This document shows positions 1 to 64,000 of a DNA stretch of 64,000 nt, piece by piece; the first letter of the stretch is position 1; every line of letters begins with the position of its first letter. Position numbers and translations under genes: made by a program. This DNA is from Lachnospiraceae bacterium (GTDB taxonomy: Bacteria; Bacillota; Clostridia; Lachnospirales; Lachnospiraceae): the NCBI GenBank assembly GCA_021205755.1, contig JAJPWX010000131.1:1-64000 (forward strand). Reading direction: 5' to 3'. A model generated the notes under the pieces. That model saw only the letters and a program-made list of their open reading frames with translations, searched no databases and was not told the origin of the DNA.

Positions 1-85
1 TAGAGCAACAAAAAACCTTGAATTTAAGCGAAAAAACGCTTGACTATATGAGGAGAAGGTAGAAACAAAAAATGAAAAAGGTGAG

Positions 86-391
86 GTGATAGAACGTAAA
101 CCGAGAGAAGTATCATTCACCGAACAGTACGGTGAAAACGCGCAGTCTGTAATGGATGCCATTCCAGACTCTTCCGTTGATGTGGAAAACGAAGTGGTTG
201 AGCGGATGGAGCATCAGGAAGTACATAAAATTATTAGCAAGCTGGAGCCGGAAGAAAAATTGATTATTTACAGTGTGTTTTTCGAAGGCAAGACGCAGGA
301 TGAAGTGGGACGCATTATGGGGATTTCACAGCTAGCGGTTCATCAACGGCTGGAAAAGATTCTTGAAAAAATGCATCAGATGCTGCTGTAG
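86..391 (+). CDS. sigma-70 region 4-like regulator of the integrative element
   Basis: A 101-residue protein. Its second half (residues about 45-98) looks like sigma region 4 / a helix-turn-helix: a helix with EPEEKLII, then GKTQDEVGRIMGIS and QLAVHQRLEKIL. Related sigma-like proteins of conjugative elements (the Tn916 Orf7 group) are about 140 residues, so this one is short at the N terminus. The GTG start at 86 has an AAGGTGAG almost touching it, a poor spacing; the true N terminus may lie elsewhere or be lost. It is the first gene of the recombination module and probably controls excision or transfer genes, which is inferred from position. No DNA target can be read from the sequence. Confidence 0.6.
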   Translation: MIERKPREVSFTEQYGENAQSVMDAIPDSSVDVENEVVERMEHQEVHKIISKLEPEEKLIIYSVFFEGKTQDEVGRIMGISQLAVHQRLEKILEKMHQMLL

Positions 392-539
392 TGAAAAATA
401 ATTTCAAAAATTTCAAAAATCTGCTTATAAATTCGCCAGCCAGTGGTATTTATTAAGTAGAGGGATTTTTCTCTCTATACAGGCTATTTGTACCTTGACA
501 ATTACAGAGTTCAGTAATAACTGACATGACATATCATAC

Positions 540-905
540 GGGGAGCACGAGGAAGATGGCGCGATAGGTATTTTAATGTTATAAAATGAAACGTGAAATG
601 GCTGCGGGAAAACACTGCCCGGAAATCGGTCGGCAGACCGGTGATGCGAAGATTCGTATGAAGTGAGATACATCTGCGGGTGGTAGAGCACCTGTAGCCG
701 GCATCCCTACGAACTGCCGGAGCCTGATCGCTGTGAGGCTTTTGGGTTATGGTCGGAAGTATGCATTTCGACAGGTTATTATTCCCTTCCTGATACAGGA
801 AAACGATTCGGGGTGTCGAGGACAAATAGAATCAATAGAGCCTCTCTCATTTTTAAACATCGAGCAGGATTACGGCTGGCCGTTTCCTGCTCGATTTGAA
901 AAAAT
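540..905 (+). ncRNA. candidate structured RNA in the integrative element, ending in a terminator
   Basis: No convincing reading frame covers 392-1079. Within it several short inverted repeats follow one another on the + strand: GGTC-GGCA-GACC near 633, GGTG-GTAGAG-CACC near 681, CCGGCA/TGCCGG near 698-720, AGCCT/AGGCT near 720-740, and an outer TCGACA/TGTCGA near 770-820 enclosing TTCCTG-ATA-CAGGAA. The stretch ends with a perfect 11-bp hairpin (859-869 with 885-895) and a T/A-rich tail, which looks like an intrinsic terminator. This density of hairpins without a gene suggests a structured transcript. I could not match it to group I or II intron landmarks or any class I know. Edges are approximate. 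Confidence 0.4.
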
Positions 906-910
906 TTTTG
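859..910 (+). terminator. strong hairpin terminator before the excisionase gene
   Basis: ATCGAGCAGGA (859-869) pairs perfectly with TCCTGCTCGAT (885-895), followed by TTTGAAAAAATTTTT. It would end a transcript coming from the structured region and insulate the excisionase/recombinase genes. Confidence 0.65.
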
Positions 911-994
911 AAGTAATTTTAAAGATCAATATTGACAGAATTGAGCTGTGATTGCAAATAAATATAATGTTTAAGCAAATAGAAAAGATGATTT

Positions 995-1014
995 GATTTT
1001 GCCTGAGGCAAATC
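995..1014. promoter_or_regulatory. near-perfect palindrome upstream of the excisionase gene
   Basis: GATTTTGCCT and AGGCAAATC form nearly perfect arms around a single G, about 65 bp before the excisionase start. It may be an operator or an excisionase/integrase binding site. Only the symmetry is seen; the role is inferred. Confidence 0.3.
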
Positions 1015-1079
1015 GACATCGTGGACAAATGGCATTCGAATGGTTATGATGACACCATGAAGGACGCCTTCGACGGGAG

Positions 1080-1295
1080 GTGACTGAAATAAATACTTCG
1101 GAAACGGAGAAGAAGGTTTATCAGGCAGAGGAAATCCAGAAATTGCTGGGAATAGGCAGAAGCAGAACGTATACTTTTCTTGAAGAGGTATACAAGAAGC
1201 AGGAGCCATTTCGTGTAATCAAGATTGGAAAGCTGTTCAGGGTACCCAAACAATCTTTTGATAACTGGCTGGATGGATTCAGTGAGGAAGGGTGA
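1080..1295 (+). CDS. excisionase-like helix-turn-helix protein
   Basis: A 71-residue protein with a winged-helix DNA-binding pattern of the excisionase/MerR-like (HTH_17) type: YQAEEIQKLLGIGRSRTYTF, then a short wing with VIKIGKLFRVPKQSFDNWL. Such proteins bind next to att sites and bias a tyrosine recombinase toward excision. The recombinase gene follows only 5 bases downstream, which supports this role. The GTG start at 1080 overlaps the strong GGGAGGTGA ribosome binding site, so translation may begin a few codons later, although no standard start codon is available there. The N-terminal residues are therefore uncertain. Confidence 0.75.
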   Translation: MTEINTSETEKKVYQAEEIQKLLGIGRSRTYTFLEEVYKKQEPFRVIKIGKLFRVPKQSFDNWLDGFSEEG

Positions 1296-1300
1296 CATAA

Positions 1301-2491
1301 TTGAAAGAACAGAATTCTGAAAAAGGCAAATCGTTCTATGAGAAATCTTCCTGGTATCATCGGACGAAAACACTTCAGGAGAATGGAACGATAAAATACG
1401 GGAAAAAAGGTGGCTTTAAGACCCGTGAGGAAGCGGACAAAAGCTACGAGCGATGTGAGAAAGAGTTTAAAAATGCATATCGGGCGTGGCAATTGTCCAA
1501 TCAGGTCAATCAGGATGTATCGTTGAAGGATTATCTGATTTACTGGCTGGAGGATGTCTTTTCTCAACGTGTAGAGTCAACCACATATATGGTTATGGCA
1601 TATGCGGTGTATGACCTGATTCTTCCGTGTGTGGAACACGATGTAAAGCTGAAATATCTGAATGCGGAGTATCTGGATGCTTTGTTACAGAATGTGGCGC
1701 AAATCAGCAGATCAGCGGGAAATAAGGGCAGGGAAGTTTTAAATCTTGCATTAAAAGAAGCTGTAACGGCAGGATATATCAAAAGGAATCCGGTGACAGC
1801 TACAAAACCATACAAAAGGGCAAAGCCTACGATTACGATCCTGCATAAATCACAGATCAAGAAGCTTTTGTTTGCTGCATCCAAAAGCAACTGGTATCTG
1901 GAGATCCTTCTGGGACTGTTTTGCGGACTGAGAAAAGGCGAAATACTGGGATTAAAATTTTCGGATTTCGATTTTGATCAGAATACCGTATCAATAAAAC
2001 GTCAGCTGGTATCCGATCAGAAATTGAAAAAAGGAAGTGGTAAAATCGAGGCATATGGTCTTGTGGAACGCGATCCGAAGACGCAGAATAGTTTTAGAAC
2101 CTTGCGGGTACCTGATGCAGTCATGAAAGAAGTGGAAATTCGCAAAAAGAAAATGGAAGCCGATAAAAGCAGGTATGCTGCGAATTATCAGGATCACGAT
2201 TATATCAGCTGCCAGGAGGATGGAAAGCCCCACGGAATGGTATCTATGAATGAGACGCTGACAAGACTATGTAATAAAAATGGTCTGCCGCATGTGACTG
2301 TACATGGTCTTCGGCATATGTATGCTACCATTTTGATTGAGATGAAGGTTCCCATTGTGAAGATATCTGCGATGCTAGGACATGGTTCTGTACATACAAC
2401 ATTTGAGTACTATTGTGATGTAATGGATGATAATGAAAATATCCTGGCATTTATGAATGACGCGTTTGTGCCGGTAGAACAGGAGGGATGA
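1301..2491 (+). CDS. tyrosine recombinase / integrase 1 of the element
   Basis: A 396-residue phage-type integrase. An N-terminal arm-binding-like segment (SWYHRTKTLQENG, GGFKTREEADKSYE) and a core-binding SAM-like domain (about residues 65-165) precede the catalytic domain. Catalytic signatures are visible: the first Arg in LGLFCGLRKGEILGL, box II HGLRHMYAT and LGH, and the nucleophile Tyr in TTFEYY. All expected residues are present, so it looks functional. It starts at TTG 1301 after a GAGGAAGGG site, 5 bases past the excisionase stop, and its stop overlaps the start of the second recombinase by 4 bases (ATGA). The two enzymes are thus translationally coupled and probably act together at the att site. 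Confidence 0.88.
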   Translation: MKEQNSEKGKSFYEKSSWYHRTKTLQENGTIKYGKKGGFKTREEADKSYERCEKEFKNAYRAWQLSNQVNQDVSLKDYLIYWLEDVFSQRVESTTYMVMAYAVYDLILPCVEHDVKLKYLNAEYLDALLQNVAQISRSAGNKGREVLNLALKEAVTAGYIKRNPVTATKPYKRAKPTITILHKSQIKKLLFAASKSNWYLEILLGLFCGLRKGEILGLKFSDFDFDQNTVSIKRQLVSDQKLKKGSGKIEAYGLVERDPKTQNSFRTLRVPDAVMKEVEIRKKKMEADKSRYAANYQDHDYISCQEDGKPHGMVSMNETLTRLCNKNGLPHVTVHGLRHMYATILIEMKVPIVKISAMLGHGSVHTTFEYYCDVMDDNENILAFMNDAFVPVEQEG

Positions 2492-3796
2492 AAATGAAGC
2501 TTGACATGAACCTGCAGCAATATATTGATTATGAGGTTTCTGCTGTGCTCCCAATCAAAAGAAAATATGGATATCGGGTTTCCCTTATTTATATGGATGC
2601 CTCAAGAGTGGTACAGCAAAAATCGGGTTTTGCTACAGAAAAGGAGGCGGGCGCGGCAAGGGACAGAACAATTGGGGAACTGTATTCAGGAACGTATATT
2701 GTATATTCAAATGTTTCGGTGAAAGAATACATGGAGTTCTGGCTGGAAGAGGACCTCGGGAAGCGAACGGAGAGCAGTGATACATATGAGACTTTCTCGC
2801 TCAATGTACGTAATCATATCATTCCAGAACTCGGAAATAAAAAAATGGGTGGATTTAAACCGTGGAGATATCCAGAAATACTATAACAAAAAGGCAGAAT
2901 ATTCCATTGCGGTTACACGGCTGTCGAAAACAATTCTCAATATAGCCATGCGTTTTGCGGTGGATAAAAAGGTGATCGCAGAGAACCCGGCGGTAGGCGT
3001 CGGACTGCCAAAGAAAGCGAAGAAAGCTGTCGTTACCGAATTCCATACAAGGAATATTGATATGCAGAAAACACTGACGATGGAGCAGATTCTCGTACTG
3101 CTGGAAGCCAGTAAAGATACGCCAATTCATATGCAGGTGTGCTTTAATGTGCTGATGGGGTTGAGGCGGTGTGAGATCAACGGCGTAAAATATTCAGATG
3201 TTGATTATATTAACCGGACTCTGAAGGTACAACGGCAGCTCGGCAAGAAAAAGGGTGCAAAGAAAGAGGATTATGCGCCTAAGACGCTGACGAAGCAGGA
3301 GATTCGTTTGAAAACAGAATCCAGCTATCGGGAGCTGCCAATACCCGATTATGTGTTTGAGGCAATTCTGGAACAGCGCAAGCAGTATGAGAAGCAGAAA
3401 AAACGCCGGGGTGAAGAATTTCAGGATCTGGATTATATCTGTTGTTCCAGTTATGGCAGGCCGAGAAGTAAATGCTACTATTGGCCTTACTATAAAAAAC
3501 TATTAAAAGAAAACGACCTGCCGGATATTCGCTGGCATGATCTGAGAAGTACCTTCTGTACACTCCTGTTGAAAAATGATTTCAATCCAAAAGCGGTTTC
3601 TAAATTGATGGGACATGCGAAGGAGATTATCACCATGGATGTCTACGGAGACAACCAGAACATTATAGCAGATTGTGTAGGTGAGATGCAGTCGTTTGTG
3701 GATGAGGTAATGCCGGAAGGAGGAGAGCAGAAAAACAAGGAACAGCAGGAATGTGATGCGATCGTAATAGACATAGATGAATACCTGAGCGCATAG
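2488..3796 (+). pseudogene. tyrosine recombinase / integrase 2, frameshifted at an A7 run
   Basis: Two overlapping frames together encode one integrase of about 435 residues. The first (2488-2886) has the arm-binding and start of the core-binding domain; the second carries the rest, with Arg in LMGLRRCEINGV, box HDLRSTFC, LMGH and Tyr in ITMDVYGD. The join lies at the seven A bases near 2841-2849: dropping one A gives a continuous reading through GNKK into WVDLNRGDIQKYY. The third box residue is Ser where His is usual (HDLRS). The direction of the shift is +1, so the common -1 slippage on A AAA AAA would not repair it. Either the gene is broken, or RNA polymerase slippage on A7 yields some full-length product, or the read has a homopolymer error. 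Confidence 0.75.
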
Positions 3797-3838
3797 ATAC
3801 ATTTCAGGAATAAATCGTATATACAGCAAGTTGAAGTG

Positions 3839-3886
3839 ATAGTCGCTGAATCGAACAAATATTCGAAAAAGCGGCTATACTTTTTT
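3839..3886 (+). terminator. terminator after the recombinase genes
   Basis: TAGTCGCT (3840-3847) pairs with AGCGGCTA (3870-3877, one wobble), with a smaller TCGAA/TTCGA hairpin inside, followed by TTTTTT at 3881-3886. Confidence 0.7.
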
Positions 3887-3925
3887 GAAAGGATGTGGTA
3901 TACTGCTGAAAGATTTGGCGTCCGC

Positions 3926-4056
3926 TTAGTGACCGGCTGTGTTATTCAGTCTACCAGGTTTTACAGGGTGTTGCGGAGTCGGAAAATCCGGGTTTAGTGA
4001 CCTGCATTCGTAACGAGGCCTAAAATGACGATTTTTGAAAACGCATGGTTACGAAT
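3926..4056. repeat. direct and inverted repeats in the presumed attachment region
   Basis: TTAGTGACC occurs twice in the same orientation (3926-3934 and 3994-4002). ATTCGTAAC (4006-4014) and GTTACGAAT (4048-4056) form a perfect 9-bp inverted repeat with a 33-bp spacer. They sit between the recombinase terminator and uvrB, where an att core and integrase binding sites are expected. Without the other end of the element the crossover site cannot be fixed. Confidence 0.35.
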
Positions 4057-4078
4057 TTCTGCCTTATAGAAGACCTTT

Positions 4079-4161
4079 TTATGCGCACGAGCCGCGAAAG
4101 GAAGTATCCAGCTGACGCTGGCGCAGCTCGGCGCGTGAGGAGACAGACAAGCTGTCTCCTA
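4079..4161. repeat. palindromic elements in the uvrB leader
   Basis: Two stems lie just before uvrB. In the first (about 4083-4136), CCAGC-TGAC-GCTGG sits inside a longer stem with CACGAGC and GCTCGGCGCGTG arms. The second is a perfect 9-bp inverted repeat, AGGAGACAG-ACAAG-CTGTCTCCT, at about 4138-4161. No T tract follows, so these look like repeat elements or leader structures, not terminators. Confidence 0.45.
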
Positions 4162-4191
4162 TTGGAAATACGGAATCAGGAGGTGATTTTT

Positions 4192-6192
4192 GTGCAACCT
4201 GAACAAAAACCTTTTATTTTACACAGTGAATACCAGCCCACCGGTGACCAGCCGCAGGCGATTGCTGAACTCGTCGAAGGCTTCAAAGAAGGCAATCAAT
4301 TCGAGACTTTGCTGGGTGTGACGGGTTCCGGGAAGACGTTTACGATGGCGAATGTGATCGAGCAGCTGCAGAAGCCGACTTTGGTCATTGCGCACAATAA
4401 AACGCTGGCGGCGCAGTTGTACGGGGAGTTCAAGGAGTTCTTCCCTGAGAACGCGGTGGAGTACTTTGTGTCCTATTATGATTATTATCAGCCGGAGGCG
4501 TATGTGCCGTCTTCGGATACGTATATCGCGAAGGATTCAGCGATCAATGATGAGATTGATAAGCTGCGCCTGTCGGCGACGGCATCACTGGTGGAGCGAC
4601 GGGATGTCATCATTGTGGCGAGTGTTTCCTGTATCTATGGTCTGGGCAGCCCGGCGGATTATAAGGATCTGGTACTCTATCTGCGGCAGGGACAGGAGAG
4701 GGATCGGGATGAGATTCTGCGGAAGCTGATTGATATTCAGTATGACCGCAATGAGATGGATTTTCACCGTGGTACGTTCCGGGTGCGCGGGGATGTGCTG
4801 GAGATTTTTCCGGCGAATGCGGACGACTATGCCTACAGGGTGGAGTTTTTCGGGGATGAGATTGACCGGATTACGGAGATTGACGTGCTGACCGGTGCGG
4901 TGAAGAAGGGCCTGGAGTTTATCGCGGTCTTTCCGGCGTCGCATTATGTGGTGCCGATGGAGAAGATTCTGCGGGCGGCGGATGCGATTGAGGAGGAGCT
5001 TGCGGAGCGTGTGACTTACTTTAAGAGTGAGGATAAGCTGATTGAAGCGCAGCGGATTGCAGAACGGACGAATTTTGATGTGGAGATGCTGCGGGAGACG
5101 GGGTTCTGTTCAGGTGTGGAGAATTATTCGCGTCATCTGGCAGGTCTTCCGGCAGGAGCGACGCCGCATACGCTGATGGATTACTTTGGGGATGATTTTC
5201 TGATGATTATTGACGAGTCGCACAAGACGGTGCCGCAGATCCGGGCGATGTATGTGGGCGACCAGTCGCGCAAGACGACGCTGGTGGATTATGGGTTCCG
5301 CCTGCCTTCGGCGAAGGACAACCGTCCCTTGAATTTTGGCGAATTTGAGGATAAAATAGACCAGCTTCTGTTTGTCTCGGCGACGCCGGGCGATTATGAG
5401 GAGGAGCATGAGCTGCTGCGTGCGGAGCAGATTATCCGGCCGACGGGACTTCTGGATCCGCGTGTGGAAGTGCGGCCGGTTGAGGGGCAGATTGATGATC
5501 TGATCAGTGAGATCAATAAGGAAACAGCAGCGGGCAATAAGATTCTGGTGACGACGCTGACAAAGCGGATGGCAGAGGATCTGACGGACTATATGAAGGA
5601 GGTCGGGATCCGCGTGCGCTATCTGCACTCGGATATTGATACGCTGGAGCGGACGGAGATCATTCGTGATATGCGCCTGGATGTCTTTGATGTGCTGGTC
5701 GGAATCAACCTGCTGCGAGAGGGACTGGATATCCCGGAGATTTCTCTGGTGGCGATTCTGGATGCGGATAAGGAAGGATTTCTGCGATCTTCTGTTTCTC
5801 TGATTCAGACGATTGGACGTGCCGCGCGGAACGCGCAGGGGCATGTGATTATGTATGCGGATACGATTACGGATTCGATGCGTGTGGCGATGGATGAGAC
5901 ACAGAGACGGCGGGAGCTGCAGCAGAAATACAATGAAGAGCACGGCATCACGCCGCAGACGATTAAAAAGGCGGTTCGCGATCTGATCAGTATTTCGAAA
6001 GAGCTGGCGAAGCAGGAAGTGCAGATGGAGAAGGATCCCGAGTCGATGAACCGGGAGGAACTGGAGAAGCTGATTGCCGAGGTGCAGAAGAAGATGAAGA
6101 AGGCGGCTTCAGAACTGGATTTCGAGAGCGCGGCCGAGCTGCGCGATAAGATGATTATGCTGAAGAAGCATTTGCAGGAGACCAATGAATGA
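4192..6192 (+). CDS. uvrB: excinuclease ABC subunit UvrB
   Basis: The DNA damage-verification helicase of nucleotide excision repair; it is loaded on DNA by UvrA and recruits UvrC. A 666-residue protein of normal length: Walker A GVTGSGKT (about residue 43), the damage-probing beta-hairpin region [12 protein letters not shown] (about 96-107), DESH (about 341), the helicase C-terminal half with [12 protein letters not shown] and QTIGRAARN, and a C-terminal UVR motif ([14 protein letters not shown]) that contacts UvrC. The start is set at GTG 4192, 5 bases after AGGAGGTGA; an in-frame ATG at 4045 would add residues absent from the family and crosses the palindromic leader. It overlaps or nearly abuts uvrA, forming an SOS-type uvrBA pair, although I did not see a clear LexA box. 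Confidence 0.97.
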
Positions 6193-6250
6193 GAAAACGG
6201 TTCAATCACGGGCAATTATTTCGAGTGCCACAGATAGAGTGGAGGGACAA

Positions 6251-9184
6251 ATGAATCTGAATGATGCAATGGATATGAATGATGAGACAGAAGAAAAATG
6301 CGGGATGACAGAAGGAAATATGACAGATTCGATCGAAAAAACAGCCAGAACAGCCATACCGGATAAAAAGCAGTTCATCCGCATCCGCGGCGCGAACGAG
6401 CATAATCTGAAAAATATCAGCCTGGATATTCCGCGCAATCAGTTTGTGGTGCTTACCGGCCTGTCTGGTTCGGGAAAATCTTCGTTGGCGTTTGATACGA
6501 TTTACGCGGAAGGGCAGCGCCGCTATATGGAGTCTTTGTCTTCCTATGCCAGACAGTTTCTGGGGCAGATGGAGAAGCCGGATGTGGAGAGCATTGAGGG
6601 GCTTCCGCCGGCGATTTCGATCGACCAGAAGACGACGAACCGGAATCCGCGCTCGACGGTTGGCACGGTGACGGAAATTTATGACTATTTTCGATTATTA
6701 TATGCGCGGATTGGGATTCCGCATTGTCCGAAGTGCGGACGCGAGATTAAAAAGCAGAGCGTGGATCAGATGGTGGATCAGATCATGGCGCTGCCGGAGC
6801 GGACGCGGATCCAGCTGCTCGCGCCAGTAGTACGCGGACGTAAGGGCGAGCATGTGAAGCTGTTGGAGCAGGCGAAGCGCAGCGGTTATGTGCGCGTGCG
6901 GATTGATGGGAATCTGTATGATCTGTCTGAAGAAATTAAGCTCGAGAAAAATATAAAGCATAACATTGAAATTGTTGTGGATCGTCTGGTGGTGAAGCCG
7001 GGGATTGAGAAGCGACTGACAGATTCGATGGAGACCGTTCTGCAGCTGGCGGATGGTCTGGGATATGTAGATGTCGGTGAGGGAGAAATGATTACCTTTA
7101 GCCAGAGTTTTTCCTGTCCGGACTGCAATATCAGTATTGATGAGATCGAGCCGCGCAGCTTTTCTTTTAACAATCCATTTGGCGCTTGCCCGGAATGTAC
7201 CGGGTTGGGATATAAAATGGAGTTTGACATTGATCTGATGATTCCGGATAAATCGTTAAGCATCCGGGAAGGCGCGATTGTCGTGAACGGCTGGCAGTCC
7301 TGCACCGATCCGTCCAGCTTTACGTACGCGTTGCTGACAGCGCTGGCGAAGGAGTACCATTTTGATTTATCGACGCCGTTTGAGCAGTTGGCGCCGGATA
7401 TCCAGCACATGCTGATTTACGGGACAGACGGCAGACAGGTGAAGGTGCATTATAAGGGGCAGCGCGGTATCGGCGTCTATGATGTGGCGTTTGACGGCCT
7501 GATTCGGAATGTGGAGCAGCGCTACCGTGAGACCTCGTCGGATTATACGAAGCAGGAGTATGAGAGCTTTATGTGGATTACTCCGTGTAAGGCCTGCCGC
7601 GGGCAGAGACTGAAGCCGTCCGCGCTGGCGGTGACGGTTGGCGGGAAAAACATTCACGAGATTACTTCCATGTCCGTGGGGGATTTACAGAAGTTTCTGG
7701 CAGATCTGGAGCTGACACAGCAGCAGCTTCTGATTGGCGCACAGATTTTGAAGGAGATTCGGGCGCGGATTGGTTTTCTGGTTGATGTAGGTCTGGATTA
7801 TTTAAGCCTGTCGCGCGCGACCGGTACGCTATCCGGCGGCGAGGCGCAGCGGATCCGTCTGGCGACGCAGATTGGCTCCGGGCTGGTCGGCGTGGCCTAT
7901 ATTCTGGATGAGCCGAGCATTGGCCTGCATCAGCGCGACAATGACAAGCTGCTGCGCACATTGAATAATCTGAAAGGTCTAGGAAACACCCTGATTGTGG
8001 TAGAACACGATGAGGATACAATGTATGCGGCGGATTACGTTGTGGACATCGGACCCGGCGCAGGCGAACATGGCGGTGAGGTTGTGGCGGCCGGGACGGC
8101 TGAAGATTTGAAATACTGTCCGGAATCCATCACGGGCGCGTATTTAAGTCATCGGATGTTTATTCCAGTGCCGGAGAAGAGGCGGACGCCGACTGGCTGG
8201 CTGGAGATTCGCGGCGCGCAGGAAAACAATCTGAAGGATATCAATGTAAAGATTCCGCTAGGCGTGATGACATGCGTAACGGGTGTTTCTGGTTCCGGGA
8301 AAAGCTCACTGATCAATGAGATTTTATACAAGCGTCTGGCGAAGGATCTGAACCGGGCGCGGACGATTCCGGGGAAGCATCGTGCGATCACCGGAATCGG
8401 ACAGTTGGATAAGGTGATTAATATTGACCAGTCTCCGATCGGGCGCACCCCGCGCTCGAACCCGGCGACCTATACAGGCGTTTTTGATATGATCCGCGAT
8501 CTGTTTGCTTCCACGGCGGATGCGAAGGCGCGGGGCTACCAAAAAGGCCGTTTCAGCTTTAATATTAAGGGCGGCCGCTGCGAGGCCTGCGCCGGGGATG
8601 GCATTCTGAAGATTGAGATGCATTTTCTTCCGGATGTCTATGTTCCCTGTGAGGTCTGCCATGGAAAGCGCTATAACCGCGAGACGCTGGATGTAAAATA
8701 CAAAGGAAAATCCATCTATGATGTGCTGGATATGACCGTGGAGGAGGCGCTGAAATTTTTCGATCATCTGCCGCAGATCCGGCGAAAGATTGAAACACTG
8801 AATGATGTCGGACTTTCCTATATTAAGCTGGGTCAGCCGTCTACGACGCTGTCCGGCGGCGAGGCACAGCGAATTAAGCTTGCAACGGAGCTTTCCCGCC
8901 GCAGCACCGGCAAAACGGTTTATATTCTGGATGAACCGACTACCGGCTTGCATTTTGCGGATGTGCATAAGCTGGTTGATATCCTGCGGCGTCTGGCCGA
9001 GGGCGGAAACACAGTCATTGTGATCGAGCACAACCTGGATGTGATTAAGACGGCTGACTACATCATTGACCTCGGCCCGGAGGGCGGCGACCGGGGCGGC
9101 ACGGTGATTGCGGAAGGAACGCCGGAGGAGGTTGCGGAAAATCCGGCCTCCTATACAGGGCAGTATATCAAAAAATATTTATAA
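6251..9184 (+). CDS. uvrA: excinuclease ABC subunit UvrA
   Basis: The damage-recognition ATPase of nucleotide excision repair. It has two ABC modules: Walker [10 protein letters not shown] and GVSGSGKSS, signature motifs LSGGEAQRI twice, and zinc-binding cysteine pairs ([24 protein letters not shown]). Translation probably starts at ATG 6251 after GGAGGG, giving 977 residues. An upstream ATG at 6185, overlapping the uvrB stop and preceded by AGGAG, would give 999. Either way about 35-57 residues precede the conserved [12 protein letters not shown] start, a low-complexity Met/Asp/Glu-rich extension not usual in UvrA (about 940-950). It is co-transcribed with uvrB and ends before a bidirectional terminator. 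Confidence 0.97.
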
Positions 9185-9199
9185 AAAAATCTGAAAACG

Positions 9200-9227
9200 A
9201 AAAGACCTGACATCTGTCAGGTCTTTT
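9200..9227. terminator. bidirectional terminator after uvrA
   Basis: A perfect palindrome: AAAAGACCTGACA, a 2-base loop TC, then TGTCAGGTCTTTT. The A and T ends let it act in both directions. Confidence 0.85.
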
Positions 9228-9457
9228 CAGGAAAGAGAAAAATTTGGGTTGAAAAATGTTTTGCCCTGTTCTGGGAATTACCCATTCAGGAAAATGTTTG
9301 AGGGAGTACTTGGCAGCGTGTGGGAGCTGCCAAGTGTGAGTTATGAAATATATTAGCTCTTCGCTAATACTCCTATAATATAAAATGAAAATGTGTTGGA
9401 AATATGTCGGCTTTCTAAAAAAAGTGGGAAAATGCTAAAGAAATCATTGACGAAAAA

Positions 9458-9634
9458 TGATGCTGTTCTGAACAGCAGGCCACAGACCGCCTTCTTCGAA
9501 GGCTATATGCCGCTTGCGCGTCATATGTCTGAGGCTTGATGGGCGTTCCGCCCATCCCGAAATGAAAACACAGCCTTTAGCAGGTAAACCTGCACAGTCT
9601 GTTTTTTCATTTCGATGCTGTTCTGAACTGTTGC
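9458..9634 (-). repeat. modular palindromic intergenic repeat, copy A
   Basis: Read on the minus strand the element is a chain of hairpins: a terminal TTCAGAACAGCATC unit; GAAATGAAAA/TTTTCATTTC enclosing GCAGGTTTACCTGC; GATGGGCG-GAA-CGCCCATC; a CAGAC/GTCTG stem enclosing ATATG...CATAT and GCCTTC-GAA-GAAGGC; and a closing palindrome GCTGTTC-A-GAACAGC. A second copy lies at 35889-36174 in the opposite orientation, and a deleted form at about 52988-53031. It contains no credible gene and lies between the uvrA terminator and mreB. The bases 9228-9457 before it show nothing I recognise beyond a CTTGGCAGC/GCTGCCAAG hairpin near 9310-9335. Confidence 0.8.
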
Positions 9635-9772
9635 GAAAAAATATTTCCATTTTACGGTATACTGTGTTAAGATAATGGAAAAGATAACAGAAAAGAAGAT
9701 ACTGGATATCCGGGATAGAGGAGTTACCGGAAAGCAGGAAAATTGCTTTTGGATGGAAAGGGGTTTGTATTT

Positions 9773-10777
9773 ATGGCAGCTTCTGACGTTGGAATTGATC
9801 TTGGCACGGCTAGCATCCTGGTCTATGTCAGGGGGAAGGGTGTTGTGCTGAAAGAGCCATCGGTTGTAGCCTACGACCGTGATACGAATAAAATAAAGGC
9901 GATCGGAGAGGAAGCACGCCTGATGTTAGGCCGGACACCGGGGAATATTATTGCGGTTCGGCCGATGCGCAAGGGTGTGATCTCAGACTATACAGTGACA
10001 GAGCAAATGCTGAAGTATTTTATTCAGAAAGCAATCGGGCGGATGTCTTTCCGAAAGCCGCGCGTCAGCATCTGTGTCCCAAGCAGTGTGACCGAGGTGG
10101 AGAAAAAAGCTGTGGAAGACGCAACTTATCAGGCAGGCGCACGGGAGGTTCATATTATAGAGGAGCCGATTGCGGCGGCGATCGGGGCAGGGATTGACAT
10201 TTCACGCCCCTGTGGAAATATGATTGTGGATATCGGCGGAGGTACCTGTGATGTGGCTGTGATATCGCTGGAGGGAATTGTAGTCAGCACCTCAATCAAA
10301 GTGGCGGGGGATGATTTTGATGAAGCGATCGTCAAATACGTGCGGAAAAAATACGGATTGATGATCGGGGAACAGACAGCGGAAGAAATCAAAATTACAA
10401 TCGGTACTGCTTTTGAAAAACCTGAGCCGAAAGTGATGGAAGTAAAGGGGCGCGATTTGGTAACCGGATTGCCGAAGACGGTGCGTGTGACATCGGAAGA
10501 TACCCGGGATGCGCTTAAGGAAGTGACGGGGCAGATTGTCGATGCGGTGCACAGCGTCCTGGAACGTACGCCGCCGGAATTAGCAGCGGACGTAGTAGAC
10601 CGTGGAATTGTGATGACGGGCGGCGGCTCGCTTTTGAGCGGCCTGGAAGAGCTGATCGAGGCACGGACGGGGATTAATACGATGGTTGCGGAGGATCCGA
10701 TGACTGCCGTGGCGGTGGGAACCGGACGGTTTGTGGAGTTGACAGCTGCGAATAATACGAAGCCGCTGGAGCAGTGA
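9773..10777 (+). CDS. mreB: MreB/Mbl-type rod-shape actin homologue
   Basis: A bacterial actin that polymerises under the membrane and guides lateral wall synthesis. The actin-fold phosphate loops are visible: DVGIDLGTASILVY at the N terminus, MIVDIGGGTCDVAVIS (about residue 149) and the adenosine loop MTGGGSLLSGLEE (about 289). Length is 334 residues from ATG 9773, which has GAAAGGGG nine bases upstream; an in-frame TTG at 9743 would add a non-conserved tail. No mreC or mreD follows, so this is a stand-alone copy (Mbl-like arrangement). A repeat element occupies its upstream region, and the promoter is not obvious: a TATACT near 9660 lacks a well-spaced -35. Confidence 0.9.
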   Translation: MAASDVGIDLGTASILVYVRGKGVVLKEPSVVAYDRDTNKIKAIGEEARLMLGRTPGNIIAVRPMRKGVISDYTVTEQMLKYFIQKAIGRMSFRKPRVSICVPSSVTEVEKKAVEDATYQAGAREVHIIEEPIAAAIGAGIDISRPCGNMIVDIGGGTCDVAVISLEGIVVSTSIKVAGDDFDEAIVKYVRKKYGLMIGEQTAEEIKITIGTAFEKPEPKVMEVKGRDLVTGLPKTVRVTSEDTRDALKEVTGQIVDAVHSVLERTPPELAADVVDRGIVMTGGGSLLSGLEELIEARTGINTMVAEDPMTAVAVGTGRFVELTAANNTKPLEQ

Positions 10778-10850
10778 GAACGGGAAATCATGATGCGGCT
10801 GTGAAATGAAAAACAGCTGTGAAAGTGAAAAATCAGGGTAACAGAGGTTT

Positions 10851-13139
10851 ATGGAGAGACTGGAAGGTTATATTGACCATATTATATTTCGCAACAGCGA
10901 CAATGGTTATACGGTGTTTGTGCTTACTGCACAGGATGGAGAAGGGCCAAGACCGCTTTCAAAGAATAAGAAGGGGGGATCTGCGCCGGCCCGTTCTGCG
11001 AATGGCGATGATGAGATCACCTGTGTCGGCACACTTTCTTACATTGGAGAAGGCGAGAAGGTTGTGCTTATGGGGGAATACATATCGCATCCGTCTTATG
11101 GGGAACAGTTTAAGATTACAGACTGTCAGGTAAAGGAGCCGGATGATGCGGAATCAATAGAGCGTTATCTGGGAAGCGGTGCGATCAAAGGGGTTGGCAC
11201 TGCGCTTGCCGCGCGCATGGTCCGGCGATTTGGAGAAGATACCATCCGGATTATTGAGGAAGAACCCGAGCGGCTTGCTGAGATCAAAGGGATCAGTGAA
11301 CGGATGGCGCGTGAGATCGCGGCTCAGGTATTTGAAAAGCGGGATATGCGCAAAGCGATGATTTTTCTTCAGCAGTTTGGTGTTACGACGACACTGGCCG
11401 TGAAGATTTATCAGAAATATGGCGCCGGGATGTATCAGGTTTTAGAGGAAAACCCTTATCGGCTGGCGGATGACATAGAAGGTGTTGGGTTTCGAATTGC
11501 GGATGAAATTGCAAAGCGTGCAGGGATCCGCGTTGATTCGGAATACAGGCTCAAGAGCGGCATTTTTTTTGTCCTGCAGCAGGCGGGAGGAGAGGGACAT
11601 GTGTTCCTGCCGAAGGAGCTGCTGCTTGCGCGGGCAGGGGAACTGCTCGGAATTGAATTAGAGAGTATTGACCAGTATCTGACGGATCTGGCGATTGACA
11701 AAAAGATTGTGATCAAACAGGAAAGGGAACAGACGCGTGTCTATACTGCGTCCGCTTATTTCCTGGAAATGAGCACGGCGCGTATGCTGTGTGATTTGAA
11801 TATTTCCTGTGAGGTTGATCAGAAAGTAATTTCTCAAAAACTCAGTGAGATTGAGAAGAAAACAAAAACGGTACTTGACGAAAAACAGCGGATGGCGGTT
11901 ATTGAGGCTGCCCGTTGCGGCCTGCTTGTTATTACGGGCGGTCCCGGTACCGGAAAGACAACTACGATCAATACGCTCATTGCTTATTTTGAGTCGGAGG
12001 GAATGCGTATTCTTCTGGCAGCTCCAACCGGACGGGCGGCCAAGCGTATGACGGAAGCGACTGGATGCGAGGCAAAGACGGTACACCGCCTGCTGGAAAT
12101 CAATGTCACTTCGGATGATTCCAGACCGGAGGGTTTCGGCCGGAATGAAGAGAATCCGCTGGATGCGGATGTCATTATCATTGATGAGATGTCGATGGTG
12201 GATATTTATCTTATGCATGCGCTTTTGAAAGCAGTGACGGTTGGCACGCGTCTGATTATGGTGGGGGATGTGAATCAGCTTCCTTCTGTGGGGCCGGGGA
12301 GTGTTTTGAAGGACATTATTGCTTCGGAAAAGATGACTGTTGTTCGTCTGACCCGAATTTTCCGGCAGGCATCTGAGAGCGATATCGTGGTCAATGCCCA
12401 TAAGATTAACCGCGGAGAGCATATTGTACTTGACAATAAGAGCCGGGATTTTTTCTTCCTGAAGCGCCAGGACGCAAATGTGATCATCAGCATTGTGATT
12501 CAGCTGATTCGGGATAAGCTTCCGCGCTATGTGGAGGCAGAGCCTTTTGATATTCAGGTATTGACCCCAATGCGCAAAGGACTGCTTGGTGTGGAGCACC
12601 TGAACCGCATTTTACAGGAATATTTAAACCCGCCGGATCGCAGCAAGCGGGAGTATGAACACAATGGCGTAACCTTTCGCGAGGGCGACAAGGTTATGCA
12701 GATTAAGAACAATTATCAGATGGAATGGGAGATTCGCGGACGGTATGGGATTCCGGTGGAAAAAGGAATTGGAATCTTTAACGGTGATATGGGAATTGTC
12801 CGTGAAATTAATTTACATACAGAGCAGATAACGGTTGAATTTGATGAGCATCGCATGGTAGAATATCCCTACAGTGGGCTGGATGAGCTGGAGCTTTCTT
12901 ATGCTGTGACGATACACAAATCGCAGGGCAGCGAGTATCCGGCAGTTGTACTTCCGCTCCTGACAGGGCCGCGTATGTTGATGAACCGCAACCTGCTGTA
13001 TACGGCAGTGACCCGTGCGCGTAAGTGTGTGACGCTGGTCGGGGATGCACGTACATTTGATCAGATGATTGATAACACCGTGGAACAGAGACGTTACACG
13101 GCGCTTGGCGAGAGAATTCTTGAATTATCGGAGAACTGA
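10851..13139 (+). CDS. recD2: RecD2-type 5'-3' DNA helicase
   Basis: A superfamily 1B helicase acting in replication-fork and recombination repair in bacteria that lack RecBCD. The 762-residue protein has the N-terminal OB-like and helix-hairpin-helix region of RecD2 (GVGTALAARMV, IKGISERMAREIAAQ, GVGFRIADEIAKRAG), Walker A TGGPGTGKTTT (about 363), Walker B VIIIDEMSMVD, and the C-terminal helicase motif AVTIHKSQGSEYPAVV with AVTRARK. The ATG at 10851 has only a weak AGAGG site 5 bases upstream. It follows mreB by 73 bases and is followed closely by comFC. Confidence 0.94.
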   Translation: MERLEGYIDHIIFRNSDNGYTVFVLTAQDGEGPRPLSKNKKGGSAPARSANGDDEITCVGTLSYIGEGEKVVLMGEYISHPSYGEQFKITDCQVKEPDDAESIERYLGSGAIKGVGTALAARMVRRFGEDTIRIIEEEPERLAEIKGISERMAREIAAQVFEKRDMRKAMIFLQQFGVTTTLAVKIYQKYGAGMYQVLEENPYRLADDIEGVGFRIADEIAKRAGIRVDSEYRLKSGIFFVLQQAGGEGHVFLPKELLLARAGELLGIELESIDQYLTDLAIDKKIVIKQEREQTRVYTASAYFLEMSTARMLCDLNISCEVDQKVISQKLSEIEKKTKTVLDEKQRMAVIEAARCGLLVITGGPGTGKTTTINTLIAYFESEGMRILLAAPTGRAAKRMTEATGCEAKTVHRLLEINVTSDDSRPEGFGRNEENPLDADVIIIDEMSMVDIYLMHALLKAVTVGTRLIMVGDVNQLPSVGPGSVLKDIIASEKMTVVRLTRIFRQASESDIVVNAHKINRGEHIVLDNKSRDFFFLKRQDANVIISIVIQLIRDKLPRYVEAEPFDIQVLTPMRKGLLGVEHLNRILQEYLNPPDRSKREYEHNGVTFREGDKVMQIKNNYQMEWEIRGRYGIPVEKGIGIFNGDMGIVREINLHTEQITVEFDEHRMVEYPYSGLDELELSYAVTIHKSQGSEYPAVVLPLLTGPRMLMNRNLLYTAVTRARKCVTLVGDARTFDQMIDNTVEQRRYTALGERILELSEN

Positions 13140-13181
13140 TTTGATTTTCCGTATGAACCTGGGGAAGATTCAAAACGGATC

Positions 13182-13961
13182 ATGAAGGCAAAAAAAGAAA
13201 AATGGAAGATAGCCGCGCGAAAAATCGGGGAGACGGCGGTACAGTTTCTTTACCCGCCGCGCTGTCCGCTCTGCGATACGGTAATCCCAATAGAAAGGTC
13301 GCCTGCAGTTTGCGATGCCTGCCGGGGCAAGCTGCCCTGGGTGACGGAACCGGCCTGTATGAGGTGCGGGAAACCGGTGGGTTCCCCGGAGAGGGAATTC
13401 TGTGAAGATTGTGAGCGTACGCAGCATCTTTTTGAACAGGGACGGGCCGCATTTACCTATTCGGGAGCTATGCGGAAGAGCGTTTACCGGATGAAGTTTC
13501 AGAATCGGCGGGATTATCTGGATTTTTATGCGGAAGCCATGGTGCGTGCAGGGAAAAGCTATCTTTCTTATTGGCAGCCGGAGGTAATTGCTCCGGTTCC
13601 TATGCACTGGAAAAAGCGTGCCGCGCGTGGGTATAATCAGGCAGAACTTTTGGCGGTGCGGATCAGCCGGCTGACCGGAATTCCGTGCGAAAGAAGGCTG
13701 CTGCGGTGTGTCCACTATACTGGAGACCAGAAAGAACTGGGGCGAAATGAGAGGCTGCGGAACCTGCGGGGAAGTTTTGAAGTGTATGCGCCTGTCCCGT
13801 GTCGGATTCTTCTGGTGGATGACGTTTATACGACCGGAAGTACGATGGATGAAGCAGCCAGAGCCTTGCGGGCGGCAGGAGCGAAACTGGTGTTTTTCCT
13901 GGTTTTATGCACGGGAAAAGGGAAAAAAAGTTTGCATGACACGAAATCTGTGCTATACTGA
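13182..13961 (+). CDS. comFC: ComF-family phosphoribosyltransferase-like competence protein
   Basis: A 259-residue ComFC homologue. An N-terminal zinc-ribbon with CPLC, CDAC, CMRCGKP and CEDC motifs (residues about 27-80) is followed by a type I phosphoribosyltransferase fold with the PRPP loop ILLVDDVYTTGST near residue 211 and PVPMHWKKRAARGYNQAELLA. In Bacillus and Helicobacter relatives ComF supports uptake or processing of single-stranded DNA during transformation. The position after the RecD2 helicase fits DNA metabolism, although no comFA helicase is adjacent. Its 3' end carries the promoter of cdaA. Confidence 0.92.
   Translation: MKAKKEKWKIAARKIGETAVQFLYPPRCPLCDTVIPIERSPAVCDACRGKLPWVTEPACMRCGKPVGSPEREFCEDCERTQHLFEQGRAAFTYSGAMRKSVYRMKFQNRRDYLDFYAEAMVRAGKSYLSYWQPEVIAPVPMHWKKRAARGYNQAELLAVRISRLTGIPCERRLLRCVHYTGDQKELGRNERLRNLRGSFEVYAPVPCRILLVDDVYTTGSTMDEAARALRAAGAKLVFFLVLCTGKGKKSLHDTKSVLY
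13932..13959 (+). promoter_or_regulatory. sigma-A type promoter of cdaA inside the end of comFC
   Basis: TTGCAT (13932-13937), a 16-base spacer and TATACT (13954-13959), about 36 bases before the cdaA ATG. It suggests that cdaA-cdaR can be expressed apart from recD2-comFC. Confidence 0.55.
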
Positions 13962-13994
13962 AAAAGTATCATTGCGTTCAGAGGGGAGAGCAAG

Positions 13995-14873
13995 ATGGAA
14001 AGCATAATCTTTTGGCTGAGTGACAGCCTGTCGTGGCTTACGATACCGACCGTATCGATTACGGCCACGGATGTTCTCGAAATCCTGATACTGGCTTTTC
14101 TTGTGTACAATTTATTACTCTGGATCAAAAATACGCGGGCCTGGAGTTTGCTAAAGGGGATTGCGGTTCTGGTCTCCTGCATCGCGATTGTATATTTGCT
14201 GCAGATGACGACACTGATTTATCTGGTAAACCGCGGTCTGGATATTGCGATTACGGCTGCAGTTGTTGTTTTTCATCCGGAGATCCGCAGAGCACTGGAA
14301 AGGCTTGGGGAGAAGCCGATTTTTTCCGGGCTGATTCAGATTGGGGATAGCAGTAAAAATGTGACGGAACGTTTCAGTGATAAGACGGTGAATGAGATTG
14401 TAAAGGCCAGCGTAGAAATGAGCAAGGCGAAGACCGGCGCTCTGATTGTTCTGGAGCAGAACACCCGCCTGCAAGAGTATGAGCGGACGGGAATCATGCT
14501 GGACGCGATTGTGACGAGCCAGCTTTTGATCAATATTTTTGAACATAATACGCCGCTTCATGATGGGGCGGTGATCATTCAGGGGAACCGTGTCACTGCT
14601 GCGACCTGTTACCTTCCGTTGTCAGATAATATGATGCTGAATAAGGCATTGGGAACCAGACACCGCGCGGGACTGGGGATCAGCGAAGAGACCGATTCGA
14701 TGACAGTGATTGTTTCGGAGGAAACCGGGGCGATCTCCGTCGCGTACAAAGGAGAACTGATGCATGCGATTTCTCAGGAAGAATTGAGACGGCAGCTTGA
14801 AATTTTACAGAATAAATCAGTTGCCCCCAGAAAATTCCAATTCTGGAAGGGGTGGACCAAGAATGAAACATAA
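13995..14873 (+). CDS. cdaA: diadenylate cyclase CdaA (DacA)
   Basis: Makes cyclic di-AMP from two ATP. A 292-residue membrane enzyme: three N-terminal transmembrane helices (about residues 10-90), then the DAC domain with the catalytic DGA motif (LHDGAVII, about residue 189) and GTRHRAGLGISEETD (about 221). Start ATG 13995 follows GAGGGGAGAG. The last 11 bases overlap cdaR, the usual cdaA-cdaR pair in Firmicutes, where c-di-AMP controls potassium and osmolyte balance and cell-wall state. No glmM follows here, unlike in Bacillus; an HPr-like gene and a sugar transferase do. Confidence 0.97.
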   Translation: MESIIFWLSDSLSWLTIPTVSITATDVLEILILAFLVYNLLLWIKNTRAWSLLKGIAVLVSCIAIVYLLQMTTLIYLVNRGLDIAITAAVVVFHPEIRRALERLGEKPIFSGLIQIGDSSKNVTERFSDKTVNEIVKASVEMSKAKTGALIVLEQNTRLQEYERTGIMLDAIVTSQLLINIFEHNTPLHDGAVIIQGNRVTAATCYLPLSDNMMLNKALGTRHRAGLGISEETDSMTVIVSEETGAISVAYKGELMHAISQEELRRQLEILQNKSVAPRKFQFWKGWTKNET

Positions 14874-16212
14874 GAAAACCAGGCAGTTGTCTGGAAAAGT
14901 GTCCGGGAAAATTCCCAAATGGCTGAAACGGAACTGGTCATTGAAGCTGATTTCATTAGGTATTGCATTCCTGATCTGGCTTGTAGTGGTGAATGTGGAT
15001 AATCCGACCAAGTCGAAGCTGTTTCGTGATGTCAAGATTGAGATTATCAATGAAGACAGTGTGACGGAGATTGATAAAACCTTTGATATTGTCTCCGAGG
15101 ACACCGTGGTAATTAAGGTGACGGAGAAACGGCGGGTGCTGGAGAGTCTTTCAGCCTCTGACTTTACGGTGATTGCGGATATGGAGAATCTGACGGAGAT
15201 GAACACGGTTCCGCTGACAGTTACCTGCAGCAATTCCGCTGTGACTCTGGATGAGATTACGATTGTTCCATCTTCATTAAAAGTCGAACTGGAGCAGATC
15301 GTAGAAAGTGAGTTTGTGGTAACGGTTGAAACCACAGGTACGCCAGCGAGCGGATATGAAGTCGGGACGACGGAGGTCGTGGAAGGTAAGACGGTAATGA
15401 TCGCCGGGCCGCAGAGTCTGATTGAGAAGATCGGCCTGGTGACAGCGTCAGTATCTGCCAATGGGATATCCACAGATCAGAGACTGACGAGTACACTTAC
15501 TATTTCAGATAAGAATGGAGATACTCTTAGTGAAACACAGATGAGTCGTCTGCAGATCAAAGATTCGTCGGGCGTGCTGCTATCGGATAATGAAGTGACG
15601 GTCGACGTGGAGCTCTGGTCAGTTTTGTATGAGGTGCCGATTGAGGTTGAGACAAGCGGGACGCCGGCGAGCGGCTATGAGGTCACCGGCGTGAGTACAG
15701 TGCCAACGACGGTAAATCTGGTCGGTACGGAGGAAGCGTTGGCGGCGATTACGCGGATTGTGGTGAATGAACCGGTGTCTGTTGCGGGTGCGACAGAGAC
15801 ATTTACGCAGGAGATTGATCTTTCCGATACGCTGAGCGATATGGAAAACGTGCGGCTGGCTTCAGGTGTGGACTCATCTGTTTCTGTCACGATACAAATT
15901 GAAAAAAATGGTGATCAGACTGTGCAGATAGCCCTCTCAGGTCTGACCGTTCTGAATCGTCCGGAAAATATGACGCTGACTTTTTCGCCAGCGGACGTAT
16001 TTTCTGTAACAGTTCATGCGGATGATGAAGAGAGCACAATCTCTGCGGAAGACATTACGGCGACCATAGATCTGTCCGTGTGCGCGGAAGAAGGAGACTA
16101 TGAAGTGCCGGTAGAGATTGAGCTGCCGGATGGATTTACACTGGTGTCGGAAGTGACACTGACGGTAAACGCGACAGCGATAGAGCAGATTGAGGCTGCT
16201 ACGGAGGAATAA
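14863..16212 (+). CDS. cdaR: CdaR, YbbR-domain regulator of CdaA
   Basis: A 449-residue single-pass protein. A basic cytoplasmic N terminus and one transmembrane helix (LKLISLGIAFLIWLVVVNV, about residues 29-47) lead to an extracellular stretch of several YbbR domains. Two are clearly repeated, each with the motif TxGTPASGYEV (about residues 161 and 265). Start ATG 14863 follows GGAAGGGG and overlaps the end of cdaA, so the two are coupled. CdaR binds CdaA at the membrane and tunes c-di-AMP synthesis in Bacillus and Listeria; the same role is inferred here. An earlier in-frame ATG at 14797 lies inside cdaA and lacks support. Confidence 0.94.
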   Translation: MKHKKTRQLSGKVSGKIPKWLKRNWSLKLISLGIAFLIWLVVVNVDNPTKSKLFRDVKIEIINEDSVTEIDKTFDIVSEDTVVIKVTEKRRVLESLSASDFTVIADMENLTEMNTVPLTVTCSNSAVTLDEITIVPSSLKVELEQIVESEFVVTVETTGTPASGYEVGTTEVVEGKTVMIAGPQSLIEKIGLVTASVSANGISTDQRLTSTLTISDKNGDTLSETQMSRLQIKDSSGVLLSDNEVTVDVELWSVLYEVPIEVETSGTPASGYEVTGVSTVPTTVNLVGTEEALAAITRIVVNEPVSVAGATETFTQEIDLSDTLSDMENVRLASGVDSSVSVTIQIEKNGDQTVQIALSGLTVLNRPENMTLTFSPADVFSVTVHADDEESTISAEDITATIDLSVCAEEGDYEVPVEIELPDGFTLVSEVTLTVNATAIEQIEAATEE

Positions 16213-16217
16213 TTCAG

Positions 16218-16472
16218 ATGGAGAAGAGATTGACGGTAAATAATGAACTGGGACTCCATTTACGCCCCGCGGGTGAGCTGTGTTCGATTGCGATGGAATA
16301 TGAGTCAAAGATTACGATTTGCTTTCGAGATCGCGAGTTTAATGCGAAGAGCCTTTTGAGTGTGCTGAGTGCCTGTGTTCAGAGCGGCGATGAGCTTACC
16401 ATCCGCATAGAGGGTCCGGATGAAGAGTCAGCGGCAGAGCAGATTTGTGCGTTTTTTAACGGTCTGCACTGA
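16218..16472 (+). CDS. HPr-family phosphocarrier protein
   Basis: An 84-residue HPr homologue. The phosphorylatable His is in NELGLHLRPAGEL (about residue 14), and the regulatory-site region reads NAKSLLSVLSACV, with a Ser where HPr-Ser46 sits. It follows cdaR by 5 bases, so it belongs to the same transcript. The sequence departs from canonical HPr (LHLRPA instead of the usual IHARPA), so it may be an accessory or Crh-like carrier rather than the main sugar-uptake HPr. A strong terminator follows. Confidence 0.88.
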   Translation: MEKRLTVNNELGLHLRPAGELCSIAMEYESKITICFRDREFNAKSLLSVLSACVQSGDELTIRIEGPDEESAAEQICAFFNGLH

Positions 16473-16499
16473 GAGTATTGCTATTCAAAAGAATGTACG

Positions 16500-16546
16500 G
16501 GGAACGTTCCGGATCGGGATCCGATGAAGTCAGACGTTCCCTTTTT
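16500..16546 (+). terminator. terminator after the HPr-like gene
   Basis: GGGAACGT (16500-16507) pairs with ACGTTCCC (16534-16541), with an inner GGATC/GATCC stem, followed by TTTTT. Confidence 0.8.
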
Positions 16547-16569
16547 CTTTGAAGAGGAGTAGGAGGCAT

Positions 16570-18828
16570 ATGAAAAAACGGGAGCAGTACAAAAGACTGA
16601 TCATGTTTTTGGCATCGGTTTTGATTGTGGCAGTTCAGACCGGAGTATTTGCGTATGTCTGGTTTCATGATTATCACTTCAAGGAAGTGATAGGCAGAAG
16701 ATACAGCTTTTGGGGGCACTGTGCCCTGATCAGTCTTTACGCATTTCTGGTGATAATGGTATCAAAGCTTTTTTCTGCTTTTAAGGTAGGGTATCAGCGA
16801 ATCCTAGATGTTTTGCTGTCACAGATATTTTCTGTGCTGATTGTGAATATTGTTGTTTATCTGCAGCTGGCTTTGATTGGCCGGTGGAAATTTCTGGAGC
16901 ATGTGCAGCCGATGCTTCGGGTTTGTGGAATCAATCTTGCGGCGGTAGTGATCTGGGTGTTCTTTATGCGCTGGGTTTATGTGAGAATTTATCCGCCGCA
17001 CGAGATTCTGCTGATCTATGGCAGTCTCAGTCCGAAGCCTTTGATCGAGAAAATGAAGACCAGAAAGGATAAATATATTATCGAAGGGACGATTTCCCTG
17101 AAGCAGGGAGAGGCTGCGATCAAAGAGGAGATTCTGAAGCATCAGGCGGTGATGATCTGTGATATCCCGGCACATGAGCGCAATCTGTTTCTGAAGTTTT
17201 GTTTTGAACATGACATTCGCTGCTATTGCCAGCCTAAAATATCGGATATCATGGTGATGAGCTCTGAGGAGATTAATATGTTTGATACTCCGCTGTTGCT
17301 GTTCCGCAATCGTGGTCTGACGGTGGAACAGCAGGCAGTCAAGCGGTTTTTTGACATAGTGGTTTCCGCGTTGGCGCTGGTTATCCTTTCTCCATTGTTC
17401 CTGATTATTGCACTGCTGATCAAGGGCTATGATGGCGGGCCTGTGTTTTACCGCCAGGAGAGATTGACAAAGGATGGTAAGGTCTTTCTGGTTTACAAAT
17501 TCCGCAGCATGCGTGTGGACTCGGAGCTGCAGGGCGCACGTTTGGCGTCAAAGGGCGATAGCCGGGTTACGCCGGTCGGCAAAGTACTGCGCAACATTCA
17601 TTTCGATGAACTGCCGCAGCTGCTCAACATTCTTCAGGGAGATATGTCTCTGGTCGGCCCCAGGCCGGAGCGTCCAGAGATTGCGGCTGAGTATGAGAAG
17701 GAAATACCAGAGTTCTCTTACCGCCTGAAGGTGAAAGCCGGGCTGACCGGTTACGCACAGGTGTATGGAAAATACAATACCAAACCTTATGATAAATTAA
17801 AGCTGGATCTTACTTATATTGAGAATTTCTCGTTCCTGCTGGATTTGCAGCTGATTGCGACAACCGTGAAAATATTATTTCAGAAAGAGAACACGGAGGG
17901 AGTCGAACAGTGGCAGAAGACAGCGTCGACACGTGTGCAGGCCAATGAACGTTTGGCTCCTAAGAATGAAGCGGCCGCTCCTGTATCCGGTGAGGCCGGG
18001 ACAGAAGCGGCTCCGATTGTATCGGTTATCATCCCGGCCTGTAACTGTGCCGCGACCATTGGGCGCGCGATTGATTCTGTACTGGAGCAGGGGGTTCCGC
18101 TGGAGATTCTGGTGTTGAATGACTGTTCGCCGGATGAACTGGATTCGGTTATGGAACGCTATGAGAATGTCAGAGAACTGCATTATTATAAGAACAAACG
18201 CAGTCTTGGCGCTGCCGCGACGCGGAATCTGGGCGTAGAAAAGGCAAAAGGAACCTATGTCGCCTTTCTGGACGCAGACGACTGGTGGGACAGAGACAAA
18301 CTGAAAAAGCAGCTTGCGCGGCTGGAATCCGGATTTTCTGCGGGTTCGGATGGGGGAACTGGAAAAAAACGGGATGCGGCGGCACCGGTGCTTTGCGCGA
18401 CCGCTCGCGAGCTGGTCACGCCGGAGGGAGAACGAACCGGCCGTGTGATACCGGTTCATGAGGAAATTTCCTATCGACGATTGCTGCTGCACAATTGCAT
18501 CAACTGCTCTTCGGTACTTCTTCGCACGGATGTTGCGAGACAGTTTCCGATGCAGCATGAAGACAGCCATGAGGATTATATTACCTGGCTGTGCATTTTA
18601 AAGAAATATGGTTCTGCGCTGGCGGTCAATGAGCCGCTGCTCAAATACCGCCTGAGTGCGTCAGGCAAATCTGGAAGTAAGCTTCATTCTGCAAAAATGA
18701 CGTACCGTGCTTATCGTTATGCGGGGTTTGGAAAGGCGGCTTCCGTGTGCCTTTTTAGTGCTTACGCAGTGAATGGGGTGCTGAAATATGCCGGTGCTTA
18801 TCTGCGGGGCTTTTTCCGAAAAAAATGA
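16570..18828 (+). CDS. fusion of polyprenyl-phosphate sugar-phosphate transferase and GT2 glycosyltransferase
   Basis: A 752-residue protein with two enzymes in one chain. The N-terminal part resembles WbaP/WcaJ-type initiating transferases: four membrane helices (to about residue 140), a soluble domain, a further hydrophobic helix (about 265-290), and the catalytic PF02397 domain with VFYRQERLTKDGKVFLVYKFRSM and SLVGPRPERPE. A linker rich in Ala/Glu (about 455-480) leads to a GT-A family 2 domain with VSVIIPACNCAATIG, NDCSPDE, AAATRNLGVEKAKG and the metal site DADDWW. The first half would load a sugar-1-phosphate on undecaprenyl phosphate, and the second could add the next sugar. Start ATG 16570 follows AGGAGG. 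No other polysaccharide genes are adjacent, so the product is unknown. Confidence 0.9.
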   Translation: MKKREQYKRLIMFLASVLIVAVQTGVFAYVWFHDYHFKEVIGRRYSFWGHCALISLYAFLVIMVSKLFSAFKVGYQRILDVLLSQIFSVLIVNIVVYLQLALIGRWKFLEHVQPMLRVCGINLAAVVIWVFFMRWVYVRIYPPHEILLIYGSLSPKPLIEKMKTRKDKYIIEGTISLKQGEAAIKEEILKHQAVMICDIPAHERNLFLKFCFEHDIRCYCQPKISDIMVMSSEEINMFDTPLLLFRNRGLTVEQQAVKRFFDIVVSALALVILSPLFLIIALLIKGYDGGPVFYRQERLTKDGKVFLVYKFRSMRVDSELQGARLASKGDSRVTPVGKVLRNIHFDELPQLLNILQGDMSLVGPRPERPEIAAEYEKEIPEFSYRLKVKAGLTGYAQVYGKYNTKPYDKLKLDLTYIENFSFLLDLQLIATTVKILFQKENTEGVEQWQKTASTRVQANERLAPKNEAAAPVSGEAGTEAAPIVSVIIPACNCAATIGRAIDSVLEQGVPLEILVLNDCSPDELDSVMERYENVRELHYYKNKRSLGAAATRNLGVEKAKGTYVAFLDADDWWDRDKLKKQLARLESGFSAGSDGGTGKKRDAAAPVLCATARELVTPEGERTGRVIPVHEEISYRRLLLHNCINCSSVLLRTDVARQFPMQHEDSHEDYITWLCILKKYGSALAVNEPLLKYRLSASGKSGSKLHSAKMTYRAYRYAGFGKAASVCLFSAYAVNGVLKYAGAYLRGFFRKK

Positions 18829-18854
18829 AAGAGATAAAGAGAGGATGAGAAAGT

Positions 18855-19811
18855 ATGATTCAGAAACTGATTGAAAACATCAAAAAGACAAATGCACCGA
18901 TTGTAGTCGGTCTGGATCCGATGCTGAGCTATATTCCGGAGCAGATTCAGAAAACTGCTTTCGCGGAATATGGAGAGACTCTGGAGGGCGCAGCGGAAGC
19001 GGTATGGCTTTATAATAAAAAGCTTGTAGATGCCATCTATGATCTGATTCCGGCGGTAAAGCCGCAGATCGCGATGTATGAACAGTTTGGCCTGCCGGGG
19101 TTGACCGCCTTTAAGAAAACAGTTGACTACTGTAAGGAAAAAGGCCTGGTAGTGATTGGCGATGTGAAGCGGGGGGATATTGGCTCGACCTCAGCGGCAT
19201 ATGCGACTGCGCATCTGGGGCGGGTAGCAGTTGGTTCTCAGATGCTGACGCCTTTTGGAGAAGACTTTGCGACGGTGAACCCTTATCTGGGAACGGACGG
19301 GATCAAACCGTTTCTGGATGTTTGCCGTGAGGAAAAGAAAGGAATTTTCATTTTAGTGAAGACTTCAAATCCGTCAAGCGGTGAATTTCAGGATCGCCTG
19401 GTTACAGGAGCCGTCGGGGAACATGGAACAGACGGGAAGCCATTGTATGAGGTTGTTGGTGAAAAAGTGGCCGAGTGGGCTGCCTCCTGTATGGGTGATA
19501 CCTATAGTTATGTCGGTGCGGTTGTGGGCGCGACTTATCCGGAGATGGGGAAGGTACTGCGTCATGTTATGCCGAAGTCGTTTATTCTGGTGCCGGGGTA
19601 TGGTGCACAAGGCGGCAAGGCTGAGGATCTCGTACATTACTTTAATGAGGATGGCCTGGGTGCGATTGTCAATTCTTCGCGTGGAATCATCGCCGCATAT
19701 AAGCAGGAAAAATATGCGGCGTTTGGAGCGGAACATTTTGCGGAGGCGAGCCGCGCGGCGGTGGTCGATATGATTGAGGATATCAACCGCGCGTTGGAAC
19801 AGCGGGGCTGA
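18855..19811 (+). CDS. pyrF: orotidine-5'-phosphate decarboxylase
   Basis: Converts OMP to UMP, the last step of de novo pyrimidine synthesis. A 318-residue protein of the longer PyrF type. The catalytic Asp-Lys-x-x-Asp loop is VIGDVKRGDIGSTSAAYA (about residue 96), with VGLDPML at the N terminus and the phosphate-binding end LVPGYGAQGG (about 247). Start ATG 18855 follows GAGGATGAG. It heads a pyrF-pyrK-pyrD cluster (19 and 0-4 base gaps), so the three are probably one transcript. Confidence 0.96.
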   Translation: MIQKLIENIKKTNAPIVVGLDPMLSYIPEQIQKTAFAEYGETLEGAAEAVWLYNKKLVDAIYDLIPAVKPQIAMYEQFGLPGLTAFKKTVDYCKEKGLVVIGDVKRGDIGSTSAAYATAHLGRVAVGSQMLTPFGEDFATVNPYLGTDGIKPFLDVCREEKKGIFILVKTSNPSSGEFQDRLVTGAVGEHGTDGKPLYEVVGEKVAEWAASCMGDTYSYVGAVVGATYPEMGKVLRHVMPKSFILVPGYGAQGGKAEDLVHYFNEDGLGAIVNSSRGIIAAYKQEKYAAFGAEHFAEASRAAVVDMIEDINRALEQRG

Positions 19812-19829
19812 TTTCGGAGGAAAAAAAGG

Positions 19830-20630
19830 ATGGAAAAATCAATGCTGCGCGCGACTATTCTTTCACAGGAGGAGATTGCGCATCAGATATACAGCATGTG
19901 GCTTCAGACAGACGAAATCGCCAGAGCCGCTGTGCCGGGGCAATTCGTTTCCGTTTACTGCAACGATTCGGGGCGGATGCTTCCGCGGCCGATCAGTATC
20001 TGTGAGACAGATAAGGAACGGGGAGGGATTCGTCTGGTATACCGGGTTGCAGGAAAAGGGACGGCGGAATTTGCCGGATATCAGGCTGGTGACCGCCTTG
20101 ATCTTCTGGGACCGCTGGGCAACGGCTTTCCTTTGGAACGCTGTCAGGAAGGACGGACTGCATTTCTGATTGGCGGGGGAATTGGCATTCCTCCGATGGT
20201 GGAGCTTTCAAAAAGACTGAAAGGTCAGGTACAGGTGATCGCCGGATACCGGGATGAGCTGTTTTTGACCGATGAACTGGCGGCAAATGGAGAACTGTAC
20301 CTTTCCGTGGAAAACGGTGACTTGTTTAAAAATCTGTCTGCGGGTGGGGCTGTGCATGGAAACGTGCTGGACTGCATACGGGAAAAGCAGCTGGCGGCTG
20401 ACGTGATCTATGCCTGTGGACCGACGCCTATGCTTCGCGCGATCAAAGCGTATGCGCAGGAGAACGGAATGGAGTGTTATCTGTCTCTGGAACAGCGGAT
20501 GGCGTGTGGAATCGGAGCCTGTCTTGCCTGTGTCTGTGAATCGGCAGACGTGGATGCCCACTCACAGGTGAAAAACAAGCGTATCTGCAAAGAAGGGCCG
20601 GTATTTGCCGCGGAGGAAGTGGTTTTATGA
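19830..20630 (+). CDS. pyrK: dihydroorotate dehydrogenase electron-transfer subunit PyrK
   Basis: The FAD and [2Fe-2S] subunit that passes electrons from PyrD to NAD+. 266 residues: an FAD-binding beta-barrel with RPISICE (about 52), an NAD-binding domain with GGGIGIPPM and CGPTPML, and the cluster cysteines in MACGIGACLACVC with a last Cys in KRICKEGPVF. Its stop overlaps the start of pyrD by 4 bases (ATGA), which couples synthesis of the two partners in equal amounts. Confidence 0.96.
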   Translation: MEKSMLRATILSQEEIAHQIYSMWLQTDEIARAAVPGQFVSVYCNDSGRMLPRPISICETDKERGGIRLVYRVAGKGTAEFAGYQAGDRLDLLGPLGNGFPLERCQEGRTAFLIGGGIGIPPMVELSKRLKGQVQVIAGYRDELFLTDELAANGELYLSVENGDLFKNLSAGGAVHGNVLDCIREKQLAADVIYACGPTPMLRAIKAYAQENGMECYLSLEQRMACGIGACLACVCESADVDAHSQVKNKRICKEGPVFAAEEVVL

Positions 20631-21541
20631 CTATGATTAACACAAAAGTATCAATTGCAGGTGTAGAACTAAAGAATCCTGTGATGACTGCGTCTGGCAC
20701 CTTTGGTTCCGGTATGGAGTACAGCGAATTTGTTGATTTGTCCAGACTGGGCGCTGTCGTAACAAAAGGAGTGGCGAATGTTCCATGGCCGGGGAATCCG
20801 ACCCCGCGTGTGGCGGAAATTCGCGGCGGGATGATGAATGCGATCGGACTGCAGAATCCGGGCATAGAGACATTCTGTTCTCGCGACCTGCCGTTTCTGG
20901 CTGATTACGACACTGCGGTAGTGGTAAATGTCTGCGGGCGGACAACGGAAGATTATGTTGAAGTAGTGGAGCGCCTTTCTGATGAGAAAACGGTGGCTCT
21001 GCTGGAAATCAATATTTCCTGCCCAAATGTGAAGTGCGGCGGAATTTCTTTTGGCCAGAACCCGGACTCAGTGGAAGCGATCACGCGTGAAATTAAAAAA
21101 CACGCAAAACAGCCAGTGATCATGAAGCTTAGTCCGAATGTAACAGACATTGCGGAGCTGGCCCGGGCAGCGGAAGCGGGCGGCGCAGACGCACTCTCGA
21201 TGATCAATACCCTGACTGGGATGAAAATTGATGTGAACCGGCGAATCTTTGCGCTGGCAAATCGAACCGGCGGCGTTTCTGGTCCGGCGATTCACCCGAT
21301 TGCGGTGCGCATGGTCTATCAGAGTGCGCAGGCGGTAAAGATCCCGATTATCGGAATGGGAGGCATTGCCTGTGCAGAGGATGCGCTGGAATTCATTCTT
21401 GCCGGGGCGACTGCGGTCGCCGTTGGCACCGCGAATTTCCGCAATCCGAAGGCGGCGGTTGACGTGATAGAGGGGATTGAGGATTATATGCACAGACAGA
21501 AAGTGGATGACATACGTACTTTGATTGGTGCCGTTCGATGA
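20627..21541 (+). CDS. pyrD: dihydroorotate dehydrogenase type 1B catalytic subunit
   Basis: Oxidises dihydroorotate to orotate with FMN, using PyrK to reach NAD+. 304 residues with the class 1 pattern: NPVMTASGTFG at the N terminus, LEINISCPNVKCGG (the catalytic base region with Cys), VIMKLSPNVTDI, and the FMN phosphate site GMGGIACAEDALEFILAGA. It overlaps pyrK by 4 bases. Downstream is spoIIR, separated by 92 bases that hold a large hairpin. Confidence 0.96.
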   Translation: MTMINTKVSIAGVELKNPVMTASGTFGSGMEYSEFVDLSRLGAVVTKGVANVPWPGNPTPRVAEIRGGMMNAIGLQNPGIETFCSRDLPFLADYDTAVVVNVCGRTTEDYVEVVERLSDEKTVALLEINISCPNVKCGGISFGQNPDSVEAITREIKKHAKQPVIMKLSPNVTDIAELARAAEAGGADALSMINTLTGMKIDVNRRIFALANRTGGVSGPAIHPIAVRMVYQSAQAVKIPIIGMGGIACAEDALEFILAGATAVAVGTANFRNPKAAVDVIEGIEDYMHRQKVDDIRTLIGAVR

Positions 21542-21593
21542 AATGTGCTGGGAAGAAGAGCATACTTTCTTGCGTATCGAATAAATAGCTGAA

Positions 21594-21633
21594 AATGGGC
21601 AACACTCCCTGATAAGAAGGGAGGTTGCCCATT
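21594..21633 (+). promoter_or_regulatory. hairpin covering the spoIIR ribosome binding site
   Basis: ATGGGCAAC-A-CTCCCT (about 21594-21610) pairs with AGGGAGGTTGCCCAT (about 21618-21632) with a single bulged A. The 3' arm contains the GGGAGG ribosome binding site of spoIIR, whose ATG follows directly. Transcripts that include the 5' arm, for example read-through from pyrD, would have this site closed; a shorter transcript starting inside the hairpin would not. The structure is seen; the role is inferred. Confidence 0.6.
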
Positions 21634-22260
21634 ATGTTTTTAAGGACACTATGGAAAAACAGGTATGTCGGATTCCTTTTTCTGCTTCTGTCTGTTTTTC
21701 TCAATGTGGTTGCTGCTGCCGCACATCATTCTGTTATACAGCAGGAAATTGCGGAAGAAGTAGTGCGTTTTCATGTGCTTGCGAATAGTGACAGGGAAGA
21801 GGATCAAAGTGTAAAATATCAGGTTCGGGATGCCGTGCTGGCGTGGATGTCTGAAAACATTCAGAGTGCAGGACAGAAAGAAGAAGACCGGGATGCGGCA
21901 ATGAATTTTTTGTCTGAAAATCTGTCACAGATAGAGGCTGCCGCAAACGCAGTGCTGGAAAAAGAAAATATGTCCTATCGTGCGACTGCGGAGATAACCA
22001 AAAGCTATTTTCCGGATCGTACCTATGGAGAAATCACGTTCCCGGCGGGCTGGTATGATGCGCTGCGCATCCGGCTCGGGGAAGCAAAGGGTCAGAACTG
22101 GTGGTGTCTGCTCTACCCCAATCTCTGTTTTTCAGACTGTCTTCATGCGGTAGTGGAGGATGCCGGGCTTGCCAGACTGGAAGAAGTGCTGACTGTGGAA
22201 GAATATGAAAGCCTTCTGCAATCCCCAGGCCAGTGGAAAATCAGTTTCCGGTGGTTTTGA
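21634..22260 (+). CDS. spoIIR: stage II sporulation protein R
   Basis: A secreted forespore signal that activates the SpoIIGA protease, which matures sigma-E in the mother cell. 208 residues: one N-terminal hydrophobic export segment (GFLFLLLSVFLNVVAAAAHH, about residues 12-31), then the conserved SpoIIR core with VRFHVLANSDREEDQ, VKYQVRDAVL, TFPAGWYDALRIRLGEAKGQNWWCLLYP and CF. ATG 21634 is 9 bases after GGGAGG, which is buried in a hairpin. It is direct evidence that the organism, or its lineage, can form spores. No sigma-F promoter could be read with confidence. Confidence 0.93.
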   Translation: MFLRTLWKNRYVGFLFLLLSVFLNVVAAAAHHSVIQQEIAEEVVRFHVLANSDREEDQSVKYQVRDAVLAWMSENIQSAGQKEEDRDAAMNFLSENLSQIEAAANAVLEKENMSYRATAEITKSYFPDRTYGEITFPAGWYDALRIRLGEAKGQNWWCLLYPNLCFSDCLHAVVEDAGLARLEEVLTVEEYESLLQSPGQWKISFRWF

Positions 22261-22344
22261 CGGTCGGCTGCAGGACTTCTGAAACTCCGAACCGGCACAG
22301 CTTTTACATAGGGTGCCTGCCCGGAGTTCCGTGTACATGATGGT

Positions 22345-24174
22345 TTACTGGGCTCGCTTAAATCCGGCTCTTTTGCGCAGTGTCGGATCCAGAATTTTCT
22401 TGCGGATCCGCAGACTCTTCGGCGTCACCTCGAGCAGCTCATCTGTGTCGATGAATTCCAGCGCCTGTTCCAGACTCAGGATTTTTGGCGGCGTCAGCTT
22501 CAGTGCCTCGTCAGATCCGGATGCACGTGTATTCGTCAGATGTTTGGTTTTGCATACATTTAGCTCGATATCCTCCGGTTTTGCGCTCTGTCCGATGACC
22601 ATTCCGGAGTAGACCTTTTCTCCAGGCCCGATGAAGAGGGTTCCGCGGTCCTGTGCATTGAAGAGACCGTAGGCGACAGATTCGCCGCTCTCAAAGGCAA
22701 TCAGTGATCCCAGATTCCGGTAGGTCAGATCCCCTTTGTAAGGGCCGTAGCCATCGAAAATGGTATTCATGATTCCGTTGCCCTTTGTGTCGGTCAGGAA
22801 TTCTCCGCGGTATCCGATCAGCCCGCGGGAGGGAATCGAGAATTCCAGACGGGAGTAGCCGCCCTGGCCGAGACTCATGCCCTGGAGTTCGCCCTTGCGG
22901 AGACTGAGCTTCTGGATGACGGTGCCGGAAAATTCCTCCGGGACATCGATGTAGCAGAGCTCCATCGGTTCCAGCTTTTTGCCGCGCTCGTCGAATTTAT
23001 AGATGACTTCCGCTTTGCTGACCGCGAATTCAAAGCCTTCGCGGCGCATGGTTTCAATCAGGATAGAAAGGTGCAGCTCACCGCGTCCGGACACCTTAAA
23101 GGTATCGGTATCGTCTGTATCCTCGACGCGCAGACTGACATCGGTGTTTAATTCGCGGTACAGACGTTCCCGGATGTGGCGGGAGGTGACATATTTTCCT
23201 TCCTGTCCGGCGAGCGGGCTGTCATTGACGATGAAGTTCATAGAGATCGTCGGCTCAGAAATTTTCTGGAAGGGAATGGGATCCGGTGCTTCCGGCGCGC
23301 AGATCGTATCGCCGATATGCAGGTCGGAAATACCGGAAATCGCGACGATGGAACCGATGGTGGCAGATGGGACATCTACCTTATTTAAAGCGTCAAATTC
23401 ATAGAGCTTGCTGATCTTGACCTTCTGTTTTTTATCCGGATCGTGGTGGTTGACAAGGACAACCTCTTGATTGACAGAGATCGTGCCGCGGTCGACCTTT
23501 CCGACGCCAATGCGGCCGACATATTCATTGTAATCGATCGTGCTGATCAGCACCTGCGTCGGCCCATTCTCATCGCCTTCCGGGGCAGGAATGTAGTTGA
23601 CAATGGTTTCAAACAACGGTTCCATGCTCGTTCCGGGAACATCCGGATCCATGCTTGCGTAGCCGCCCTTTGCAGATGCGTAGACAAACGGACAGTCCAG
23701 CTGCTCGTCGGAGGCATCCAGCTCCAGAAACAGCTCCAGCACTTCGTCGACTACCTCAGCAGGGCGAGCCTCCGGGCGGTCAATTTTATTGATACAGACG
23801 ATGACAGGAAGCTCCAGTTCCAGAGCTTTGCGAAGCACAAATTTTGTCTGCGGCATCGCTCCCTCAAAGGCGTCGACCACCAGGATGACGCCGTTTACCA
23901 TTTTCAGGACACGTTCAACCTCTCCACCGAAATCCGCATGGCCGGGTGTGTCAATAATATTGATTTTTGTGTTTTTATAAGTGACTGCGGTATTTTTTGA
24001 CAAAATGGTGATACCGCGCTCACGCTCCAGATCATTGGAATCCATGATGCGCTCAGCAACCTCCTGATTCTGGCGGAATACGCCGCTCTGCTTGAGCAGC
24101 TCGTCCACCAGGGTTGTCTTACCGTGGTCTACGTGTGCGATAATTGCGATATTTCTTACGTCTTCTCTTATCAT
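22345..24174 (-). CDS. typA: translational GTPase TypA/BipA
   Basis: A ribosome-associated GTPase of the EF-G family important for ribosome assembly and stress. 609 residues: G1 AHVDHGKTT (about 13), G2 region [12 protein letters not shown]3 [12 protein letters not shown]4 NKIDRP, then domains II, III and V and the TypA-specific C-terminal part with [22 protein letters not shown]. Start ATG at 24174 follows AGGAGAG on the minus strand; the longer open frame to 24306 has no family support. It converges on spoIIR, with a GC-rich inverted repeat in the 84 bases between them. Its leader holds a CCGCTG/CAGCGG hairpin. Confidence 0.96.
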
Positions 24175-24459
24175 AATTCTCTCTCCTGAAACTTGTATTC
24201 CAACAAACCATCCGCTGTTTTTTTCTTCAGCGGAATGCTGTCTGCCTGCTTTGCGCTGATTCTGTGTGCGGGCAGTTCGCCGCGAGGTGTGAACCGGAGC
24301 GCCCAAGCAAGTTTAGCACAAATCCGTGAGAATACAAGGGTGATTAAAAAAATTTTACAAATTTTTGCATAACGGTTCTAAACAAAAAAACGTTTGAATA
24401 AATATAGACTATATACAGGAAGAAATTCCTCTATACAAAGGAAGGGAGATTAAAAAGCT

Positions 24460-25086
24460 ATGACAGATAAGATCATTGAAAACAATCAGGTGTCCATCAT
24501 GGGGAAAATTATTTCAGATTTTTCCTTCAGCCACGAGGTCTTTGGGGAAGGATTTTATATGGTGGACATTTCCGTGCAGAGGCTGAGCGACTCGTCCGAT
24601 GTCATCCCGGTGATGATTTCGGAGCGGCTGATTGATGTTACAAAGGATTATCGGGAGTCTTACATACAGATTTTTGGCCAGTTCCGCTCCTATAACCGGC
24701 ACGAAGAGAAGAGAAACCGGCTGGTTCTCTCTGTATTTGCGAGGGAAGTCAGCTTTGTTGAGGATGACAGTGACAAAGTAAAAAGTAATCAGATTTATCT
24801 GGACGGCTATATCTGTAAAGCGCCGGTTTACCGGAGGACCCCGCTTGGGCGGGAAATCGCAGATATGCTGCTGGCAGTCAACCGTCCATATGGAAAATCA
24901 GATTACATTCCCTGCATCTGCTGGGGGAGAAACGCCCGCTTTGCTTCCGGGTTTGAGGTGGGCGGGCATGTGCAGGTGTGGGGGCGCATACAGAGCAGGG
25001 AGTATGTGAAAAAACTGAACGAAGAATCCGCGGAGAAACGTACTGCATACGAGGTATCTGTGAGCAAAATGGAATACCTTGCGTAA
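24460..25086 (+). CDS. two-OB-fold single-stranded DNA-binding protein
   Basis: A 208-residue protein in which the same OB-fold pattern occurs twice: NNQVSIMGKIISDFSFSHEV...VMISERL and NQIYLDGYICKAPVYRRTP...ICWGRNARFASGFEVGGHVQVWGRIQSREY. The second half is the better SSB match. Proteins of this form are common in Lachnospiraceae and are usually called SSB-like; they lack the acidic C-terminal tail of classical SSB, so they may not recruit the same partners. Start ATG 24460 follows GGAAGGGAGA. A strong terminator follows at 25124. Confidence 0.8.
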   Translation: MTDKIIENNQVSIMGKIISDFSFSHEVFGEGFYMVDISVQRLSDSSDVIPVMISERLIDVTKDYRESYIQIFGQFRSYNRHEEKRNRLVLSVFAREVSFVEDDSDKVKSNQIYLDGYICKAPVYRRTPLGREIADMLLAVNRPYGKSDYIPCICWGRNARFASGFEVGGHVQVWGRIQSREYVKKLNEESAEKRTAYEVSVSKMEYLA

Positions 25087-25123
25087 GCGAAAAGGGTATG
25101 AACAATCCCGATAATTTGCACCA

Positions 25124-25174
25124 AATCACGGGAGATAGCCGTTCAATTTTTGGTATTTCCCGTGATTGCTTTTT
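25124..25174 (+). terminator. terminator after the SSB-like gene
   Basis: AATCACGGGA (about 25124-25133) pairs perfectly with TCCCGTGATT (about 25158-25167), followed by GCTTTTT. Confidence 0.8.
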
Positions 25175-25194
25175 GGCAGGGGATGTAGTAAAAT

Positions 25195-25300
25195 GTGGCA
25201 GCCTGATAGTTGCTGGCCACACCTGCAGAGACTGGGGGCAGAAGTCTGACTGGAATGAACCGGTAACGTTTGATGCAGGTGGGCTTTGGCCTGACGGGTT
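25195..25300 (+). promoter_or_regulatory. candidate structured leader of the CobO-like gene
   Basis: Between the terminator and the CobO-like ATG lie at least three helices: GTGGCAGC with GCTGGCCAC (25195-25220, one bulge), an outer CACCTGCA/TGCAGGTG (25220-25227 with 25274-25281), and an inner AGACT/AGTCT (25229-25247). This could be a multi-helix cis-acting RNA. I do not see the cobalamin-riboswitch boxes, so no ligand is proposed. Confidence 0.3.
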
Positions 25301-25312
25301 AGGAGGAAATGT

Positions 25313-25807
25313 ATGGACGGACGAAAGATACACATTTTTTGCGGAAACGGCACGGGAAAGACTTCCGCGGCGCTTGGAAAAGGGCTGCGCGAGGCGTGTA
25401 CAGGCAAAAGTGTGATTGTAATTCAGTTTCTGAAGGAAAAAAACAATGAGACTGTTGCGGAATATTTTAAGAGGCTGGAGCCGCAGATGAGGCTGTTTCG
25501 ATTTGAACGGTTTCCAGAGGATTATGAGAGCCTGAATGAGCAGGAAAGAGCGGATGAGTGCCGGAATATCAAAAACGGTCTCAATTTTGCGCGGAAAGTT
25601 CTTGTGACGGAGGAATGTGATGTCCTGATTCTTGATGAGATTCTCGGACTGACAGACCGCGGGATCGTTTCGACGGAGGAGCTGCGCAATCTGATTGACG
25701 TGGTCGGTGAAAATATGGAACTGTACCTCACAGGAACCAGCCGCTGTGAGGAGCTATGGCCCTATGTTGATGAAGTGACAGAGTTTACAACCGCATATAT
25801 TCGCTGA
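25313..25807 (+). CDS. CobO/BtuR-like corrinoid adenosyltransferase family ATPase
   Basis: A 164-residue P-loop protein: IHIFCGNGTGKTSAALGKGLREA with Walker A GNGTGKTS at residue 11, and a Walker B-like VLILDEILGLTDRG (about 105). CobO-family enzymes transfer adenosine from ATP to corrinoids, completing adenosylcobalamin. Lachnospiraceae carry short versions like this, often without neighbouring cobalamin genes, as here, so the substrate is not certain. Start ATG 25313 follows TTAGGAGG. It is followed by a hairpin with a T tract (about 25811-25838). Confidence 0.8.
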   Translation: MDGRKIHIFCGNGTGKTSAALGKGLREACTGKSVIVIQFLKEKNNETVAEYFKRLEPQMRLFRFERFPEDYESLNEQERADECRNIKNGLNFARKVLVTEECDVLILDEILGLTDRGIVSTEELRNLIDVVGENMELYLTGTSRCEELWPYVDEVTEFTTAYIR

Positions 25808-25810
25808 GAG

Positions 25811-25838
25811 AAGGGAACGGTTTTTGCCGTTTCTTTTT
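25811..25838 (+). terminator. probable terminator after the CobO-like gene
   Basis: A short AACGG/CCGTT hairpin followed by TTCTTTTTG. Confidence 0.5.
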
Positions 25839-26012
25839 GTTTTCAGAAGATTTGCGAACTTTTTTTGTGAAAAATGGATTGCCAATTCAGCAAAGACTGT
25901 GTAGAATGGCTATAGGGATTCAAAATGATGGATATTCCGTTTTATAAGATGTGCGGGAATCTGGTATGAGAAAACACGAAGCTGACTGGGCTGTGGGATG
26001 TGGAGGATTATT

Positions 26013-28979
26013 TTGTGCGAAAATAACAATGCAATCAGAAAAAATATATGGTCTGCGCGCGTTTTGCGTTTTTGTCTGCTTTGCGTTCTGTGCTGGATGC
26101 TGTCTGTTTCAGGCACCTGTGCGGAAGAATCCGGTGCGGATCAATGGATAAAGACAGTTTATAATGAGAACAATGGACTGGATACCGGAGAGGCGAATGT
26201 TGTGCTTCAGACTTCGGACGGGTATATATGGATCGGCAGTTATGGCGGTCTGCTTCGTTACAATGGCAGGGATTTTGAGAACTTCAGTACGGGAGAAAAT
26301 GCAGTAGGTTCTTCCAGTATTCGTGCCCTTTATGAGGACGAAAGCGGCCGCCTTTTTATTGGAACAAATGATGTAGGCGTTTATATGTATGCGGACGGCG
26401 TCTTTACCAGTGTGCCCTGTGAGGAAGGAGATACAGGTTTTTACTCGGTTCGTTCCTTTACATCCGATCTGGAAGGAAATGTGTATGTCGGCACTACATC
26501 CGGACTTGCGCAGATTGTGATTGCAGACGAAACAAAGCTGGTTCCGGTTGAGGGAACGGAAGGAATGGTTGTCTATGACCTGACCTGTGACAGTGAGGGT
26601 ATGATCTGGGGATGTGCGGCTAACAGCCAGCTTCTGCTTGTGGATGCCGGCGAACTGACGGCTGTTTTGAACGCCGAAGAGTGGCTGGAGAATGACTGCT
26701 ACAGTGTTTTCAGTGCTTCGGACGGCTGTGTTTACCTTGGCAGCGGCGGCAGCGAGGCAGTGCGGCTGCACCGAACCGGAGACGGATACGGGACGGCGGA
26801 TTTTGAAACGGAGCAGCTTGATACGGGTGACCTCTATGCGGTGAACCGCTTTTATGAGACAGATGACGGGACGGTATGGGGGCTCTGCGACAATGGAATT
26901 GCCCGCATTGATGAGAACGATGTGTTTCAGACGCCGGAGGGGATGTCAGGTATGATTTCCTGCTGCTCGATGATTGAGGATTATGAGGGGAACATCTGGG
27001 TGGCGTCGAGCAGAACTGGTTTGACTTATTATTCTGAAAGCAAGTTTTATAATTACAACGACCGGGCCGGCATCGAGGGAGTAACGGTGAACGCCGTTTT
27101 GCGGCAGGACGGAATGACCTATCTGGGAACGGACAGCGGGCTGATTGTTCTGGATGAGGATTTCTACCCGGTTGAAAATGAACTGACAGAATTGATGGAA
27201 GGTAAAAGAGTACGTCATATCAACTGTGACAGCAGCGGAACCTTCTGGTTCTGTGTGTATGGTACCGGCCTGGTGCAGTATACTCCGCAGGACGGTGAGA
27301 TTCGGCTTATGACAGAGAAAGATGGCCTGCTGGGAAATCAGGTTCGCATGACATTGGAGCTGAGTGACGGGACGATTGCAGTAGCTGGTTCCAGTGGGAT
27401 CAATATCTTAGAGGAAGGCGAGGTGATCCGGAGCTATGGTTCCGATGTTTTGCCGTACTCTTTCATTCTCTGTATGTATGAGGCAGAGGATGGGACGCTG
27501 GTGGCAGGCAGTGACGGGCAGGGAATTTATGAGATCACTGCAGACGGGGATATTACCCAGTATTACAAAGAGGCCGGGCTGACATCTGGCTCTGTGATGC
27601 GGATGGTGCCGGATGCGGACGGTGTCTGGATCAGCGCGGGAAGCACACTTTATTACCGGGATGCGGATGGGATTCGCGAGATTGAACTGTTGGAAAGTGT
27701 GGGCAGCATTCTGGACATCCTTGTAATTGGCGATGAAGTGTGGCTGATGAAGAGCAGCGGGCTGCTGATCGCGGACAGAGAAGAATTGCTGGCGGGGACA
27801 GCATCCCCCAGGAATCTGAGTACGGAGTATGGTCTGACTGGTACGCTGGTGGCAAATTCCTGGAACTGGCTGGATGAAGAGGAGAACCTCTGGCTCTGTA
27901 CGAATAATGGCATTTCCGTGGTCGACACGGAAAAGATTCCGACGAATGAGCAGGAACCGTTGGGAGCGATTTCCAAAATAACGGTTGACGGAGTGGAAAT
28001 GGCGATTTCGGACAGTCTCACAATATCGGCATCTGTGACCCGAGTGACATTTGAACTTTCAGTGCTTTCTTTTACGCCGGGGGATAAGACTCTAGAATAC
28101 ATGCTTGAAGGCTTTGATAAAGAAATCAGCACTGCCAGCGCTTCTTCTGTCACGTCGGTCAGCTATACGAACCTTGACGGGGGTGATTATGTCTTCCGCT
28201 TTATGGCCTGCAACGAAGATGGGGTGGAAGGACAGGAAATCAGCATCACGATCCACAAGGAACTTCATTTATGGGAAACCAGAGGATTTCTGGCAGCTGT
28301 GCTGATTGCACTGATTGCTTTTGTACTGCTTGTGATTGGGCTGGTATCACAGGTTCGGGTACACAGCCTGAAAAAGCGGCAGGAAGAGCTGAAACTTATT
28401 ATTGAACAATCCCTGCATACATTTGCAAATGCGATTGACGCAAAAGACAGTGATACCAACGGCCACTCTGTCCGCGTGGCAAACTATTCCCGTGAGATTG
28501 CGCGGCGCATGAATTTTTCTGAGGAGGATCAGGAAGAGATTTCCTATATGGCGCTGCTGCACGACATTGGAAAAATTGGTATTCCAGACAGTATTTTGAA
28601 AAAAAACGGCAAGCTGACGCCGGAGGAGTGGGAGGTCGTCAAGAGTCATCCGCGCATTGGCGGTGAGATTCTCAGTGAGTTTACGGTTATCCCGGATATC
28701 GCAGACGGAGCCAAATTCCATCACGAGCATTACGATGGCAAGGGCTATTGCGAAGGACGAAAAGGGGAAGAGATTCCGCTCAAAGCCCGTATTATTGCGA
28801 TTGCGGATTCCTTTGACGCGATGTGCAGTGCCCGCCATTACCAGGCAGGAAATACGCTGGAGTATGCGCGCGAAGAATTGCTGCGCTGCAGTGGAACACA
28901 GTTTGATCCGAGTATCGTGGGTTACATGGTGGATATGATCGATGACGGGTATGTAAAACAGATACAAAACGAAAGATGA
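26013..28979 (+). CDS. membrane sensor with beta-propeller and HD-GYP phosphodiesterase domain
   Basis: A 988-residue protein. A signal-type hydrophobic segment (about residues 14-35) is followed by an extracellular two-component-regulator-type propeller: repeats such as SDGYIWIGSYGGLLRYNG, DESGRLFIGTNDVGVYMY and EGNIWVASSRTGLTYYS (to about residue 670). A Y_Y_Y-like domain, one membrane helix (GFLAAVLIALIAFVLLVIGLV, about 758-778) and an intracellular HD-GYP domain follow, with LLHDIGKIGIPD (about 849) and HHEHYDGKGYC (about 903). HD-GYP enzymes degrade cyclic di-GMP; the final Pro of the GYP motif is Cys here. The start is taken as TTG 26013, 5 bases after GGAGGA; ATG 25998 lacks a site. 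It is a stand-alone gene and probably couples an outside signal to c-di-GMP. Confidence 0.9.
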   Translation: MCENNNAIRKNIWSARVLRFCLLCVLCWMLSVSGTCAEESGADQWIKTVYNENNGLDTGEANVVLQTSDGYIWIGSYGGLLRYNGRDFENFSTGENAVGSSSIRALYEDESGRLFIGTNDVGVYMYADGVFTSVPCEEGDTGFYSVRSFTSDLEGNVYVGTTSGLAQIVIADETKLVPVEGTEGMVVYDLTCDSEGMIWGCAANSQLLLVDAGELTAVLNAEEWLENDCYSVFSASDGCVYLGSGGSEAVRLHRTGDGYGTADFETEQLDTGDLYAVNRFYETDDGTVWGLCDNGIARIDENDVFQTPEGMSGMISCCSMIEDYEGNIWVASSRTGLTYYSESKFYNYNDRAGIEGVTVNAVLRQDGMTYLGTDSGLIVLDEDFYPVENELTELMEGKRVRHINCDSSGTFWFCVYGTGLVQYTPQDGEIRLMTEKDGLLGNQVRMTLELSDGTIAVAGSSGINILEEGEVIRSYGSDVLPYSFILCMYEAEDGTLVAGSDGQGIYEITADGDITQYYKEAGLTSGSVMRMVPDADGVWISAGSTLYYRDADGIREIELLESVGSILDILVIGDEVWLMKSSGLLIADREELLAGTASPRNLSTEYGLTGTLVANSWNWLDEEENLWLCTNNGISVVDTEKIPTNEQEPLGAISKITVDGVEMAISDSLTISASVTRVTFELSVLSFTPGDKTLEYMLEGFDKEISTASASSVTSVSYTNLDGGDYVFRFMACNEDGVEGQEISITIHKELHLWETRGFLAAVLIALIAFVLLVIGLVSQVRVHSLKKRQEELKLIIEQSLHTFANAIDAKDSDTNGHSVRVANYSREIARRMNFSEEDQEEISYMALLHDIGKIGIPDSILKKNGKLTPEEWEVVKSHPRIGGEILSEFTVIPDIADGAKFHHEHYDGKGYCEGRKGEEIPLKARIIAIADSFDAMCSARHYQAGNTLEYAREELLRCSGTQFDPSIVGYMVDMIDDGYVKQIQNER

Positions 28980-28992
28980 CCCATATATGAGG

Positions 28993-29023
28993 AAAAACCC
29001 CGGAGAACCTCCCCGGGGTTTTT
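28993..29023. terminator. bidirectional terminator between the HD-GYP sensor and glgD
   Basis: AAAAACCCCGG (28993-29003) and CCGGGGTTTTT (29013-29023) are perfectly complementary around a short loop. It serves the convergent genes on both sides. Confidence 0.9.
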
Positions 29024-29064
29024 CAATGCGCAGGGGATTAACGCCCTGCTCGAATAAATGTGTG

Positions 29065-30207
29065 TTAAACGGTATGTCCCTTCGCAACATAGACCGGGAA
29101 ACTGTCGGTACCTTTCATTTCTTTTCCAGCGCCGAATTTTACATTTTTGTCGGTAATTACATAATCGATATCTGCGCCTGCGCCGACTACAGTATCCTGC
29201 ATCAGTACGCAGTTCTTTACTTTCGCACCTTTTTCGATCTTAACTCCGCGGAACAGCACACTGTTCTCGACTTCACCTTCGATGACGCAGCCGTCTGCAC
29301 ACATTACGTTGGATACCTTTGCGCCGCTGATGTAGCGGGTCGGGTTGTCGTCACGAATCTTGGTATAAATCGGTGCACCCTCAAACAGCGCATTCAGGTT
29401 GTAATCATCGAGCAGCTTAAGGTTCTCATCAAAGTAGCTCTTCATACCGGTAATGCGCGCCGCATAGCCATCGAATTTGTAGGCATGCACATTTCTCCAG
29501 GAAAGCTGATTCATAAGTACGTCGCGGTTGAAGTGTTCCAGACCGCGTACGAAAGCAGTGTTAACCATGTTGATCAGCAGCTCACGTTCCAGAACGTAAA
29601 TGTTCATGGAATAATTCTGTACGCCAGTGACACGCGGATTCACATAGATGTGATTGATCCGGCCCTTGTCAATCGTAAAGGTGTAATGGAAGCCTCTGCT
29701 GTTATCCTGCGTACGCATCAGATATTCCGGGAGCTCCTCTTCGCGGTAAGCAATCGAAACGTCTGCGCCGCTTTCGATATGTTCTTCGATCATTTTTGTG
29801 AAATCAAAGTTCACCGCCATGCTTGAATCTGCCATGATGACAAAGCGTTCTTTCTGTTCACGAAGGAAAGGAAGAATATTTGCCAGAGTGCCGATTCTGC
29901 CACTGTAGACCTTATTGGATTTCTCTGCATAAGGCGGGAAAATATGCAGGCCGCCGTTCTTGCGGACCAGATCCCATTCACGGCCGGTGCCGAGGTGATC
30001 CATCAGCGAATGGTAATTCGTGTTTACCGGAACGCAGATATTATCGATGCCGCAGTTTACCATGCTTGAGAGGATAAAGTCAATCATGCGGTAACGGCTT
30101 GCAAAAGGGATGGAGGCCATGTTCCGGATGCTGACCAGCTCGGGTACCAGCGCGTCATAATGATTTGGGAATATGATTCCAAGTGCGCTCTTGTTTGAAT
30201 TTACCAT
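29065..30207 (-). CDS. glgD: glucose-1-phosphate adenylyltransferase subunit GlgD
   Basis: The non-catalytic or regulatory partner of GlgC in Firmicutes ADP-glucose pyrophosphorylase. 380 residues: a nucleotidyltransferase-like domain with [23 protein letters not shown] and a C-terminal left-handed beta-helix of hexapeptide repeats ([19 protein letters not shown]). The N-terminal GGxGxRL loop of active enzymes is replaced by [13 protein letters not shown], as is usual for GlgD. It overlaps the end of glgC by 7 bases, so the two subunits are coupled. Confidence 0.95.
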
Positions 30208-31409
30208 TGTTCTTCACCGCCTTCTACATTTTTATAAATCATTGCTTTTGGACCGATGTGGGCTCCTGCGCCAACTGTGAGCCCTGCGCCGACCGTGGCC
30301 ACACCATCTTCTTCCGCTGTCGGCATTGCGCCGATAACCGCATTTTCACCGATGGTTACGTTTTCTGCGAGGATGCAGTGCTTTACGACTGCACCGGATT
30401 TGATAACTGAGCCGCCCATGATAACGGCGTCTTCTACGATCGCGCCATCCTCCACCTGAACGCCCGCGAACAGGACAGAGTGCTTTACACTGCCTTTGAT
30501 CCGGCAGCCGTCTGTGATCATGGAATTCTCTACTTCAGCGCCCGCGCTGATTTTGTGGCCGGTCATACCGCTGTTCCGGCTGTAAATCTTCCAGTTTTCA
30601 TCAAAGAGGTCGATGCCACTGTGCTCCGGATCGAGTACCTCCATATTTGCTTCCCAGAGCGAAGAAATGGTTCCGACGTCTTTCCAGTAGCCGCTGAAAT
30701 GATAAGCGTACATTCTGCGATTGTCGCGGAGCAGGTTTGGAATGATGTTGTTACCAAAATCATTTTCAGAATTAGGATCCGCTTCGTCTTCGGTCAGATA
30801 TTTCTTCAGAATATCCCAGTTAAAAATATAGATACCCATGGAAGCGAGGTTCGACTTTGGCTGCTTCGGCTTTTCCTGGAATTCGGTGATTTTATCATTC
30901 TCATCTGCTACCATCAGACCAAAGCGGGAGGCTTCCTCCCATGGTACTTCCATGACAGCAACGCTGAATTCCGCATTCTTTTCCTTGTGGAAACGCAGAA
31001 AATCGCTATAATCCTGTTTGCAGATCTGATCGCCGGAGAGGATGATTACATATTCCGGGTCATAGCGCTCGATAAAAGAAAGATTCTGATAAATCGCGTT
31101 GGCGGTACCCTTGTACCAGTCCGAACCGGATGCCTGCTGATAAGGCGGAAGCACATGAACGCCTCCGTGGAGACGGTCCAGATCCCAGGGCTGTCCGTTG
31201 CCGATGTACTCATTTAGTACCAGCGGCTGATACTGAGTTAAAATACCAACGGTGTCGATGCCGGAGTTTACGCAGTTCGAAAGCGGAAAATCGATGATAC
31301 GATATTTTCCGCCAAAAGGAACTGCCGGTTTTGCAAGCTTCTGTGTCAGGGCATACAGTCTGGAACCCTGACCGCCGGCAAGAAGCATTGCGATCATTTC
31401 CTGAGCCAT
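30201..31409 (-). CDS. glgC: glucose-1-phosphate adenylyltransferase catalytic subunit GlgC
   Basis: Makes ADP-glucose for glycogen synthesis. 402 residues: [22 protein letters not shown] with the nucleotide loop [37 protein letters not shown], and a hexapeptide-repeat C terminus. Start ATG at 31409 follows AGGAGG with an 8-base spacing; the frame is open to 31475 but no upstream residues match the family. The glgC-glgD pair is a transcript with no synthase or branching enzyme genes adjacent. Its leader (31410-31540) contains GC-rich hairpins, including ACCGG/CCGGT and AGACAG/CTGTCT, which may affect expression. Confidence 0.97.
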
Positions 31410-31600
31410 AATAAATATCCTCCTAGATTTATCCCTGTGCATGGCGGATGAACAGACTGGTAGCAACCGGTTCATCCGGTCCGTGCACCAGACAGGGAGA
31501 TGATTTCCTCTGTCTGATTGGCTTATATGTGAATTGTACCATAGATTTTGGAAAAAGGGAAATTATTTGTGCAGATTTTGCAAAAAAATTACATGAAAAT

Positions 31601-31628
31601 GACCCGGAGGCTTCTGGCCTGCCGGGTC
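31601..31628 (-). terminator. terminator after the BlaI-type gene
   Basis: GACCCGG (31601-31607) pairs with CCGGGTC (31622-31628), with an inner GGC/GCC. On the minus strand ATTTTC and then a T-rich stretch follow. Confidence 0.6.
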
Positions 31629-31644
31629 GGAGACAAATCTATGT

Positions 31645-32052
31645 TTATTTTTGGCTGGCTGTGGATTCCAGCAGTTCTTTTTTCTCCTGCAGGATGCGCT
31701 CCAGTTGGTCCAGAACAGCCGGGGCGCTGACCGATTCCATAAGAACGGAAACGAGAGCCGGTACGGAATTTTCAGAAAAATTCCGCGTGCTCGTGATTTG
31801 TCGGATTTCAAATTCCTCCTGTGTGTCGACTGCGACAAAAGCACGTCCGAAGTTCCTTCCGGTTCGAACCAGCGTTTCAGATTTAATCAGGTTTTTGTCA
31901 ATCAGTGAATTAATCAGTAAGTGGATATAGCTTTTTTTCCAGGTTCGCTCAGGTGTCAGATTCACTATCTCCGTTGCGGTTAAAGGCCTGTCTGTATTCC
32001 AAAGCAAATCCATGATTTCTCTCTCAGATTTAGTTAGCGTTATTTGCTTCAA
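31645..32052 (-). CDS. BlaI/MecI-family repressor
   Basis: A 135-residue winged-helix regulator: KSEREIMDLLWNTDRPLTATEIV (the family opening), then KKSYIHLLINSLIDKNLI and GRNFGRAFVAVDTQEEF. These repressors bind short dyads as dimers and are released by proteolysis when a BlaR-type sensor detects beta-lactam or similar stress. No BlaR-type membrane protease is adjacent. It begins at TTG 32052, nine bases after GGGAGG. A good promoter with a TGACA/TGTCA dyad across the -35 lies just upstream, which suggests self-regulation. The divergent LCP gene on the other side may share the control region. Confidence 0.88.
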   Translation of the reverse strand: MKQITLTKSEREIMDLLWNTDRPLTATEIVNLTPERTWKKSYIHLLINSLIDKNLIKSETLVRTGRNFGRAFVAVDTQEEFEIRQITSTRNFSENSVPALVSVLMESVSAPAVLDQLERILQEKKELLESTASQK

Positions 32053-32091
32053 AACAGTTTTCCTCCCATTAACTCATTTACTTCAAGACAG

Positions 32092-32120
32092 ATGATAGAA
32101 TATTCTGACAAAAATGTCAA
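32092..32120 (-). promoter_or_regulatory. promoter with overlapping operator for the BlaI-type gene
   Basis: On the minus strand: TTGACA (32120-32115), a 17-base spacer and TATCAT (32097-32092). A perfect dyad TGACA-AAAA-TGTCA (32106-32119) overlaps the -35. A further inverted repeat ATTGCATT/AATGCAAT spans about 32130-32166. The dyad is a plausible BlaI-type operator, by analogy to known repressor sites. Confidence 0.65.
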
Positions 32121-32325
32121 CACAAAATATTGCATTGGCCGACTATTTAAGACAAATAATGCAATTGTTAGAGAAAATATAAAATTATCACAATTTTAAG
32201 TAACAGTTCCGAACAGCAATAAAATGGGCGGAAAAGAGGTTGATTTTTACTTATGAAAGGATTAAAATACGTAGCGTGTCAGAACGGGCGCAGAGCAAAA
32301 CGAATATTTTAAGGAGGATCATGAA

Positions 32326-33351
32326 ATGGAATATATAAGAAAGAATTTCAGCAGGATTCTGGATCAGGCGCGGGCAGGCGTAATGATTTTCTGTCTTGTG
32401 GCGTGTGGAATCCTGTTGTGCCGCGGTACGATGGCGCGGGCGGAAGAGGACATCGCTGCGGAAAGTGCGCTTGCGGAAGAAACGGAGCTGACGGCGGAGA
32501 GTGAAAGTGGGGAGAATCCGGCCGAGGCTGTGGATGAGGAGAGCGAAGCGGAGACAGAGGGCACAACAGCCGGTACCAGTATCAATCTGCCTGGTGATGA
32601 TGGGATTTACAGCATTCTTCTGATTGGTTCTGACCGCAGGGATGATACCTGGAATGGAAATTCGGACGTTATGATTGTGGTAACGGTCAATAGTAACACA
32701 AAGAAAATTATTATGACATCGTATATGCGCGACCTTTATGCGGATATCCCGGGGTATGGAGTGCATAAACTGAATTATGCGTACGCGGCGGGCGGCGCGG
32801 ACAAGCTCATTGAGACGCTTGAGGATAATTATGAGATTGAGATTGATAATTACGCGGCGGTAGATTTTGACAGCATGGCCGAGATCATTGATCTGATTGG
32901 CGGGGTTGACATAGAAGTGACGGATGACGAAGTGAGCGTGCTGAATAATTATTTGAGTGAAGAGGACAAAGAGTACGCGCTTGAAAACGGCGGCACTTAT
33001 CACCTGAATGGCGCACAAGCAGTGGCTTATATGAGGATCCGCTATGTGGGCAATGCGGATTACCAGCGTACACAGCGTCAGCGCGACGTCCTCTCTGAAA
33101 TTTTTGCGCAGGCACAGGAAATGAGCGCGGCAGAACTGACTGAGCTGGCACAGGAGGTGCTTGCATTGACGGATCATGATATCAGTGCGCTGGATATGAT
33201 TTCTCTGCTCGGGTCTCTTTCCGGGCTGACAGAGTATGAACTGGTAGAAAACAGGATTCCGTATGATGGCCTGTATACATCACAGAATGAGATGCTTGTT
33301 CCGGATTTTGCTGAAACGATTGAGAAACTGCACGAAGTACTGTATGAATAA
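32326..33351 (+). CDS. LytR-CpsA-Psr family protein
   Basis: LCP enzymes attach polymers such as teichoic acids or capsule to peptidoglycan from undecaprenyl pyrophosphate carriers. 341 residues: an N-terminal membrane anchor (VMIFCLVACGILLC, about 19-32), an acidic linker rich in Glu/Ser (about 40-85), and the LCP core with ILLIGSDRR, SDVMIVVTVNSNTKKIIMTSYMRDLYADIPG, HKLNYAYAAGG and AYMRIRYVGNADYQRTQRQRDVL, holding the conserved Arg residues. ATG 32326 is 8 bases after AAGGAGG. Divergent from a BlaI-type repressor. A terminator follows at about 33459. Confidence 0.93.
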   Translation: MEYIRKNFSRILDQARAGVMIFCLVACGILLCRGTMARAEEDIAAESALAEETELTAESESGENPAEAVDEESEAETEGTTAGTSINLPGDDGIYSILLIGSDRRDDTWNGNSDVMIVVTVNSNTKKIIMTSYMRDLYADIPGYGVHKLNYAYAAGGADKLIETLEDNYEIEIDNYAAVDFDSMAEIIDLIGGVDIEVTDDEVSVLNNYLSEEDKEYALENGGTYHLNGAQAVAYMRIRYVGNADYQRTQRQRDVLSEIFAQAQEMSAAELTELAQEVLALTDHDISALDMISLLGSLSGLTEYELVENRIPYDGLYTSQNEMLVPDFAETIEKLHEVLYE

Positions 33352-33458
33352 AACATTTATACTTGCAATTCCCACAATTCGGTGATAAAATCTTTATGAT
33401 TTTTAGAAAAAATTTAGGATTTTAACAGAAGCTTGTGGGCGATGGAGAGTCGATGAAG

Positions 33459-33492
33459 ACCCGTATGGCCGTTCCTGCCGTATGGGTTTTTT
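33459..33492 (+). terminator. terminator after the LCP gene
   Basis: ACCCGTATGG and CCGTATGGGT pair over 10 bp with two wobbles, then TTTTTT. Confidence 0.75.
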
Positions 33493-33514
33493 CATATTTA
33501 CAGAGGGAAGGAAT

Positions 33515-34018
33515 ATGGATCTGACAGAAGCATTTGAAAAACTGCTGAGCCGGTTTGAGGCTTATTATGACGTCCATCCGGCGGAAGAGACGCCGTCTCC
33601 GTTTGATGCAATGGCGGAGTTCCATTCGCACGACGAACAGTTTTTCCTTGTGCGCAGCGCCACAATTTCGGAGGCAGAGTCGCACGAATACGTTTACTTT
33701 GCGAAGCGGGAGCTTCTGGATGCAGATAGCCTGCGCGAGCTGGATGCCAGGGCGTGGGAGGATGGCATTTCCCGTGTAAGGCCGCATAAGGATCACAGGA
33801 ACAGTGATGTGACGCTGATAATTCTGACCGGACAGATGACGGATGAGGCAGCGGCGCTGATTCCGAAGCTGAGCCATTACAAGAGTTACCGTTTTTCACT
33901 CCAGGGATGGAGCCAGTACCGTTTGGTTGCTGTTGAGCAGTCTTCAGGCCATAGTGTCTATAACCGCCAGGGCAAGGATCTGAAGAAGCTTGTGAGCAAT
34001 ATATTTAAACAGTCCTGA
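33515..34018 (+). CDS. hypothetical protein, conserved-looking
   Basis: A soluble 167-residue protein that I do not recognise. Composition is balanced, with no signal peptide or membrane segment and no cysteine. Notable stretches are MDLTEAFEKLLSRFEAYYDV, FHSHDEQFFLVRSATISEAESHEYVYFAK, VTLIILTGQMTDEAAALIP and RFSLQGWSQYRLVAVE, suggesting a mixed alpha/beta fold. ATG 33515 follows GAGGGAAGG at good spacing, and its codon use matches its neighbours, so it is a real gene. It lies between an LCP protein and cstA, with terminators or structured DNA on both sides, and is probably a single-gene transcript. Confidence 0.75.
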   Translation: MDLTEAFEKLLSRFEAYYDVHPAEETPSPFDAMAEFHSHDEQFFLVRSATISEAESHEYVYFAKRELLDADSLRELDARAWEDGISRVRPHKDHRNSDVTLIILTGQMTDEAAALIPKLSHYKSYRFSLQGWSQYRLVAVEQSSGHSVYNRQGKDLKKLVSNIFKQS

Positions 34019-34115
34019 ACGAATACTAAAATGAAGATACAGCCCCTGCAGATTTATCTGCAAAGGGATGAAGCTCCATATTTGTTCAGAAATAAAACAA
34101 AGGAGAGAGAAACAA

Positions 34116-35819
34116 ATGACAGCATTACTTATTATCCTTGTAGCCATTATTCTGCTGGTCATAGGTTACATCTACTATGGCTCATGGCTTGCAAAGCAGT
34201 GGGGCATTGACCCGAAAAAAGAGACTCCGGCTCATCGCCTGGAGGACGGCGTTGACTATTGCGCAGCGAAGCCCCAGGTTCTGATGGGACATCACTATTC
34301 ATCCATCGCGGGTGCCGGCCCGATCAATGGACCGATTCAGGCGTCTGTATTTGGATGGGTACCGGTATTCCTGTGGTGTATTATTGGCGGTATTTTCTTT
34401 GGCGGTGTACAGGACTTTGGTTCTCTGTTCGCTTCCATCCGGCATGACGGCAAGTCTGTCGGTGAGATTATCAAGGACTCTATGGGCAAAAGAGCGCAGA
34501 AGCTGTTTACGATTTTCGCTTTGCTGGTACTGCTTTTGGTAATTGCTTCCTTCGTAAACGTGGTAGCTGGTACATTCTACACTGCTGCGGGTGGCGGAGT
34601 TGGTTTTGTGACGAATCCGACGAACAACCAGACCACGGCTATGATTTCCCTGCTTTTCATTGTACTGGCGATTATTTATGGTATGTTGACGAACCGCGTC
34701 GGCCTGAAGACGACCCCGGCTACGATCATTGGTATTGTCTGTATTGTAGCGATGATCGCGTTTGGACTGAATGTTGGCTTTGCTATGAGCCGTATTGCCT
34801 AGATCGTTTTCATCGGTGCTTATATCACGATTGCTTCTTTGGTTCCGGTATGGATTCTGCTGCAGCCGCGTGATTACCTCTCCAGCTTCCTGCTTTACGC
34901 CATGATGGCGGTTGCACTGGTTGGTATTGTGTTCTCTGCGTTTGGCGGCGGAGCGGCGACCTTTGATATGCCGGCATTTACCGGCTGGAGCACGAATCTT
35001 GGTACGATGTTCCCGGTACTGTTCATCACGGTAGCCTGCGGTGCATGCTCTGGTTTCCACAGCCTGATTGCAACTGGTACAACATCCAAGCAGCTGAACA
35101 GCGAAGCGGATGCGAAACCGATCGGTTATGGCTCCATGCTGATTGAGTCTGCGCTTGGCATTATCGCTCTTATTGCGGTAGGTATGGTTTATGATACGTA
35201 TACCAGCGGCGGCTTCGGCTCCCCGGCAGTTGCGTTTGCTTCTGGTATTGCTCTGATGTTTGGCACGGACGGCAGCACAGTCAATGGCGTGATTAAGGCG
35301 CTCCTGACCCTGGCGGTTTCTGTATTTGCCCTGACCAGTCTGGATACCGGTACACGTTTGAGCCGTTTTATGTTCTCCGAGCTTTTCCTGAAAGAGGGAG
35401 AGACTTCCTACAAGGACGTGACGGGTGCACGTAGAATTCTGGCAAACCCGCTGTTCGGCACGATTTTCATGGTAGTGGTCGGCTGCATCCTCGGCGGTCT
35501 GAGCCTGTCTCAGATCTGGTCTCTGTTCGGAGCGGCCAATCAGCTGCTTGCTGGTATTGCCCTGATGGCGATCGCGGCATGGCTTGGCAACGCGGGTAAG
35601 AACAATAAGATGTTCTTCATCCCGATGATTTTCATGCTTGCGGCTACCCTGACCTATCTGATCATGACAGTTCAGAAGAAGATTGTCCTGATCGGCGGCG
35701 GCACAGCTGCGTGGGGCGACTGGTTCCAGTTCATCTTTGCGGCTGCCATGGCTGTTCTTGCGATTATCCTTGTCGTTGAAGGCGTGCAGGTATTTGCAAA
35801 GCAGGCAAAGAAGAAATAA
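34116..35819 (+). pseudogene. cstA: carbon starvation protein CstA, interrupted by in-frame TAG
   Basis: A multi-spanning transporter of the CstA family (peptide or pyruvate uptake in characterised members). The reading frame of 567 codons is open from ATG 34116 (after AAAGGAGAGAGA) to 35819, except for one TAG at 34800-34802 between MSRIA and IVFIGAYITIASLV. Both halves look intact: HHYSSIAGAGPINGPIQ before the stop, and CGACSGFHSLIATGTTSKQL and SLDTGTRLSR after it. The interrupted site sits in a membrane helix, and a Trp codon (TGG) there would need only one base change. As written it yields a 228-residue N-terminal fragment. Alternatives are suppressed TAG or a sequencing error; the intact downstream frame means the change is recent. 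Confidence 0.75.
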
Positions 35820-35847
35820 TTCCACTTTTCTGAAATGAATCATTTGT

Positions 35848-35887
35848 ACCGCTGCCGGCCAAATCCCGGCGGCGGTACGTTTTTTTG
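35848..35887 (+). terminator. terminator after cstA
   Basis: GTACCGCTGCCGG pairs with CCGGCGGCGGTAC (one mismatch region) around CCAAATC, followed by TTTTTTT at 35881. Confidence 0.85.
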
Positions 35888-35888
35888 A

Positions 35889-36174
35889 AAACAGTTCAGA
35901 GCAGCAACGAAATGAAAAGGCAGGTGCTGCGTGCCAGTGGCACGCGTTTAGCACCGACCGGAGCGAAGCGGAGACGTGCAGGTTTACCTGCTAAGGGCTG
36001 TATTTTCATTTCGGGATGGGCGGGCGCTGGATGTCCAGTGGACATCCGTTTAGCGCTGACCGAAGTGAAACGGAGACGCCCATCAAGCCGCAGACATATG
36101 ACGCGTATGCGGCATATAGCCTGCGTAGCAGGCGGTCTGCGGCCTTGCTGCTCTTCATTCAGAGCAGCATCGAA
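35889..36174 (+). repeat. modular palindromic intergenic repeat, copy B with two nested units
   Basis: This is the second full copy of the element at 9458-9634, in the opposite orientation. The same chain of hairpins is kept, but many stem bases differ in pairs: the closing palindrome reads GCTGCTC/GAGCAGC instead of GCTGTTC/GAACAGC, and GCCTGC/GCAGGC replaces GCCTTC/GAAGGC. Two related units of 54 and 56 bases (35923-35976, 36023-36078) are inserted; the second sits in the loop of GATGGGCG/CGCCCATC, replacing GAA. It lies between the cstA terminator and the apt promoter. A reading frame across it is a by-product. Confidence 0.8.
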
Positions 36175-36211
36175 ACGCAATCGATTAATCTATCATATGA
36201 TAAGGAAATAG

Positions 36212-36240
36212 TTGCGAAAAATGGCGGAAAATGATATACT
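36212..36240 (+). promoter_or_regulatory. promoter of apt
   Basis: TTGCGA (36212-36217), a 17-base spacer and TATACT (36235-36240), 68 bases before the apt start and just after the repeat element. Confidence 0.65.
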
Positions 36241-36307
36241 CGTGAAAAATGTCGACCAGATGCGGCGGACGAATCTGAAGCACACAAGAGAAGTGGAGGA
36301 ATAGAAA

Positions 36308-36832
36308 ATGAAAAAGCTCGAAGACTATGTAAGAAGTATTCCGGATTTCCCGGAGGAAGGTGTTATTTTTCGCGATGTCACAAGTATCCTGCAGGATGCG
36401 GATGGACTGAAGCTTTCCATTGATCTGATTCAGGAGAAGCTGGAGGGTCTTGATTTTGACGTGGTTGTCGGAACTGAGTCGAGAGGTTTTATTTTTGGAA
36501 TGCCGGTTGCATATAATCTGCATAAGCCGTTTGTTCCGGTTCGCAAAAAGGGTAAGCTTCCGTGTGAGACGATTTCCAAAGAATATGATCTGGAATATGG
36601 TTCCGCCACGATTGAAATGCATAAGGATGCGATTTTGCCGGGACAGAAGGTCGTAGTGATTGATGATCTGATCGCTACGGGCGGTACGATTGAGGCGGCG
36701 ATTCAGATGATTGAGGAGCTGGGCGGCGAAGTCGTGAAGGTTGTGTTTTTGATGGAGCTGGCGGGACTGAAAGGTCGGGAGAAGCTTGCTAAGTATGATG
36801 TTGAATCCGTGATATGTTATGAAGGAAAGTAG
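36308..36832 (+). CDS. apt: adenine phosphoribosyltransferase
   Basis: Salvages adenine to AMP using PRPP. 174 residues of normal length: YVRSIPDFPEEGVIFRDVT, VVGTESRGFIFGMPVAY, KKGKLPCETIS and the PRPP motif VVIDDLIATGGT (about residue 116). ATG 36308 follows AGTGGAGG. It stands just before relA/spoT, a common pairing (apt-relA) in Firmicutes, linking purine salvage with (p)ppGpp metabolism. Confidence 0.97.
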   Translation: MKKLEDYVRSIPDFPEEGVIFRDVTSILQDADGLKLSIDLIQEKLEGLDFDVVVGTESRGFIFGMPVAYNLHKPFVPVRKKGKLPCETISKEYDLEYGSATIEMHKDAILPGQKVVVIDDLIATGGTIEAAIQMIEELGGEVVKVVFLMELAGLKGREKLAKYDVESVICYEGK

Positions 36833-36953
36833 TCCGGCAGATAGCTGCGGGAAACTTTTGAGAAACAGAGGTGGCGGCCGCCTGAATGATGTTTTGGGCG
36901 ACAGCAAAAAAGACAGGATGACAAAGTACGTGACGGGAAGGCGGTGAGACCAG

Positions 36954-39257
36954 ATGCCGACAGATTTGAATGTAAAAACAGATGAGATCGAAGAAATCAA
37001 AAAAGTGGATGCCAGTGTGAAGAAGATGGAAGACTTTACGGATCCAGACGTCCTTTATCAGGAATTAATCACAAGCGTCCGGAAGTATCACCCTTCTGAT
37101 GATATTTCTATGATTGAGAAAGCCTACCGTGTTGCCTATGAGGCTCATAAGGATCAGAAGCGGAGGTCTGGCGAGCCTTATATTATTCACCCTTTGTGTG
37201 TGGCGATTATCCTTGCTGACCTGGAGCTCGATAAGGAGACGATTGTGGCTGGTCTTCTGCATGATGTGGTGGAAGACACTGTTATGACTTCGGAGGATCT
37301 CCGGGAACAGTTCGGAGAAGAGGTGGAGCTGCTTGTTGACGGAGTGACTAAGCTCGGAAAATTAAGTTATCCGGCCGATAAGCTGGATGTTCAGGCGGAG
37401 AACCTGCGAAAAATGTTTCTGGCGATGGCCAAGGATATCCGTGTAATCCTTGTCAAGCTGGCTGACCGCCTGCATAATATGCGCACCGCAAAATACTGGT
37501 CGCCGGAGACGCAGAAGAAAAAAGCACGTGAGACCATGGATATTTACGCGCCGATCGCGCATCGGCTCGGTATTTCCAAGATCAAAGTTGAGCTGGATGA
37601 TCTGTCCCTGAAGTATCTGGAACCGGACATTTACTATGATCTGGTGGATAAAATAGCACTGAAAAGAGATGAGCGCCAGGCTTATGTGGATAGCATTGTT
37701 GCACAAGTGCGCAAGCAGATTGAAGAGGCAGGAATTAAGGCACAGGTAGATGGCCGAATCAAGCATTTTTTCAGCATTTACAAGAAAATGGTGAACCAGC
37801 AGAAAACATTGGATCAGATCTACGACTTGTTTGCAGTGCGCATTATTGTTGATACAGTAAAGGATTGTTACGCGGCGCTGGGTGTTATCCACGAGATGTA
37901 TAAGCCGATTCCAGGACGTTTTAAGGATTACATTGCGATGCCGAAGCAGAACATGTATCAGTCTCTGCACACGACGCTGATTGGCCCGAATGGCATGCCG
38001 TTTGAAATTCAGATCCGCACGTTTGAGATGCACCGCACTGCAGAGTACGGTATTGCAGCGCATTGGAAATACAAGGAAGCGGCGGATGGCAAAAAGAGCG
38101 ATACCAAAAGTGAAGAAGCAAAGCTAAGCTGGCTGCGTCAGGTGCTGGACTGGCAGATGTCAGATAACCGCGAATTTATGAGCCTGCTGAAGAGTGATTT
38201 CGATCTTTTTGCGGAGAGTGTCTATTGTTTTACACCGGCGGGGGATGTGAAAAACCTCCCGAATGGTTCTACGCCCATTGACTTTGCTTACAGCATTCAC
38301 AGTGCGGTAGGGAACCGCATGATTGGAGCACGTGTCAATGGCAAGCTGGTAACGATTGATTATGTGATTCAGAACGGGGATCGGATCGAGATTATTACTT
38401 CCCAGAACTCCCGTGGCCCGAGCCGGGACTGGCTGAAGATAGTCAAGAGCTCACAGGCGAGAAATAAGATTAATCAGTGGTTCCGCCAGGAACTGAAAGA
38501 AGACAATATTGTAAAGGGCAAAGAAATGCTTGCCGCTTACTGCAAATCCAAAGGCCTGGTGCAGTCTGACCTGATGAAACAGTCCTATATGGACCGTGTG
38601 ATGTCGAAATATGGATTTCGTGACTGGGATTCTGTGATGGCGGCGTTAGGGCATGGCGGCCTGAAGGAAGGGCAGATAGTCAATAAGCTGCTGGAGGGCT
38701 ATGAGCAGGATCACCGCAAGGAGATTACGGACGAAGAGATCATCGAAGCAGTGCAGAGTGCGAAGGAAACTTCTCCGGTGCGTATCCGCAAATCCAAAGG
38801 CGGCATTACGGTACAGGGCATCAACGATGTCAGTGTCCGTTTTGCAAAATGTTGCAGCCCGATTCCGGGGGATGAGATTGTTGGGTTTGTTACCCGCGGC
38901 AGAGGTGTGACGATACACCGTACGGACTGTATTAATATTGTAAACCTGCCTGAGAGTGAGCGGGTGCGTCTGATTGACGCGGAGTGGCAAAAGGATGCGA
39001 CTGTCGGTGATCAGGGGATGTATCTCGCGGAGATCATGATTTATTGTAACAACCGAACCGGCCTGCTGGTGGATATTACAAAAGTATTTACAGAGAATAA
39101 GATTGATGTGCAGTCCGTCAATTCCCGTACGAGTAAGCAGGGGATCGCGACGATTGCCATGTCTTTTGAGGTAGCGGGAAAGGATACGCTGCAGTATCTG
39201 ATTGAACGCTTGCGTCAGATCGAGAGCGTGATTGATATTGAGAGAACGACGGGGTGA
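36954..39257 (+). CDS. relA: bifunctional (p)ppGpp synthetase/hydrolase RelA/SpoT
   Basis: The long RSH enzyme of the stringent response. 767 residues: an HD hydrolase domain with LLHDVVEDTVMT and KLADRLHNMRT, a synthetase domain with FAVRIIVD, PGRFKDYIAMPKQNMYQSLHTT, a TGS domain (CFTPAGDVKNLPNGSTPIDFA, about 420), a zinc-finger-like FAKCCSPIPGD...TIHRTDC and a C-terminal ACT domain. Both active sites are complete. The ATG at 36954 follows GGCGGTGAG. It is followed within 4 bases by the MBL hydrolase gene, so it heads an operon that probably runs to hisS. Confidence 0.97.
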   Translation: MPTDLNVKTDEIEEIKKVDASVKKMEDFTDPDVLYQELITSVRKYHPSDDISMIEKAYRVAYEAHKDQKRRSGEPYIIHPLCVAIILADLELDKETIVAGLLHDVVEDTVMTSEDLREQFGEEVELLVDGVTKLGKLSYPADKLDVQAENLRKMFLAMAKDIRVILVKLADRLHNMRTAKYWSPETQKKKARETMDIYAPIAHRLGISKIKVELDDLSLKYLEPDIYYDLVDKIALKRDERQAYVDSIVAQVRKQIEEAGIKAQVDGRIKHFFSIYKKMVNQQKTLDQIYDLFAVRIIVDTVKDCYAALGVIHEMYKPIPGRFKDYIAMPKQNMYQSLHTTLIGPNGMPFEIQIRTFEMHRTAEYGIAAHWKYKEAADGKKSDTKSEEAKLSWLRQVLDWQMSDNREFMSLLKSDFDLFAESVYCFTPAGDVKNLPNGSTPIDFAYSIHSAVGNRMIGARVNGKLVTIDYVIQNGDRIEIITSQNSRGPSRDWLKIVKSSQARNKINQWFRQELKEDNIVKGKEMLAAYCKSKGLVQSDLMKQSYMDRVMSKYGFRDWDSVMAALGHGGLKEGQIVNKLLEGYEQDHRKEITDEEIIEAVQSAKETSPVRIRKSKGGITVQGINDVSVRFAKCCSPIPGDEIVGFVTRGRGVTIHRTDCINIVNLPESERVRLIDAEWQKDATVGDQGMYLAEIMIYCNNRTGLLVDITKVFTENKIDVQSVNSRTSKQGIATIAMSFEVAGKDTLQYLIERLRQIESVIDIERTTG

Positions 39258-39261
39258 TGGA

Positions 39262-39888
39262 ATGAAGCAGCTTCAGCTTGAGACACTGGTGCTCGGCCCA
39301 GTGTCGACGAACTGTTATCTGGCAAAAAACAGAGATACCGGTGCGCTGCTGATCATTGATCCGGCGGATCGCGCAGATGTGATTGCGCGGAAGATTGCCG
39401 GGATGGGCGGCACACCGGAAGCGATTCTCCTGACTCATGGGCATTTTGACCATATTGGCGCGGCTCTGGAGCTGAAAAACCGTTTTGAAATTCCAATTTG
39501 TGCATTGGATAAGGAGCAGGAGGTTTTATCCGACCCGGTAAAGAATCTGACGTATTGGAACGGCAGTGGGTATGGTCTTCGGGCGGATCGTTATCTGGAG
39601 GAAGGAGAAGAGCTGCTTTTTGCTGGCTTTCGGGTTATTGTGATGCATACGCCGGGGCACACCATCGGCAGTGTCAGCTACTATTTGCCAGAAGAAAAGG
39701 TATTGTTTTCCGGCGATACGCTGTTTCACTGCAGTGTGGGGCGAACGGATTTCCCGACGGGCAGTATGGGGGACATGCACCGCTCTCTTCATGAGAAGCT
39801 TTTTTTGCTGCCGGAAGAGACAGAGGTGTTTCCGGGGCATGACGCAGCGACAACGATTCAGTATGAAAAACGATTCAATCCATATTAA
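39262..39888 (+). CDS. MBL-fold metallohydrolase, glyoxalase II-like
   Basis: 208 residues with the metallo-beta-lactamase metal ligands: THGHFDH (about residue 61), HTPGHTIGS (about 130), FSGDTLF (about 153) and FPGHD (about 192). Members act as thioesterases or hydroxyacylglutathione hydrolases, but substrates in this clade are mostly unknown. Position between relA and hemZ is widespread in Clostridia. Start ATG 39262 is 4 bases past the relA stop, after GGGGTGATGG; the upstream in-frame ATG at 39232 lies inside relA. Confidence 0.9.
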   Translation: MKQLQLETLVLGPVSTNCYLAKNRDTGALLIIDPADRADVIARKIAGMGGTPEAILLTHGHFDHIGAALELKNRFEIPICALDKEQEVLSDPVKNLTYWNGSGYGLRADRYLEEGEELLFAGFRVIVMHTPGHTIGSVSYYLPEEKVLFSGDTLFHCSVGRTDFPTGSMGDMHRSLHEKLFLLPEETEVFPGHDAATTIQYEKRFNPY

Positions 39889-39939
39889 GACGGCGGTGGC
39901 TGCCATCCGCAGCTGTGAGTGGAAAATGGTTGAGAAGAT

Positions 39940-41556
39940 ATGATACAGGTAAATTTAAACAGACAATGCTTTCAATATGATGTTCATTCACTGGTTCGCG
40001 CATTCTATCCTGGGGAAGAAGTGCGGGTGGATTGTACTCAGAGGGAAAGTGACGGAACAAAGCCCCTTCCGACGGACGGGGAATTATTTTTCCTGCGGGT
40101 TGCATTTGTACCGGACTGTGTGGAGGCGGCTGACCAGTGCTCCCAGATTCAGATCAGCCTTTGTGTCAATTCGGAAGAAAGGCTCCATATGGAAGGTTCT
40201 TGTCTTGAAGCGGATCGTCACGAGACAAAGAACGAATTAAAACGGCTGCTTTACCGGCTGCTGTCTGACTATTCCGGGCGTATTCTGCCATGGGGGAATC
40301 TAACCGGTATCCGCCCGACAAAGATCCCAATGGCGCTTTTGAACCAGGGCTGGAAAAATAGTGCAATCGCGGATTATATGCGGAGAACATATTACACGAG
40401 TAATGAAAAGACGGCTCTTGCCATCGCGATAGCGAACCGGGAGCGTTATTTGCTGGAAAAACTGGAATTGAACCAGGAATTGGCGCCCGGACATACGGAT
40501 GAAGCAGAACCGCTTTCTGACCTGAGGTTCGTTCAGACGGATGTGCCGGATCATCTGGAGAGTGCAGAAGAGCGTCCTGCTGATCCGTTTTGGAATGGTT
40601 ACAGCCTGTATATCGGCATTCCGTTCTGTCCGAGCATTTGCCTCTATTGCTCGTTCAGCTCCAGTCCGATTGCCTTGTGGAAGAACCAGGTCGACGCGTA
40701 TCTGGATACGCTCCTGTATGAAATGGAGCAGGTGGCGAAGCTTTTGCCGGGGCGTGGACCGGATACTGTCTATATTGGCGGCGGTACGCCTACAACGCTG
40801 GAGCCGGAGCAGATGGAACGGCTGCTCTCGAAGATTGAGACGTGCTTCGATCTGAGCCGCACTCAGGAATTCACGGTTGAGGCAGGGCGGCCAGACAGCA
40901 TTTCCAGGGAGAAGCTTGCGGTATTGAAAAAGCACGGCATCACGCGCATTTCGATTAATCCGCAGACCATGAATCAGGAAACGCTGGATTTTATCGGCAG
41001 GAAACATACGGTGGAAGAGACGGAGGAAGCCTTTGCTCTGGCGCGCGAGATGGGGTTTGATAACATCAATATGGATCTGATCGTCGGACTGCCCGGTGAG
41101 GGCGCGCCGGAGGTCGAACATACGATGCAGGTGCTCTCCGGGATGGCTCCCGACAGTATTACGGTTCATTCCCTTGCGGTGAAACGGGCTGCCAGGCTGC
41201 GCCTGTTCCGCGAAGAACACAAAGAGCTCACCTTTGAGAACAGCAGTGCGATCATGGATATGACGGCAGCCTATACGAGGGAAGCGGGACTTTATCCTTA
41301 TTATCTGTATCGGCAGAAGAATATGGCCGGTAATTTTGAAAATGTCGGATATGCCAGGGAAGGCTGCGAAGGGCTTTATAATATTCTGATTATGGAAGAA
41401 ATCCAGACGATTCTGGCGCTTGGCGCGGGAGCCTCTACAAAGCTGGTATATCCCGGGAATCGGATCTGCCGGGTAGAGAATGTAAAGGATATTAAAAATT
41501 ACATGGAGCGGATCGACGAGATGATAGAGAGAAAGAGGGCGGGACTGTATGGGTGA
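39940..41556 (+). CDS. hemZ: coproporphyrinogen dehydrogenase-type radical SAM protein HemZ
   Basis: 538 residues. The N-terminal part (about 1-190) is specific to HemZ; the radical SAM core has the cluster motif CPSICLYCSF (about residue 229), YIGGGTPTTLE and RISINPQTMNQETLDFIGR, and the C-terminal HemN-like part has QKNMAGNFENVGYAREG. Such proteins are relatives of oxygen-independent coproporphyrinogen III oxidase; in organisms without haem synthesis the true activity is uncertain. Its last 8 bases overlap the HD-GYP gene that follows. Confidence 0.93.
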   Translation: MIQVNLNRQCFQYDVHSLVRAFYPGEEVRVDCTQRESDGTKPLPTDGELFFLRVAFVPDCVEAADQCSQIQISLCVNSEERLHMEGSCLEADRHETKNELKRLLYRLLSDYSGRILPWGNLTGIRPTKIPMALLNQGWKNSAIADYMRRTYYTSNEKTALAIAIANRERYLLEKLELNQELAPGHTDEAEPLSDLRFVQTDVPDHLESAEERPADPFWNGYSLYIGIPFCPSICLYCSFSSSPIALWKNQVDAYLDTLLYEMEQVAKLLPGRGPDTVYIGGGTPTTLEPEQMERLLSKIETCFDLSRTQEFTVEAGRPDSISREKLAVLKKHGITRISINPQTMNQETLDFIGRKHTVEETEEAFALAREMGFDNINMDLIVGLPGEGAPEVEHTMQVLSGMAPDSITVHSLAVKRAARLRLFREEHKELTFENSSAIMDMTAAYTREAGLYPYYLYRQKNMAGNFENVGYAREGCEGLYNILIMEEIQTILALGAGASTKLVYPGNRICRVENVKDIKNYMERIDEMIERKRAGLYG

Positions 41557-42223
41557 GAAAGCGCCTCTTTATAAAAAGAAATATCCGATTATCCGCCCCA
41601 GCATTGTAAAGGAACTTTCGCATGCCAGTATAGTCAGCAATCTGGCTTTTCATGTGGGGCAAAATATGCAGCTTTCACCGGAGGACTGCCATGACCTGGC
41701 TGTTGCCGGATTCCTGCATGATATTGGAAAGCTGGAGTTGGCGCAGTATGTGCGCGGGCATGAGAACGAGACACTTGTGATCGAGGAGATGCGCTATGTT
41801 CGCCGACATTCGGTGATTGGTGCGGCGATCCTGGAGAAAATGGGTTATTCACAGAAAATCGTAGACATGGTAAAATATCACCATGAAAATTGCGACGGCA
41901 CCGGTTATCCGATGAACCTGACGAGAGAGAATATCCCGATCGGGGCGCGCGTTCTGCGCGTCTGTGATGTGTTTGCTGCGCTGACCTCGAACCGCCCGTA
42001 TCGTCAGGCGTTTGACGTGGATACGGCAGTAGAGATGATGATAGAGGAGTCTAAGGATTATGATGTCGGCGTATTTCTGGCTTTTCTGCGGGTCGTCCAC
42101 GAACCAGGGCTGGAGGAGCTGTTGAATACAAAGGATTTGGAAGAAAAGCTGGAAGAATTTTCGAACGCCGGTAATCTGGAATGGCGGGCAGAGGCTGAGA
42201 ACAGCCAGACTTTTGATGAGTGA
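41549..42223 (+). CDS. HD-GYP domain protein (predicted c-di-GMP phosphodiesterase)
   Basis: A soluble 224-residue protein consisting almost only of an HD-GYP domain: [55 protein letters not shown] and [13 protein letters not shown]. All metal ligands and the canonical GYP are present, so phosphodiesterase activity on cyclic di-GMP is likely from family knowledge. It overlaps hemZ by 8 bases and hisS begins about 20 bases after it, so it is in the relA-hisS operon, which links two nucleotide second messengers on one transcript. Confidence 0.9.
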
Positions 42224-42243
42224 AAAAGTGCGTAAGGAGGTTT

Positions 42244-43518
42244 ATGACAATGATTACACAGGCACCGAGAGGCGTACAGGACTGGTACGGAGAGGATATG
42301 CGCAAGCGTGCGTATGTGGAGAAGCTGGCGCGTGAGACAGCACGCACATACCATATGAGTGAGATTATTACACCGATTTTTGAACATACAGAACTCTTTG
42401 CCCGGGGTGTGGGCGATACGACAGATGTGGTACAAAAAGAGATGTATACGTTCGAGGATAAGGGAAAGCGCAGCATCACTCTGAAGCCGGAAGGAACGGC
42501 AGGCGTAATGCGCGCTTATCTGGAGCATAGCCTTTATGCGAATCCGGCACCGACAAAGCTGTTTTATGTGACGCCGGCTTTCCGCTATGAGAAGCCTCAG
42601 AAGGGCAGACTTCGCCAGCATCATCAGTTTGGCGTGGAGATTGTCGGCTCTGAGAGTCCGCTCGCGGAGATGGAGCTGATTACTTTTGTGACGGAATTAC
42701 TTGGAAAGTTTGGCCTGCGTGATGTGAAGCTCCACATCAACAGCATCGGCTGCGCGAATTGCCGCAGAGCATACAATGAGGCGCTGCTTTCCTATCTGCA
42801 AAAATATGAGGATCAGCTTTGCCCGACCTGTCGGGAACGGATGCAGAAGAACCCGTTGCGGGTATTGGACTGCAAAGTGGATACGTGCAAGGCGATTGTT
42901 GCAGACGCGCCGCGCACGATTGATTATCTGGATGATGCGTGCCGGGAGCACTTTGAAGAATTGCAGGCGCTTCTGAATGAGCTTTCGATTCCTTATGAGA
43001 TCGATACCGGCATTGTTCGCGGCCTGGATTATTACACAAAGACGGTGTTTGAATTTGTCAATGCGGATGGATTTACACTGTGCGGAGGCGGCCGCTATGA
43101 CGGCCTGATTCATGAGCTGGATGAGAAGCAGGATATTCCATCCGTTGGCTTTGGCATGGGAATCGAGCGTATTCTGTATTTTATGGAAAATGAGGGCGTC
43201 TGCTTCCCGGAGGAAGAGCCGGTGGATTTGTATGTCGGGATTCTCGGAAAAGAAGCGCGTGCCCGCGCCTATCAGCTGGTAAGTGAGCTTCGTAAGAAAG
43301 GACTGATCGTCGAGACCGATTATATGGACCGCAGTGTGAAAGCGCAGATGAAATATGCGAATAAGCTGGGTGCGTTAAATACGGTGATTATCGGTTCACA
43401 GGAGCTTTCGGACAACAGGGCGAAGGTGAAACATATGGCTACCGGTGAGCAGACAGAGGTTGCGTTCGATCAGATCGCGGAACTGATATCCGCAAAACGG
43501 CAGGTTGTTTCGGAATGA
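42244..43518 (+). CDS. hisS: histidyl-tRNA synthetase
   Basis: Charges tRNA-His. 424 residues with the class II motifs: [14 protein letters not shown], motif 2 [23 protein letters not shown], the histidine-specific [15 protein letters not shown] (about 257) and GGGRYDGLI, motif 3 [11 protein letters not shown], and the anticodon-binding C terminus. Two ATG codons are possible: 42244 (3 bases after AAGGAGG) and 42250 (9 bases), the second with the better spacing. It closes the relA-MBL-hemZ-HD-GYP cluster. aspS, which often follows hisS, is not here; a convergent gene comes next. Confidence 0.97.
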
Positions 43519-43577
43519 TCCAGAGTAGTTTTTGCAATGCGTCCGGAAAGCATTTGGCAGGCTGGCTGCGCTGCCAT

Positions 43578-44900
43578 TTACTCCGAGGGGGATACCTCCT
43601 GGGTTTCCTCCCCTGAGGAGGAGAAAGCTTCGATTGCCGAGGTCATTCCACCCATGATGGCGTCTGTGAATGCTTCATCGAAGTAGACCTCCCAGGTGAA
43701 GCCATTGTTGGAAAAAGTGATGGTGACATCGGTGGAAGCAGTGGCTGTGTTTTCCTGTAAAGCTTCCAGCAGCATTCGGGAGGTTTCGTTTGAAAAGGTG
43801 ACAGAATTATCCCGAATGGATTGTGTCGTTTTGGCGTAAGAAAGAAGAGATTCTTTATATACCTCAAGTACACTGGTCATATCGACGCTTGTGATGCGGA
43901 TCACTGCTTCGGCAGAGGATCCGTTTTCTGTGCACCGGAGAATTTTACAGTCAAATGCATCCGTCAGCTGGCGGATATATGCTTCGTCAATTAAAGAGTA
44001 ATATTCTGTATTATAGGTGGAGAAGATATCTTCCACTTCCAGGTAATCCATCCATTCGTCTGCGGTCAGGTCACGAAGCGCATCCAGGTGAATCTCGAGA
44101 ACTTCTGAAGCACTTAAGATATAGGGATCATTCATATAGGTGATAAAGCCGCCAACCAGTTCATCCTCAAGATCAGAGTCTGAGAGAATTGTCCAAATGT
44201 TATCAATTTTCTGAAGATGGAAGTAAGCCGTGGTAACGACCGTATCATAGGTATTGGAGACGAGCGTATCGCGCAGAAGGCAGTAGTAATCGTTTGTCGT
44301 TGACTCGGTGTCATCTTCCGGATATATTTCAACAGAATTTTTCAGTATTTCGGTACAGAGATCTCTTGCAAGGGATTTTGCGTCGATATTTGTAATCTGC
44401 ACGGTGACAGTAGCTGTATCTCCGTCGATGGTTTCCTGGTGGATGCTGTAGGAAAAGTTTTCAAAGAAGAGACGGACTGCCTCTGCAGCGTCCGAGCCGA
44501 TTTCGCCGGAGGCGAGGTTTGAATTCATCAGATTTTCATAGGAGATAAAGGCAGCAATGGTATCCTCGTCAAGCTCCCGGATCAGCTCCAGCTCTTGCAG
44601 AACTGCCTGGGAGGGGCGTTCCATCTGCTGTCTGTTCCACTGATAAAGCAAACCAATGAGAAGTATCTGCACAATCATGATGACAGGAATACCAATGGAG
44701 AAGCGCAGCTTTCTGGTTTTGTGATGGAAAAGGTACATACCGATCAGGATTCCAACACTGCCGAAAAGAAGCGCAATAAGAAAAAGGGTTCGCTCTGGAA
44801 TCCGTCTTTTTTGCCTGCGGGCTTTTAGCTTGTCCATGCCCATGGTCAGCAGCCCAATTACATTAATGATAATTATGTAGGTAATCAAAAAAGTCTTCAT
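43578..44900 (-). CDS. DUF1294 membrane domain fused to a large extracellular domain
   Basis: 440 residues. The first 90 form a DUF1294 unit: a helix, MGMDKLKARRQKRRIPERTLF, a second helix with GSVGILIGMYLFHHKTRKLRF, then a third helix (PVIMIVQILLIGLLY). DUF1294 proteins are usually alone and of unknown function. Here about 330 further residues, acidic and Thr/Ser-rich, follow on the presumed outer side. They contain two related halves, each with a predicted cystatin-like (DUF4878-type) strand pattern such as TATVTVQITNIDAKSL and AEAVIRITSVDMTSV. ATG 44900 has AGAGGTGG close by. A strong promoter lies upstream. The gene converges on hisS. Confidence 0.75.
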   Translation of the reverse strand: MKTFLITYIIIINVIGLLTMGMDKLKARRQKRRIPERTLFLIALLFGSVGILIGMYLFHHKTRKLRFSIGIPVIMIVQILLIGLLYQWNRQQMERPSQAVLQELELIRELDEDTIAAFISYENLMNSNLASGEIGSDAAEAVRLFFENFSYSIHQETIDGDTATVTVQITNIDAKSLARDLCTEILKNSVEIYPEDDTESTTNDYYCLLRDTLVSNTYDTVVTTAYFHLQKIDNIWTILSDSDLEDELVGGFITYMNDPYILSASEVLEIHLDALRDLTADEWMDYLEVEDIFSTYNTEYYSLIDEAYIRQLTDAFDCKILRCTENGSSAEAVIRITSVDMTSVLEVYKESLLSYAKTTQSIRDNSVTFSNETSRMLLEALQENTATASTDVTITFSNNGFTWEVYFDEAFTDAIMGGMTSAIEAFSSSGEETQEVSPSE

Positions 44901-44935
44901 TTCCACCTCTGACAATAAGTACCTTTGATGGAAAG

Positions 44936-44964
44936 ATTTTACACGAAAAGAATGTGTTTGTCAA
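44936..44964 (-). promoter_or_regulatory. promoter of the DUF1294 fusion gene
   Basis: On the minus strand: TTGACA (44964-44959), a 17-base spacer and TAAAAT (44941-44936), 36 bases before the start codon. The rest of the 355-base gap to glyA holds only AT-rich DNA and the glyA promoter. Confidence 0.75.
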
Positions 44965-45167
44965 ACTCTACTTTTAAAAATTTCAAAATTCAAATTGTTT
45001 TTGACATAATTCGATAAAAATTGCCTGATTTCGCGCATAAAGTGAACAGAAAAATTACTATTTGCGCGGGGAATAAACTTAGATTTGGCTGTGAGGTAAT
45101 TATTTGTGATGGCCTGCGGAAGCAGCGCAAAAGCGAGTGTATGAGAAAGAAATAGCGGCGAACAGTC

Positions 45168-45196
45168 TTGACTTTTTATGGAAAGCAAAGTAAGAT
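45168..45196 (+). promoter_or_regulatory. promoter of glyA
   Basis: TTGACT (45168-45173), a 17-base spacer and TAAGAT (45191-45196), 60 bases before the glyA start. No glycine or purine-type riboswitch landmarks were seen between them. Confidence 0.6.
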
Positions 45197-45255
45197 AAGC
45201 AACGTGTGAAAAAGTGAAAAATAAGCTACAATAAAACAAATAAGGAGAGAACATT

Positions 45256-46494
45256 ATGTATTCACTGGATGAAGTGCGGCGCGTGGATAGCGAGATTGCA
45301 GATGCGATTGTCGCGGAACAGGAAAGACAGAATAGCCACATCGAGTTGATCGCATCGGAAAACTGGGTTTCGAAAGCAGTGATGGCGGCGATGGGGAGCC
45401 CTTTGACCAATAAATACGCGGAAGGGTATCCGGGAAAACGTTATTATGGCGGCTGCGAATGTGTTGACGTCGTAGAGAATCTTGCGAGAGAACGGGCCAT
45501 GGAGCTGTTTGGATGTACTTATGCGAATGTGCAGCCGCACTCCGGAGCGCAGGCAAATATGGCTGTATTTTTTGCGCTTCTTCAGCCGGGCGATAAAGTG
45601 ATGGGGATGAATCTTTCCCAGGGCGGTCACCTTTCCCATGGAAGCCCGGCGAATTTCTCGGGTGCGTATTTTGATGTTACTCCTTATGGTGTGAATGATG
45701 ATGGCTTTATTGATTATGATGAGGTACGGCGGATTGCGTTGGAATGCCGTCCGAAGATGATCGTGGCCGGGGCGAGCGCGTATGCGCGTACGATTGATTT
45801 TAAACGTTTCCGCGAGATTGCGGACGAGGTAGGCGCGTATCTGATGGTGGACATTGCGCACATTGCCGGTCTGGTGGCGGCGGGCGTACATCCGAGCCCG
45901 ATTCCGTATGCGCATGTGACGACGACCACGACACATAAGACCCTGCGTGGACCGCGCGGTGGGCTGATCTTGTCAGATGCGGAATTCGCAAAGAAAGCGA
46001 ACTTTAATAAAGCTGTATTTCCGGGGACGCAGGGCGGACCGCTGATGCATGTGATCGCAGCGAAGGCGGTGTGCTTTAAAGAGGCTCTTCAGCCGGAATT
46101 CAAGACTTATCAGGAGAATGTTGCAAAGAACGCGAAGGCGCTCTGCGCCGGTCTGATGAACCGCGGAGTGCGGATTGTTTCCGGCGGCACGGACAACCAT
46201 CTGATGCTGGTTGACCTGACCAGCGTGGGTAAGACAGGCAAGGAAGTGGAGCATTTGCTGGATTCGGTGAACATCACCTGTAATAAAAATACCATCCCGA
46301 ATGATCCGCAATCTGCATTTGTGACCAGTGGTGTGCGGCTGGGTACGCCGGCAGTTACTTCGCGCGGCATGAATGAGGCAGATATGGATACGATCGCGGA
46401 GGCGATTGCATGCGTCGTGAAGAGCGAGCCGGGCTGTGAGGAAAAAGCCAGAGCTCTGGTGAAATCACTTACAGACCGCTATCCGCTGATCTGA
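45256..46494 (+). CDS. glyA: serine hydroxymethyltransferase
   Basis: Interconverts serine and glycine with tetrahydrofolate, supplying one-carbon units. 412 residues: [62 protein letters not shown] and the PLP lysine in [14 protein letters not shown] (about residue 226). ATG 45256 follows AAGGAGAG. It is a single-gene transcript with its own promoter and terminator. SHMT often carries out the main glycine synthesis in these anaerobes. Confidence 0.97.
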
Positions 46495-46516
46495 TTAGAT
46501 TCATTTGGATGATTCA

Positions 46517-46565
46517 GGAAGAATTCCTGTTTGCCGACAGGCGGATGGAGTTCTTCCTTTTTCTT
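46517..46565 (+). terminator. terminator after glyA
   Basis: GGAAGAATTCC (46517-46527) pairs with GGAGTTCTTCC (46547-46557), one wobble, followed by TTTTTC and TTTTA. Confidence 0.8.
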
Positions 46566-46716
46566 TTATTTTCTGATATTATTGTGAAGTTCAGAAATAC
46601 TTAAGAAAAATTGTAGAACTTTTGAGCATGGGTGTGTTATATTGTAAACAGTGTAAGAACAGCCAAAGGCTGTTTTGAATCGAGACTATATATCAAAGCT
46701 TAAGGGAAGACTGTTT

Positions 46717-48135
46717 ATGAAAAAAGCAATTGTTACGATCCTGATACTGGCTCTTTTGGGCGGTGGGGGGTACGGCGCGTATTATTATTTTTATCTGGGA
46801 GGTTCGGCTACGACGGAACGTGTCTCTTCTTCCAGCGAGGACGCTGTTTATGTAGAGAAAGTGTCGGTCATCACGGGCTATGGCTCCGGTATGGGAGTAG
46901 TAGATCGCTATAGCGGTGAAGTAGAAGCGCAGGCAACTCTGGAGATTAAGCTGGATTCGAACCGCACGGTGGACGAGTGTTATGTAGAAGTAGGCGATAT
47001 TGTCGAGGAAGGGCAGGCGCTTTTTTCCTATGAGACGCAGGAGGAAGAGGATCAGATTGTCCAGAATGAGATTGAAATAGAGAGAAAACAGATGGAGATT
47101 GAGTCCTATGAGGCACAGATCACATCTTATGAAAAACTGATTGCGACCTATACGGATGAGGATGATATTCTGGAGGCCAATTTGCAGATTCAGTCTATGC
47201 AGAACTCTATTCGTTCGCTGGAATATGATATTCAGTCTACGCAGGTAGAGAACGAGAGCCTGCAGGAGACGATTGACGAGTCCGTTGTGACGGCGGAGAT
47301 GGGAGGCATCGTCCAGAAGATTTCTGATACAGAGGAGGATTCGGACTCATATTATTACGGTTCGGACAGCTCCGCATATATTACGATTCTGGCAGAAGGT
47401 GACTATCGGATCAAGGGCACCATCAATGAACTGAATTATGATGATATCTATGAGGGGATATCTGTGATCGTTTATTCGAGGGTGGATGCTTCGCAGACAT
47501 GGACGGGTGAGATTACGGATATCAGTACGGAGCAGGATGAGGAAGATTCTGACAGCTACTATTATTATTCAAGTTCTTCCTCTGATTCTTCTACGTACAG
47601 CTTTTATGTCGATCTGGACAGTTCAGAGGGGCTTTTGCTCGGACAGCATGTTTACATTGAAGTAGATTCCGGCCAGTCGGAGGAAAAGACGGGTATGTGG
47701 CTGGAGGAGTTTTACATTATCCAGGAGGGCGACAGTGCGTATGTGTGGTTGGCGAATACCTCCAATGTCATTGAAAAGCATGAGATCACGCTCGGCGAGT
47801 ATGACGAAGAACTGGCGGAGTATGAGGTTTTGGATGGACTGGAAGCAGACGATTATATTGCGTTTCCGGCAGACAGTGTTTCAGAGGGAGATCCGGTTTA
47901 TTATTCGGATATTGCGGTGGTCAGCGAGGTTAGTGATGATGATTCCGACGACGATGAAGAGGACTATTATGATGCGGACGCAGATGGAGAAGAAGTAGAT
48001 CCGGATGTCTATTATGACGTAGACGAGGGCATTTATTACTCAATTGAGGAAGATGATGATGTCTTCTATGAAGAGGATGACGACGAGGAATATGACGACG
48101 AGGATTTCTACGCTGTGATTGAGGAAGAAGAATAA
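46717..48135 (+). CDS. HlyD/MacA-type exporter adaptor protein 1
   Basis: A membrane-fusion type adaptor of 472 residues. N-terminal membrane helix (IVTILILALLGGGGYGAYYYFYL, about 5-27), a barrel-sandwich first half with VEVGDIVEEGQALFSYET, a coiled-coil hairpin (about 113-195, EIEIERKQMEIESYEAQI and NSIRSLEYDIQSTQ), second barrel half VTAEMGGIVQKI, and a beta-barrel domain. Two Ser/Tyr-rich loops (DSDSYYYGSDSS, DSDSYYYYSSSSS) and a C-terminal tail of about 70 residues made mostly of Asp, Glu and Tyr are unusual. ATG 46717 follows GGGAAG. It opens a four-gene exporter operon with an ABC ATPase, a second adaptor and an FtsX-type permease. Confidence 0.87.
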   Translation: MKKAIVTILILALLGGGGYGAYYYFYLGGSATTERVSSSSEDAVYVEKVSVITGYGSGMGVVDRYSGEVEAQATLEIKLDSNRTVDECYVEVGDIVEEGQALFSYETQEEEDQIVQNEIEIERKQMEIESYEAQITSYEKLIATYTDEDDILEANLQIQSMQNSIRSLEYDIQSTQVENESLQETIDESVVTAEMGGIVQKISDTEEDSDSYYYGSDSSAYITILAEGDYRIKGTINELNYDDIYEGISVIVYSRVDASQTWTGEITDISTEQDEEDSDSYYYYSSSSSDSSTYSFYVDLDSSEGLLLGQHVYIEVDSGQSEEKTGMWLEEFYIIQEGDSAYVWLANTSNVIEKHEITLGEYDEELAEYEVLDGLEADDYIAFPADSVSEGDPVYYSDIAVVSEVSDDDSDDDEEDYYDADADGEEVDPDVYYDVDEGIYYSIEEDDDVFYEEDDDEEYDDEDFYAVIEEEE

Positions 48136-48164
48136 GAAATGCGCTTTGGAAAGGATTTTCTCCT

Positions 48165-48842
48165 ATGATACTGAGACTGGAGCATATATATAAAGATTAT
48201 ATTCTCGGAAAAATGAAGGTTCCCGCCCTGAAAGATGTCAGTCTGAATGTGGAGGAAGGGGAATACCTGGCGGTTATGGGACCGTCAGGTTCCGGAAAGT
48301 CCACACTGATGAATATTATCGGCTGCCTGGATCGCCCGACCTCCGGCAGTTATGAGCTGGCCGGACAGAATGTTATGGGACTGAGCGACGCACAGCTGGC
48401 GGATCTGCGGCTAAAGGAGCTTGGCTTTGTATTTCAGAATTTTCAGCTGCTTCCCCGCATGACGGCTCTGGACAATGTGGCGCTGCCGCTGGTTTATGCG
48501 GGTGTGCGCAAAAAGATCCGCAAACAGAGGGCCAGAGAAGCGCTGGTGCGGGTAGGGTTGGAGGAGCGGCTCAGCTTTAAGCCGACGCAGCTTTCCGGCG
48601 GACAGAAGCAGAGAGTGGCGATCGCGCGGGCTATGGTGAACCAGCCGACGATTTTGCTGGCAGATGAGCCGACCGGTGCGCTGGACTCCAAATCAGGGCT
48701 GCAGATCATGGATTTGTTTGCGCAGCTGAATGAAGAAGGCGTGACGGTGATCATGATTACGCATGACAGTAAGATCGCGGGGCACGCAAAGCGGATTGTG
48801 GATATTTTTGACGGAGAGCTGAGACCGCATGAGGCTATGTGA
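48165..48842 (+). CDS. ABC transporter ATP-binding protein, MacB/LolD type
   Basis: A 225-residue ATPase: Walker A GPSGSGKSTL (about 39), Q-loop FVFQNFQLLPRM, signature LSGGQKQRVAIARAM, Walker B ILLADEPTGALD and the switch histidine in MITHDSKIA. Sequence type matches the ATPases that work with FtsX/MacB permeases. It lies between the two adaptor genes, 29 bases after the first, and should power the permease encoded at 51713. Confidence 0.95.
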   Translation: MILRLEHIYKDYILGKMKVPALKDVSLNVEEGEYLAVMGPSGSGKSTLMNIIGCLDRPTSGSYELAGQNVMGLSDAQLADLRLKELGFVFQNFQLLPRMTALDNVALPLVYAGVRKKIRKQRAREALVRVGLEERLSFKPTQLSGGQKQRVAIARAMVNQPTILLADEPTGALDSKSGLQIMDLFAQLNEEGVTVIMITHDSKIAGHAKRIVDIFDGELRPHEAM

Positions 48843-48905
48843 TGGATGGTGTCATGGAATGACGGGAATATTCGCCGTTTTTTTTCACAGGAGGTGGCAG
48901 TTTTT

Positions 48906-51695
48906 TTGAAAATAAGAACAGCTTTGATCAGTATTACCGTATCAGGCGCACTGGTTGCCGGGGTTGTCTATGCGGCTTATTATACGATGCAGGGACAGGT
49001 TTCTCCTGTGGAGGTTGTTCCGGTGAAAAATGTAGATCAATCCTACTGGTACAGTGGTGATTATTATTACTCGTCGGATACAATTACCGGTACGCTGACT
49101 TCGCAGGTCTCTCAGACAGTGGTTCTGGAGGATTATGACATTGATGAGATCTATGTGTCAGAGGGCGATGAGGTGACCGTTGGAACACCGCTTTTTTCCT
49201 ATGACATGACGAAAGAGGAGATTGACCTGGAGTCGAAGGATATCGAAGTGCAGACCTATGAGCTTCAGCTTCGGCGCTATCAGAAGGAGCTGGAGAAATA
49301 TCAGGGTACGACGGCCACTGCTTCTCTGGAGATGACCGCGACGACGCTGACTTCCTCTTCAGGCGACGCGATTCTGGATGAATTGACGGAGAACAGTGCT
49401 GCAGATGAGAAAGCTGCTGAAGGTGACTCGGATGGGACGGACAGCTCTGGTATTGAGATTGAGGGAATCGAGACCGTAGATCCTGACGAAAATGAGGATA
49501 CGGTGCTTCTGACTTCTGTGACGAATTTTGAGATGCTGATGAGTGCGCTCCAGGAGCTGATCGATGAGTTTGACGGGGAGTTTACCGCAGAGGATGTCGA
49601 GGTGATCGGGGAGTCACTGACAAAAGCAGTTGCATTTTACCGGGAATATCTGGCGGATAAGGAAGAAGAGGAAGTAACCGGCGAAGACGGTGAAATGCAG
49701 ACATTAGAATATTATTCTCTGAAGGATTCTGTGAAGGAGCTTCTCTCCTCGGATGAGGGGAAAACACTGGAGGCCTGCGTGGCTTTGATGGAGCGCTACC
49801 ATGCGGCTTATGTGGATATGCTGATCAATGAAGCGATGGAGGAGACCGGCAGCAGCCAGAAAGAGGCTGTGGAGGCGGCGCGGGACGAATATGAGAATCT
49901 GAGCGGCGACGCCCGCGAAGATGTGACGCTGCTGGAAGAACTGGAGGCGCTTGAGGCGAGGCTTGCCGCCGAAGAACAGACAGAGAGTGAGACGGAAACA
50001 GACACAGCTGGAGAGGATATGACAGAAACCCTTCCGGATCAGTCTGAGACTGGAACAGAAAAGGAGACCGAAGCCGAAACGGGAATGGAGTCAGAATCAG
50101 CTGTAGAGAGTGAGTCAGGAACGGAGAGTCTTTCGGCGGATGATACGGAATCAGAGACAGAGAGCGAATCCGCTTCCGAAGAGATTGGGATTGAGGAACG
50201 AATCAGCAGCTTCCTTTTGATGGCGGATGCTGTGCTTTCCGAGACCGCTTCCCCAGAGGCGCTGGAATATCAGAATGCGATCGCGTTCTACCAGATGTAC
50301 CTTGCTGTGCCTCCCTCTGAGATCGTTGATGAGGATACCGGGGCATTGATGGAAGAGTATAATCTCAGTGAAGAGACGCTTGCATATCTCTCCGATCTGG
50401 GCAGCGAGGGAACTGCCACACAGGTCACTTTGACAAGTACTTATCAGCAGCTGTGTCTATCCTATGTAGAATATCTGGTGCTGGCTCTGGATGCGCAGAC
50501 GATGACCAGGGAAGAATTGACTGCGGCACAGGAGGCGTATGATCTGCTGGGTACGGCCTGGGCGATTGCGCTGGATACCTCTGCGGAAGAGGGGGAACCT
50601 TGTGTTTCGGATTATCTGACTGCGTATGATGTGGTCCTGCGGATCGAGGAGCTTGTCTCTGAATCGGAGGAAGACTTGTGGGAAACGATGGAAGAAGAGT
50701 CCGAAAGTGAATCAGAAGCCAATTCAGAAGACGAGATGGAGACGGATGATTTTCTGGAGAAGCTTGCGGATCTGTATATGGATTATCTTTCCCTGACGGA
50801 TACGCAGCTGTCTCTTGTCTGGAATGCGGACACTCTGTTTGAACTTTTGAGCCTGTACGGACTTCTCGAAGAAGAGTCGGAGTCGGAGACCGACTATTAT
50901 GACAGCTGGGGTGATTACTACTCAGATTACGAATCCGGCTATACGGCCGAAGAACTGAAAGAGCTCATTGAAGAACTGGAGACAGAGATAAAGGAAGTAG
51001 AACTGGAAATCCGGCAATCCACGCTGGAACTGGAGCAGCAGCAGAGGGTTGTGGACAAAAAGGTCGTTACCAGTACGGTGGATGGTACAGTCGTCACGAT
51101 CGGGGATGAAGAAGGCAATACCGATGGCGATGATGATTATTTTGTGAAAATCACCAGCACCTCTGGCCTTTATGTGAAGAGCGCGATCAGTGAGCGTTCA
51201 CTGGAAACGGTGAATGTGGGAGATTCGATTTCCGGGGTTGATTATTCTGGAAATTCCTTTACTGCAGTGATTACGGAGATTTCCGATTATCCGGTTTCTA
51301 CCTCGGAATTGTATAACTATGACATTTACTCTTATGCGGAGAATACCTCTTACTATCTGTTTTACGCGCAGATCGATAACACGGAGGGACTGGAAGAAGG
51401 CTACGCGGAGCTGACGCTGTCCATGGAATATGCTGAGAGTGATGACGCGATTTACATCGAGGCTTATTTCGTCCGTACCGATGCCACCGGAAATAATTAT
51501 GTCTATGTGCAGGGCTCGGATGGGACACTTGAACTGAGATATGTTACGCTCGGAACCTCGCCGGATGAGGGCTATATTGTCAAAATTATGGGCGGACTGT
51601 CTACCTCTGACCTGATTGCGTTTCCGTACGGGGACAATGTCTATGAGGGCGCAAAGACGGAAGAAGTCGACGCGCTGGAAGCAGCCTGGGGCTAA
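48906..51695 (+). CDS. exporter adaptor protein 2 with giant insertion in the coiled-coil hairpin
   Basis: 929 residues, two to three times the usual length. The frame of a MacA-like adaptor is present: membrane helix (about 5-27), barrel half with YVSEGDEVTVGTPLFSYD, first coiled-coil helix (about 101-136, YELQLRRYQKELEKYQ), return helix (about 679-719, ELIEELETEIKEVELEIRQS), barrel half VTSTVDGTVVTI and C-terminal beta-domains. Between the two helices lie about 540 extra residues, acidic and largely helical, with Ser/Glu/Thr-rich linkers and two similar segments (KAVAFYREYLADK, NAIAFYQMYLAVP). The start is taken at TTG 48906, 9 bases after GGAGG; ATG 48846 would put extra residues before the membrane helix. 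It belongs to the exporter operon. Confidence 0.85.
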   Translation: MKIRTALISITVSGALVAGVVYAAYYTMQGQVSPVEVVPVKNVDQSYWYSGDYYYSSDTITGTLTSQVSQTVVLEDYDIDEIYVSEGDEVTVGTPLFSYDMTKEEIDLESKDIEVQTYELQLRRYQKELEKYQGTTATASLEMTATTLTSSSGDAILDELTENSAADEKAAEGDSDGTDSSGIEIEGIETVDPDENEDTVLLTSVTNFEMLMSALQELIDEFDGEFTAEDVEVIGESLTKAVAFYREYLADKEEEEVTGEDGEMQTLEYYSLKDSVKELLSSDEGKTLEACVALMERYHAAYVDMLINEAMEETGSSQKEAVEAARDEYENLSGDAREDVTLLEELEALEARLAAEEQTESETETDTAGEDMTETLPDQSETGTEKETEAETGMESESAVESESGTESLSADDTESETESESASEEIGIEERISSFLLMADAVLSETASPEALEYQNAIAFYQMYLAVPPSEIVDEDTGALMEEYNLSEETLAYLSDLGSEGTATQVTLTSTYQQLCLSYVEYLVLALDAQTMTREELTAAQEAYDLLGTAWAIALDTSAEEGEPCVSDYLTAYDVVLRIEELVSESEEDLWETMEEESESESEANSEDEMETDDFLEKLADLYMDYLSLTDTQLSLVWNADTLFELLSLYGLLEEESESETDYYDSWGDYYSDYESGYTAEELKELIEELETEIKEVELEIRQSTLELEQQQRVVDKKVVTSTVDGTVVTIGDEEGNTDGDDDYFVKITSTSGLYVKSAISERSLETVNVGDSISGVDYSGNSFTAVITEISDYPVSTSELYNYDIYSYAENTSYYLFYAQIDNTEGLEEGYAELTLSMEYAESDDAIYIEAYFVRTDATGNNYVYVQGSDGTLELRYVTLGTSPDEGYIVKIMGGLSTSDLIAFPYGDNVYEGAKTEEVDALEAAWG

Positions 51696-51712
51696 GGAAG
51701 GAGGAATCGAGT

Positions 51713-52969
51713 TTGTTAGAAAATTTGCGTCTGTCCTTTCAGAGCATCTGGGCGCACAAAATGCGTTCGTTCCTTACTATGCTTGGTATTATCATCGGCA
51801 TCGCGGCGATCATCGCAATTGTGTCTACCATTCAGGGGACAAATGAAGAAATCAAAAATCAGCTGATCGGTGCAGGCACCAATACGGTGGATATCTATCT
51901 GATGCAGAACGGTTATCAGCTCAGTATCTATTCCTCTTCCGGAATTCCTTATGGGGTGCCGCAGGTCACGGACGAGGCCAGAGAAGAAATACTGGCGCTG
52001 GATTCCGTGGAAAACGTGACCTGCTATACAGAACGGGAAAGTGTGGATACGGTCTATTATCAGGATACTGAGTTCAATTACCCGACGATCCGGGGAATTG
52101 ATGTCAGTTATTTTGATACAGTAGGGTATTCGATTCGAACCGGGCGCGGCTTTGTGGAGAGCGATTATACGAATTTCCGGACGGTGGTGATCATCGACAG
52201 CACTCTGGCGGATAAATATTTTCCCAATGAGGATCCGGTGGGGAATACACTGGAAATCAGCGGCGTTCCTTTCACAATCGTTGGAGTTGTCACGAATACC
52301 AGCGATACCGGTACTTCCATCAGCACAATATCCGAATACTATTCTTATCTGTATGATTCGTATGGTTATCTGTATATACCGAGCGCTTGCTGGCCGATTC
52401 TGTACTGCTTTGACGAGCCGCAGAATGTCATTGTGAAAGCGGTAAGTACGGACGATATGGAAAAGGCCGGATCTGATACAGAGGACATCCTGAATTCCCT
52501 GATTTCCAGTGCACAGACGGATGTCAAGTATGATGCGCAGAACCTGGTGGAGCAGGCCAGACAGCTTGCGAGCCTCTCCAGTTCGACGCAGACGCTGATG
52601 ATCTGGGTGGCGAGTATTTCTCTTCTGGTCGGCGGTATCGGCGTCATGAACATCATGATGGTCTCGGTCACGGAACGTACCAGTGAGATCGGCCTGAAAA
52701 AGGCGATTGGAGCGCGAAAAGGGGCGATTCTCGGGCAGTTTTTGACAGAAGCAGTAGTGCTGACCAGCATCGGCGGCCTGCTTGGTGTGGGGGCCGGTAT
52801 CGGGATGGCCTATATTATAAATAAGATATCTGGGACAGCCGTCGCCATCAGTGTTCCGGCTTCCGCGATTGCCGTGCTGTTCTCCATGGTGATTGGTATC
52901 ATCTTTGGGCTGATGCCGTCCATGAAGGCGGCCAACCTGGATCCGATCGAAGCGCTGCGGAGAGAGTGA
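51713..52969 (+). CDS. MacB-like FtsX-domain ABC permease
   Basis: 418 residues: N-terminal membrane helix (MRSFLTMLGIIIGIAAIIAIVST, about 16-38), a large extracellular MacB periplasmic-core-like domain (about 45-280), then three C-terminal membrane helices of the FtsX domain with LLVGGIGVMNIMMVSVTERTSEIG. This is the transmembrane partner of the ATPase two genes upstream. Start TTG 51713 follows AGGAGG with good spacing. MacB-like systems drive export of peptides or antibiotics or act in cell-envelope defence; the substrate here is not evident. Confidence 0.94.
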   Translation: MLENLRLSFQSIWAHKMRSFLTMLGIIIGIAAIIAIVSTIQGTNEEIKNQLIGAGTNTVDIYLMQNGYQLSIYSSSGIPYGVPQVTDEAREEILALDSVENVTCYTERESVDTVYYQDTEFNYPTIRGIDVSYFDTVGYSIRTGRGFVESDYTNFRTVVIIDSTLADKYFPNEDPVGNTLEISGVPFTIVGVVTNTSDTGTSISTISEYYSYLYDSYGYLYIPSACWPILYCFDEPQNVIVKAVSTDDMEKAGSDTEDILNSLISSAQTDVKYDAQNLVEQARQLASLSSSTQTLMIWVASISLLVGGIGVMNIMMVSVTERTSEIGLKKAIGARKGAILGQFLTEAVVLTSIGGLLGVGAGIGMAYIINKISGTAVAISVPASAIAVLFSMVIGIIFGLMPSMKAANLDPIEALRRE

Positions 52970-52987
52970 GGGACATAGAGCGATTGA

Positions 52988-53031
52988 CATTCAGAACAGC
53001 AGGCCACGCTGTTCTGAAGCTGTTCTGAACT
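52988..53031 (-). repeat. internally deleted copy of the modular palindromic repeat
   Basis: ATTCAGAACAGC pairs with GCTGTTCTGAA around AGGCCAC, and a further GCTGTTCTGAACTG follows. These are the two ends of the element at 9458-9634 (same orientation) with the middle missing. Confidence 0.65.
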
Positions 53032-53045
53032 GTAAAAAACGTAAA

Positions 53046-53082
53046 AAGGGGCTTGCCATATGGCAGGCCCCTGTGTTATACT
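53046..53082 (+). promoter_or_regulatory. hairpin with embedded rpsB promoter
   Basis: GGGGC and GCCCC flank TTGCCATATGGCA, making a stem that could end the exporter transcript. The same bases hold TTGCCA (53053-53058), an 18-base spacer and TATACT (53077-53082), a likely promoter for rpsB. About 170 leader bases then follow and may carry an S2-type control region, which I could not identify. Confidence 0.5.
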
Positions 53083-53253
53083 TGTCGAGTTGAAAACCAA
53101 ACACGTGTGTTGATTCCGGGGACGGTGCCCTGATACGGTACGGTACCAGAATGCGTAAGTAACTGAACAGGCAGGTTGGCGGAAGCGTACGGGCGGATGG
53201 GTCTCTTCGGAAGACGATGCATGCGGAAGAATCAAACCAAAAGGAGAAAAGAC

Positions 53254-54000
53254 ATGAGTGTAATTTCAATGAAACAGTTACTGGAAGCAGGTGTTCATTT
53301 TGGTCATCAGACCAGAAGATGGAACCCGAAGATGGCGGAGTACATCTACACAGAGCGTAATGGCATCTACATCATCGACCTTCAGAAGTCAGTGGTTAAG
53401 GTAGACGAAGCTTGCAGAGCAGTCGCTGATATCGCGGCGAACGGCGGCACGATCCTTTTTGTCGGCACCAAGAAGCAGGCGCAGGACGCAGTACAGACCG
53501 AGGCAGAAAGATGCGGGATGTTCTATGTCAATGAGAGATGGCTCGGCGGTATGCTGACCAACTTCAAGACCATCCAGGCCAGAATCAAATATCTGAAGGA
53601 TCTGGAGAGACAGCAGGAGGACGGTACCTTTGATGTCCTTCCGAAGAAGGAAGTTATCGCTCTGAAGAAGAAGATCGAGAAGCTGGAGAAGAACCTTGGC
53701 GGTATCAAGGAGATGAAGAAGCTTCCGGATGCGATTTTCGTAGTAGATCCGAAGAAAGAACACATCTGCGTACAGGAAGCACATACACTTGGCATTCCGC
53801 TGATCGGTATCTGCGATACGAACTGCGATCCGGAAGAGCTTGACTATGTCATCCCGGGCAACGACGACGCAATCCGCGCGGTAAAGCTGATCGTTTCCAA
53901 GATGGCGGATGCCGTGATCGAGGCGAGACAGGGCTTTGAGGAGGCTGCTCCTGTAGAAGCGGAAGAAGCTTACGAGGAAGCTCCGGTAGAGGCATTTTAA
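53254..54000 (+). CDS. rpsB: 30S ribosomal protein S2
   Basis: 248 residues with the S2 signature [22 protein letters not shown] at the start, [20 protein letters not shown] and [22 protein letters not shown], ending in an acidic Glu/Ala tail. ATG 54254 minus 1000, that is 53254, is chosen because AAGGAG lies 8 bases upstream; the longer open frame back to 53176 lacks family residues. Forms the usual rpsB-tsf operon with the elongation factor gene 20 bases later. Confidence 0.97.
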
Positions 54001-54020
54001 AGACGGGAGGAATATGTGAA

Positions 54021-54962
54021 ATGGCTGTTACAGCAGGTATGGTAAAAGAGTTAAGAGAGATGACCGGCGCTGGCATGATGGACTGCAAGAAGGCTCTGAC
54101 AGCGACCGAGGGAGATATGGACAAGGCCGTTGAATGGCTGAGAGAGAAAGGTCTTGCGACTGCGCAGAAGAAGGCCGGCAGAATCGCGGCTGAGGGTCTG
54201 GCGAAGGTTCTTGTATCTGAGGATGGCAAGAGCGCGGTAGCGGTAGAGGTGAACTCTGAGACAGACTTCGTAGCGAAGAACGAGAAGTTCCAGGATTATG
54301 TAGCGCAGGTAGCGGAGCAGGCGATGGAGACTGAGGCGTCTGGCATCGAAGCGTTCCTTGCCCAGCCGTGGAAGTTTGATACGACCAAGACGGTAAACGA
54401 GGCGCTGGCAGGTATGATCGCCGTGATCGGTGAGAACATGAATATCCGCCGTTTTGCTCAGGTAAAGGAAGATGCTGGTTTTGTCGCTTCCTACACCCAT
54501 ATGGGCGGAAAGATCGGTGTGCTGGTAGATGTAGAGACCGATGTAGTCAATGACGAGATCAAAGAGATGGCAAAGAACGTAGCGATGCAGGTAGCAGCGC
54601 TGAAGCCGCTCTACACCAGCGACAAGGAAGTCAGTGAGGATTATATCGCACATGAGAAAGAGATTCTTCTTGCGCAGATCAAGAACGATCCGAAGGAATC
54701 CCAGAAGCCGGAGAAGGTAATCATGGGCATGATTCAGGGCCGTATCAAGAAGGAACTCAAAGAGATCTGCCTGCTTGATCAGGTTTATGTAAAGGCTGAG
54801 GATGGCAAGCAGTCCGTAGGTGATTATGTAGCGCAGGTAGCGAAGGCCAATGGCGCAAAGATCACGATCAAAGGCTTTGTTCGCTATGAAACCGGCGAAG
54901 GCATCGAGAAGAAGCAGGAAGACTTTGCGGCGGAAGTGGCGAAGCAGATGGGTGCGAACTAA
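54021..54962 (+). CDS. tsf: translation elongation factor Ts
   Basis: The nucleotide exchange factor for EF-Tu. 313 residues: the N-terminal TS-N domain VKELREMTGAGMMDCKKALT, then VEVNSETDFVAKNEKF and YTHMGGKIGVLVDV, with the core and C-terminal modules. ATG 54021 is preceded by GGGAGG at suitable distance. The usual followers pyrH and frr are absent; a terminator comes 40 bases after the stop. Confidence 0.97.
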   Translation: MAVTAGMVKELREMTGAGMMDCKKALTATEGDMDKAVEWLREKGLATAQKKAGRIAAEGLAKVLVSEDGKSAVAVEVNSETDFVAKNEKFQDYVAQVAEQAMETEASGIEAFLAQPWKFDTTKTVNEALAGMIAVIGENMNIRRFAQVKEDAGFVASYTHMGGKIGVLVDVETDVVNDEIKEMAKNVAMQVAALKPLYTSDKEVSEDYIAHEKEILLAQIKNDPKESQKPEKVIMGMIQGRIKKELKEICLLDQVYVKAEDGKQSVGDYVAQVAKANGAKITIKGFVRYETGEGIEKKQEDFAAEVAKQMGAN

Positions 54963-55002
54963 AAGATTCGAATGATTCGCTGAGAATCTGTATATTTGAC
55001 TG

Positions 55003-55037
55003 TAAAAAGGTATCGTTCATTTTGGACGGTACCTTTT
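55003..55037 (+). terminator. terminator after tsf
   Basis: AAAAGGTATCGT pairs with ACGGTACCTTTT (one wobble), with T/A ends. Confidence 0.75.
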
Positions 55038-55053
55038 ATGCGCAGGGGCGCAT

Positions 55054-55170
55054 ATGAAAATTTTCCAGCTTCGTGAAAATGATTGCAGAGACTATATTGT
55101 TGAATTAAAAATCATTCATTTCCCGAATATAAAGATTACATGGGAAGAATTGTTTGAAGAGATTGAATGA
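55054..55170 (+). CDS. possible small protein, 38 residues
   Basis: An ATG at 55054 after AGGGG opens a frame of 38 codons (begins MKIFQLRENDCRDYIVE, ends WEELFEEIE). It is rich in Glu, Ile and Lys and has no match that I know. It might be a gene remnant: a neighbouring frame continues with RLNDWFFYEDRIREK. It is bounded by terminators at 55003 and 55190. The surrounding 306-base gap between tsf and the NRPS-like gene holds nothing else. Confidence 0.3.
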   Translation: MKIFQLRENDCRDYIVELKIIHFPNIKITWEELFEEIE

Positions 55171-55189
55171 TTGGTTTTTCTATGAGGAT

Positions 55190-55225
55190 CGGATAAGGGA
55201 GAAAAATACTCCCTTATCCGATTTT
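55190..55225. terminator. perfect hairpin between tsf region and NRPS-like gene
   Basis: CGGATAAGGGAG (55190-55201) and CTCCCTTATCCG (55209-55220) pair over 12 bp, followed on the + strand by ATTTTG. It probably serves the convergent transcripts. Confidence 0.65.
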
Positions 55226-55268
55226 GCCATTATGAAGATGTCCAATACAGATTCTTTAGCAGCTTCGT

Positions 55269-58200
55269 TTAGCTTTCTGAGATATATCGTATCTCTCCCG
55301 GTATCAGCGCTTCCTCACAATGTTCGGCGAGATACGCGCGCAGCTTCTCCTGATCAGGTTCTTCGCTGCCGTAGATGTCCGCGGTAAGTACTAGCTGGTT
55401 CTTCTCGGCGTAGCGGACATAGGCTTCCGCATGGTGAATCCCCTCATAGGAGGTGAGAACGGTCTCCAGACGGTACAGGTCAAGGAAGTGCCGCCCTTTG
55501 ATGCCCTCGTGGATGACGGTCCTTCCGCCCCTCTCCAGCAGATCGATGGAGCCGTCCGGCAGGATGCGGGCGGTCTTTCCGGTCTGATAGAGGATGCCGG
55601 GACCGTAAGGGTTCGTGATCTGATCCAGATAACCTTCGGTCGGATAGTCCATGATGTAAAGCGCTCCCCAGGCGCCCAGCGGCTGTTTGCGGCAGGTTTC
55701 GTCAAAGACATAGGCTTTTACCTTTGTATCCGCGGAGACGGTAGGAATCAGGCTGTATCCTGCGGCCTCGTTGACCTCGCCAACCGTGGTATAATAATGC
55801 TTCGGGAAGAGCGACTGAGGCAGGTGGCCTTTCAGCCTGCGCACAGAGGATTCGTCCAGCATTGCTCTGGTGACGGCTTCCATGGCGACAAGGAAAAGCT
55901 CCAGCTGGCTGCCGTCGAAGCGGTTTTCCCAGTAGCGCAGCTCGTAGAAATAGCCTCGCTCGTCCGCCATGACCTGAAGGTGGAAGGGCAGGGAATCCAG
56001 TTGTACCGGTTCGCGCGTCAGAGGCTCACCGCCGATCTCTTCCACGTGCAGCAGATCGCCCTGGTACTGGAAGAACATTTCGTCCGCATGCAGGGTGGAG
56101 ATGTAGCAGTTCATGGTATCCATGATCTGGTGTGCCGATTTCTTCAGCAGCTCCGGTACTGTCTCGTGCGGGACATTGGTATAGCGGAAAAAGTAGGTCA
56201 GGAACAGGGGGCCGGCGATCCTCGCCCAGCGGCTGTCCGTTCGTCCGCTGTGGATGCTGCTGCTGACCACATCCTTCTCATTGCTGAAGATGCCGACCGT
56301 ATAGTTGAATGCGGTCAGAAAGAGCACGTTTTCGGATACCGCGTTTTCCCGGCAGAAAGCGAGCAGCTTCTTTTTCGTCAGGCTGGAAAAGCGGCCTTTC
56401 AGAGAAGCATTCTGACCGGCTTCGAGGTCATGGCAGTCCCGTCTGGTGAGGATGCTTTTGCGAATCCGGAAGTCCTTCATCAGAGTCTGGAAATACTTCT
56501 CGTTTTCTGTCCGCAAACCGTCGGCATCGCGTTTTTTCTCATCCAGAATGTATTCATAGAAAGAGTAAGTCTCTTTTTCCACCGGCTGTCCCTGGTATAG
56601 GGCGTCAAGATCCTCAAAAAGTACGTGCATGGTCGTTCCGTCGCCGACAATGTGTGCGAGATCAAAAAACAGATAATTTGCGGAATCCGTTTCGTAAATC
56701 GCAATGTGGTACAGCGGCTCATTCGGCGTGTACATATAGGGAACAAGCAGAGTCTCTCTTGTTTTTGCCCATTCGTCGTCGCTGAGCTTTACGATGGGTA
56801 TGTCAATCTTGCGGCTGTCGTCGCGGAAGTTTTTGAAAGCCCCCTCGTGGAACTGGACGATATTTTTCATGGCCGGGTGTACGTCAAACAAATCCTCGAT
56901 TGCTTTTTTCAGCCGGGGCAGGTCGATTTTGCTTCCGAGCCGGAAGAAGTAAGGCAGATTCGCAGTGGTATTTCCGCGCACAACGTACGCGAAGTAAAGC
57001 TGGAGATTCGTGAGCGGATAAATCTCACGCGGCGTGTAGTCGATCGATTCGCGCTCCCGGGACTGCAGGCAGAGCGCTTTCAGTTTTTCTACGGTGGTGT
57101 TGTTCATCAGCTCGTTCAAGGTGATGGAAAACTGCAGCTTCTCATACAGATCTGCCAGCAGCATGACGCTGCCCATGGAATCCAGCCCGGCTTCATAGAT
57201 GTCGGTATCAATGCCGAAACGGCTGTGGCCGAGCTGCGCGGCAATCATATCATAAATCTGCTGCTGAAGCTCATTCTCCGGCTTGAGGGCGCTTGTCTCT
57301 GTCTCCAGATGGCTCTTTTTCTGTTCAAAATAATGGCTGCGCAGGATCTTTCTGGAAGAAGTTTTCGGGAAAGGCGTATCCCGCAGAGTGAAGCGCGAGA
57401 TTTTCTTATAAGAAGGAAGATCCTGGTTGCGCCGGTTGATAATTTCAGATATGGCAGAGTGGATATCCTGGACGCTGGCCGCGTCTGCGTATTTAAAATT
57501 CGGGAAGACTTCGGCCACAATGGCGTCATCCTCGCCATACACGAGAATTTCTTCGATCAGCTGCTCTCCCTCAAAGAGATTTTCCAGCTGCTCCGGCGCA
57601 ACATTTTCTCCATTGCTAAGGACGATCAGATTCTTCTTGCGGCCGGTGAGCCAGAGAAAACCGTCCTCATCGACATAACCAAGGTCTCCGGTGCAAAGCC
57701 AGCCGTCCTCGGTCATGACCTCAGCGGTGCGCTCCGGCTCCTTATAATACCCCATCATCACGGACGGACTTTTGACCTGAATTTCGCCCTTGACAATGCG
57801 TACCTGGCAGCCTCTCACGATCCGTCCGACAGAAGAAACCTTGTCAGGGCGGTTCCAGTCCGCGGAGGCGATTTTCGGCGCGCATTCGGACATACCGTAG
57901 CCCTGTGCGATCGGTACGCCGATCCGCCAGAAATTGGCGGCAAGCTCCGGCGCGAGATAGCCGCCGCCGGTCGTGATCTGGCGCATATTTTTTCCAAGAA
58001 CCTCGGAACGGATTTCAAAGATAGAGCGCTTCGGATCCTGCCTGGAAAGCAGGGCAATGCGGTTGTACAGAGCCTTTGCGATCATCGGGACAACGCGCAT
58101 CTCGGTGGGCGCGAACAGCTTCAGATGCTCAGAAAGACGGGTCATATCCTGATTTAGAGCCAGAACACTGCCGTAGCGAAGGGTGGAAAGAACATCGCAG

Positions 58201-58874
58201 TTGATACAGAAAACATGGTGAATCGGCAGGACGTTGAGCAGAACCCGGTTCTGGGCGTCGTCATCCGCGTCCGCGTTGAAAACATTGTCGATCAGATTCG
58301 CGTTGGAGAGCATGACGCCCTTGCTTTTGCCGGTGGTTCCGGAGGTGAAAAGCACCATCGCGCAGTCTTTTTCCCGCACATCCGCCGGGATGGCCTGTCC
58401 TTTATACGCGGTCAGAATGCCGTCCAGACAGGGTACATGCTTGCCGTGCTGCAGGGAAATATAGGAGGTGACGGTCGGACAGAGCGGACGGGCGCCCTCT
58501 ACGACTGAATGATGCTCCCAGTCATAAAACAGGATATCAACATCGGAGCGGTTCAGGCAATCTGCCAGTCCCTGATAATCCAGCTGGACATCCAGCGGGA
58601 TCACAACATTTCCGTGACTCATAACGCCAAGGAGAACGGTCAGATATTCGTGGCTGCTGCCGCCTAAGATGGCGACGCGCATTTTGCGGCCAACCGTCTG
58701 ATCCTGTGCTTCCAGCCACGCGGAAAACGCGTCGCATTCCTCCATGAAGGTCCGGTAAGAGACCTCGTGCAGGACATCCTGCGTTTCGTAGCGCAGAAAA
58801 ATCCGGCTGTTGTATTCCCGGCCTGCGTTATGTAACAGATCGTAGATCGTTTTTGTCTGGTTTTTTGATATCAT
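55269..58874 (-). CDS. NRPS-like protein: adenylation, carrier, condensation, partial adenylation
   Basis: 1201 residues. An AMP-forming adenylation domain (about 1-535) has LFTSGTTGKSKG (about 175), YGMSECAP, TGDLGYVDEDGFLWLTGR and the late Lys in PKTSSRKILR. A carrier domain follows with the phosphopantetheine Ser in AGLDSMGS (about 565). A condensation-type domain (about 615-1040) has AHIVGDG (about 741), keeping the catalytic second His of HHxxxDG. The last 150 residues resemble only the C-terminal lobe of a second A domain: YQTGKTARILPDGSIDLLER and a MIP-like ALIPGEIRYI; its ATP-binding core is missing. Start ATG 58874 follows GAGGA. No thioesterase, tailoring or phosphopantetheinyl transferase gene is near, so it may make a simple acyl or aminoacyl conjugate. 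Confidence 0.88.
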   Translation of the reverse strand: MISKNQTKTIYDLLHNAGREYNSRIFLRYETQDVLHEVSYRTFMEECDAFSAWLEAQDQTVGRKMRVAILGGSSHEYLTVLLGVMSHGNVVIPLDVQLDYQGLADCLNRSDVDILFYDWEHHSVVEGARPLCPTVTSYISLQHGKHVPCLDGILTAYKGQAIPADVREKDCAMVLFTSGTTGKSKGVMLSNANLIDNVFNADADDDAQNRVLLNVLPIHHVFCINCDVLSTLRYGSVLALNQDMTRLSEHLKLFAPTEMRVVPMIAKALYNRIALLSRQDPKRSIFEIRSEVLGKNMRQITTGGGYLAPELAANFWRIGVPIAQGYGMSECAPKIASADWNRPDKVSSVGRIVRGCQVRIVKGEIQVKSPSVMMGYYKEPERTAEVMTEDGWLCTGDLGYVDEDGFLWLTGRKKNLIVLSNGENVAPEQLENLFEGEQLIEEILVYGEDDAIVAEVFPNFKYADAASVQDIHSAISEIINRRNQDLPSYKKISRFTLRDTPFPKTSSRKILRSHYFEQKKSHLETETSALKPENELQQQIYDMIAAQLGHSRFGIDTDIYEAGLDSMGSVMLLADLYEKLQFSITLNELMNNTTVEKLKALCLQSRERESIDYTPREIYPLTNLQLYFAYVVRGNTTANLPYFFRLGSKIDLPRLKKAIEDLFDVHPAMKNIVQFHEGAFKNFRDDSRKIDIPIVKLSDDEWAKTRETLLVPYMYTPNEPLYHIAIYETDSANYLFFDLAHIVGDGTTMHVLFEDLDALYQGQPVEKETYSFYEYILDEKKRDADGLRTENEKYFQTLMKDFRIRKSILTRRDCHDLEAGQNASLKGRFSSLTKKKLLAFCRENAVSENVLFLTAFNYTVGIFSNEKDVVSSSIHSGRTDSRWARIAGPLFLTYFFRYTNVPHETVPELLKKSAHQIMDTMNCYISTLHADEMFFQYQGDLLHVEEIGGEPLTREPVQLDSLPFHLQVMADERGYFYELRYWENRFDGSQLELFLVAMEAVTRAMLDESSVRRLKGHLPQSLFPKHYYTTVGEVNEAAGYSLIPTVSADTKVKAYVFDETCRKQPLGAWGALYIMDYPTEGYLDQITNPYGPGILYQTGKTARILPDGSIDLLERGGRTVIHEGIKGRHFLDLYRLETVLTSYEGIHHAEAYVRYAEKNQLVLTADIYGSEEPDQEKLRAYLAEHCEEALIPGEIRYISES

Positions 58875-58940
58875 AGAAAAATCCTCACTTATTGTTGCTA
58901 TATGCAAAAAATAGTAATTTAATAACTTGTTTCCGTTGCC

Positions 58941-58969
58941 ACTATAGCAAGAACGGAGGGGCTTTTCAA
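58941..58969 (-). promoter_or_regulatory. promoter of the NRPS-like gene
   Basis: On the minus strand: TTGAAA (58969-58964), a 17-base spacer and TATAGT (58946-58941), 67 bases before the start codon. Confidence 0.65.
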
Positions 58970-59098
58970 GTGTTTTTCGAATGAAAACGGAATAGACTTT
59001 ATTTGTACCGTATGGTACAATTCCAAAGATGAGACGTAAAGTATTCAGAATGGTGACGGAAAAATCTGCGGATGGCAACGGAAAGGAATGAGAATACT

Positions 59099-60067
59099 AT
59101 GATTCAGGAGATAGGAAAGCACAGATTTCATAATGAATATCAGCCCTGCGCGCAGCCAAAGACGGAAAGCAGGGTTTTGTTCTATCGGGGAAGGGAAATC
59201 TTTGTAAAGCGTGAGGAGGATTCAATTTCCTTTCTGAGCTATGAGGAAGTTATGCGCGTCTGCCCTTATCCGGATGAGGAAGCGACCTTTTTGTTTACGA
59301 TTGACGGAACGGACTATTTTCTGTTCCGGAAGTTTGGAGAAGAGAAGATTGATCTTTCCCGTTTCAGGCGCACGGAGCCGGATGAGCATCAGGGGCATGG
59401 CAGCATGGAAAGCGAGGATTGTTCCAGCAGCTTTGAGGTGTCATTATGGAATGCGGATGGTCTGCCGGAATTATTCCCGGGTTATTCCTGGGAAAAGATT
59501 GAACTTATGCGTACCACAGGGTCAAAAGAGGCGGCCTTCGCGGGCGTTACGGGGATGCAGCTTTATGGCTGGTACAAAAGCCGCCGCTTTTGTCCGGCAT
59601 GCGGCAGACGTATGGTTCACTCGGAAAAGGAGCGCATGATGCACTGCGAAGCCTGCGGACAGATGGAATATCCGAAAATCTGTCCGGCCGTGATCGTTGG
59701 TGTGACCTGTAAGGATAAAATCCTGCTTACCAAATACGCCGGACGTACCTTCAAAAAATATGCGCTGATCGCCGGCTTTGCGGAAATCGGTGAGACGATC
59801 GAGGAGACCGTGGAGCGCGAGGTGATGGAAGAGGTTGGGCTGAAGGTCAAAAACATTCGCTACTACAAAAGCCAGCCCTGGTCTTTTACAGATACACTTT
59901 TGATGGGCTTCTTTGCGGAAGTGGATGGGGACAGTGATATTATCCTGGATGAGACGGAGCTCTCGGAAGGCAAATGGTGTACGCGCGACGAGGTGCCAGA
60001 GAATGACGGTGTGAGCCTGACGCGGGAAATGATGAGTGTATTTAAGTATCAGCGGATTCCATTCTGA
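59099..60067 (+). CDS. nudC: NAD+ diphosphatase NudC
   Basis: A Nudix hydrolase that cleaves NAD(H) and, in studied members, removes NAD caps from RNA. 322 residues: an N-terminal domain, a four-Cys zinc ribbon (CPACGRR and CEACGQMEYPKICPAV, about 165-195) and the Nudix box GFAEIGETIEETVEREVMEEVGL (about 222-244), then the SQPWSFTDTLLMGF motif that is typical of NudC. The start is taken at ATG 59099; an ATG at 59072 is also in frame. It is divergent from the NRPS-like gene and followed by the ThrE-type exporter. Confidence 0.93.
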   Translation: MIQEIGKHRFHNEYQPCAQPKTESRVLFYRGREIFVKREEDSISFLSYEEVMRVCPYPDEEATFLFTIDGTDYFLFRKFGEEKIDLSRFRRTEPDEHQGHGSMESEDCSSSFEVSLWNADGLPELFPGYSWEKIELMRTTGSKEAAFAGVTGMQLYGWYKSRRFCPACGRRMVHSEKERMMHCEACGQMEYPKICPAVIVGVTCKDKILLTKYAGRTFKKYALIAGFAEIGETIEETVEREVMEEVGLKVKNIRYYKSQPWSFTDTLLMGFFAEVDGDSDIILDETELSEGKWCTRDEVPENDGVSLTREMMSVFKYQRIPF

Positions 60068-60176
60068 AAGCAGCAGTTGAGTATTTGAAACTGCGAAGCT
60101 TTATTCCCGTGAAGCAGAGCGGCTGGATGAGACAGGAGATATATGTAACATTGGAAAGGAAACAAAGAGAACAATT

Positions 60177-61406
60177 ATGGATTACGAAGCTTTGCTGGAC
60201 CTGGCGACAGAGCTGGGATATCAGCTTGCAATGAATGGAGCGGAAACATTTCGAATAGAAGAGAGTATTGTCCGGATCCTGAAATCCTACGGTGCCCGGG
60301 CGGAGGCGTTTGCAATTCCCAACTGCCTGACGGTCAGTATCCGCACGCCGGACGGAAATGCCCTGACCCGTATGCGTCGGATTGGCTATCATGGGAACAA
60401 TCTGGACGGCGTGGAGAAGCTGAGCAATCTCAGCCGCAGAATTTGTCTGGAAAAGCCGGAACCGGCGCTTATAGAGCGCTGGCTGGAGGAGACAAAGAAG
60501 CAGCGTCAGGAATTTTCCTGGCCTGTCAGACTGCTTGGCAGCTTTCTGGGAGCGGGCGGGTTTTCCATTCTTTTCGGCGGAACATGGCGGGACGCCCTGT
60601 GCGCAGGCGTCTGCGGCCTGTTCATTGGAGTGATTGATACGATCCTGGACTGCTTTCACGCAAACCCATTTTTCCGTACAATCCTTGCGGCCTTTCTTAT
60701 GGCTGTTCCCGCTTATGCTATGGGAGCATACGGCCTTGCAGACAATGCAGATGCGGTTGTCATTGGAGCGCTGATGCTCTTGGTTCCGGGATTGCTTTTT
60801 ACCAATGCCATGCGGGATATTATTTTCGGCGATACTAATTCCGGCACCAACCGGATTGTACAGGTTTTTCTGATTGCAGCCGCAATTGCATTGGGCACGG
60901 GTGCCGCCTGGAATGTGGCAGAAACGCTGTGGGGGACGCCGCTTGCTGCGTTGACTTGTGGGTATCCGTATTTATTTCAAGCCGTGGCTTGCTTCATCGC
61001 CTGTGCAGGATTTTCCATCCTGTTTAACATCCATGGAATGGGTACTTTGCTTTGTTGCCTGGGCGGAGTGCTTTGCTGGTCCATTTATTTTTTCGCCCTG
61101 CGCTTTGGCAGCACAGATCTGATGGCTTACTTTATGGCCTCCGTGTTTGCTGCGGCTTATTCGGAAATTATGGCCCGAATTCGCAAATTTCCGGCGATTT
61201 CCTATCTGGTGGTATCGATTTTTCCGCTCATTCCTGGGGCAAGCGTGTATTATACGATGAATTACATTGTGCGTCAGGAGATGGAAAATGTTTATGGACA
61301 GGGACTGTATACCGTTGCCGTCGCCGGAATCATCGCGGTCGCGATTCTGATGGTATCAACGATTGCGCGGTGGGGGAGCTTGAAAAGTTTAGCCTTTAGC
61401 AGATAA
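60177..61406 (+). CDS. ThrE-type threonine/serine exporter, one-chain form
   Basis: 409 residues. The N-terminal cytoplasmic hydrolase-like domain of the ThrE/YjjP family (LLDLATELGYQLAMNGAETFRIEES, about 5-115) is followed by about ten membrane helices; the last five form the YjjB-type (DUF3815) half, joined here with the YjjP-type (DUF1212) half. Conserved points are GAETFR, RRI, VPGLLFTNAMRDIIFGDTNSGTNR and FPLIPGASVYYTM. Characterised relatives export threonine and serine, or succinate. ATG 60177 follows GGAAAGGAAAC. It could share a transcript with nudC (110-base gap). Confidence 0.9.
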   Translation: MDYEALLDLATELGYQLAMNGAETFRIEESIVRILKSYGARAEAFAIPNCLTVSIRTPDGNALTRMRRIGYHGNNLDGVEKLSNLSRRICLEKPEPALIERWLEETKKQRQEFSWPVRLLGSFLGAGGFSILFGGTWRDALCAGVCGLFIGVIDTILDCFHANPFFRTILAAFLMAVPAYAMGAYGLADNADAVVIGALMLLVPGLLFTNAMRDIIFGDTNSGTNRIVQVFLIAAAIALGTGAAWNVAETLWGTPLAALTCGYPYLFQAVACFIACAGFSILFNIHGMGTLLCCLGGVLCWSIYFFALRFGSTDLMAYFMASVFAAAYSEIMARIRKFPAISYLVVSIFPLIPGASVYYTMNYIVRQEMENVYGQGLYTVAVAGIIAVAILMVSTIARWGSLKSLAFSR

Positions 61407-61480
61407 GGAACGGTTGTTATAAAATTCCAACATAAATTTTACAGGAATGTGCAGACTAAGGTAGAGAGAAAATAACAGAT

Positions 61481-61520
61481 GACAGGAAATTAAGCCTGTC
61501 AGAAAGGCGGCTTTCTACCA
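61481..61520 (+). promoter_or_regulatory. tandem hairpins in the leader of the small membrane protein gene
   Basis: TGACAGG/CCTGTCA with an 8-base loop ends at about 61500, and AGAAAG-GCGG-CTTTCT (61501-61516) follows directly, 4 bases before the ATG. The second hairpin includes the likely ribosome binding site AAGGCGG, so it could limit translation. Confidence 0.4.
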
Positions 61521-61907
61521 ATGAAGAATCGATTTATTCGCTGCGGGATGTATGGGTGGTGTCTGGAGGTGCTCTGGACGGGACTGCATTCCCTTGCACA
61601 TCATGATCCGAAGCTGATGGGGTTTTCTTCCCTGCATATGTTTCCGATTTATGGACTGGCCTCTCTGATTGCACCGCTCTCGGGCGCTTTGAAGCGGTTT
61701 AATACCTTTACGAGAGGCCTGATTTACATGGTCGGCATTTTCGCGGTCGAATATTCCTCCGGGATGTGGCTGAAAAAGAGAGATCAGTGTCCCTGGGATT
61801 ATAGCGATTCCCCTTACCAGGTGAATGGGGTGATTCGACTTGATTACGCGCCGATCTGGTTTCTGACCGGGCTGTTTTTTGAAAGGGCGGGAAAAGCGGG
61901 GGAATAA
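61521..61907 (+). CDS. small membrane protein of the CmpB-like putative ABC permease family
   Basis: 128 residues with four hydrophobic segments: MFPIYGLASLIAPLSG, FTRGLIYMVGIFAVEYSSG and PIWFLTGLFFE among them. The pattern GLHSL...SLHMFPIYG...EYSSGMWL...CPWDYS...VNGVIRLDYAP is typical of the PF06541 family, named after a doubtful ABC-permease link; the function is unknown. ATG 61521 lies after a hairpin. Its last 64 bases overlap the 3' end of the convergent glutamate-cyclase-like gene. Confidence 0.82.
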   Translation: MKNRFIRCGMYGWCLEVLWTGLHSLAHHDPKLMGFSSLHMFPIYGLASLIAPLSGALKRFNTFTRGLIYMVGIFAVEYSSGMWLKKRDQCPWDYSDSPYQVNGVIRLDYAPIWFLTGLFFERAGKAGE

Positions 61908-62767
61908 CCATGCTTTTCCCGCTTTAATCTAGTGATTTGCCGAAGCAAATCAATGATTTCATGCTCGATCTCAGACGGAAAACCGTTCACGCTGGGGATG
62001 GGCTGTTTTGTGACACCGTCCACACAGCCGAGCGAAACGATCCGGCAGAGGTAGCCGGATATGGTTTCGTAAGAAGGAAAGAGCGGCTGCTCCTGCAGAA
62101 GATCCAGATAAGCGACCAGTGCATAGGCTCCCCAGTTTGAGGTGGTAGCAATGATCAATTCATCGACCGTGATTTCGCAGGGGATGAGCGAAAGCTTTTC
62201 AGAAATCACATCTTTGAGGTTTCCCATTCCGATTTCATTGCCGCCATCTCCGATCCCGATGGTGAGTATATGGGCGGAGGACGCAAGCTCAAACATGGTG
62301 TCAATGTGAGCAGTCTGCTCGGAGATACTGACACCTCTCATGTTCGCGTATTCATGGTTCTGGTTTCTGCCGCAGCGTTCTACGGAAATCAGGCACACTG
62401 GGTGAAAGTGATCTATGAGACTCTGATACCAGGCTGTGTTTGCGTGTACTCCCACATAGAGGACAAAAATACCTTCCGGTTCAAACAGGCCGTCGCAGAT
62501 GCGGTCTGTTATGATGATGGGGGTAAATCCAAGCTTTTTGAGAGCCAGCGCGATGCTTAAAGCGCCTAGTGGGCCGTCTGTTTCCGCATGCCCGGCCACA
62601 TAAAACCCGGTCGTGAGAAAAACGGTTCCGCGCTCCAGCGAAAGAAGGCGTTCGGCAGCTTTTTTGCAGTAGGCTGTTTCAAGATATTCCTTTAGCTGTG
62701 ACATCCCGCGTCCGGAGTAGCGCAGCACAATGTCTTCGATGGTGTTTGACGGTAGGTTTGTGTTCAT
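61844..62767 (-). CDS. glutamate cyclase domain protein (DUF4392)
   Basis: 307 residues of the DUF4392 family, to which D-glutamate cyclase (forms 5-oxo-D-proline) belongs. Visible blocks are TGFYVAGHAETDGPLGALSIALALKKLG, SVERCGRNQNHEYANMRG, TIGIGDGGNEIGMGN and a late TTSNWGAYAL. Start ATG 62767 has GGAGA nearby. The last 64 bases overlap the small membrane protein gene on the other strand. Directly upstream lies a broken 5-oxoprolinase (pxpA) end. DUF4392 and pxp genes are functionally linked through 5-oxoproline, so this may be the survivor of a larger catabolic operon. Confidence 0.8.
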   Translation of the reverse strand: MNTNLPSNTIEDIVLRYSGRGMSQLKEYLETAYCKKAAERLLSLERGTVFLTTGFYVAGHAETDGPLGALSIALALKKLGFTPIIITDRICDGLFEPEGIFVLYVGVHANTAWYQSLIDHFHPVCLISVERCGRNQNHEYANMRGVSISEQTAHIDTMFELASSAHILTIGIGDGGNEIGMGNLKDVISEKLSLIPCEITVDELIIATTSNWGAYALVAYLDLLQEQPLFPSYETISGYLCRIVSLGCVDGVTKQPIPSVNGFPSEIEHEIIDLLRQITRLKREKHGYSPAFPALSKNSPVRNQIGA

Positions 62768-62828
62768 GCCCGTTTCTCCTATATCCTGCTTTGTCTGCTA
62801 ATGCTTGCCACGAAAAACGGATTTCGGC

Positions 62829-63000
62829 CTATGCGCAGGAGATCACGTTGTCCATCGGCATGGGTGTAATGCCCTCCGCCTTAAGTGCATCGCGGATGCT
62901 TTTCGCGAAGGCAAGCGCTGCCGGATTGTCGCCGTGGATGCAGACAGAATCTGCTTCCACTGTGTTTGCGGAAATTATCCGGGTGGCCTTTACTAATTTT
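62829..63000 (-). pseudogene. pxpA: C-terminal remnant of 5-oxoprolinase subunit A (PxpA/LamB-YcsF)
   Basis: The minus-strand frame that ends at the TAG at 62829-62831 reads SVCIHGDNPAALAFAKSIRD and ends in MPMDNVISCA. This is the PxpA C terminus, where CIHGDNP is a conserved motif. Only about 55 residues remain of roughly 250; the frame runs into unrelated DNA near 63000. It is upstream of the glutamate-cyclase-like gene in the same orientation, as in intact 5-oxoproline clusters. Confidence 0.75.
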
Positions 63001-63002
63001 GA

Positions 63003-63140
63003 GATCACTGGCGGCGGTCGGTATGAATCCGGTAGAGACCGCGGAGCTTCTGGAAATCATCAACAACATTCGCTCCGGCTTTGGTATTTCGGTTCTTTTG
63101 ATTGAGCATGATATGGCTCTGGTTTCAAAGAATTATAATG
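63003..63140 (+). pseudogene. remnant of a branched-chain amino acid ABC ATPase (LivG-like)
   Basis: The + frame reads AAVGMNPVETAELLEIIN and then GISVLLIEHDMALVSKN. AAGMNP and LLIEHDM are hallmarks of LivG-type ATPases, just after Walker B. Nothing of the N-terminal ATPase (Walker A, signature) is present, and the frame drifts into non-homologous sequence at about 63140. It abuts the pxpA remnant head-on, marking a deletion or rearrangement junction near 63000. Confidence 0.7.
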
Positions 63141-63183
63141 CGTTTCCTTTCAGAAAAAGTTTCGAAGTTTAGAAAAATTTAAG

Positions 63184-63212
63184 TTGACGCAAAACGAATG
63201 TTTTGGTAAAAT
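63184..63212 (+). promoter_or_regulatory. strong promoter with no gene downstream
   Basis: TTGACG (63184-63189), a 17-base spacer and TAAAAT (63207-63212). The only thing downstream before the convergent tat gene is a long hairpin with a T tract. Confidence 0.6.
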
Positions 63213-63218
63213 TAACGA

Positions 63219-63343
63219 CAAGTAGAAGAAATATAAAAATTTTTTCGGCTAAAAAGACAGAGACGTGCAAGAAGAGAGGCTTCATTCCTATCCTGTTTCA
63301 GGAGAAATGAGAGCTGGTCGCTTCTTGTACGTCTCTCTTTTTT
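63219..63343 (+). ncRNA. candidate small RNA ending in a long stem and terminator
   Basis: From the start expected from the promoter at 63184, a transcript of about 125 bases would form a 16-bp stem (63259-63274 with 63321-63336, one G-T wobble) enclosing an inner TTCATT...CCTG-TTT-CAGG...AATGAG hairpin, and end at TTTTTT (63338-63343). On the minus strand the same stem is followed by GTCTTTTT, so it also fits a bidirectional terminator for the tat gene. A terminator with such long arms and its own promoter suggests a small RNA, but this is an inference. Confidence 0.45.
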
Positions 63344-63382
63344 GGTAATAGTTCAGAACAGCCATCCTGATAAAGAAAACTT

Positions 63383-63970
63383 TTATGCCAGAAGCTGCAG
63401 CATGAAAGGAAGGATCAGCTCATAGGAAAAAAGGATGCCGAGGACGAAGCAGGCCAGATCAGAGAGGATAACGGCCAGAAATACCATCTTTTTCTTGCGC
63501 TTTAAATCCGGCTGACTGAACGCCCAGATGTGGTAGATGATAATCGGGAGCGAAATACATCCGCTGATGGCGAAGGAAATGGAGTATTGCTGGCGCAGCA
63601 GCTGCTGTGGGGTGACAGACGCGAGCTCGTAGCCATAGCTGGCGGCCGTGGTATTCAGAAAACTGATGATATTCTGTGAGAAAAACAGTGCGATGACAAA
63701 CGCGATTACTGCACAGAAGAGGCAGATGGCTATTCGTGAGAGCAATTCGCGGACTCTTACGGAAGTATAGGTAGACTTTGGTTCTTCATCCAGCCATTTG
63801 GAAAAATCGACTTTTTTGTCATTAGAAGTGCTGCTTTTGCTGTTCTGGCCTTTGTCGGTATTTTTTTTGCCTTTACCAAACATACCGGCCAGCTTGGGAA
63901 TCTGGCTGGGACCAAAAATGAGGATGAGGATTGCGAGAATAATAAGCAGTTCTGTTGTTCCGAATTTCAT
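63383..63970 (-). CDS. TatA-TatC fusion, C-terminally truncated
   Basis: 195 residues. The first 40 are a TatA unit (TTELLIILAILILIFGPSQIPKLAGMFGKG). A charged linker rich in Lys/Ser leads to a TatC-like part from about residue 70: helix 1 (RIAICLFCAVIAFVIALFF), helix 2 (FAISGCISLPIIIYHIWAF) with the QPDLKRKKK loop, and helix 3 (ILSDLACFVLGILFSYELILPFML), where a stop follows at LLA. TatC normally has six helices and about 240 residues, so half is missing. A fused TatA-TatC is itself unusual. ATG 63970 has a good GGAGGA site. Just beyond the stop lies a piece of the TTCAGAACAGC repeat (about 63350), a possible cause of the loss. Confidence 0.8.
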   Translation of the reverse strand: MKFGTTELLIILAILILIFGPSQIPKLAGMFGKGKKNTDKGQNSKSSTSNDKKVDFSKWLDEEPKSTYTSVRVRELLSRIAICLFCAVIAFVIALFFSQNIISFLNTTAASYGYELASVTPQQLLRQQYSISFAISGCISLPIIIYHIWAFSQPDLKRKKKMVFLAVILSDLACFVLGILFSYELILPFMLQLLA

Positions 63971-64000
63971 ACAAAAGGTTCCTCCGTGTATTTTATCTCT

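Follow-up and report, generated by a model that had tools for sequence, protein, structure and literature searches.

Small palindromes that enter genes and RNAs are familiar as the Rickettsia palindromic elements (RPE), which occur in a different clade from the palindromic units treated here and are likened to them by description only. REP families, in the portion of the source available, are 20-40 bp long, bear GTAG or CGTC tags and have RAYTs (PMC3733652). In the same portion, REP/BIME sequences with their RAYTs resemble the units in being small palindromes, present many times per genome, with a folded single-strand form, and the REP tag GTAG at one end may or may not have a counterpart in the 3' ends of the units, which read GGAGA or GTAGA and in some cases GAAGA or GCAGA. 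The units differ from them in being longer (52-56 nt), in consisting of two stacked stems and a tail, in entering loops and other units, and in that two unit-rich genomes (G013 and G031) have no match to the Y1 transposase. The insertion sequences IS1397, IS621 and ISKpn1 are likewise mobile and take palindromes (REPs) as their target, but according to the part of the account at hand they are full insertion sequences with a transposase of their own rather than a hairpin of 52-56 nt (PMC1525189).

Nesting of such elements has also been described. The BOX, RUP and SPRITE elements of Streptococcus pneumoniae insert into one another (PMC3049150, available in part), and the first two carry inverted repeats at their ends and duplicate their target, features not seen in the units, the comparison being by description only. 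Palindromes of Volvox organelles are similar to the units in length (about 50 nt), in forming hairpins and in being often nested, but they reside in algal organelle genomes, have different loops, and the available excerpt of their description contains no tail module (PMC2670323). The GC clusters of yeast mitochondria (GC42) and the Allomyces double-hairpin elements are further tiny mobile palindromes; the former merge by a mechanism described as unsettled and, unlike the units, show putative target duplications of AG or ACT (PMC4478555 and work cited there, in the sections available). On these partial accounts the kind of system is already known, from nested small palindromes in organelles and in the pneumococcus, and within it the units appear to make up a new family, small, palindromic and non-autonomous. 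We found no description in the open-access literature of the unit family, its tail, its missing target duplication or its DNA-type covariation, and the papers listed by a full-text search with unit sequence strings were unrelated by title.

A nested palindrome locus and its empty counterparts

The window, a stretch of 64,000 nucleotides from a Lachnospiraceae bacterium (assembly GCA_021205755.1, contig JAJPWX010000131.1), carries a large palindromic repeat, here called the host repeat, between the open reading frames 34839-35819 and 36308-36832, whose translations we take to be a CstA-like transporter and an adenine phosphoribosyltransferase. Two units lie within it (Table 1). Unit boundaries were set by unit-free copies together with a covariance model for which 11 units were used, one being a reconstruction. 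The preliminary description had recognised both units and had drawn the end of each two bases too far; for unit 2, the CG at 36077-36078 is the beginning of the host stem CGCCCATC and no part of the unit. Its statement that unit 2 stands in place of a GAA loop was correct, as most unit-free full copies read GATGGGCG-GAA-CGCCCATC, and at S1 most such copies read ...GACAGAC-TGTGCAGG...; the bases replaced are thus AC by unit 1 and GAA by unit 2 (or only AA if its first G is taken to have stayed in place). In two unit-free host copies (C47:21520-21760 and C88:30860-31090) the GAA loop is replaced by GGAGA, which is the 3' end of a unit, and these loops are possibly scars of excision or deletion.

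Table 1. Positions of the window locus features and of related host sequences elsewhere (unprefixed positions are those of the window; G, C and L mark genomes, contigs and loci)
Feature	Position	Strand	Remarks
Host (outer) palindromic repeat	35890..36159	+	about 175 nt minus two inserts; three-armed hairpin
Unit 1	35923..35974	+	52 nt; at host site S1; empty form in G010 is GACAG-AC-CGTGCAG
Unit 2	36023..36076	+	54 nt; at host site S2, in place of GAA loop of GATGGGCG/CGCCCATC
Host hairpin 5' arm holding unit 2, GATGGGCG	36015..36022	+	
Host hairpin 3' arm holding unit 2, CGCCCATC	36077..36084	+	
Partial direct repeat of host 5' arm, CAGAGCAGCATCGAAA	36160..36175	+	just downstream of host repeat
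Second host-repeat copy in window, unit-free	stretch 9430..9670	-	internal control
Host copies with trailing 5'-arm repeat	window 36160-36175; C126:34220-34440; C105:44640-44850; C58:26380-26580; C7:10060-10400		
Other GA-cis RNA matches	L156:3886-3966; L112:621-753; L110:664-792; L105:638-719; L123:7246-7330		
Further host groups	L127, L132, L163, L169, L181, C56, C7:27420, C30:93445; L139, L162, L185; L136, L141, L195		

The region 35888-36180 folds far below its shuffles (z -10.0), and an empty host copy folds at -62.1 kcal/mol (z -14.0). In the fold of the empty copy S2 is an apical loop and two further sites, S3/S4, lie at the three-way junction, and the position taken by unit 1 (S1) is an internal loop, not an apical one.

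Searching the genome with the window region, with 40 of 120 candidates scored, returned at least 84 matches. Among those listed, 48 places were inspected, and the host repeat, whole or in part, was present at 40; 24 of these 40 are unit-free, and each of the other 16 contains between one and three units or the remnant of one. The region 35600-36500 was also searched in 36 genomes of the genus and the orthologous intergenic stretch read in six, in four of which (G001, G013, G014 and G033) the host repeat is absent. In G010 it is present with neither unit (GACAG-AC-CGTGCAG and GGGCG-GAA-CGCCC) and is followed, as in the window, by a similar partial direct repeat; in G031 it is truncated after ...GGGCTGTAT and holds only unit 1, which reads the same as unit 1 of the window, and a named genome record (L122) has the same junctions as the G031 locus. 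Since G010 has the host repeat without units and G031 has unit 1 alone, the host repeat came first and the units later, and the unit-free copies both in the genome and in the orthologous region of relatives identify the units as insertions. The sharing of site S2 by eight copies might suggest that the larger element contained the units from the start; the empty G010 orthologue, the 24 unit-free places out of 40 and the occurrence of units in many other contexts reduce the probability of that reading to almost nothing, and we reject it. The earlier proposal of a small element inserted in a larger one is therefore upheld, and we hold with high confidence that the nested insertion of this very small mobile palindrome is real and recurrent.

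Two further observations concern the host repeat. Several host copies (Table 1) have after them a direct repeat of part of their 5' arm, in the sequence specific to that copy, and this may record how the host repeat itself inserts. Two host copies with near-identical flanks (C67:7560-7790 and C123:5020-5200) differ in that one has a unit and lacks part of the 3' arm.

The unit family and its sites of insertion

The covariance model (E up to 0.001) finds 47 unit matches in this genome, so that the genome-wide search which the preliminary description had suggested does uncover a dispersed family. The same model matches units in 33 of the 36 genomes of the genus, all except G017, G026 and G034, with up to 95 matches per genome (G008). 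Beyond the genus, units were found in 68 of 150 Lachnospiraceae genomes, one per genus, and in 1 of 24 genomes from other families of the order, the family counts being lower bounds on account of the stricter filters that apply when more than 40 genomes are searched at once. Named genome records contain at least 114 stretches with the exact unit pattern; most of those listed are labelled Lachnospiraceae or Clostridiales and one Oscillospiraceae, and the named carriers among the matches listed include Sporofaciens musculi and Oliverpabstia intestinalis. In many cases the named records were assembled from metagenomes, and the genomes compared are drafts. Carriage by phages or plasmids was considered and set aside: no exact unit-pattern match was found in IMG/VR and no match of window 35890-36180 among plasmids. 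One 56-base unit match lies in a phage-labelled sequence (L377, MT837121.1, positions 2488-2543), an unverified and unannotated 7.7-kb scaffold from human faeces.

A script assigned 21 of the 47 matches to five sites named in the host repeat (S1 6, S2 8, S2b 2, S3 3, S4 2), the exact site being less certain for the 4 that lie in shortened host copies (C47:18109, C24, C67 and C111). Five lie inside other units, and 21 were classed as 'other', among which inspection by eye showed C10:114868 to be in a decayed host copy and C25:5360 and C93:4448 to be pieces of units hosting another unit. The five nested matches, a self-nesting of the organelle type, compare with an expectation of 0.03 under uniform insertion; the chance of five is about 2e-10 if insertion is uniform and 6e-6 if it is confined to 12% of the genome, the share assumed to be non-coding. 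Three units are nested one in another on C25, which can be compared with an empty counterpart in L192 (GGAGC-GA-AGCGG). Self-nesting also occurs outside this genome (L125, L143, L307 and L314), and L307/L314 have an empty counterpart in L329.

Different P2 stems (the inner stem of the unit) were counted at each of the main host sites, three at S2 and two each at S1, S3 and S4, which points to repeated insertion or gene conversion; the presence of several units at one site could derive in part from composite copying or gene conversion. Units thus enter pre-existing palindromic repeats, other units included, usually with loss of 0-2 bases after a G. Comparison of junctions with empty sites, made by eye on about ten site types, gave no clear target duplication, and only at one tRNA-Ser site of genome G171 were possibly more bases lost than usual. 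The flanks show a weak motif, RG-unit-CC, with a purine at -2 in 73 of 88 sites, G at -1 in 56, C at +1 in 56 and C at +2 in 44.

Other hosts and the preference for structured places

Hosts of the unit are not limited to this one repeat. At three loci (L126, L170 and L166) intact tRNA genes are followed by tRNA 3' fragments with units in their T-arms and variable regions, and in G171 reading by eye placed one unit in a tRNA-Glu, at its D-arm, and another in a tRNA-Ser, at its anticodon arm. The latter two tRNAs belong to a Glu-Tyr-Ser cluster (L305, G171:C29, 900-1260) in which one unit interrupts the Glu copy and another, oppositely oriented, the Ser copy. Splicing of the unit as a tRNA intron is not needed, because G171 has intact tRNA-Glu(TTC) and tRNA-Ser(GCT) counterparts elsewhere, and was rejected. 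Another unit (L135) sits within a 10-bp stem that resembles a terminator, and two coding genes were found to carry insertions, one for an integrase (L124) and one similar to a phage minor tail gene (C16).

The GA-cis RNA (RF02987) is also a host. Six matches to it were found in five of six loci with a similar host, one, L156:7425-7507, exceeding the gathering score of 34.7 with its 38.7 bits, and the other five (Table 1) below it at 25.1-31.9 bits. The matches at L112 and L110 span the unit as an insertion, the unit of L112 standing where the model has its last mini-hairpin, and L156 has a unit-free copy on the same contig. The units themselves matched no Rfam family: the window gave no gathering-level match, 16 loci searched at E up to 0.1 gave three tRNAs and four sub-threshold matches, and the six loci searched at E up to 1 gave only the GA-cis RNA. 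At least three further palindromic repeat families hosting the unit were observed (Table 1), which speaks for a mutually nested palindrome set in these bacteria, and the GA-cis RNA motif may itself be part of that set.

How far loops are preferred was measured on 88 non-redundant sites out of 148 pooled. The mean number of pairs spanning the junction, once the flanks are joined, was 6.45 against 4.57 (sd 0.46) for re-partnered flanks and 5.11 for random sites, with none of 200 re-partnered sets as high; the energy of the joined flanks was -8.60 against -7.25 (sd 0.15) and -5.36 respectively, so that in both pairing and energy the unit sites exceed every re-partnered set. Five or more spanning pairs were present at 54.5% of the 88 sites (42.8% re-partnered, 48.3% random) and eight or more at 35.2% (24.8% and 29.7%), leaving 45.5% with fewer than five. 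A stricter test on contiguous stems at 71 sites gave a mean of 2.70 against 2.21 for re-partnered flanks, the highest of 1000 sets reaching 2.52. The preference is real but modest, a bias towards structured places and no rule, and the idea that units always sit in hairpin loops fails in both the contiguous-stem and the folding tests. The claim of insertion specifically into loops survives in softened form: it describes the apical S2, the internal loop of S1, the junction at S3/S4, the tRNA arms, the terminator-like hairpin and the GA-cis mini-hairpin, but not the modest enrichment over 88 sites or the sites in protein genes.

A bias of this size might reflect survival only, insertion being random and persisting where it does least harm. 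The modest statistics and the insertions into the integrase and phage tail genes are in keeping with this, but identical positions in host repeats and units have been reused far above uniform expectation, and we consider survival alone a possible though rather doubtful account of the preference.

Covariation in the unit stems and the means of movement

Each unit consists in order of a 6-bp stem (P1), a stem of 7-8 bp (P2), an unpaired GTTT-like stretch and the tail GACCGNAGCGNAGCGNAGA with a mini-hairpin; P1 and P2 form one long hairpin, with the apex CC-AGT-GG in most units, so that the palindrome comprises two stacked stems and the mini-hairpin. When 120 matches were aligned (111 distinct rows, with 96 sources given), 98.9% of cells held standard pairs and 300 held double changes, with 13 of 17 pairs varying on both sides, counts that lean towards the structure to which the alignment was fitted. 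None of 500 shuffles reached the observed values for cells paired, pairs with double changes, double-change cells or covariation score, and 35 of 500 matched the count of further pair types. The paired changes first noted between the two units of the window are therefore real and family-wide.

RNA helices usually evolve through G.U. In the units G.T makes up 6 of 1832 standard pairs, against 49 G.U in 685 pairs of the 32 tRNAs predicted in the fetched loci, about 20-fold rarer, a result inflated by the preference of the covariance search for well-paired copies, which under-counts decayed copies with changes in one arm. With pair 1-37 excluded, nearest-neighbour units differ at both arms of a pair 86 times and at only one arm 13 times. 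The scarcity of G.T and the changes in both arms point to constraint or correction acting on folded DNA, and the unit stems fit such a regime.

The explanation that we favour, and consider fairly probable, is that the unit, a DNA element of 52-56 nt distributed across Lachnospiraceae, is mobile but non-autonomous and moves as a folded strand by means of an enzyme supplied in trans. In such a scheme the mobile form would be a folded single DNA strand, which a candidate trans-acting enzyme would cut and join at exposed loops and junctions, at RG/CC-like sites. The stems of the host palindrome would stay intact after insertion into a loop or junction, and nests could therefore build up. We infer this movement of folded DNA by a trans-acting enzyme from the features of the units and their sites.

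Three enzyme families were searched for, and none fits as a resident mobiliser. Among the 36 genus genomes the Y1 transposase (PF01797) has matches in 18, the IS110 transposase (PF02371) in 19 and reverse transcriptase (PF00078, RVT_1) in 25; this genome has two Y1, no PF02371 and three PF00078 matches. G013, which is 100% complete and has 31 units, matches none of the three families, and G031 (90% complete, 68 units) has no PF01797 match. Each family is thus without a match in at least one unit-rich genome, and all three were rejected as required residents. The absences argue against a resident requirement and not against past use, since the units of G013 could be inherited remains; they are compatible with a mobiliser lost after the units had spread or brought by a passing element.

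The TnpA(REP)-like mobiliser proposed earlier does not hold up against this distribution. Movement as a REP-like element by TnpA(REP)/RAYT or by an IS200-type Y1 transposase, an HUH enzyme using single-stranded hairpins, would suit the folded-DNA constraint and the lack of visible target duplication, and some unit tails end in GTAG or GGAG, of which the former is a REP tag in the available part of PMC3733652. Y1 is present in half of the genus genomes, but besides its absence from G013 and G031 no unit match lies within the approximately 3 kb fetched around each of this genome's two Y1 genes, and we think this route very unlikely. The unit might instead derive, in miniature form, from an ordinary insertion sequence (DDE, IS110 or other) with palindromes as its target. 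This reading has precedent in the insertion sequences that enter REPs (PMC1525189, as far as available) and could draw on the 19 genomes with PF02371. It is nevertheless quite unlikely: PF02371 is unmatched in this genome and in G013, the unit-free G017 has 13 PF02371 (and 11 PF00078) matches, and no target duplication was seen at the junctions compared.

Retroposition, in which a reverse transcriptase would insert an RNA copy, is suspected for the yeast mitochondrial GC clusters in the sections of PMC4478555 at hand, and it would accommodate the strong secondary structure, junctions variable by 0-2 nt, the RNA-like hosts (tRNA arms and GA-cis RNA) and the RVT_1 matches in 25 genomes. The rarity of G.T (G.U) pairs, the lack of any Rfam match for the units themselves and the lack of an RVT_1 match in G013 all count against it, and we hold it to be highly doubtful.

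No dedicated enzyme would be needed if units spread by template switching at the replication fork between folded strands, drawing on the short GG...C similarity of the unit's ends, with the arms being corrected from each other. This would account for the concerted arm changes (86 against 13), the imprecise junctions, the weak RG/CC flanks and the failure of all three enzyme families to match in G013. However, the tail and the apex are conserved across the family in a manner that looks like protein recognition, and we know of no case in which template switching has spread one sequence to dozens of sites; we rate this alternative as unlikely. Its full form, a hairpin that spreads itself without a transposase while its arms are rewritten from each other, is distinctly unlikely, and if true would mean that a gene-less sequence of 52-56 nt acts like a mobile element throughout a family of bacteria.

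Whatever the enzyme, the favoured folded-strand element brings together, in one bacterial family, targets that respect structure, orthologous empty sites and up to 95 matches per genome, and with these the question of how gene-less palindromes move can be put to the test in named isolates. The near lack of G.T pairs offers a simple sequence test for telling constraint at the level of DNA from constraint at the level of RNA. Annotation is affected as well, as units break up copies of tRNAs and of the GA-cis RNA, a hairpin resembling a terminator, and coding frames in these bacteria.
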